A DNA stretch of 31,020 nt from the IMG/VR virus record IMGVR_UViG_3300037882_001642, positions 1 through 31,020 of that record. One strand, given 5' to 3'. The notes under the pieces were generated by a model, which saw nothing but the letters and a program-made list of their open reading frames with translations, was not told the DNA's origin and did no database searches. This DNA is from a virus. This document shows, piece by piece, positions 1 to 31,020 of this stretch (the first letter of the stretch is position 1; each line of letters starts with the position of its first letter). The translations under genes and the position numbers were made by a program.

Positions 1-59
1 AATCTTGGTTCTCTTGGTTTTAATCCTATAGCAGGACAACCCACCGACAACCGCCCCCA

Positions 60-84
60 CCCTTGGAAGGTTATTTTCCAAGGG
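60..84 (+). terminator. 9-bp perfect hairpin, possible terminator of an upstream gene
   Basis: CCCTTGGAA (60-68) pairs perfectly with TTCCAAGGG (76-84) around a 7-nt loop. The following bases are only moderately T-rich (GTTTACTT), so termination is uncertain. It could instead be a leader hairpin of the gene starting at 129. Bases 1-59 hold no feature I can support. Confidence 0.35.
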
Positions 85-128
85 GTTTACTTGACCCCTA
101 TACCATATCACCCCGAAAGGACTCCCCC

Positions 129-461
129 ATGTTTATGCCAGACGCTCAGCAAGACGACATCCACATATCAAGAGCTTGCACCAGTTTAAAGGGACTCGCC
201 CTTTCGATTCGTACAGCCTACGAAAGGAAGATTGACCCAATCAGACAAAAGCCCGCTTTTAGACTTGTGACCCGTGCCACCATTCAGGACAACCGAACGA
301 CTCCACCGACACGGCAAACGGTGACAATCAAAGAAACTGCCCGACTCATGCCTACCCCTACAACATCAGCCCTTGACGCTCAGCACCGATATTTTATCAA
401 GCAATCAGAAACGCATAAAAATGTATTGCGTAATTATTTAAATGATATACAAATGGATTAA
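129..461 (+). CDS. Hypothetical protein, 110 aa
   Basis: I do not recognise this protein. The start at ATG 129 is chosen because AAAGGA (116-121) lies 7 nt upstream; a TTG start at 63 would sit inside a hairpin and has no ribosome binding site. The product is basic, rich in Thr, Arg and Pro, and has no membrane segment. Its DNA carries short imperfect repeats: GACGCTCAGCA occurs at 141-151 and 375-385, and AGGACAACC occurs near 33 and 286. The region may therefore have arisen by an internal duplication, or may be a decayed gene. The end precedes the next ribosome binding site by about 65 nt, so co-transcription with the 538 gene is likely. Confidence 0.4.
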   Translation: MFMPDAQQDDIHISRACTSLKGLALSIRTAYERKIDPIRQKPAFRLVTRATIQDNRTTPPTRQTVTIKETARLMPTPTTSALDAQHRYFIKQSETHKNVLRNYLNDIQMD

Positions 462-537
462 CCACATAAGAGAATCAACAAGGAAACTCGTGTGGCCAAG
501 GAAATCAAAACATCATATTTATACCAAGGAAGCCATT

Positions 538-1575
538 ATGCAAAAATCACCTATATTATCTCCAGCAACCATGTCATGTCATGGCTATTCATTCGAGCAT
601 GACGACCTTCTTATTCAGGTAGCTGGCAAAAGCCAAATCAGTGGGTACAAGGAAACTAAGATTTCCAATTTTTCCTCATCCATTAGGTCACTCTATGAAA
701 TGTTAACTAAGAGGCTAGACGAGGACGCAAAAGCATTCTCTACTGCTAGTATTTTCTTAGCAACCATTGACACATTTTTTCTGCAAGTCAAAGAAACAGG
801 GAGCATCAACCTATCAAATCCTGATGCCAATCCTCACAAGGAAGCTGTAAAATCGCAAGTGATTGAGGAATATCTCCCCAAATTTCGTCATAATATCATT
901 CGGAATGTAGGGATGGACACTTATCAGGCTATTCACAAAGCATGGGCTGGCGTTGAAGATGGTCAAGTCCCAGAACCAAGTCGTGATTCAGTATTAGAGG
1001 AATTAGAATCGTTAAGCAAAAAAGTGTTTGAAACAATCAAAGACAAAAGAACAAAGGACGGCAAAGACTGTGCTTGCCCAGCTTGCACCCTTTCAAAAAA
1101 AGATAGTAACGACGACGATAGTGAACCACTGCGTCACCTCACACTTGATGGCATTGATATTGGAATGAACACGCTTTATGGTACTTTAGACCATAGAAAT
1201 AGAATGGGAGTTGTTAATCCATTCCTTGAATTTACAATGATGTTGTCACGAAACGGTATAAAAGAACGCTTCAAGAAAGCTATTGAAAAAGATGAATTGT
1301 TTTCAACCTTCATGGGAACATTGGAAATTTTTAGGGACAGTATAAAAGGAATCATGCAGGACGAAGACAAGCTTGCCCTCCTCGAATTTAACATCGTCTA
1401 CCCTGAGCAATCCCGAGGCACAGACCCCGAGCGAGCGACTCAGATTCTTGAACTGCTTAAATCAGATGATGGAGCAGAAGTGTTCACAAAATTACTTCGT
1501 TTCAATGATGACCAAAAAGCCGAATGTCTGCTAAGATGGAATAACTTCATCGGCACTATCAGTGTAAAACATTAA
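538..1575 (+). CDS. Hypothetical protein with a CxCxxC cysteine cluster, 345 aa
   Basis: No family recognised. The start at ATG 538 is preferred over an in-frame ATG at 442 because AAGGA (526-530) lies 7 nt before it, while 442 overlaps the upstream gene and lacks a ribosome binding site. The protein looks soluble and mostly helical. A cysteine cluster DCACPAC sits near residue 180, followed by a Lys/Asp-rich stretch (SKKDSNDDDSE), which may be half of a metal site or a flexible linker. A strong hairpin terminator follows immediately (1582-1605), so this gene ends a transcription unit. Its position just upstream of the packaging genes gives no firm clue to function. Confidence 0.7.
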   Translation: MQKSPILSPATMSCHGYSFEHDDLLIQVAGKSQISGYKETKISNFSSSIRSLYEMLTKRLDEDAKAFSTASIFLATIDTFFLQVKETGSINLSNPDANPHKEAVKSQVIEEYLPKFRHNIIRNVGMDTYQAIHKAWAGVEDGQVPEPSRDSVLEELESLSKKVFETIKDKRTKDGKDCACPACTLSKKDSNDDDSEPLRHLTLDGIDIGMNTLYGTLDHRNRMGVVNPFLEFTMMLSRNGIKERFKKAIEKDELFSTFMGTLEIFRDSIKGIMQDEDKLALLEFNIVYPEQSRGTDPERATQILELLKSDDGAEVFTKLLRFNDDQKAECLLRWNNFIGTISVKH

Positions 1576-1581
1576 CAAAAA

Positions 1582-1605
1582 AAGGCCATCTCGGAAGGTG
1601 GCCTT
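1582..1605 (+). terminator. Rho-independent terminator after the 345-aa gene
   Basis: AAGGCCATCT (1582-1591) pairs with AGGTGGCCTT (1596-1605), a 10-bp stem with one G-U pair and a CGGA tetraloop. It is preceded by an A run and followed by CTTATT. It starts 7 nt after the stop codon at 1575. Confidence 0.8.
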
Positions 1606-1628
1606 CTTATTCAAGTTCAAGAGGATTT

Positions 1629-2480
1629 ATGAACAATCCCATCGTAACACGAAAAGAAATTCTTGACAAAGAAAAAGCAGAAAAAGCCCGTATTCGTGAA
1701 ATCAAACGAACGAAAGACAGGCTCAAAAAACTACAGCTTGCCAATGCCGAACACCCTGATATTGTTCAATCCATCAAGAATATCGGTCGTCTCGTTCGTC
1801 ACAAAGACCCTGTCACAGGCAAGGAAATTAAAGCCTTCGGTCGTGTGACGGTGGAGCTTCTCGCCTCAGCCGTCCCCACCACAAAACACATGGTTCAAAT
1901 CTACATCAAACGTGGCCTCATATCCAAAGCCAAGGAAATACAAACCAAACGTCACTTTGAACTATCTGTTAAGCTCATGCAAATTGAAGAACGCAAAACA
2001 CAAGACCTTACCCTTCTCAAGCGTCGCCTCAAAATCCTTGAAGAAACCACCACCAAGGAAGAGATGGAGCAAACATGGCAACAGTCCCTCCTTCATATGC
2101 ACGTCATCAATGAGCGAAAACGTAAGACTTCTTTCGCAAAAAAAATCCTTGACCGTCACGACCTTCATCAACTCGCCCTCGATACAGCCACTGATGATGT
2201 GGTACATCTTATCACAGGCAACAAAGATTATTTTGAAAACACCATTATCAGAAACTGGATTGAACGTGGCACATTTCCCAAGCCTCAAAAAATGCGAGGT
2301 AGTAGTCGCCACCTTTGGAGCAATCCCAAGGCTTTAGCTCAAATTATTCAAATGAATTTGGAAATTCAATTACAGGGGGGGGCAAAATCCCTCAAATACC
2401 CTTTTATTCGCCTTGCTTGTCAAGACCTGTTTAAGAAAACTCGTATTCCTAAAATGAGGGTTATTAACCCCTTAAAATAA
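1629..2480 (+). CDS. Putative DNA-binding protein with AlpA/MerR-like C-terminal segment, 283 aa
   Basis: The protein has a highly charged, probably coiled-coil N-terminus (residues 8-40, Lys/Glu/Arg-rich), a second long helical region (about 95-150), and a C-terminal segment IERGTFPKPQKMRGSSRHLW (about residues 219-238). That segment resembles the wing of AlpA/excisionase-type winged helix-turn-helix domains (a FPxP turn followed by R..W). A role in DNA recognition is inferred from that resemblance only. The start ATG 1629 has AGAGGA just upstream. The gene lies between a terminator (1582-1605) and a terminator-like hairpin (2526-2549), so it may be a single-gene unit. A G8 tract (2375-2382) within the last 40 codons is a possible slippage or sequencing-error site, but the frame stays open through it. 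Confidence 0.65.
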   Translation: MNNPIVTRKEILDKEKAEKARIREIKRTKDRLKKLQLANAEHPDIVQSIKNIGRLVRHKDPVTGKEIKAFGRVTVELLASAVPTTKHMVQIYIKRGLISKAKEIQTKRHFELSVKLMQIEERKTQDLTLLKRRLKILEETTTKEEMEQTWQQSLLHMHVINERKRKTSFAKKILDRHDLHQLALDTATDDVVHLITGNKDYFENTIIRNWIERGTFPKPQKMRGSSRHLWSNPKALAQIIQMNLEIQLQGGAKSLKYPFIRLACQDLFKKTRIPKMRVINPLK

Positions 2481-2525
2481 GATGACCTTCCTTCTAACTC
2501 CGCCACCGAAGCCAAAAGAAAGGCC

Positions 2526-2549
2526 ACAACCCGTTCCCCAACGTGTTGT
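2526..2549 (+). terminator. Terminator-like hairpin upstream of terS
   Basis: ACAACCCGTT (2526-2535) pairs with AACGTGTTGT (2540-2549) with one mismatch around a CCCC loop, followed by CTTCTTCTT. It lies 46 nt after the stop of the AlpA-like gene and before the promoter-like site of the packaging genes. The rest of the 148-nt gap (2481-2628) holds only that promoter-like site and the terS ribosome binding site. Confidence 0.5.
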
Positions 2550-2573
2550 CTTCTTCTTAGTCTATTAACCATT

Positions 2574-2602
2574 TTATGACTTGTCAACATTAAGAATATA
2601 AT
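2574..2602 (+). promoter_or_regulatory. Sigma70-like promoter candidate for the packaging genes
   Basis: A perfect -10 TATAAT (2597-2602) lies 17 nt after TTATGA (2574-2579), a poor -35 (3 of 6 to consensus). It is 27 nt upstream of the terS start and just after a terminator-like hairpin, a sensible place for a new transcript to begin. Support is the -10 box and position only. Confidence 0.4.
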
Positions 2603-2628
2603 GCAATACTTTGAGCAGAGGGGGGCTT

Positions 2629-3156
2629 ATGGCTGATGAAAAGATAAACTACGCTTGTGTTGTGATACCACCCAAGAACCAAATTGCTCTCGTCATCAGG
2701 GCAATGGCTGAGGGTTTCAGTGTCAAGCAGATGCGTGAACAAGGTCTCTTAAAATCCACAGACAACCCTTTCCTTTGGGGGCAACTTGACCCACTCATCG
2801 GGCAAGAAATCGAAATGGCTCAGCGTGCTGCTGGCCAACTTAAAGCAGATGAAATTATTGACATCGTTCGTGAAGAGTTTGATGCCCCCACAATCAAGGC
2901 CAAAGTTCAAGCTCATCAATGGATAGCCGAAAAGTACACCCCTCACCGTTTTGGAAATAAACCCCTTCCCCCTCAGAAAAACGATGAAATCTCAAAAATG
3001 ACCAAGGAAGAACTGCAAGCCAAGAAGGCTGAGGTTCTAGAACGCCTACGTCAAGGAATGGAAAAAGATTTAAACACCGCCACCGACAAAGAAAAGGACA
3101 TGAGCGGTGGAAGACCTGACAGAAGAACAACTGGAAAAACTACTTCAAGAGCTTGA
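2629..3156 (+). CDS. terS: Terminase small subunit, 175 aa
   Basis: Small terminase subunits bind the phage packaging site and hand DNA to the large subunit. The assignment rests on three things. The position is directly 5' of terL with a 50-nt overlap. The length is usual for the family. The central segment is typical of TerS proteins: helical AKVQAHQWIAEKYTPHRFGN (about residues 95-114) after an N-terminal helix-turn-helix-like part (residues 20-50, including EGFSVKQMREQGLL). The C-terminus is charged and rich in Lys, Thr and Arg. The start is ATG 2629, directly after a G6-containing purine run (GAGGGGGG) acting as ribosome binding site; an in-frame TTG at 2611 lies upstream of that site. 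The overlap with terL suggests translational coupling. Confidence 0.75.
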   Translation: MADEKINYACVVIPPKNQIALVIRAMAEGFSVKQMREQGLLKSTDNPFLWGQLDPLIGQEIEMAQRAAGQLKADEIIDIVREEFDAPTIKAKVQAHQWIAEKYTPHRFGNKPLPPQKNDEISKMTKEELQAKKAEVLERLRQGMEKDLNTATDKEKDMSGGRPDRRTTGKTTSRA

Positions 3157-5578
3157 CGACATCGAAGCTCGTGAACGTCATGAGATAAATACCAACAAAA
3201 TAAACACTATGTACCCTGATGAAGGGGAATATGCTCGTGAAATGTACCCTAAGCATCTTCGCTTCTTTCATGCCCCTACAAGAGAACGTCTCTTTATCGC
3301 TGGCAACAGGTGCATTACTCCTCAGACCCTTGTAACCACTGGCTCAGGGTCTCGAATGACAGCTTTGGATGCTTTACAGTCGCACGTCGACGGGGGCTTA
3401 CAGTTACAGTCATGGGACGGAGCAATGAAATGTAGTCAAACAGTTTCTGACGCATTTCTGGTGGGGTTTGCCCCAACGTATAGGTTGCTTCTGGACAATG
3501 GGGACGTTGTCGAGTGTTCATTGGGTCACTTTCTCGCAACACCCCACGGGTTTCTGCCTCTTTCTTCAATCGTTTCAAATCATCAAACCCAGTGGACGCT
3601 TGGAAGACGAAGATATTATCAGGCCAGTTGTGATACTTACACCCATCTAGGTGATAAATTCTCTCTTCCGTCACAACTATCCGTTGCTTCATCACTTCCA
3701 TCAGCAATTTATGCTCAGTTACATACCCTTTTTTCGAAGCGTGTGGATGGAGAGGAGCAAATATCAACACTCGCCCGTCTGAATCAATGGTGCGACCGCC
3801 TTTCCACGACGGCAAGTCTTCAAGTGCTATCTCAGTGTCAGCGATTGTTCTACTCGCACACCTTATGCGATACTGTACAGCAGGAGGCGTTACATCCAAA
3901 AACTTGGCAATATCTGCAACCCGAAATCCCTTCTCATAATACGACATCACCTCAGCCGTCGTTATCTTCGTTTTTACGTCAAACTTTGGATTATTCCGAT
4001 TTAGGTTCAGAATGCGTCTCACCTGATTCACCGTCATCTTCAACGTCTCAGCTATCCCGTCAATGGTCTCGCCACTTCGTCTCAAGCGAGCCACTCTATC
4101 TTGAACGATTTTCTCGATTCGAAGGCTACGTCGTTGTACCATATTGTTCAATTCCTCTTGCTCATGGTGTTTCTATTAAAGCGATTATCCCGATGGGGGT
4201 CAATCCTATCATAGACTTTACCGTTCCCAACTACAACTGTTATTTTACAGGAAATGTATTAAATCATAATTGCGGTAAAACCGTTTCTGGTGCTTACGAA
4301 ATGGCTTTGCATTTAACAGGTCGTTATCCTCACTGGTGGGAAGGCCGTTTCTTTGACCATCCTATCAGTGCATGGGCAGCAGGAAAGACCAACGAGTCCA
4401 CCCGTGACATCATGCAGTTAGAGCTTGTAGGTCAGCTTGCCAGTGAAGATGGTAAAAAGACAGCATCAGGCACAGGCATGATACCTAAAGATTGCCTTGG
4501 TCAAATCACATGGAAGTCGGGAATTACAGGCTTGGTTGACACCATTCTTGTAAAACACATTTCAGGGGGGTGGTCAGACCTTGGTTTTAAGACCTATGCA
4601 CAAGGGCGAGATGTCTTCGAGGGGACTAAGAAACACGTTGTTTGGTTTGATGAAGAACCACCTCTAGATGTATATACTGAAGCTCTTATTCGTACTATGA
4701 CCACAGGTGGTATCATTTACACAACCTTCACCCCTTTGGAAGGGATGAGCGAAACAGTCATGCGGTTCTTACCTGACGGCGAGTTTATTGAGGGCATCAA
4801 CCATGAAAAAGACTACACTGTCGTTTCAATGACATGGGATGACGCTCCCCACATTGATGAAGCGACCAAAAATAAAATGTATGAGGTCTTGCCACCGCAT
4901 GAGAAAGAGGCTCGTTCTAAAGGCCGTCCGTCTATGGGGGCAGGTCGTGTCTATCCTGTACCTGAGTCTCGCATCATGTGTGACCCTTTTCCCATTCCAG
5001 CTTTTTGGCCACAAGCCTATGGTCTCGACGTAGGGATTACCAAAACCGCAGCCTTATGGGGGGCATGGGACAAAGAAAATGATACAGTCTACATCCACTC
5101 TGAATACTATCAAGGCGAAGAACTCCCCCTCGTTCATTCCGAAGCTATCAAAGCTCGTGGTGATTGGATGAATGGCGTGATTGACCCTGCTTCTCGTGGA
5201 AGGAACGCAGCAACAGGGGAACGTCTCCTTGACATCTACAGAAATTATGGCCTCACTCTTATGGAAGCTGACAACGCTGTTGATGCTGGCACAAACATAG
5301 TTTGGGAACGCCTCAGGACAAATAAGCTAAAATTCTTTTCCAATCTACCCAACCTCTTCAAAGAATATCGCCTCTATAGACGAGATGAGAAGATGAAGAT
5401 TATCAAGAAAGACGACCATTTAATGGATGCCCTTCGCTACCTCGTTGTATCTGGCCTCGACGTTGCCATCATGAATCATGCCAAAATTGAAGCCACAGTT
5501 TTTAATCACCTCAAGTCAGGACACCGCAAACAAAGAGACGCTGAGAACGACTATGACCCCTCTTCATATTTATCTTGA
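3107..5578 (+). CDS. terL: Terminase large subunit precursor interrupted by an intein (823 aa; 503 aa after splicing)
   Basis: TerL is the ATP-driven packaging motor and headful nuclease at the portal. The gene starts at GTG 3107, with AAAGGA 8 nt upstream, inside terS. In precursor numbering, Walker A is split: FIAGNR (63-68) is followed by an intein (69-388), and CGKT resumes at 389-392, so splicing restores AGNRCGKT. Walker B is VVWFDEE (511-517), with a coupling-type motif TTFTPLEGMSE just after. The RNase H-like nuclease has Asp641 (GLDVG), Asp693 (VIDPASRG) and Asp774 (DHLMDALRY). Because the intein splits the ATPase P-loop, activity must depend on splicing. Central residues of the intein are Ser/Gln/Leu-rich and look like the reverse image of the antisense HNH gene, not a folded domain. 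Extein length (503) fits TerL proteins of this type. Confidence 0.93.
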   Translation: MEDLTEEQLEKLLQELDDIEARERHEINTNKINTMYPDEGEYAREMYPKHLRFFHAPTRERLFIAGNRCITPQTLVTTGSGSRMTALDALQSHVDGGLQLQSWDGAMKCSQTVSDAFLVGFAPTYRLLLDNGDVVECSLGHFLATPHGFLPLSSIVSNHQTQWTLGRRRYYQASCDTYTHLGDKFSLPSQLSVASSLPSAIYAQLHTLFSKRVDGEEQISTLARLNQWCDRLSTTASLQVLSQCQRLFYSHTLCDTVQQEALHPKTWQYLQPEIPSHNTTSPQPSLSSFLRQTLDYSDLGSECVSPDSPSSSTSQLSRQWSRHFVSSEPLYLERFSRFEGYVVVPYCSIPLAHGVSIKAIIPMGVNPIIDFTVPNYNCYFTGNVLNHNCGKTVSGAYEMALHLTGRYPHWWEGRFFDHPISAWAAGKTNESTRDIMQLELVGQLASEDGKKTASGTGMIPKDCLGQITWKSGITGLVDTILVKHISGGWSDLGFKTYAQGRDVFEGTKKHVVWFDEEPPLDVYTEALIRTMTTGGIIYTTFTPLEGMSETVMRFLPDGEFIEGINHEKDYTVVSMTWDDAPHIDEATKNKMYEVLPPHEKEARSKGRPSMGAGRVYPVPESRIMCDPFPIPAFWPQAYGLDVGITKTAALWGAWDKENDTVYIHSEYYQGEELPLVHSEAIKARGDWMNGVIDPASRGRNAATGERLLDIYRNYGLTLMEADNAVDAGTNIVWERLRTNKLKFFSNLPNLFKEYRLYRRDEKMKIIKKDDHLMDALRYLVVSGLDVAIMNHAKIEATVFNHLKSGHRKQRDAENDYDPSSYLS
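3315..4142 (-). CDS. HNH homing-type endonuclease encoded antisense inside the intein, 275 aa
   Basis: This is probably the homing endonuclease that spreads the surrounding intein by cutting intein-less terL alleles. Domains, numbered from an upstream in-frame TTG (4151): two helix-turn-helix-like segments (about 26-48, SGETIDGIAETLKMTVNQVR; about 70-95, YYEKGFRVADIAKFLDVTPP), then an HNH core (116-185). The core has WKGGR (116-120), GYVTEHKLLME (142-152), IYHLDG (165-170) and HNWPDNIFVF (174-183). This is the layout of phage HNH proteins that read W-GGR, EHRLVME, HH-NG, DNRPENL. His167, Asn175 and Asn179 are kept; the residue before His167 is Tyr where His or Asp is usual. The ATG at 4142 is chosen because AAGAGG lies 11 nt upstream; the TTG is only 2 nt from it. 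The gene is wholly nested within 3311-4270 on the opposite strand. Confidence 0.85.
   Translation of the reverse strand: MVQRRSLRIEKIVQDRVARLRRSGETIDGIAETLKMTVNQVRRILNLNRNNPKFDVKTKITTAEVMSYYEKGFRVADIAKFLDVTPPAVQYRIRCASRTIADTEIALEDLPSWKGGRTIDSDGRVLIFAPLHPHASKKGYVTEHKLLMEVMKQRIVVTEERIYHLDGCKYHNWPDNIFVFQASTGFDDLKRLKKEAETRGVLRESDPMNTRQRPHCPEATYTLGQTPPEMRQKLFDYISLLRPMTVTVSPRRRATVKHPKLSFETLSQWLQGSEE
4152..4236 (-). promoter_or_regulatory. Ribosome binding site and weak promoter candidate of the antisense HNH gene
   Basis: On the minus strand, AAGAGGAA (4159-4152) precedes ATG 4142 by a usable distance. Farther upstream, TATGAT (4213-4208; 5 of 6 to the -10 consensus) lies 17 nt after TTGTAG (4236-4231; 3 of 6 to the -35). 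Both sit in DNA that encodes splicing blocks F and G on the plus strand. The binding site is well supported; the promoter is only suggestive. Confidence 0.35.
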
Positions 5579-5593
5579 TGTTTCACAAAAAGA
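5575..5593 (+). repeat. 19-bp direct repeat, copy 1 (over the terL stop codon)
   Basis: TTGATGTTTCACAAAAAGA occurs here and again at 15324-15342 on the same strand. This copy contains the terL stop (TGA 5576-5578). Read in the frame that starts at 5574 it encodes LDVSQKD, close to IDVSQKE encoded by the second copy. Confidence 0.7.
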
Positions 5594-5594
5594 T

Positions 5595-5608
5595 TTATAT
5601 GGTTAATT
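5595..5608 (+). promoter_or_regulatory. 14-bp intergenic motif, copy 1, upstream of the head genes
   Basis: TTATATGGTTAATT occurs here and at 25846-25859, both times in one of the few true intergenic gaps. It lies 18 nt before a start codon, with a GGAG ribosome binding site in between. A phage-specific promoter or processing site is an inference from this shared placement. Confidence 0.4.
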
Positions 5609-5626
5609 AGCAAAACGGAGTTTCTT

Positions 5627-5854
5627 ATGTGTTATGGTAAGAAATCCGCTCCCCAACCTGCCACCACACCTCCCCAAGTCGCCCCCCCTGTTTCCTATCC
5701 TGATGGTTCTCAAGATGGGGTAATGGCCAGTGAACAGCAACGAAAACGTGCTGCTGGGGCAAAGGGTATTAAATCCACAATCGTCACATCATCTGAAGGT
5801 CTTTCCAATCGTTTAGCAAATACTGCCAAAACGTCAGGGGGCTTGTTGTCATAA
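5627..5854 (+). CDS. Small virion/tail-assembly-like protein, 75 aa
   Basis: A short protein with a Pro/Ala-rich N-terminus (MCYGKKSAPQPATTPPQ) and a C-terminal part AAGAKGIKSTIVTSSEGLSN. The latter resembles the tails of small virion proteins found just before podovirus portals (compare the AGGKKSL...SSGG end of T7 gp7.3). The identification is by this pattern and by position, not by strong similarity. The start is ATG 5627 with CGGAG upstream. It ends in TAATG shared with the portal start, which implies coupling. It is the first gene after terL and follows a repeated 14-bp motif that may be a promoter. Confidence 0.55.
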   Translation: MCYGKKSAPQPATTPPQVAPPVSYPDGSQDGVMASEQQRKRAAGAKGIKSTIVTSSEGLSNRLANTAKTSGGLLS

Positions 5855-7578
5855 TGGACATGGATGACCAGCCTCTCTTGAGGGCATCCAAAGCCATTAT
5901 GAACCTAAAACAAGGTCATAAGGATGCCTGCTTACAAGAAGATATGATTAAACGTCTGAATAAGCTCAAATCTATTCGTGAGCCTTGGCTTGCACGATGG
6001 AAAGAGTGTGCTGACTTTGTCATGCCTTACAAAGGCTCAAACATTTACGCAACAACTAACACTGACAAATCAGGGTCAACACAAACCCCCAACATCTATG
6101 ACAACACCGCTACCATGTCAGCACGGATTCTTTCAGCAGGGATTCTTTCAGGACTAACCAGTCCCACCAAGCCTTGGTTTGAGCTATCTGCTGGTGTGGA
6201 GCTTGATGATAACCCTGAGGTCAAACAGTGGCTCGCAAAGACTGCTGAAATCCTAAGGGCAATCCTCAATGGCACAAATTTTTATGATGCCTGCCAGTTG
6301 GTTTATGAAGACCTGACTATCTTCGGCATTGGTAGTCTTTTGATGTACGAAGACAGTGAAGACGTTATTCGCTTCTATCATTGCCCTGTTGGTGAGTACA
6401 TGATTGGCCTTGATGCCAGACGTGAGCCTACCATTTTCTATGAAGAGCTATCGCTGTCAGCCTATGAAATCGTTGACAAATTTGGCCTCGACAACGTGTC
6501 TCAAAATGTTCTGTCCCTCTACAATGACAAGGGGCAAATGGAAACACAGGTCGCTGTTACCCACGTCATCCAAAAGAACAAAGATTTCGACCCAGACGAG
6601 AAGAACAGTGATGAGTACATTGACTGTTATTTTGAGACCACCGTCAGAGATGGAACATTCCTTCGTAAAACAGGCTTCAAAGAGAAACCATTCTGCTCAG
6701 TCAGATGGAATACTATTGGTCGTGACCCTTACGGAATCTCACCTACTCTTGACTGCCTAGGGGACATTAAACAGCTTCAACACGTCCACAAACGTAAAGG
6801 CCAAGGGATTGACCGTACGTTTGCCTCTCCTTTGCTCGCTGACCTATCTCTAAGAGATGAAGGTGTATCTCTTCTTCCAAACGCCATCACCTTCATGAGA
6901 AATTCGAAAAACATCGGTGTTGAGCCTATCTTCAAATTCAATACCAATTTCTCACCTATCATTGAAGACATTCAAGACATCCGTAATCGGGTTCAGAAAA
7001 GCTACTATCGTGACTTGTTCATGATGCTGGACTCGCTCGAAGGGGTTCAACCTCGTAACCAGCTCGAACTTATGAAGCGTGAGGGTGAGAAACTTTTACA
7101 GCTTGAGCCGATGACTCACCGTCTCCAAAAAGAATTTCTCAACATCATCATCACAAGAGCCTTATCAATCGCTGGCCGTAAGAAAATGCTTCCCCCATTA
7201 CCCCCTTCTCTCAAAGGAGGTGAGGCGATGAAGGTGGAATATATCTCACAGCTTGCCACTTCTCTTAAAGCAGCAGGTACAGCTTCTATTGAGCAGTTTG
7301 TGGCATTCGTGGGTAACCTCTCAGCAGGACAACCCAGTGCGATTGATAAAATCAACACTGACAACATTATCGACCAATACGGCAAGATGCTCAACCTCAA
7401 CCCTGAAATGATTGTCCCAACCAAGGAGGCCAACAAATCTCGTCAATCTCGTATGGAGCAAGCACAACAACAACAAATGATGGAGCAAGGATTGATGGCC
7501 GCTCAAGGTGCAAAAACACTGTCTGAAACCAATGTCGGTGGAGGACAAAACGCCCTTAACTTGGTGACTGGCTTATGA
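5854..7578 (+). CDS. Portal (head-to-tail connector) protein, 574 aa
   Basis: The portal is the dodecameric ring at the special capsid vertex through which TerL packs and the tail later ejects DNA. The N-terminal segment (residues 28-115) has the typical pattern of T7-type connectors: helical RLNKLKSIREPWLARWKECA, then DNTATMSARILSAGILSGLT and SPTKPWFELS. The central region contains FCSVRWNTIGRDPYGISPTL, also typical. The C-terminal third has the long-helix segment around NQLELMKREGEKLLQLEPMT. The end is Gln/Met-rich (MEQAQQQQMMEQG). Length fits the family (about 530-580). The start overlaps the previous stop (TAATG), and the end overlaps the next gene (ATGATG). Confidence 0.93.
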   Translation: MDMDDQPLLRASKAIMNLKQGHKDACLQEDMIKRLNKLKSIREPWLARWKECADFVMPYKGSNIYATTNTDKSGSTQTPNIYDNTATMSARILSAGILSGLTSPTKPWFELSAGVELDDNPEVKQWLAKTAEILRAILNGTNFYDACQLVYEDLTIFGIGSLLMYEDSEDVIRFYHCPVGEYMIGLDARREPTIFYEELSLSAYEIVDKFGLDNVSQNVLSLYNDKGQMETQVAVTHVIQKNKDFDPDEKNSDEYIDCYFETTVRDGTFLRKTGFKEKPFCSVRWNTIGRDPYGISPTLDCLGDIKQLQHVHKRKGQGIDRTFASPLLADLSLRDEGVSLLPNAITFMRNSKNIGVEPIFKFNTNFSPIIEDIQDIRNRVQKSYYRDLFMMLDSLEGVQPRNQLELMKREGEKLLQLEPMTHRLQKEFLNIIITRALSIAGRKKMLPPLPPSLKGGEAMKVEYISQLATSLKAAGTASIEQFVAFVGNLSAGQPSAIDKINTDNIIDQYGKMLNLNPEMIVPTKEANKSRQSRMEQAQQQQMMEQGLMAAQGAKTLSETNVGGGQNALNLVTGL

Positions 7579-7856
7579 TGGACAGACAACAAGAAACCCA
7601 AGCTATCCTTGAATTTCTCGACCTTGCCCTTGCCCACCAAGGCGGTCGAGCTTTCCTCAAGAAATTTCTAACAGAGTTCCCCTTCCTTGGCATGACCGAC
7701 ATGACCGAGACTGTTACCCCCGAAACCCTAGCCTTCCATGAAGGTAAACGGTCAGCAGGTGTTGTCTTGTACACCGCCCTTTTCGCAGCCAATGCGAACG
7801 GCCTAACCAGTCTCTTACAGGAAATGTGCCATGACCAACCCAAACGAAACAGTTGA
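7575..7856 (+). CDS. Bbp19-like phage protein, 93 aa
   Basis: A small helical protein with the signature segment ETLAFHEGKRSAGVVLYTAL (about residues 55-74). This resembles the F-x-EG-R-x-GL pattern of Bbp19-like proteins of BPP-1-type phages; their exact function is unknown to me. It lies between portal and scaffold as in those phages, which strengthens the call. The start overlaps the portal stop (ATGA), and the 3' end overlaps the scaffold gene by 26 nt. Two adjacent ATG codons (7575 and 7578) are both possible starts. Confidence 0.65.
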   Translation: MMDRQQETQAILEFLDLALAHQGGRAFLKKFLTEFPFLGMTDMTETVTPETLAFHEGKRSAGVVLYTALFAANANGLTSLLQEMCHDQPKRNS

Positions 7857-8589
7857 CGATTTAGCTTCAACTTCCCCAGAAACTGAAACACCAGCTATTG
7901 CTATTGCAACAGAAGCTACTGGTGTAGATGACCTTTCTGAACCAAGCACACCAGATGACATTGCCGAAGAATCCAATGACCTTCTGTCCACAAAAGAAAA
8001 AGATGTGGATGATGTCGATGATGAAGATGAAGACGATGACATTTTGAAATCAAAAGACAGTGTCAAAGAACAAAAACCTGTCGAAGCCACCTTCACTTAC
8101 GAATACCAAAAGCCTGACTACATCTCAGATGAGAATTTCGACACCAAGGGGTTCGACGAATTTAAAGATTTCGCCAAACAAAACAACATTCCTGACCACG
8201 TCTTCAAACAGCTTCTCAATACCTATTTCGAGAAGATGAACACCCTTGTTCAAAGTCAGGAAGAAGCCCTGAAGCAAGTCACCCTTGAAACCAAACAGCG
8301 TGATGTCAATCAGCACATTGCTTGGAAGAAAGAGCTTCGAGCTGACACAGAAATTGGAGGTGCAAACTTTAAAACAAACATGAACTACGCCGTGAAAGCT
8401 ATTGATGCCTTTGGCGGTGAACCCCTAGCGAATGCCTTGCAGAAGGCAGGACTGGCCAACCATCCTGTTCTTGTCAAAGCATTCATGAAGATTGGACGAG
8501 CCATCGGGGAAGGAGAACCCGTCCTATCTGAGACAGCCCTTAAACAAGCAAATCTCGACCCTGTTAAACTCTTTTATTCTGAAGGATAA
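7831..8589 (+). CDS. Capsid assembly scaffolding protein, 252 aa
   Basis: Scaffolding proteins guide procapsid assembly and then leave. The N-terminal 80 residues are disordered and very acidic (DVDDVDDEDEDDD at about residues 58-70). The middle and C-terminal parts are helical and charged, with little hydrophobic core. It ends with ALKQANLDPVKLFYSEG, a basic/helical tail of the kind that binds capsid protein. Sequence similarity is not used; composition, length and the position directly 5' of the capsid gene (5-nt gap) support the role. Confidence 0.8.
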   Translation: MTNPNETVDDLASTSPETETPAIAIATEATGVDDLSEPSTPDDIAEESNDLLSTKEKDVDDVDDEDEDDDILKSKDSVKEQKPVEATFTYEYQKPDYISDENFDTKGFDEFKDFAKQNNIPDHVFKQLLNTYFEKMNTLVQSQEEALKQVTLETKQRDVNQHIAWKKELRADTEIGGANFKTNMNYAVKAIDAFGGEPLANALQKAGLANHPVLVKAFMKIGRAIGEGEPVLSETALKQANLDPVKLFYSEG

Positions 8590-8594
8590 CATCT

Positions 8595-9647
8595 ATGGCA
8601 ACACTTGGTGCATCCGTCATCACGATGGTGGATTACGTTAGAGCGTTAAAAGACCCAACTCAGCAAATGAAAATGGGGATGATTGTAAACAATCTCATCC
8701 AAACAAACCCTATCATTGAAGATATGGTTTGGTCTGAATCAAACGAGGTGACCAGCCACAAAACTATGGTCACAACCTCGACACCATCCCCAGCATTCCG
8801 TAGAGCAAACGAAGGTATTGTGACTGGTAAAGGGTCATTCAATACCGTGATTGACTCAATCGGGTCACTGCAATCTGTCTCAGACGTAGATACAGAAATT
8901 CTGCGTCGTAAAGATGGTGACTACCTGCGTTTAAATCACGATATGCTTCACGTTACAGGGATGGGTAACACCTTCGCCAGTAACTTGTTCTATGCGAACA
9001 CAGCAACCAACCTCGCAGGATTCACAGGCTTAACCCCTCGCTATAACTCCTTGGCTGGAGATACAGGCTCGCAAATTCTTGATGCTGGTGGGACTGGGTC
9101 AGATAACTCTTCTATCTGGTTAGTCTGCCACGGCATGATGTCAGCGACAGGGCTTTACCCTCAAGGTAGCCGTATGGGTCTGCAAAAGTTCCTGAAACCA
9201 GAGCAACGTGTCACTGACGCACAGGGTCGTCCTTACTGGGTCAAATCAACACACTTCATCTGGGATTGTGGTTTAGCTGTACGCAACCCTATGTTTATCG
9301 TTCGTATTGCAAACATTGATATGTCTGACTTGCAAGCTCAGAATGGCAGTGCTGCGAACCTCATCAACTTGATGATTAGAGCCTTAAACAAAATCCCTTA
9401 CCTCCCACAACGCATCAACCCTGTGAAACTGCCTCAATTCGATGAGGTCAGCATGAAGGTTGGTATCTCCAAAGTGTCATTCTACTGCAACCGTGGTGTG
9501 TACACAGGATTGGATATTCAAGCCAACGCTAAAACAGTGAATGGCCTGCGTCTCGGTGAAGCAGACGGGACACCTTACTTGTCTTTCCGTGGCATCCCAA
9601 TCCAAATCTGCGATGCCATTACCAACGCTGAATCTCGTGTAGTATAA
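8595..9647 (+). CDS. Major capsid protein, Bbp17-like, 350 aa
   Basis: This is the shell protein. The N-terminus (MATLGASVITMVDYVRALKD), the segment IVNNLIQTNPIIEDMVWSES, then the STPSPAFRRANEGI segment match the pattern of capsid proteins of BPP-1-like podoviruses. Those begin with a Leu-rich stretch followed by 'LxQTNxILEDMxW'. The mid segment FASNLFYAN and GLTPRYNSLAG are also characteristic. The start has AAGGA upstream within the scaffold stop region. Neighbours (scaffold before, cement protein after) agree. A P22/HK97-type fold is expected from the family, not seen. Confidence 0.9.
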   Translation: MATLGASVITMVDYVRALKDPTQQMKMGMIVNNLIQTNPIIEDMVWSESNEVTSHKTMVTTSTPSPAFRRANEGIVTGKGSFNTVIDSIGSLQSVSDVDTEILRRKDGDYLRLNHDMLHVTGMGNTFASNLFYANTATNLAGFTGLTPRYNSLAGDTGSQILDAGGTGSDNSSIWLVCHGMMSATGLYPQGSRMGLQKFLKPEQRVTDAQGRPYWVKSTHFIWDCGLAVRNPMFIVRIANIDMSDLQAQNGSAANLINLMIRALNKIPYLPQRINPVKLPQFDEVSMKVGISKVSFYCNRGVYTGLDIQANAKTVNGLRLGEADGTPYLSFRGIPIQICDAITNAESRVV

Positions 9648-9657
9648 GGAGTTATTC

Positions 9658-10086
9658 ATGTTACTTGATAAAGAAAACATCCTCGATGACAACGTAGCCG
9701 TTACCACAACGGCTAACTCAACCAACATCTACGATACCCTGTCGTCAGGTGATATTGGTGTCGGTGCATCCCCTGCCTTGGTCGTTTACACAGGCACTGC
9801 TTTCGCAGGAACAGGCACGCTAACCATCCTTTTTGAGACAGATGACAACCCTTCTTTCTCATCTGCGGTTACCGTTTTTTCAACCCGTGCCTTCGCAATC
9901 TCCGAGCTGACAATCAATAAGCAAATCGTTAACGCCTACATCCCAGTCGGCTGTGAGCGTTATGTGCGTGCAAGATACGTCTGCTCAGGCACTTTCACCG
10001 CAGGAACACTCAGCACCTACATGGGCATTGAGCAAGCGGAAGTCCGCAAAAACTATCCAAACAACTTCAATCTTGGCTACGTCTAA
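9658..10086 (+). CDS. Bbp16-like capsid cement protein, 142 aa
   Basis: A small beta-rich protein (TLTILFETDDNPSFSSAVTV, then YIPVGCERYVRARYVCSGTF) that resembles Bbp16-type proteins. These decorate or cement the capsid of BPP-1-like phages. The segment near the C-terminus ends in an acidic/basic tail (EVRKNYPNNFNLGYV), with a Y-x-N-x-F close similar to family members. It lies 10 nt after the capsid gene with GGAG as ribosome binding site, in the same order as in those phages. Confidence 0.75.
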   Translation: MLLDKENILDDNVAVTTTANSTNIYDTLSSGDIGVGASPALVVYTGTAFAGTGTLTILFETDDNPSFSSAVTVFSTRAFAISELTINKQIVNAYIPVGCERYVRARYVCSGTFTAGTLSTYMGIEQAEVRKNYPNNFNLGYV

Positions 10087-10096
10087 GGAGGACTTT

Positions 10097-10444
10097 ATGG
10101 CTAAATACCAACTCAGCGAACCTGCTTTTATTGATGGGGTTCACTACATCGCAGGGACAATCGTTGATTTCCCTAATGACCTTCCTTCCGCATTAGGATG
10201 GATTGCCTTGGATGACGACGCAAAGCGTAACGTAGACGCTCAAAACAAGAAGCGTCTATCTCGTGGCGTTTCTAAAGATGCTTTGCCAAACTTGGTCACT
10301 CAAATCGAAAATCTAAAACGAGCTGGATTTGTGGTGACACAAGGTCAGGATGGGACACCTGTTATTGATGAAACAGAAACAGGTCAAAAAGCCCTAATTG
10401 ATGATGGGACTCTCGCTCCTAAAGCTCAGCAAATTAAAAAGTAA
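10097..10444 (+). CDS. Hypothetical virion-associated protein, 115 aa
   Basis: No family recognised. The start is ATG 10097 with a near-perfect AAGGAGG 5-10 nt upstream; an ORF extending further 5' in this frame would run inside the cement gene. The N-terminus (KYQLSEPAFIDGVHYIAGTI) looks like a small beta domain seen in short head-completion or decoration proteins. The C-terminal half is helical and polar. Position between cement protein and tail tube A suggests a head-tail joining or structural role; this is inference only. Confidence 0.6.
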   Translation: MAKYQLSEPAFIDGVHYIAGTIVDFPNDLPSALGWIALDDDAKRNVDAQNKKRLSRGVSKDALPNLVTQIENLKRAGFVVTQGQDGTPVIDETETGQKALIDDGTLAPKAQQIKK

Positions 10445-10458
10445 TCAGGGAGAGTCGT

Positions 10459-11118
10459 ATGGTTGACATCAGCATTTGCAATCAAGCTATCGCTCTATGT
10501 GGGGCAAGGTCATCTTTATCATCCATAGATGATGACACACCCGAGGCACTTGCTTGTCGCAACTATTACGACTCTACTCGAATTGAGCTTCTTATGGCTG
10601 TCTCTTGGCCATTTGCTAGACGGCAAGTGGCTCTTTCTCTTTTGGATGGAACACCTGAATATGGGTGGGACTTCACCTATCTTTACCCCCCTGACTGTCT
10701 CAAGCCAATCTTTATTCATCCTTCTCCTGTTGATGTAGAAGACCCCTTCACTAATCTTGGCTCTATTCGTGATGCCTTGGATAACCTCATTATTTTTGTT
10801 GAGGGCAACAAAATTGACACCTATGGCAATATCCAACGCACCATCAATACCAACAAACAAAATGCAACATTGATGTACATCAGCAATGTCATCAGCACTC
10901 AGACTTTCTCGGCTGACTTCAGGTCGCTGTTTATTCAAACCCTAGCAGCAAAACTGGGTCAAGCAATGGTTGGTAATCTCCAAGCGTCTCAGCTTCAACA
11001 CACGCTTTCTCAGCAGTATCTCCAAAGAGCCATTGAGACCTACGGCAACGAATACGACAAAGACCGTCGCCCCGTCATCATTGATTATCTCCCTACAGGT
11101 TTGCAAGCGAGGCTGTAA
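10459..11118 (+). CDS. Tail tubular protein A (adaptor, T7 gp11-like), 219 aa
   Basis: This protein forms the ring between portal and nozzle. It has the usual start ICNQAIALCGARSSLSSIDD, the DTPEALACRNYYDSTRIELL segment, then VSWPFARRQVALSLL and the YLYPPDCLKPIFI stretch. All are strongly conserved in gp11-like proteins. Length is close to the family norm (about 190-220). AGGGAG precedes the start at 10459, and the stop overlaps the start of the nozzle gene (TAATG). Confidence 0.92.
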   Translation: MVDISICNQAIALCGARSSLSSIDDDTPEALACRNYYDSTRIELLMAVSWPFARRQVALSLLDGTPEYGWDFTYLYPPDCLKPIFIHPSPVDVEDPFTNLGSIRDALDNLIIFVEGNKIDTYGNIQRTINTNKQNATLMYISNVISTQTFSADFRSLFIQTLAAKLGQAMVGNLQASQLQHTLSQQYLQRAIETYGNEYDKDRRPVIIDYLPTGLQARL

Positions 11119-14072
11119 TGTCCACTAATATTTTCAAGTCTCAATTTTCTGCTGGTGTTCTCTCTCCATCACTTCATGGTCGTGTGGATGCTTCAATTTA
11201 CGCCAACGGTGCAAGCGAGATTGAAAATGGTTTTGTTCGGATTGACGGTGGAGTCATTAATCGAGGGGGGACAACCTTTGTCGGTCAAGCCAAATCCAAC
11301 CTGTCAAACGTCCCTGATACCCGTCCCGTTAGACTTATTCCCTTCCAGTTTAATCCTACTGACTCATACGTTCTTGAATTTGGTCACAAATATATGAGGG
11401 TTATTCGCAATGGTGAATATGTCCTTGCCATGAACCAATACGGAAATACTGCCACCAATTTTATCACTAATATTACCCAGTCCAGTGTCTCCGCCACCGT
11501 CACAACAAAAGACCCACATGGCTATAACGATGGCGACTGGGTTTACTTCACTGGTATTGGGGGGATGAGTCAAATCAACGAACGCATTGCTGTTGTTCGT
11601 TCCCATACAACCGATACTTTCGTTCTTGATGACCTTGATGGTTATCCTTTTGACACCTCAAACTTCACTGCTTACACTGTACCATCAAGTGGGTCTTCCA
11701 ATGGTCGTGTTTATGAAATCTTTACAAAATTCATGCCCTATGAAGCAAAGGATGTGTTTGGTTTGACTTACGCTCAGTCAGCAGATGTCATGACACTCAC
11801 TCACGAAGGCTACACATCTCGTCTTCTCACAAGGCAAGGCCACGCTGTTTGGAAGTTGGAGGAAGTTGATTTCAAACCCAGCCTAAATGCCCCTGTTGGA
11901 ATTGGCATTACATCAACTCATATTGATGGGTTTGGCATCAAAGCCATCTCAAATGCCAATCCTGCTGTTATTGGTATTACTACAACCAGTGGGATAGTCG
12001 AAAATGGAATGGCCTTCCGTATTTCAGGGGCAGTGGGGATGACTGAGGTCAATGGGAATGCCTACACTCTTGGGACTTACCAATACACTGCATCAGGTGT
12101 AAAATACTTTGAGCTTCTCAATACTTTTCGAGAAGGTGTAAACACCACCGCTTTTGGTATTTACACAGCCGACAGTGGCTCAGCTATCGGTTCAACACTG
12201 TATCGTTACAAAATCACTTGCGTTGACGCTAACGGCGGAGAAAGCAGACCTGCTTCAGCTCCTGTTGTTCTTTCAAAAGCCATGTCAGCATTGATAAATG
12301 CTGGTGATACACCTCCTAAAATCCTTCTCGAATGGAATACCAATTCTGGTGCTTCTTCATATAATGTTTACAGACAACGTGAAGTCCCCAACGGTTGCCC
12401 TTCCCAAGGGTCACAATATGGATACATCGGAACAACAACAACAAGCCAATTCACTGACCAGAATACCCTTCCTGATTTTTCACAATCCCCCCCTGAATTT
12501 TACAATCCATTCAGACAAGCCCCTGAGACGGCTCTAATTTCAGGAATTACAAAGGCCAGTCCAATGGTTGTAACCACCGTCAATCCCCACGGATTTGACA
12601 TCGGGGACAGAATCAGGCTATCAGATATTTTAGGTATGACGCAGGCCAATGACCTCGTCGGTGAGATTGATACCGTTCCCACCACCAGCAAATTCACACT
12701 CGTGAGTATTACTGATGGTACGTCTGTTGACTCATCTTCTTTCTCGACATACACGTCGGGGGGGATTGCCACATCCGAGACTCCTCAAAATTCCCCATCG
12801 TGTTCTGCGTACTATCAACAACGCCGAGTATTTGGGGGGTCTCCCGAAAATCCACAGACATTATGGTTTTCTCAGTCAGGTGATTTTGACAATATGGATA
12901 GGTCAAATCCTATCAAAGCCAGCGACTCTATCGAAGTCACGCTATCATCGACACAGATTAATAAAATCAAACACATTGTACCGCTTGCTAGCCTCCTCGT
13001 TCTAACCGTTGGTGGTTGTTTTCGTGTCAGTGGTGGTGATGGTGCAACAGCAATTACACCAACGAATATTCAATCTATTCCACAAACCTACTCAGGATGC
13101 GGTAATGTACAGCCTATTATTCTCAATAATGACGTTTTGTACTCTAGCTCTGGTTCAACAAATATTCTGGCGTTGGCGTACAATTTTTATCAAGACAGTT
13201 ATCAAACCCAAGACCTCAGTATCCGTGCCAGACACCTTGTTGATGGATTTAAAATCGTAGACTGGGCATACTCAAAAGACCCCTACAATCTCATTCATCT
13301 TATTCGCTCAGATGGTAAACTTCTTACAATGACCTACCTGAAAGAAGCAGAGCTTGTTGCTTGGTCATCAGGAAATACTGCTGGGGAATATGGGGTAGAC
13401 ACTTACGAGTCAATCTGCTGTGTTGTTGAAGGAGATGAAAATGTTATCTACACTGTCACCAATCGTTACATCGAAAACCAAAACGGGGGGAGCTTCCGCA
13501 AATATGTTGAACGCTTCCACAACAGGAGCAAACTCTATCAAGGTAAAAGAGACACGAGACGAGGGCATTTTCTCGATTGTGGTGTGTTTTATGATGGAGA
13601 GCCTATTAATATTCTTGACCGACTTCACCACTTAGAAGGTCGAACAGTTGGTGTTGTTGTTGATGGTAGTGTTCTTCCTGAAATGACCGTGACCAATGGC
13701 ACAATAGAGCTTCCTAAGTATGGCAGTGTTATCAGTGTAGGACTTCCCTACACGACACGCATCAAAACACTTCCTCTTGATGTAGGTAATGGCCAAATCT
13801 CAGGGAAAACCAAGTCTATCAAAGCAGTCACAGCTCGTGTTGTGGATACACGAGGTCTTAAAATTGGAACTGAGGCTGAGGACTTTACTTCATACAAAGA
13901 AATTACCCAGAACGATGACTGGACAAAACTTCCCCTTCTTACAGGTGACCTGAGATTTAATATGTTTGGCAATCAAACCACCAATGGATGTGTTATCATT
14001 GAACAAGAACTTCCCCTTCCCATGGAAGTATCAGGCTTAATCCTTGAAGTAACTATCGGTGATACTCCATGA
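11118..14072 (+). CDS. Tail tubular protein B (nozzle, T7 gp12-like) with FCCH-like insertions, 984 aa
   Basis: The nozzle closes the tail and carries fibres. The N-terminus (KSQFSAGVLSPSLHGRVD, then GASEIENGFVRIDGGVINRG) is typical, as is the later segment of the beta-propeller (YYQQRRVFGGSPENPQTLWF and SGDFDNMD). Three inserted repeats resemble the FCCH-like domain seen in many tail proteins. Copy 1 spans about residues 116-192 (DPHGYNDGDWVYFTGIGGMS). Copy 2 spans about 280-355 and is degenerate. Copy 3 spans about 474-550 (NPHGFDIGDRIRLSDILGMT). A fibronectin-like segment (about 360-455, including SSYNVYRQ) sits between copies 2 and 3. T7 gp12 is about 794 residues, so the extra length is explained by these inserts. 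The end overlaps the next gene by ATGA. Confidence 0.9.
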   Translation: MSTNIFKSQFSAGVLSPSLHGRVDASIYANGASEIENGFVRIDGGVINRGGTTFVGQAKSNLSNVPDTRPVRLIPFQFNPTDSYVLEFGHKYMRVIRNGEYVLAMNQYGNTATNFITNITQSSVSATVTTKDPHGYNDGDWVYFTGIGGMSQINERIAVVRSHTTDTFVLDDLDGYPFDTSNFTAYTVPSSGSSNGRVYEIFTKFMPYEAKDVFGLTYAQSADVMTLTHEGYTSRLLTRQGHAVWKLEEVDFKPSLNAPVGIGITSTHIDGFGIKAISNANPAVIGITTTSGIVENGMAFRISGAVGMTEVNGNAYTLGTYQYTASGVKYFELLNTFREGVNTTAFGIYTADSGSAIGSTLYRYKITCVDANGGESRPASAPVVLSKAMSALINAGDTPPKILLEWNTNSGASSYNVYRQREVPNGCPSQGSQYGYIGTTTTSQFTDQNTLPDFSQSPPEFYNPFRQAPETALISGITKASPMVVTTVNPHGFDIGDRIRLSDILGMTQANDLVGEIDTVPTTSKFTLVSITDGTSVDSSSFSTYTSGGIATSETPQNSPSCSAYYQQRRVFGGSPENPQTLWFSQSGDFDNMDRSNPIKASDSIEVTLSSTQINKIKHIVPLASLLVLTVGGCFRVSGGDGATAITPTNIQSIPQTYSGCGNVQPIILNNDVLYSSSGSTNILALAYNFYQDSYQTQDLSIRARHLVDGFKIVDWAYSKDPYNLIHLIRSDGKLLTMTYLKEAELVAWSSGNTAGEYGVDTYESICCVVEGDENVIYTVTNRYIENQNGGSFRKYVERFHNRSKLYQGKRDTRRGHFLDCGVFYDGEPINILDRLHHLEGRTVGVVVDGSVLPEMTVTNGTIELPKYGSVISVGLPYTTRIKTLPLDVGNGQISGKTKSIKAVTARVVDTRGLKIGTEAEDFTSYKEITQNDDWTKLPLLTGDLRFNMFGNQTTNGCVIIEQELPLPMEVSGLILEVTIGDTP

Positions 14073-14530
14073 TTTCAATAAAAAAACTCAGAGTTGATGA
14101 CATCAAATTATTCTCCCCCCTTGTTAGAGAGGCTGATGTTATTGAAGCTATCAAAGGCTTTGGAGACCAATCGAAAGTTGAAGACATCCTTTTTGATTCA
14201 ATGGTCACCTCTAAGGAATGCTTCACAGTGTGGCATCACGATGAACCGATTGCTATGTTTGGCATTAGTCGAACAGCTCGTGATGACGTGGGAATGCCTT
14301 GGCTTGTTTGTTCTGAGAACATTAAATTTCACAAGCGAAAAACCATAAAATATGCTAGACGTTATTTACAGAAGTGCTTTAATGAAGGTTATAAAAAACT
14401 TTCTAATGCTGTTGACCCCGACAACGTAAAAGCAAAAGCATTTATCCGCCACCTTGGCTTCACCTTTACAGGTGAAACAATCGTCACTGACGCTGGTTAT
14501 GACTTTGAATTGTTCGAAAGGGGGCGGTAA
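14069..14530 (+). CDS. GNAT-fold acetyltransferase-like virion protein (T7 gp13-like position), 153 aa
   Basis: The sequence has a GNAT-like layout: MISIKKLRVDDIKLFSPLVR at the start, a middle strand EPIAMFGISRTA, and a C-terminal DPDNVKAKAFIRHLGFTF (about residues 112-129), the motif typical of the acetyl-CoA fold end. In T7-like phages a protein of this fold and size sits between nozzle and internal virion proteins and is needed for their assembly. Enzymatic activity is not established for those relatives, so I assign the fold, not the reaction. It overlaps both neighbours (ATGA before, TAATG after). Confidence 0.75.
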   Translation: MISIKKLRVDDIKLFSPLVREADVIEAIKGFGDQSKVEDILFDSMVTSKECFTVWHHDEPIAMFGISRTARDDVGMPWLVCSENIKFHKRKTIKYARRYLQKCFNEGYKKLSNAVDPDNVKAKAFIRHLGFTFTGETIVTDAGYDFELFERGR

Positions 14531-15180
14531 TGTGTAATGTTTATGCTCAAGCAGCCGTTGCCGTTGTTCAAACGGGGGTATCCATCTATGGACAACAACA
14601 ACAAGCCCAAGCTGAAATTGACGCTCTTAAACTCAATGCCAAAGTCAATGAGACCAACGCTCGCAACGCTGAGCAAAATATTATCTTTGAGCGTCAAGCT
14701 CAAGCCCGTGAAGAAATGCGTCAGCGTATCAAGACAGCCTCCATGGTTGGCCAACAACGTGCAGGTTTTGGTGCAAGTGGCATTGACATAGGTTCAGGCA
14801 CTGCCCTCAACGTCCAAACATCAACAGCAGGCATGGGATTTGAAGACCTTCTCAGTATCCGTGAAACTTCTATCTCAAAACAACGCAATCTCCATCAACA
14901 AGCCATTGACTTCACCACACAAGCTAACCTTCTTCGCTCACAAGCACGCAACGTCCGTAGGGCAGCCAATTTACAAGGGTTCACCACGGTTGTAGGCAAT
15001 GCTGTATCTTTTGCCACCAAAGGCGTGGAAAAAGGGTGGTTCAAAGGAGGTGGCACTGGTGATGCTCTTGATATTACACCGTCTGCTCTTGATAGCGGTG
15101 GTGGTGCAGAAACAGGTGGCACGTTCCTCGACATGGAGTCTGCCGACCTTGGCTCAGCAGACATGGGTAGTATTTATTAA
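14530..15180 (+). CDS. Internal virion protein (T7 gp14-like), 216 aa
   Basis: Such proteins are ejected with the DNA and help form a channel across the host envelope. The N-terminus (YAQAAVAVVQTGVSIYGQQQ) is Ala/Gln-rich and amphipathic. It is followed by long helices (residues 35-70 and 100-150) and the segment GFGASGIDIGSGTALNV, which is common in gp14-like proteins. The C-terminus is Gly/Asp-rich. Position after the GNAT-like gene and before the large internal proteins supports the call. Overlap TAATG with the previous gene. Confidence 0.8.
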   Translation: MCNVYAQAAVAVVQTGVSIYGQQQQAQAEIDALKLNAKVNETNARNAEQNIIFERQAQAREEMRQRIKTASMVGQQRAGFGASGIDIGSGTALNVQTSTAGMGFEDLLSIRETSISKQRNLHQQAIDFTTQANLLRSQARNVRRAANLQGFTTVVGNAVSFATKGVEKGWFKGGGTGDALDITPSALDSGGGAETGGTFLDMESADLGSADMGSIY

Positions 15181-15190
15181 GGATTGATTT

Positions 15191-18160
15191 ATGGCTCGTG
15201 TACCACTCTATGAAAATTATGAAGTTATCCCAACTGTTCAAAATGCTTACAGTTCGGTCAATGCCACCCCTGACGCTTTTGGCTCAGGAATAGGACGTGC
15301 AGTCCAAGGGCTAGGCCAGCAAATTGATGTTTCACAAAAAGAATTTAATGATGCCCTCGATATACAGAAAAAGAAAGATGATGAAACAAAAGTAGCCGAT
15401 GACTTTGCCAATCAGATAACCCCTGCGTTCAGGCAACTTAATGACGAATACCGCATGAAGACCAAGGGGCGAGCCACTCTTGACCAGTATGAAGAATACA
15501 AACAGCGTGCCAATGACCTAAGAGACCAATTCGTTTCACAAGACACAGACCCCGAGCGAATGAAGATGCGAAACCGTCTTATTTACGCTCGTCATGACGA
15601 TAGCCTTAGTAAAATCGACAATTATTTTATCGACCAGCGAGACACCGTTGAACAAACCAGTCATGAAGCCATGATGATGACATTTGCTCAAGACTTGTCT
15701 GAAAATCCTTATGACGACAAGCTTTTTCAAAAGACCCTTCTCAATGGATATTCTGAGCTTGAACGCCGTGGTGACTTCATGGGTTGGGATGATGCCACAC
15801 GAGAATCTGAACGTAAGAGTTGGTCAATCAAGACCTATAACCAAACATTCACCCAGCTTCTTGCTCAAGACCCACAAACCGCAAAGAACTGGCTTGATGC
15901 CCATCCTGAAGCCCCTGAAGGGGTTCAAGCTATGGCAACAGAGAAACTACGCCCTATAATGAGAGGAGTGAATGCTTTAAGACATCTTGATGGCCTGCGA
16001 ACTAAGATGCAAACAGGGACTCCCCATTTCCAAGTCAATACAGATGGCAAGGGCTTTGGCGGTGGGTTCAAGGGAAAACTCAAAGAGCAGTATGAGAATG
16101 TGCCTCCACAGGTCAACTCTCTTATTCAAAAGTATGCTACCCTTAACGGTCTATCACCAAAGCTTTTACAAGCTGTTATGTTTCAGGAATCCAAGTATAA
16201 CCCCAATGCTGTCAGTCCAGCAGGGGCATCTGGTCTTATGCAACTCATGCCTGCGACTGCGGCAGGGTTAGGTCTCACAGGAAACGATGTCTTTAATCCT
16301 GAGAAAAATGTTGCAGCAGGGGCTAAATATCTCAAACAACAGATTGATAAATTTGATGGTAACATTGCTCTTGGGTTAGCTGGCTACAATGCAGGCTCAG
16401 GTCACATCTCAGGTTACAAACGGAAAGATGGGAGCTACAATATTGGTGCGATTAAAAAAGCCAAAGCCAAGTATGGGGATAACCCAACCACAGACCAAAT
16501 CCTTGAATTTATGCCAAGAACAGAAGAAACTATTCCGTATGTAAAAAATATTGCAGGGACGGCTGAGGTAACACCTGTCCTACCACCCTTGTTTAACAGC
16601 CCTCCTCAGAATGCTACTTTTTCAGTTTCGAGTGTAATTGATGAGGAGGTCACACTAACTAACCAAATCAATCAGGATATTATCTCGGGAGCATTGGATT
16701 TTGACACAGGGCAGGCTTCAATCGCAACCCTACAACAAGAGTCAGCCCTTAAAAAACAACAGATAGAACAAGCCTCAGTGGACGCAACAACACAGCTCAT
16801 GGCTTACTTACGTCAACATCCTGAGCTTAATGAATCTAATGCAATGCAAGACCCTATTGTAGCTTCTCTTTTCCCACGCCTCAAAGCAGATGCTCAAACA
16901 AACTTTTGGTCAATGATTGGAACAAACCAAGATAAAGTTGCTGGCGTTGAGGTGGCTTTGAATGACCCTATCACACTCAAGAACGTCAATTCTCAATATC
17001 CAAGTGGTAATTTTGATAGCCTTCCCATTGAGCAAAAGGTGCGTGAGATTAAGACCCTTAACGCTCAACAGGCTCAACGTGACCAAAAGAATTTCACCGA
17101 CCTTAATCGTGACCTTGACCAAAGCATTGTTACAGGTGGAACAAAGAACAGTGTTGCAAACTTGTTAGATAACCCCATGTTAAAAGACATGGACAAAGCC
17201 CTACGAGACCAGCTTCTTATTAAAGCAGGAAATGCACAGGCCACCTATGAATCTGACAGAGCTGACCACTTCTTAAAAATGGCTGACATTACAAAAGACC
17301 CTGACCTCTTACCGAAACTTAATGGTTGGGATAGCCTCAAACAACCACAGCAACAAGCAGCGATTGATAGGGCTAGAACCAGTCGCACCCAAAAAAGAGA
17401 AGACAGCCTATCCTCCTTTAAAACTTGGATTGAATCTGAAAAACCAAGCATGGAGAAAATGAAATCTGACCCTCGCTATACCACTCTATCAGCAGATGAC
17501 AAAATCAGTGCAATTCAGTATCACAGAACTCAAACGGCGAACCTGAACCTTGATACCCTTGATGTCCTTAAAGGTAAGCTTAAAGCAGGCACAATCACTA
17601 TTGACAATGCTTCATCAGACAAGACCTTTAAAGAAGCCGACTCAAACACACAGGAAGCGTTCCTTGATTTCATAAGGGGCAAGAACACAGGGGCTGAAAG
17701 TGATAAATTTAAATCCTTTCAAAGAAGAATTGTTAATGAGGATATGGATGAGAAAACCATATTGAAAGATTCAGAATTTCTTTCATTCACTTTCGAAGAA
17801 AGAGCCAAAATCCTCAGCTCATCCCAAATAGACCAAGAAATGCTTGATAAAGAGGCTTGGAACTTAGTCGTTAAGATGACAGATGGAAAAAATCAATGGA
17901 GTTTTGCTGACAAAAAAAGGTTCTATTACCTTACTAAAAGAAGTATTCACCGCTCAAATAGCTGGCTCTCCCCTCAAAATATCCCTGTTGTTAACTGGAC
18001 ACCAACCGTATGGGCAGAAAATCAAATGGACGCATCGGAAGTTTACAATAGAAAAAGAACAGCATCAAAAAAGGCCATCGAAGAAATCAACCAATATCTT
18101 AACAATCAAGGTGGGACTTCTTTATGGTGGAATGATGCTTACAACCCTTCCGAAGAGTAG
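15191..18160 (+). CDS. Internal virion protein with lytic transglycosylase domain (gp15/gp16-like), 989 aa
   Basis: A core protein ejected into the cell envelope, where its SLT domain would locally open peptidoglycan for DNA entry. The SLT domain spans about residues 302-455. It has the catalytic Glu333 in QAVMFQESKYNPNAVSPAGA, then SGLMQLMPATA, LGLAGYNAGSG, and a final segment ETIPYVKNI. The rest is helical and charged, with an N-terminal segment VQGLGQQIDVSQKEFNDALD (coiled-coil-like). In T7 the SLT sits at the start of gp16; here it is in the preceding protein. A 10-nt gap with AAGGATTG separates it from the previous gene. It contains the second copy of a 19-bp repeat (15324-15342). Confidence 0.88.
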   Translation: MARVPLYENYEVIPTVQNAYSSVNATPDAFGSGIGRAVQGLGQQIDVSQKEFNDALDIQKKKDDETKVADDFANQITPAFRQLNDEYRMKTKGRATLDQYEEYKQRANDLRDQFVSQDTDPERMKMRNRLIYARHDDSLSKIDNYFIDQRDTVEQTSHEAMMMTFAQDLSENPYDDKLFQKTLLNGYSELERRGDFMGWDDATRESERKSWSIKTYNQTFTQLLAQDPQTAKNWLDAHPEAPEGVQAMATEKLRPIMRGVNALRHLDGLRTKMQTGTPHFQVNTDGKGFGGGFKGKLKEQYENVPPQVNSLIQKYATLNGLSPKLLQAVMFQESKYNPNAVSPAGASGLMQLMPATAAGLGLTGNDVFNPEKNVAAGAKYLKQQIDKFDGNIALGLAGYNAGSGHISGYKRKDGSYNIGAIKKAKAKYGDNPTTDQILEFMPRTEETIPYVKNIAGTAEVTPVLPPLFNSPPQNATFSVSSVIDEEVTLTNQINQDIISGALDFDTGQASIATLQQESALKKQQIEQASVDATTQLMAYLRQHPELNESNAMQDPIVASLFPRLKADAQTNFWSMIGTNQDKVAGVEVALNDPITLKNVNSQYPSGNFDSLPIEQKVREIKTLNAQQAQRDQKNFTDLNRDLDQSIVTGGTKNSVANLLDNPMLKDMDKALRDQLLIKAGNAQATYESDRADHFLKMADITKDPDLLPKLNGWDSLKQPQQQAAIDRARTSRTQKREDSLSSFKTWIESEKPSMEKMKSDPRYTTLSADDKISAIQYHRTQTANLNLDTLDVLKGKLKAGTITIDNASSDKTFKEADSNTQEAFLDFIRGKNTGAESDKFKSFQRRIVNEDMDEKTILKDSEFLSFTFEERAKILSSSQIDQEMLDKEAWNLVVKMTDGKNQWSFADKKRFYYLTKRSIHRSNSWLSPQNIPVVNWTPTVWAENQMDASEVYNRKRTASKKAIEEINQYLNNQGGTSLWWNDAYNPSEE
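15324..15342 (+). repeat. 19-bp direct repeat, copy 2 (inside the transglycosylase gene)
   Basis: Identical to 5575-5593. Here it is coding, in frame as IDVSQKE. Confidence 0.7.
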
Positions 18161-18168
18161 GTAATGAC

Positions 18169-18717
18169 ATGAATGATAGAGATGAAAGAGATTCCCTTTT
18201 CTACAAAACCCGTGTTGACTGGGCTTCCAATCCTCAGTTAGCGATGGAAACTGATGTCCTTAGCATTCCAAACTTAACACGCAAACAACGTCTCGACCTT
18301 TACGAACAAAGGGAACGAATTACCAAAAGAAAACCTGAAACAGGATTTCAAAACTTTAACCAATATTACGCTCAGGCTTATGGTCAAATGCCATCTGAAG
18401 ATGACATCACAAATAACACGCAAACCGCCCGTCACTATTATAGACAGGCCAATAGCTTCTATGATGATATAGAAAAAATCAAAAGCAATGGTGAGGATAT
18501 TGTTATTTCTGATGATGAATACAACACCCTTGCTAAAGGAAGCCTCACTAAAACAGCAATTACAGATGCCACAACAGGAAATGGGTATACCAATATCAAC
18601 GAAGATATGAGAAAGTATCTTAGTCAAGGGTTAGCTCAACAAAACATCCCTGTCACAGATGAAACCCTTCAAAAATTGTATCGCTTCTATATGGCAAGGA
18701 CATTAAGCAATGGATGA
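18169..18717 (+). CDS. Hypothetical protein between the internal virion proteins, 182 aa
   Basis: No family recognised. It is charged and helical, starts MNDRDERDSLFYKTRVDWAS, and has acidic/polar composition with no membrane segment. It lies 8 nt after the transglycosylase gene and overlaps the giant gene by 8 nt (ATGGATGA). That strongly suggests co-translation and a role with the internal core, perhaps as a small core component or chaperone. This role is inferred from position only. Confidence 0.65.
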   Translation: MNDRDERDSLFYKTRVDWASNPQLAMETDVLSIPNLTRKQRLDLYEQRERITKRKPETGFQNFNQYYAQAYGQMPSEDDITNNTQTARHYYRQANSFYDDIEKIKSNGEDIVISDDEYNTLAKGSLTKTAITDATTGNGYTNINEDMRKYLSQGLAQQNIPVTDETLQKLYRFYMARTLSNG

Positions 18718-21700
18718 TATTTTCTCCCTTTTTAAACAGCAACATGACGCAGAAGAAGAAGCCAGAAAAGATGACCCTTTTTCTCAATTCAAAAAGCAGA
18801 TGGAAATATCAGCATCGGGGACACTGTATTCTACAGCAGGAGTCAATCCTGACCAATATGCCACCGCCAAAAAAGTGGCTGGTGCTATTGGAATGCCGAC
18901 CTCACTTGTTCAAGACGACATGAACACCTATCAAGAGATGGCCTTACATCAAAAGAACGCATCTCTTTTAAAGACCTCACCTGAGGTGACCGCTTTTATC
19001 ACACCTCAAAACGCCCCCCTCGTCAAAGATGATATTGAAAACTTGAGTGCGTTTGCAAAAATTTGGCGTGGTTTTGATGAGGGTGTTAAGAATGCCCTTG
19101 AAGACCGAGAAGAGTCATTCTCTTACTTCGAAGACATGATGACAGGCAATAGACCTCGTGATTTCAAAGGTGACCAAGAGGAAGCGGAAACAGATAGCTG
19201 GCTCTACAAAGGAAGCCGTTTAGCAGGGAACATCTTTACCCAATTAGGGGCATCCGCTACATCAGGCGGTTTAAAAGGGGCTGTTGTTGGCTCAGTTGTT
19301 CCTGTTTTAGGGACAGGTATTGGTTTTGCAGCTGGTCTTACAACAGACCAAGCCCTTCAATCAGCAGGTTCAACGTATAAAGAGACTTATGACAGCCTAA
19401 CCTCAAATGGTGTAGACGAAGAAAAAGCTAAATGGTTGGCTATGCAAGCAAGCTCCAAAATCTTTAGCACTAGCTTTGCATTAGGGGTTCTGCCAGTTAC
19501 ACGAGCCGTTTCTATGTTTGGGGCTACAGTCAGAAACGAAGTGACTAATCTTGGACGTGCTGTCGTCAGTGGCACGGTCGAGGAAGCGGTTGAGGAAATG
19601 GCCACAGAAGCGGCCAATGTTTATTTTATTGAGTCAGCTAAACAAGAGGCTGGCGTTGAGAATGTTTTTGATAATCCTAACGCCGACAAGCTTTCAGCAA
19701 TCGCTTCTCGTGTTGGTCAAGCAGGATTCTTAGGTGGACTTGCAGGTGGTATGCTTTCAGGGTCATTCTATTCTACAGGGGCTATTCTTAAACGTATGGG
19801 TAAGGTTACCCATGACCCTCTCCAGACCGAGGTTTACTTTACAGAAGCCTTTAAAACAGCCAAGAAAAGCAAGACCTTTGTTCGTGACCCTGACACATTT
19901 AAAGACTTCACAGATATTGTTGTTAACAAGACGGGGGCAAACACAGTTTATCTTCCTGTCAATAACGTCATTCCTTTTGTTGAAAAAAACCCTGACACTT
20001 GGAGACGAGCTGTCCCTGACATTGATGCTCAAATAGAAGAGGCCAATCAAACAGGCCAAGACATTGCAGTCAATACATCCAACTTCATTATCTATCTTCA
20101 AGATGATGCTGAGACATTTATCCCTGACCTTAAAACACAACCTGATGGGATGTCAGCAAATGAAGCTCGAACCCTTGCAAGTGAATTACCGACTGCCATT
20201 GAAAACGACTATAACGAGTTTATGCAGTCTATTACAGGGGATACAGGCAAACCCGAAGACAAATTCAAAATGCAGGTCTTCAATGATGTCATTGGGCAAC
20301 TTGAACGAGAAGGGTACGGCACACCCCAAGACCGTATGTCAGTGGCAATGCTGGCTACTCAGCGTTACATTGGTCGTGCAATGCAGAACAACAATGACTA
20401 CGGGAACGCCTTTGAGGAGTACAAACGTAACCCCTTCATCATCAATTTCGTGGACGAGAACACGCAAGAGCCATACGTTGACCAGCCGATTGCAAGGGAA
20501 CGGGTCAACCCGACCGACAATCAAATTGTAGGAACAAAACTTGGTGAGGGGCAAATCAAGATTTCTGGGGAGTACCACCCCACCGACATCATGATTGTGG
20601 AAGCAGATACCCTCTTCCCTGAATTGGATGGTCAAAGTGACACTCAATTCAAAGACCGTTCTCGTGCCGATGCAGAGAGTCAAATCCAAAAATATGTTTC
20701 ACAACCAGACCCTAATTACCTAACTCCTCATTTTCCTGACCAGATTCAGGGGTCACCTACACTTACGCCCGACAATCGTATCACAGGGGGCAACGTCCGA
20801 AGTGAAGTGATTAAGCGTCTCTACTCAAAAGGAAACGCTACCACCTACCGTGCGATGGTTGAGGCCGAAGCCCAAAAGGCAGGCATTGACATCTCAGGAT
20901 TCAAAAAACCTGCCATTGTGCGTGTTCTAGCCAGTGGTGTCAGTGCAAAAGAGGCAGCAATTAGCTCGAACGAGGGAGCGTATTCTGCACAGTCCACAAC
21001 AGAACAAGCCAACGTGGATGCGGAACGCCTGACCAACATCAAAGAATTTGGATTTACAGAACAAGGCCGTCTTGCAAAAGTAGGAAATGAAGGGGCAATT
21101 CAGAAATTCCTTGGTCAATATCCTATCGAGGAACAATCTGCCTTTAGGGACAAATCAGGTAAACTCAGTTTAGGCGGTGAGAACCGTATTCTGAGTGCTA
21201 TTCTTGTCAAAGCGTTTGGTGCTGACCCGATTATTTACAAAATCCTTGAATCAGGGGGTGAATTTAAGAACATCCAAGGAGCTTTACTGGCTGTTGCCCC
21301 ACAGGTGGCCAAGGTTGAAGCAGGAATCATGGATGGAGACTTACACGCTGTATCCATCAAACAAGACCTTTTAGATGCAATTAACAAACTTATTTATCTT
21401 CGTCAGCAAGATATGACAGTGGATGCGTTCCTTGCTCAGGTCGATACCATTGATGATTTCACGCCAGAGTCAAAAGTGTTACTCAAATTCCTTGATGATA
21501 ACCTTGGTAAGCCCCGTGTTCTCAGGGAAAAAATCAAACAAGTATTTGATAGAATTGAAGAGATGGGGAGTCCAAAACAGGAATCTCTTATTCCTATTGA
21601 CCTACCCACCAAAGCAGATGCCCTCAAAGACCTGAACAACATGGAAGAATACCAGCAATCAGGTCGTGGACGTATCCTGATTTCTGATAATATGAACTTT

Positions 21701-24700
21701 ATTCAGCTCTACAGAGATGCTGACGCTTCGACTCTTATTCACGAGTTTGGTCATAAGTGGCTTGATGAGCTTTTCATTGACGCAAAGGCAGGGCAAGGCA
21801 CAGAGCGGACTTCTCTTTTGGTTGATTACGATGTCACAAAAAATTGGTTCAAGACGATTTCCCCTGACATTCTTACCCACCACACAGAAAACAAAAGGGG
21901 GAAGGTTGATAAACAAGCTCGCAAGAAAGACCGAGCGATGCTCAAAGCCATCAAGGATAGAGGCGGTCAGGACTATATTAACAAAATGGTGGATGAAGAT
22001 TTCCCTATTATGGACGATGTTGACCAATACACCAAGATGATGTTTCACGAGGCATGGGCTAGAGGTTTTGAGACCTATATCATGGAAGGTAAAGCCCCTA
22101 CTCGCAGTCTGAGAGAGCCATTCCAACACCTATCCCGTGCGATGACCAACGTCTACAAAGGAGTCACCAGTCTTGGCGTTCCTGTAAACGATGACATTAG
22201 AGGTGTTTTTGACCGTATGCTAGGGGCTGAGGCTACTATGATGCAGGTGGTGGATGGATTTGGCCTTAATTCTTTATTCCTCAACTACGAGCAATCAGGA
22301 ATGTCTAAAGAGATGTTCTTGGCCTATAACAAAAAGATGCAGGCACAGCTCAATCGCATGAGAGAGAAGCTCACAGCACAGCGGATGAAAAAATACCGTG
22401 AAGAACGCTCAAATAGGGGCAAGGCACAGCTTGCTGAGATTGAAGCTAAATATGAGAACCAAAGCAAAAATAGCCGACCAATTAAATCTTATAACCGCAT
22501 CATGGGGCTTGACGGTGGGGAGACTATGCTCATTGACCTTGATAGTTTCAAGAAGCAATTCGACCAGAAGCCTGCTGAAGGTCAGACCGAGGATAGCGTT
22601 GAGCAACTAACACGCAAAGTCCCTAAAGAACTGTTCACCAAGAGCGGACAGGAAGGCGTTCATTATGAAATCGCAGCCGAGCTTTTGGGATACCAATCAG
22701 GCATGGAATTTATCAATGATATGATGAACCTTGAGGCCATGAGGGTGAATGCTGGTCGTACCATTGTTAAGAAGGGGGATAAGACCACAACTCGTGTCGC
22801 CACAATCGACGAAGCCCGTCAAAAGCATATCAAAAAACTAGCCAAACAAGAGTATCAACAAATCCAAGAGGTCGAGGACTACACAGAACGTGCTGAGGAA
22901 GCCTTCCAGCGTTCCCGTGTAGATGAGATTCTGGTGGACGAACTTAATGGATTGTCCAGTATCATCACCAACAAACTGAAGATTGACACATTCCAACCTG
23001 AAAATGTTGGAACACTGAGAATGCACGCTCGTGAACAATTCTACAAAAGTCCATACGCAACCCTGATTAAACAACACAAGAAGTATAGGCTCGCCGCCGA
23101 AGTGGCTTCCACGAAGGCACACCGCTTACTCGTGCAAGGAGATTACGAGGGTGCATACAAGGCCAAGAAAGAACACATCATAGCCTACTTAATGTACAAA
23201 GAAGCATCTCAGTTTGTTAAAGACTTCCGCAAGACTCAACAGCTTATCGACAAGATTTCCAAGAATCCTGCCATTAAGGGGTCATCATCTCAGAAGGGTG
23301 TTCATGCTGACCATATGCAACTGCTTCATGCTATTCTCAACTGGGCAGGGATTAAGACTTCACGCACACAAAAACCAAGCCGTGTGGGAAAAGATGTTCC
23401 TCCATTCAAGCCTATCATGGAAGAAATCCAAGACTTTATGGCTAATGATGAGATAGGGGACAGAAAATCCATTTACATTCCTGACGTTATTAAAGCGAAT
23501 AAGACAGAGGGTCTGACGGTGGATGAATTTATGGATGTGGCACTTGCCATCCAAAGCATCTATACCCACGGTCAAGATACTTGGTATGAACTGGGATTAA
23601 ACTCAGCCATTGAGTACAATGAGCGTATTGAGAATATGGCTCTTACCCTTACTAGAGGCAAACCACAGACAGGGGAACGAGCCTATCTTTCCTCTAAATC
23701 AAAAGATAAATGGGATGAGCTAGGTGATAATATCAAAAGCTGGTTTGACCTGACCGCTGCCTCTATGAGACGGGCAGAGAGCTTTGCCAATGAGTTTGAC
23801 CACTACAATTCATCAGGCGTTTGGAATACAACCCTGATTGAGCCTATGCAGATTGGCAAGCGAGGTCACTTCCAATTTATGAGAGGCTTCAATACCATTC
23901 TTGACGCAAAAAAAGAACGCATGGGAACAAAAGAGTTTCACGCATGGCAATCTTCCCTTGATGAACGTATCCCTAATAGCAGTCTATATGATTACCGAAT
24001 GCAGGTGGTTAATGGACAAAAAGTCGGAATGCCTACCCTTCTTGAACTTCGCAAAATTGATATTATCTCAATGGCCTTCCATCTCGGAAGTCCCGAAAAT
24101 TTTCAGAAACTGATTAAAGGCCGTGAATTTGCAGATGGTCTTGACGCAAATGGTCAGAAAATCCCTACAGGCTGGACAGCAGATGCGATTAACACTCTTG
24201 TTCATGACAATATGACTCAGGAAGACTGGGACTTGGTTACATCCTTTGCAAAACACGTTGGCACGCAATGGCAACAAAAGCAGGCCGTCATCAAGCGTCT
24301 CAAAGGCGTTGCCCCACCAGAAGTCATCACCACCCCTGTTCCTACAAAATTCGGGACACTTGATGGTTGGTATTGGCCTCTTATCTACGAAGAAACCATC
24401 ACCAATGTTAAAAGTGAGGACTCTTCTATCGTTGGAGCTATCTTCGATGGAGATATGAACGCTGATTTCTCCTTCGCTCGTAAGGATGGTGTACGCCGAC
24501 CTATGCTAATTTCTTTTGATGATATGATGAACCGCATAGAAAGAGACTCATACTACACCAATATGGTCGAGCCTGTGGTAAACGCCGCAAAGATGCTTTC
24601 TGACCGTCGCATTGAAGATGCCATCACCCGAGCCAAAAGTCAGCAACATTACAGAGCTTTAGTTGACTGGGTTAGGGATACAGCTAACCGCAATCGCAGA

Positions 24701-25840
24701 AATATGGGAATGCAAGACTTCCTTGCACCACTTGGCACACGTCTTCAAGCAGGGGCATCTATTAATTTCTTCACATACGCTGTTAAACCCATAGCAGATA
24801 ATATGTCAGAATTTATTCTTCTTCCAACCCACCGTGACCTTGGAATAAAAGGAATGTACAGAGGTCTAAACTGGCTTGTTCACAATAGTTTTAATAATCG
24901 AGAAGAAATCTACAAATTCTTTTCTCAATTTGATGACTATACCCTCAGACATGGTGGAGCAGATAAGCTCATGGCTGATGTCAAAAGAGCCATCCCTAAC
25001 AAATGGGGGTTAACATCTCGTCTTTACAATCGTATCGTTGAAATCGGCTATCATGTGATGATGTCTATGGATAGTTTAAAAGGGGCGATTGCTGCGAGAG
25101 GAGCTTATGAGAATTTCATTGAAGCTAATCCCAACGCTACGGACGCTGAAATTATCACTCACGTTAACAAGGTCATCCGTGAAGTGTCGCCTTCTCGTGA
25201 CCTTATTGACCAATCTCTTGTCCAAAGAGACAAACTCAATGGACATCTTAAATTCTACATGGGGTTCTTGAATGGGGCATTTAACCGTGTAGCAGATGAT
25301 TTCATCTTAGCTAAACAAAAAGCAGAGAGTGCCAAGTCAGCCTACGGCACAGCAAAAGGAGCATTCAAATTTGCTACAGGGTCACTGACCCCCCTCTTCT
25401 ATGCAATGGTTATCGGCTGGTTCGGTCAGTACCTGTCAGGAGCTTTTACAGGAGATGACGAAGAAGATAAGGCAGGTCTTGCAGAACAAGTTATCAAAGG
25501 AACAGTCGGTGGTGTAGCTTCTATGTTCCCTGTCATGTCTGAATTGTATCATGTGGCCGTTGGGTCAACCCCCTTTGCAGGACAAGGTCTTGACCTTCGT
25601 TACTCGGCTATCAAAGACGTTGTTAAATCAACACGAAAGCTCGTCACAGGCAAAGAATTTAACGAAGATGATTTCCTTAATTTCTTTGAAGCTGCAGGTT
25701 TCATTGGTCAATTCCCTGTTAAACGACCAGTTGCAGCAACTCGTTACTTGTATGGCCTTTCAACAGGTGAAATTGAAGCCCCTGACAATATCCCTGAGTT
25801 TATTGGTGATATTCAAAGAGGTAGACAAATAGACAGATAA
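18710..25840 (+). CDS. Giant internal/ejection protein (gp16-like position) with ParB-like and HExxH domains, 2376 aa
   Basis: The largest gene, at the place of T7 gene 16, so probably ejected with the DNA. Visible parts: a Gly/Ala-rich hydrophobic stretch (about 172-225, AVVGSVVPVLGTGIGFAAGL), likely membrane-interacting. A DdrB/ParB-like domain follows (about 600-880): QIQKYVSQPDPNYLTPHFPD, the GGNVRSEVIKRLY loop at about 690, YRAMVEAEAQKAGID, then STTEQANVDAERL. Next is a metallopeptidase-like motif HEFGH (1011-1015) within DASTLIHEFGHKWLDELF. Long helical regions come after, and a second hydrophobic stretch near the end (about 2227-2250, FYAMVIGWFGQYLSGAF). These domains are known from phage polyvalent proteins thought to protect or process incoming DNA. 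T7 gp16 is about 1318 residues, so this protein is far longer. The start ATG 18710 has AAGGA 9 nt upstream. Confidence 0.85.
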   Translation: MDDIFSLFKQQHDAEEEARKDDPFSQFKKQMEISASGTLYSTAGVNPDQYATAKKVAGAIGMPTSLVQDDMNTYQEMALHQKNASLLKTSPEVTAFITPQNAPLVKDDIENLSAFAKIWRGFDEGVKNALEDREESFSYFEDMMTGNRPRDFKGDQEEAETDSWLYKGSRLAGNIFTQLGASATSGGLKGAVVGSVVPVLGTGIGFAAGLTTDQALQSAGSTYKETYDSLTSNGVDEEKAKWLAMQASSKIFSTSFALGVLPVTRAVSMFGATVRNEVTNLGRAVVSGTVEEAVEEMATEAANVYFIESAKQEAGVENVFDNPNADKLSAIASRVGQAGFLGGLAGGMLSGSFYSTGAILKRMGKVTHDPLQTEVYFTEAFKTAKKSKTFVRDPDTFKDFTDIVVNKTGANTVYLPVNNVIPFVEKNPDTWRRAVPDIDAQIEEANQTGQDIAVNTSNFIIYLQDDAETFIPDLKTQPDGMSANEARTLASELPTAIENDYNEFMQSITGDTGKPEDKFKMQVFNDVIGQLEREGYGTPQDRMSVAMLATQRYIGRAMQNNNDYGNAFEEYKRNPFIINFVDENTQEPYVDQPIARERVNPTDNQIVGTKLGEGQIKISGEYHPTDIMIVEADTLFPELDGQSDTQFKDRSRADAESQIQKYVSQPDPNYLTPHFPDQIQGSPTLTPDNRITGGNVRSEVIKRLYSKGNATTYRAMVEAEAQKAGIDISGFKKPAIVRVLASGVSAKEAAISSNEGAYSAQSTTEQANVDAERLTNIKEFGFTEQGRLAKVGNEGAIQKFLGQYPIEEQSAFRDKSGKLSLGGENRILSAILVKAFGADPIIYKILESGGEFKNIQGALLAVAPQVAKVEAGIMDGDLHAVSIKQDLLDAINKLIYLRQQDMTVDAFLAQVDTIDDFTPESKVLLKFLDDNLGKPRVLREKIKQVFDRIEEMGSPKQESLIPIDLPTKADALKDLNNMEEYQQSGRGRILISDNMNFIQLYRDADASTLIHEFGHKWLDELFIDAKAGQGTERTSLLVDYDVTKNWFKTISPDILTHHTENKRGKVDKQARKKDRAMLKAIKDRGGQDYINKMVDEDFPIMDDVDQYTKMMFHEAWARGFETYIMEGKAPTRSLREPFQHLSRAMTNVYKGVTSLGVPVNDDIRGVFDRMLGAEATMMQVVDGFGLNSLFLNYEQSGMSKEMFLAYNKKMQAQLNRMREKLTAQRMKKYREERSNRGKAQLAEIEAKYENQSKNSRPIKSYNRIMGLDGGETMLIDLDSFKKQFDQKPAEGQTEDSVEQLTRKVPKELFTKSGQEGVHYEIAAELLGYQSGMEFINDMMNLEAMRVNAGRTIVKKGDKTTTRVATIDEARQKHIKKLAKQEYQQIQEVEDYTERAEEAFQRSRVDEILVDELNGLSSIITNKLKIDTFQPENVGTLRMHAREQFYKSPYATLIKQHKKYRLAAEVASTKAHRLLVQGDYEGAYKAKKEHIIAYLMYKEASQFVKDFRKTQQLIDKISKNPAIKGSSSQKGVHADHMQLLHAILNWAGIKTSRTQKPSRVGKDVPPFKPIMEEIQDFMANDEIGDRKSIYIPDVIKANKTEGLTVDEFMDVALAIQSIYTHGQDTWYELGLNSAIEYNERIENMALTLTRGKPQTGERAYLSSKSKDKWDELGDNIKSWFDLTAASMRRAESFANEFDHYNSSGVWNTTLIEPMQIGKRGHFQFMRGFNTILDAKKERMGTKEFHAWQSSLDERIPNSSLYDYRMQVVNGQKVGMPTLLELRKIDIISMAFHLGSPENFQKLIKGREFADGLDANGQKIPTGWTADAINTLVHDNMTQEDWDLVTSFAKHVGTQWQQKQAVIKRLKGVAPPEVITTPVPTKFGTLDGWYWPLIYEETITNVKSEDSSIVGAIFDGDMNADFSFARKDGVRRPMLISFDDMMNRIERDSYYTNMVEPVVNAAKMLSDRRIEDAITRAKSQQHYRALVDWVRDTANRNRRNMGMQDFLAPLGTRLQAGASINFFTYAVKPIADNMSEFILLPTHRDLGIKGMYRGLNWLVHNSFNNREEIYKFFSQFDDYTLRHGGADKLMADVKRAIPNKWGLTSRLYNRIVEIGYHVMMSMDSLKGAIAARGAYENFIEANPNATDAEIITHVNKVIREVSPSRDLIDQSLVQRDKLNGHLKFYMGFLNGAFNRVADDFILAKQKAESAKSAYGTAKGAFKFATGSLTPLFYAMVIGWFGQYLSGAFTGDDEEDKAGLAEQVIKGTVGGVASMFPVMSELYHVAVGSTPFAGQGLDLRYSAIKDVVKSTRKLVTGKEFNEDDFLNFFEAAGFIGQFPVKRPVAATRYLYGLSTGEIEAPDNIPEFIGDIQRGRQIDR

Positions 25841-25845
25841 TGTCA

Positions 25846-25859
25846 TTATATGGTTAATT
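25846..25859 (+). promoter_or_regulatory. 14-bp intergenic motif, copy 2, upstream of the tail fibre gene
   Basis: TTATATGGTTAATT is identical to 5595-5608 and lies 19 nt before the fibre start codon (18 nt in copy 1), again followed by a GGAG site. It starts 5 nt after the giant gene's stop. Possible phage promoter; not a good sigma70 match. Confidence 0.4.
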
Positions 25860-25878
25860 GACTTCACTGGAGAACGCT

Positions 25879-28413
25879 ATGACCATAGATACCACCAGTC
25901 CCATTGTTTCCCTCACTGGCGACAATGTGACGACCCAGTTCTCGTTCCCCTTCGTTGTTTCAGATGCAAGTCACATCCAAGTCACTATTCAAGATAGAAG
26001 TGTGACCCCTTATGTTGACTCTGTTGTTATCAGCACCTCTTACACGGTTGACTTGACCAACAAAAGAGTAACCTATCCCATCACTGGCACACCGCTCAGA
26101 GCCAATCAAGCTATTATTATTGAGCGGATTGTTCCCCTTGAACAAACAACCGACCTTCGCAATCAGTCAGGTTTTTTTGCTGAGGACTTTGAAGACTCGC
26201 TTGATTATCTCACAATGATGGTTCAACAGCTTGATGCCAAAGTAAAACGTGCGATGATTGCCCCCGTTGGCTCATCTCTTGACCTCGATGCTTTCCTTAC
26301 TGAGTACAATGATGCTACTGACCGTATTAATGATGCTATTGCTCAGCTTGCTGTTGCCTTCTTTACAGATGTCTTCACTGCATCAGGCACAACTTTTACT
26401 CTAACTCAAACTCACAATGGACGATTACTTCGCTCAAGCCCACCGACAGCAGGCCAACTTGTTACCCTTCCTTTAACAGCATCCCTTCAACTACCCTACC
26501 AAATCTGTGTTAAAAAACAGGGTGGGACTGGTACGATGACGGCTGTACCGTCAGGAACAGATACGATTGATGGTTTAACATCCGTTGCCATTTCCACAAC
26601 AGGCGAATGGATTTTCCTTGTTGCTGACGGGTCGGGGGCAACCGCAGGAGACTGGACAGTGGTTCGGAACTCAAACGTAGGGTCTGCTTCCGTTGCTGAT
26701 GCGTCCGTCACCACAGCCAAGCTCGCAGACCTTGCTGTGACCGCAGCTAAGATTGCAGCAGGTACAATTACCCTGAGCAAGATTACCAATCAGACAGCCT
26801 CCAGCTTGCTGGGAGTAGCAGGTGCAACAGACGCTACCCTAGCCCCTATCGTTATCAGCGAGAACAGCTTCCCTGCACGGGCAACAGGAGGTACACTTAA
26901 ACCCTTCACCTTCGGAGCAGGATTCACCGTCAATGACGGCACAAGCACTGTCAGTGTAGCAGGGGGAGGTGGCACACCAGATGATAACTCAGTCAGCACC
27001 GTCAAGATTCAAAACAATGCTGTTACAAATGCCAAGCTTGCCACAGATGCGGTAGCTCAAGCCAATATAGCAGACAATGCTGTTGGTACGGCAGAAGTCA
27101 TCAACTCCGCTATCACCTACGCTAAAATCCAAAACGTAGCTGCTTACAATATCGTCTGTAACCCTACAGCATCTTCTACTGCTCCATCAGGTCTTGCCCT
27201 TGCTAACAATTCGATTGTTGCCAAAGGCACTGGAAATGTGAAGAGCTTTGCCCTTACAGGATTCACTTTCGATGATACAGGGAATGGCATTACCTACGCT
27301 GACGCAGGGGTAACCTTACCCAAAATTGCGACCCAAGCAGCAACCAGTATCGTAGGAAATCCGACAGCAGGAACGGCTAGCCCCACCGCCATTCCACTTG
27401 CCAATAACACTGTTCCAGCCAAGAAAGCAGGGTTACTCAGAGCCTTTACTTTGGATAATGGCTTTCAGATGTATGATGATGCAACCTCCAAATTCCTTAT
27501 CATGCCTGACATTCCATTGATTGGTGGACGGCTTACCGTATCGTCAACACTTCCCGTGCCAGACGTACAGGCCACAGACCCTATTGGATATGATGACGGT
27601 GGTACTGGAACGGCGACCTTGTATTACCTACCATTTGAACACAACAAGATTACCCTGTATGACGACACGATTTCTCTATGGCGTGTCTGTACTTTCACGT
27701 CTGTTTCAATGTCTATCAGCACAGCCTCAGCAGGTACAATGTATGACGTGTTTGCTGAGTTTAATGGAACAACATCAGGGTTTACGATGGTGTTTGTTGC
27801 TTGGCAAACAACAACGACCCGTGGGACAGGTAGCCCCCTTGCCTTGCAAGATGGTATCTGGGTTTCAAGTGGTAATCCCAAACGTCGTTATCTTGGTTCG
27901 TTCTATTGCTCAGTTGCTGGGACGTGTCTTGATAACAAACGACAACGTCATTCGTGGAATTTCTACAATCGAGTTAGTCGCCCTCTTGCTGTCTGGGACA
28001 CAACAGCAACTAACTCATGGACATATACCCCTGCAACAGGTGGGACGTGGCGTGTGTCTAATAACGTCGGTGCAACCAATCGTATCGAAGTCTGTCGTGG
28101 TTTTGACGATGAAGCGATTAATGCTACTTTTTCACAGGACGTGAAATCTGGGTCAACTTCTGCAAACGTAGGGATTGGTATCGGTCGTAGTGCCACTGTT
28201 AACGATGTTAACATCATGACAAGCTTATCTACGTTGCAAGTTCCCCTTACCGTCAGCTATCACGGTAAAATGGGACTTGGTTACAGGGTTCTCTATATGC
28301 AGGAGTACAATTCAGTCAACACCAGTGCTGGTACATTCTATATCTGGCCAACCGCTGATACGGGTTACGGTGGCGTACCTTTTGCAGGAATGACTGCCAA
28401 TGTTAGATGTTAA
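25879..28413 (+). CDS. Tail fibre protein with T7 gp17-like N-terminus, 844 aa
   Basis: This is the probable receptor-binding fibre. The N-terminal ~130 residues resemble the T7 gp17 anchor that attaches to the nozzle: QFSFPFVVSDASHIQVTIQD, then ITGTPLRANQAIIIERIVPL, and the helical FAEDFEDSLDYLTMMVQQLD. The shaft contains short Ala-rich repeats (ADASVTTAKLADLAVTAAKI type) alternating with three longer repeats, beginning at about residues 305, 420 and 486. These share 'SxxGNPTA...PxAIxLxNNxxxAK...' and end in FTF/FTL-D. The C-terminal ~250 residues, Trp/Thr-rich, are probably the trimeric tip and are not recognised. The start is ATG 25879 with GGAGAA upstream; an in-frame TTG at 25858 is rejected for lack of a binding site. 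Confidence 0.85.
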   Translation: MTIDTTSPIVSLTGDNVTTQFSFPFVVSDASHIQVTIQDRSVTPYVDSVVISTSYTVDLTNKRVTYPITGTPLRANQAIIIERIVPLEQTTDLRNQSGFFAEDFEDSLDYLTMMVQQLDAKVKRAMIAPVGSSLDLDAFLTEYNDATDRINDAIAQLAVAFFTDVFTASGTTFTLTQTHNGRLLRSSPPTAGQLVTLPLTASLQLPYQICVKKQGGTGTMTAVPSGTDTIDGLTSVAISTTGEWIFLVADGSGATAGDWTVVRNSNVGSASVADASVTTAKLADLAVTAAKIAAGTITLSKITNQTASSLLGVAGATDATLAPIVISENSFPARATGGTLKPFTFGAGFTVNDGTSTVSVAGGGGTPDDNSVSTVKIQNNAVTNAKLATDAVAQANIADNAVGTAEVINSAITYAKIQNVAAYNIVCNPTASSTAPSGLALANNSIVAKGTGNVKSFALTGFTFDDTGNGITYADAGVTLPKIATQAATSIVGNPTAGTASPTAIPLANNTVPAKKAGLLRAFTLDNGFQMYDDATSKFLIMPDIPLIGGRLTVSSTLPVPDVQATDPIGYDDGGTGTATLYYLPFEHNKITLYDDTISLWRVCTFTSVSMSISTASAGTMYDVFAEFNGTTSGFTMVFVAWQTTTTRGTGSPLALQDGIWVSSGNPKRRYLGSFYCSVAGTCLDNKRQRHSWNFYNRVSRPLAVWDTTATNSWTYTPATGGTWRVSNNVGATNRIEVCRGFDDEAINATFSQDVKSGSTSANVGIGIGRSATVNDVNIMTSLSTLQVPLTVSYHGKMGLGYRVLYMQEYNSVNTSAGTFYIWPTADTGYGGVPFAGMTANVRC

Positions 28414-28422
28414 GGAGGTTTT

Positions 28423-28818
28423 ATGAAACTTGAGGAAATTGAGACCGCTATTCTAACCGCAGGTGTAATTGGCATTCTAAGCCTGCTTATTCGTAACCTT
28501 TTCACAACCAACCCACGCATCAGCGAGAACGAGAGAAAGATTGTAGAAATTATGGGAATAATCGAAAGCATGAAGCTACGTTCAATAGAGCAATTCAATA
28601 GATTGGAATTAGCGGATAAAGACACTCGCCAAGAATTAATAAAAACATCATCTGAAATCCGTGAGGAGTTCCAAAAAGAAATCATAGAGGTAAACGTCCG
28701 ATTTGACCGATTGGAACAAAAATTAGACAATGGTCTCAATCACCTCAACCTTCAGATTTCCAATCTTCTTACCGCTGTTCTCGCCATCAAAGGAGATTCC
28801 CATGCAGACAAGCCCTAA
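28423..28818 (+). CDS. Membrane-anchored coiled-coil protein in the lysis cassette (holin or spanin candidate), 131 aa
   Basis: One N-terminal membrane segment (about residues 10-26, LTAGVIGILSLLIRNLF) is followed by a long charged coiled coil (35-120, for example EIREEFQKEIIEVNVRFDRL). It is not clearly assigned to a named family. An inner-membrane spanin has the same design, as do some single-pass holins. A perfect AAGGAGG lies before ATG 28423. The 3' end overlaps the endolysin start by 17 nt, indicating a lysis operon. No separate outer-membrane spanin is seen. Confidence 0.65.
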   Translation: MKLEEIETAILTAGVIGILSLLIRNLFTTNPRISENERKIVEIMGIIESMKLRSIEQFNRLELADKDTRQELIKTSSEIREEFQKEIIEVNVRFDRLEQKLDNGLNHLNLQISNLLTAVLAIKGDSHADKP

Positions 28819-29251
28819 CGGAATCGCCTTAATCAAAGAAGTTGAGGGCTTAATCCTCAACGCCTATCTCGACACAGGGAAGGTCAAAACTATTGGATAT
28901 GGCCACGTTATCTTGGAGGGGCAACCCCTCAAGATTAGTGAAAAAACAGCCGAGCGTTATCTAGCTGAAGACATCAAGATAGCCGAGAAGCTGGTCAACC
29001 GATACATCCGCCTCGAAATCACAAGCCAGAACCAGTATGACGCTTTGGTTAGCTTCGCTTTTAACCTCGGTCGCCAAGGGTTCGTCAATAAGGACGGGTC
29101 ACATACAGGCATCCGCCTCAAACACAACGCAGGTCTATTTGATGAAGTGCCTGAGCAATTCCTTCGTTGGAAAAAAGACAACGGCCAAGTCATAGACGGT
29201 CTAATTAACCGCCGTAAGAAAGAAATCGCAATGTACAGGGGGGAAAGATGA
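28802..29251 (+). CDS. Endolysin, T4-type lysozyme (GH24), 149 aa
   Basis: Cleaves the MurNAc-GlcNAc bonds of peptidoglycan at the end of infection. The N-terminus has the family catalytic pattern: Glu in KEVEGLILNAYLD, Asp in the same stretch (YLDTGKVKT), and Thr in KTIGYGH. Further family signatures are YDALVSFAFNLGRQGF in the middle and LRWKKDNGQVIDGLINRRKK near the end. There is no signal peptide or membrane segment, so it should need a holin. The start ATG 28802 has AAAGGAG 7-8 nt upstream; a longer in-frame ORF from 28730 would lie inside the upstream gene without a site. It overlaps the next gene by ATGA. Confidence 0.93.
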   Translation: MQTSPNGIALIKEVEGLILNAYLDTGKVKTIGYGHVILEGQPLKISEKTAERYLAEDIKIAEKLVNRYIRLEITSQNQYDALVSFAFNLGRQGFVNKDGSHTGIRLKHNAGLFDEVPEQFLRWKKDNGQVIDGLINRRKKEIAMYRGER

Positions 29252-29433
29252 AGCTACCATTTACCACACTTGCAGGACTTATCATGATGATTGTGGGAAC
29301 ATTTATCGTCTTTATCAAAGGGGACATCTTAAATGGTTCAGGACTCATTGTCGGTGGGGCTGGATTTATTAAAACTGCGGAAGTACAGACCTTCATGGAT
29401 GGGTTCAGAGAACCGCCGAAGGATAATATTTAA
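29248..29433 (+). CDS. Small membrane protein, holin-like, 61 aa
   Basis: Two hydrophobic segments (residues 6-23, TTLAGLIMMIVGTFIVFI, and 31-43, GSGLIVGGAGFIK) with a charged C-terminus. This layout is common in small holins, which time release of the endolysin across the inner membrane. It overlaps the endolysin stop (ATGA), so it belongs to the lysis operon. The stop codon (29431-29433) directly abuts the 3' end of a tRNA on the opposite strand. I infer holin from size, topology and position. Confidence 0.6.
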   Translation: MKLPFTTLAGLIMMIVGTFIVFIKGDILNGSGLIVGGAGFIKTAEVQTFMDGFREPPKDNI

Positions 29434-29510
29434 TGGTGCATTCCGAGGGACTCAAACCCCCAACCTTTGGCTTCGTAGGCCATTGCTCTATTCCGTTGAG
29501 CTAGGAATGC
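29434..29510 (-). tRNA. tRNA-Arg (ACG)
   Basis: Full cloverleaf on the minus strand, 77 nt with encoded CCA. The acceptor is GCATTCC/GGAATGC (perfect). The D stem is GCTC/GAGC. The anticodon loop CTACGAA has U33 and A37 and gives ACG. The T arm is GGGGG/CCCTC with a TTTGAGT loop. Pair 27-43 is A-A. CGT Arg codons are frequent in the structural genes here, so supplementing this codon fits. Confidence 0.85.
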
Positions 29511-29512
29511 GA

Positions 29513-29589
29513 TGGTCTGCGTGACTGGATTCGAACCAATGCCCTAGGATTCCAAGTCCTATACTCTAACCAGACTGAGCTACACACAG
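29513..29589 (-). tRNA. tRNA-Pro (TGG)
   Basis: 77 nt with encoded CCA. The acceptor is CTGTGTG/CACGCAG with one G-U pair. The D stem is GCTC/GAGT. The anticodon stem is TAGGA/TCCTA with loop CTTGGAA, giving TGG. The T arm is CTGG/CCAG-like with the canonical TTCGAAT loop. It starts 2 nt from the Arg gene on the genome. Confidence 0.88.
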
Positions 29590-29590
29590 A

Positions 29591-29650
29591 AATAATCAAC
29601 GGCCTTACTGTCAGATTTCAGGGTTGAAAAAAGCAAGACCGTTGATTATT
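29591..29650. repeat. Inverted repeat between tRNA genes, possible terminator or processing hairpin
   Basis: AATAATCAACGG (29591-29602) is a perfect 12-bp inverted match to CCGTTGATTATT (29639-29650), extended by 3 more pairs after one mismatch. The loop is about 28 nt. On the plus strand it is followed by GAGTTTGTTTT, so it may stop transcription coming from the lysis genes. On the minus strand it separates tRNA-Pro from the tRNA-like gene at 29661. Confidence 0.6.
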
Positions 29651-29660
29651 GAGTTTGTTT

Positions 29661-29735
29661 TGGCCGAAGGGTCAGGACTTGCACCGTGACATTCATGGAG
29701 AAACCCCCATCATTCTACTCTTGAACTACCTTCGA
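29661..29735 (-). tRNA. Degenerate tRNA-like gene, possibly Glu (TTC)
   Basis: 75 nt ending in GGCCA. The D arm (GTTC/GAAT) is good. The acceptor pairs only if shifted: six pairs of CGAAGG with CCTTCG, or seven without a discriminator. The anticodon stem is ATGG/CCAT with only 8 nt between the 4-bp arms (9 expected). Its loop GGTTTCT could read TTC (Glu) or TCT (Arg). The T stem has a bulged C, and the T loop is TGCAAGT instead of TTC-. I think it is decayed or unusually processed. Confidence 0.5.
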
Positions 29736-29741
29736 TAAAAA

Positions 29742-29839
29742 TGGCATCGGGGGTTGGAGTTGCACCAACGACCTCCGCCGTCATGGGATGGGATGTCACC
29801 CCATTAATGCGGTGTTCTATCTAGCTGAACTACCCCAAT
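29742..29839 (-). tRNA. tRNA-like gene with ~21-nt insertion in the anticodon loop (Asp-like body)
   Basis: 98 nt with encoded GCCA. The acceptor is ATTGGGG/CCCCGAT (one G-U). D arm GTTC/GAAC with loop AGCTAGATA. The T arm is GTTGG/CCAAC with loop TGCAACT. The variable loop is AGGTC. The anticodon stem is CCGC/GCGG, but 30 nt lie between these arms where 9 are normal. Inside that insertion, ATGGG and CCCAT form a 5-bp hairpin with loop GTGACAT, itself shaped like an anticodon arm (GAC, with U33). The true anticodon cannot be fixed from the sequence. The D arm and G73 resemble tRNA-Asp. Confidence 0.6.
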
Positions 29840-29843
29840 TTAA

Positions 29844-29941
29844 TGGCAGCAGGGGCTAGACTTGAACTAGCGACCTTCACGGCTGGCAAGGGTATACAGA
29901 AGCCCTAAACCGTGATGCTCTACCAACTGAGCTACCCCACC
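29844..29941 (-). tRNA. tRNA-like gene with ~22-nt insertion in the anticodon loop
   Basis: 98 nt with encoded GCCA. The acceptor is GGTGGGG/CCCTGCT with several G-U pairs. The D stem is GCTC/GAGC with loop AGTTGGTA. The T arm is GCTAG/CTAGC with the canonical loop TTCAAGT, and the variable loop is AGGTC. The anticodon stem TCACGG/CCGTGA is a perfect 6 bp, yet encloses 27 nt where 5 are normal. The insertion can form an inner AGGG/CCCT helix. If precisely removed, loops giving CCA (Trp), TCA or TTA anticodons are all possible. It is the promoter-proximal gene of the cluster. Confidence 0.6.
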
Positions 29942-30025
29942 TCACCTACAGGCTGTTCGTAACAATTCGATGCCTGCAAATGCTGATTTTTGAACTCACC
30001 GTTATTCACAGTTAATTCACTATCC

Positions 30026-30053
30026 TTTATACAGTGATTCGCTTTATTGTCAA
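30026..30053 (-). promoter_or_regulatory. Sigma70-type promoter for the tRNA cluster
   Basis: On the minus strand a perfect -35 TTGACA (30053-30048) is followed after 16 nt by TATAAA (30031-30026; 5 of 6 to the -10 consensus). It points at the tRNA genes, whose first member begins about 85 nt downstream of the -10. The -35 box contains the TGA stop of the upstream lyase gene. The leader (29942-30025) shows a GTGAAT direct repeat but no other feature. Confidence 0.75.
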
Positions 30054-31020
30054 CCTTCTGTATAACCTGTTCCAATCCCAGAAATCGTGACCCATTTTTG
30101 ATTATACAATAGCTCCCAAAACCAAGGGCTTCCACTAACCCCTGCTGTCAGCTCATTTGTTGCATTGGCATTAGGAAACCGCTTAATCCACGGGGCAAAG
30201 TACGCAGCATTTCTTGTGCTTTTGAAACCACAGTCTCCACCTGTACAATTTGCTAACAAGAACGCATTGTATGGTGATGTTGTGGGGTCGTTCGTCATTT
30301 CAACAATTTTAGTAAACGCTTCATTAATACGAGTCCCAGCATCCGTAGTATAAACATCAATCCCTTCTTTCTTTAAAGTCTCAGCAATAACAGTGTAAGA
30401 GTGCATGGTAAAATGAGAATAACCAATACCAGAGACCCCTTTGCGAGTAGGGTGATTACAATACTGGTTCGTATCACTGCGACAGATTTCATCTACAAAG
30501 TAATAATCAGGCAAAGTCACGGCACTATTCATAGGGTCTTTGATTTGACCGACCTGTTCAAAGACCATTTCTTCCCAACGCTGAGCAGACGCATCAAGTA
30601 AAGTTCTATCGTGAAGAAAAGCACCAGCCGTCGCTTCCATGGCCAATCCCCATGTTGCCACGTTGTTTGTGTAGTATGACCGTGAAGCAGGGATACAGAC
30701 ATCGCTTAGGAAACGAGCAAAATGCCTGTCACTCCATCCATTTGCTTCTTTGACCCATGTTGCCCCTACAATGAAGTACGGCATATAGAATCCAAGCTGA
30801 CCTTGTGCTGCAATTCCATTTATCCGCTTTAATGTTTTTGCCCATGCGTCCAAGATGGCCTGAGCATGAGCCGCATACTTCACGTCCCCTGTAATCCGAT
30901 AGCACGCCCCTGCACGATACACGAGTCGAGCCTGAGCATCCATAAGAGACGCTGCTGTGGTTGGTGTTTCATTCTCAGTGTTGTATGACTCCTCAGTTGA
31001 GAAGGCCGTGAAGGGGTTAG
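30050..31020 (-). CDS. Alginate lyase-like (PL5-type) polysaccharide lyase, 5'-truncated by window edge
   Basis: At least 322 residues are visible; the frame stays open to the window edge at 31020, so the true start lies outside and an internal ATG at 30943 is not the likely start. PL5 lyases cut mannuronate-rich alginate by beta-elimination. Features of that fold: WAKTLKRING and QGQLGFYMPYFIVGATW helices, then the active-site-like NNVATWGLAMEATAGAFL (PL5 has an NNHxYW motif), and GYSHFTMHSYTVIAETLKKE matching the later H-Y-H-F region. NNVATW lacks the His of the canonical motif, so substrate or mechanism may differ. A role as depolymerase against host exopolysaccharide is inferred. It is encoded opposite to the structural genes, immediately upstream of the tRNA promoter. 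Confidence 0.75.
   Translation of the reverse strand, partial: NPFTAFSTEESYNTENETPTTAASLMDAQARLVYRAGACYRITGDVKYAAHAQAILDAWAKTLKRINGIAAQGQLGFYMPYFIVGATWVKEANGWSDRHFARFLSDVCIPASRSYYTNNVATWGLAMEATAGAFLHDRTLLDASAQRWEEMVFEQVGQIKDPMNSAVTLPDYYFVDEICRSDTNQYCNHPTRKGVSGIGYSHFTMHSYTVIAETLKKEGIDVYTTDAGTRINEAFTKIVEMTNDPTTSPYNAFLLANCTGGDCGFKSTRNAAYFAPWIKRFPNANATNELTAGVSGSPWFWELLYNQKWVTISGIGTGYTEG

Follow-up and report, generated by a model that had tools for sequence, protein, structure and literature searches.

Can one stretch of phage DNA encode a self-splicing intein on one strand and, read from the other strand, the nuclease that would spread it? The question is raised by the large terminase gene (terL) of a 31,020-nt viral sequence (IMG/VR record IMGVR_UViG_3300037882_001642; this whole stretch is referred to as the window), for which it had been predicted from the sequence that the homing function of a terL intein has been moved to the other strand, as a gene separate from the intein. 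The relatives of the element, the selection acting on each strand and the retention of the antisense frame all support such a move at the sequence level, and the element is very probably a mobile intein with its homing endonuclease encoded as a separate gene, on the strand opposite to the intein's coding sequence.

An intein in the Walker A motif of TerL

The terL ORF (3107..5578, plus strand; 823 aa) is listed with a GTG start codon, and its true start may differ. The N-extein (3107-3310, plus strand) and the C-extein (4271-5578, plus strand; Terminase_6N, 1.6e-22) are separated by an intein of 320 aa, from Cys1 to His-Asn (3311..4270, plus strand), which interrupts the Walker A motif (AGNR|C...LNHN|CGKTV). 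The Cys1 codon occupies 3311-3313, the terminal LNHN ends at 4270 and the +1 Cys follows at 4271. Alignments place the N-terminal splicing domain at 3311..3595 (plus strand), with the block B histidine (His73) at 3527-3529, and the C-terminal splicing blocks F/G (IIDFTVPNYNCYFTGNVLNHN) at 4196..4270 (plus strand). The splicing residues of the window intein (Cys1, His73, His319-Asn320 and the +1 Cys) are conserved in 32 relatives. Further upstream, a 283-aa basic ORF (1629-2480, plus strand) precedes the terminase small subunit gene, with a sub-threshold DUF1836 match only and no PHROG match.

Taken alone, the window intein has no Pfam match, and a PF14890 search over the window record misses it as well, so relatives were needed for its detection. 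A leave-one-out HMM built from these relatives, with the window excluded, identified the intein at E=3.9e-48 among the 202 ORFs of the window, over nearly its full length. In the AlphaFold2 model both ends adopt a Hint fold (pLDDT about 80-93 and 88-93), and the middle is mostly of low confidence and disordered; in Foldseek this model matches the Ssp DnaB intein (1mi8, 4.6e-5). A group I or group II intron was rejected, as no Rfam family matched between positions 2900 and 4700 of the window at E up to 1.

Profile and model together confirm a Hint intein inside the Walker A motif of TerL, for which splicing is predicted, and its splicing blocks are intact, as had been proposed. The proposal that it carries no in-frame endonuclease also stands. 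Unlike the canonical arrangement, the middle of the intein is without amino-acid constraint in the sense frame and the HNH lies on the other strand.

An HNH gene on the opposite strand

Fully within the intein, where the original prediction had placed it, the minus strand carries an open frame of 275 codons (3315..4142; ATG at 4140-4142, stop at 3315-3317), which a leave-one-out HMM of relatives recovered at 1.6e-43 over nearly its full length. The encoded protein has a first helix-turn-helix (HTH) at aa 16-47 (4002..4097, minus strand; HTH_23, 3.4e-7), a second HTH-like segment at aa 63-95 (3858..3956, minus strand), indicated by Sigma70_r4_2, HTH_28 (below cut-off) and helices in the model, and an HNH core at aa 114-192 (3567..3803, minus strand), over which PHROG HNH families match at 1.5e-14 (phrog_10730). 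The C-terminal part of the protein overlaps the N-terminal splicing domain of the intein from the opposite strand. Foldseek with the model of the window HNH gave nothing below 1e-3, so the nuclease assignment rests on sequence profiles.

Two HTH segments and an HNH core had been predicted; all three are recognisable, but the core lacks its third catalytic His. The family pattern reads V[D/N/H]H..., HN.P.NL..[FY].SN..HL, and at these motifs (3567-3660, minus strand) the window has IYHLDG and NIFVFQASTGFDDL. Among about 138 distinct family members it alone lacks the third His, which by pattern is present in all 137 other distinct members with a recognised core (L140 is a pattern mis-hit), and it has Tyr before the first His, where nearly all other members have Asp, Asn or His. 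Because the third His and an Asp before the first His are absent, this HNH copy is probably inactive, despite its open frame, retained HTHs and promoter-like site.

Synonymous reshuffling of the intein (5000 replicates) gave a longest antisense open run of 96 codons on average and 271 at most, versus 285 observed, a length reached in 0/5000 shuffles; conversely, synonymous reshuffling of the HNH gene introduced a mean of 9.9 stops into the sense frame, versus 0 observed. A same-strand hidden HNH of the kind described for the ShiLan domain (see below) was also considered and rejected, since the same-strand frames are full of stops.

The antisense gene has its own apparent promoter and ribosome-binding site. 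In the window, a sigma-70-like promoter (TTGACC - 17 nt - TTTAAT; 4175..4203, minus strand) lies 32 nt from the ATG and within the intein reading frame; it is a consensus match only in the window, at a position conserved in relatives. A weak Shine-Dalgarno-like AGGA (4153..4156, minus strand) lies 10 nt from the ATG. A Shine-Dalgarno match of at least 5 nt was found at 51% of 92 antisense starts (63% of 71 starts in the intein-first set); the corresponding share was 4.9% for internal ATGs and 2.6% for ATGs lying antisense to the extein. Upstream of the HNH start, the best sigma-70-like site stood out against dinucleotide shuffles (P=2.5e-11) and against the opposite strand (P=1.4e-7). Of 73 dereplicated leaders, 64% have the -10 of this site 24-38 nt from the ATG (modes 26, 29 and 32 nt), and the spacer is usually 17 bp (e.g. 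TTGACA-17-TATAAT in L084). As these promoter sites lie inside intein coding sequence, the cassette would be self-contained.

Relatives with the same layout

Among named phages, tblastn with the window HNH matched eight Pectobacterium/Dickeya phages (Ymer, Abuela, Koroua, Amona, Sabo, Taid, Pappous and Setonix) and Pseudoalteromonas phage PHS3. In the Pectobacterium/Dickeya loci that were read, the match lies on the opposite strand inside a 754-aa terL ORF, annotated as a hypothetical protein or left unannotated; the PHS3 record annotates the HNH, and its terL is shortened so as not to overlap it. About 150 loci were obtained from HNH alignments against IMG/VR; a hand-written consensus HNH peptide query served only to sample named phages, and no argument depends on it. 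The window HNH by itself matched nothing when viral contigs were scanned, and two scans of genome contigs gave pattern matches and no confirmed relatives, hence no named bacterial hosts or prophages.

In the HNH-first search, 104/104 loci share the phase of the antisense HNH, and its position is near-fixed. Opposite the HNH, nearly all loci examined have a single open frame, always in the same relative phase and typically of 550-1150 aa. This frame continues through an intein that terminates in HN|[SCT], nearly always located at a P-loop; the remaining frames mostly carry many stops. A second search used splicing N-domains only, avoiding conditioning on the HNH, and found the HNH antisense in 20/20 clear relatives from the window's clade and in 93/100 loci overall (87 distinct inteins). 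Conservation of the antisense frame among relatives, which the original prediction had named as a check, is what both searches returned for nearly every relative.

The host genes include Terminase_3, Terminase_6 and SNF2-type helicases. Most HNH genes start 33-50 aa from the C-terminal end of the intein. Cys1 and the HNH 'EHRL' motif are separated by about 149-159 aa in nearly every group and by 131-135 aa in the group of the window, a few values being failures of the motif pattern. PF14890 (Intein_splicing) was detected in the inteins of 24/32 relatives and HNH_3 in the HNHs of 30/32, and a search with the intein profile recovered solved DnaB inteins at 6e-20. In the alignment of relatives, Cys1 and the C-terminal Asn are invariant and the His before Asn is nearly so.

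A two-way design common to well over a hundred phage sequences is confirmed by these sequence comparisons. It is likely that they represent a large phage family of two-way homing inteins, in which about 0.9 kb would encode both a self-splicing protein and, antisense to it, an autonomous gene for a homing endonuclease, its promoter and ribosome-binding site embedded, at near-fixed phase and position and with the HNH C-terminus overprinting the splicing domain. Constant phase and register, and these only, point to a single origin, which would have been followed by spread to several TerL families and SNF2-type helicases.

Several individual loci have additional features. L121 (2448-4949, minus strand) and L137 (2637-4907, minus strand) each have an antisense-HNH intein in the P-loop of an SNF2-type helicase, and the terL sense ORFs of L102 and L147 have an apparent second intein further downstream. 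In PHS3-type loci, the conserved HNH C-terminal region lying over the intein N-domain (e.g. the last 80 codons of 2809-3516 in PHS3, L014) is unmatched in most free-standing HNH relatives.

Selection on each strand

Differences between close pairs of sequences, which are partly related to one another, were classed as nonsynonymous (N) or synonymous (S) in the sense and antisense frames; the ratios come from relatives, the window's own nearest relatives being too diverged. In the HTH part the antisense ratio (NN/NS) was 0.21 (0.18-0.25) and the sense ratio (NN/SN) 0.98, and the HNH core gave a similar result (antisense 0.24, 0.19-0.29; sense 1.00). Where the HNH C-terminus lies over the intein N-domain, the ratios were 0.40 (0.34-0.47) antisense and 0.42 (0.35-0.52) sense. 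Blocks F/G, outside the HNH, had a sense ratio of 0.23, and the C-extein control gave 1.36 antisense and 0.17 sense. The window's clade points in the same direction, with more saturation and non-independent pairs.

By these strand ratios, the middle of the element is selected in the antisense frame only, the sense frame merely being kept stop-free, and the N-domain on both strands. The antisense constraint that per-strand analysis had been expected to reveal is thus found on the HTH part and HNH core of relatives, and the selected strand switches along the element: antisense in the HTH part and HNH core, sense in blocks F/G and both where HNH C-terminus and N-domain coincide. In PHS3-type loci, overprinting on the splicing domain is a possible origin of this C-terminal region of the HNH.

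Mobility and decay

Many pairs have higher identity in the intein than in the C-extein (e.g. intein/C-extein.915/.736,.950/.762,.956/.822,.992/.869 and.999/.876), and inteins are found in several host gene families, as expected for horizontal mobility. An occupied and an empty terL can be compared in two phages of Pseudoalteromonas marina, PHS3 (L014, KX912252.1) and AL (L269, MT002875.2). AL has no intein, and its terL C-extein is 98.7% identical in protein to that of PHS3. When the PHS3 flanks are joined at GGAG|SGKS, the AL reading frame results; within about 500 bases to either side the identity is 95-100%, and the last two codons before the junction carry two synonymous differences. The insertion is thus exact relative to a natural intein-free allele in these relatives of the window.

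In 7/100 loci found by intein, the antisense HNH is lost or broken while the intein frame is open, mostly by in-frame deletions within the HNH. The first part of the HNH gene is gone by in-frame deletion in L197/L198, L225 and L267; L226 has an intein of 173 aa and a destroyed HNH, L231 is a mini-intein that retains no more than an HNH C-terminal remnant, and L189 has a stop within the HNH. An antisense frame broken beside an open sense frame, named in advance as evidence against the antisense gene, is absent from 93/100 loci and present in these seven, which look like the loss stage of a homing cycle. Decaying elements such as L226, L231, L197, L225, L267 and L189 are a possible natural route to mini-inteins.

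Proposed homing cycle and alternatives

We infer a cycle of splicing, antisense expression, cleavage and homing. The DNA read with terL would encode the Hint splicing domain, with the middle of the intein as an unconstrained linker; TerL would be made as a precursor from which the intein splices itself out, restoring the Walker A motif. On the reverse strand, the embedded promoter and ribosome-binding site would drive separate transcription of the HTH-HNH endonuclease. This HNH would recognise the intein-free Walker A region and cut or nick it near the Walker A codons, and repair would copy the element into the cut intein-free gene. The copy in the window is probably a late member with an impaired nuclease. 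Compatible with this explanation for the family, we lean towards a dying HNH in the window element itself, i.e. an intein that still splices and homes no longer, its antisense frame being a recent relic. The missing third His, unique among about 138 distinct members, the Tyr before the first His and the existence of decayed relatives favour such a state; however, the 275-codon frame is fully open and scores strongly with the leave-one-out HMM along almost all of its length, and both HTHs and the promoter-like site are retained.

Other explanations fare less well. It is improbable that the antisense HNH is a real gene serving DNA packaging rather than homing, like HNH proteins beside terminases: most copies do lie inside terL, and the HNH of HK97 works with terminase at the cos site (PMC10448857), but the same arrangement occurs in SNF2-type helicase genes (L121, L137), the nearly identical terL of AL lacks the element, inteins are often more similar than exteins and decayed copies retain the intein and lose the HNH. 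More doubtful still is an insertion that is no intein, the HNH gene being either an open in-frame insert that terL tolerates (ShiLan-like) or one removed as an RNA intron. A sense middle evolving without amino-acid constraint and a window intein without a Pfam match of its own would fit this, but Cys1 and the C-terminal Asn are invariant and the preceding His nearly so, both ends are under purifying selection in the sense frame, Intein_splicing matches 24/32 relatives, the Hint fold and the DnaB intein match (6e-20) agree, and Rfam gave no match. Composition bias can yield long antisense ORFs, but a chance by-product of codon composition was rejected as the source of this one, and is extremely unlikely, given the shuffling results, the HNH homology (1e-14 and 1e-43) and the purifying selection on the antisense frame.

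Comparison with known systems

Split inteins whose halves flank a free-standing endonuclease gene are already known (fractured genes), so the earlier statement that known inteins are either mini-inteins or carry an in-frame endonuclease was too narrow. As in the window, a separate endonuclease gene is there associated with an intein in phage genes; unlike in the window, the host gene is divided in two and the genes do not overlap. Going by its title, a 2025 preprint by Gosselin et al. reportedly concerns actinobacteriophage inteins of non-canonical architecture. The mostly open-access literature searched contained no account of an intein with an endonuclease gene antisense within it, and the Gosselin preprint may report related cases.

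In-frame homing inteins are represented by TliVMA, with its in-frame endonuclease domain (PMC8966425), and TerL inteins near ATPase motifs are known from mycobacteriophages (PMC5050341). With these the present elements share the Hint splicing domain, insertion at TerL ATPase motifs and, by our reading, endonuclease-driven mobility, but the known endonuclease is a domain of the same polypeptide, whereas here it would be a separate opposite-strand gene with its own start signals. I-DsqI, encoded by an antisense homing endonuclease gene in a nuclear group I intron (PMC9548176), is likewise antisense to both splicing element and host gene, and is expressed separately and cuts its insertion site, as would be expected of the phage HNH. 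In that case, however, the sense product is a ribozyme, with no two overlapping protein frames, the enzyme is of the His-Cys family and the host gene is eukaryotic rDNA. The mobile ShiLan domain, a hidden out-of-frame HNH in a phage methylase (PMC11855218), resembles the window in that an HNH gene is hidden in an in-frame-open insertion of a phage gene, and it is weakly matched by the window HNH in tblastn; its HNH is on the same strand and no splicing domain was found, whereas here the HNH is antisense and accompanied by a Hint domain. PMC11855218 cites Gosselin et al. for overlapping reading frames. The Ymer genus paper mentions neither intein nor HNH (PMC11445585).

If the proposed cycle is correct, the intein outsources homing to its own antisense strand, uncoupling nuclease expression from translation of the host gene: the nuclease would come from a separate promoter, and splicing would stay tied to TerL. 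The element would also strongly exemplify sense-antisense dual coding, with the strand under selection changing along the gene, and it marks a blind spot in annotation, with terL truncated or labelled hypothetical and the HNH missed. The PHS3/AL pair makes homing directly testable. Elsewhere in the window, an ORF open at the contig end (30050-31018, minus strand), on the strand opposite to the structural genes and with no PHROG match, resembles by eye a polysaccharide lyase.
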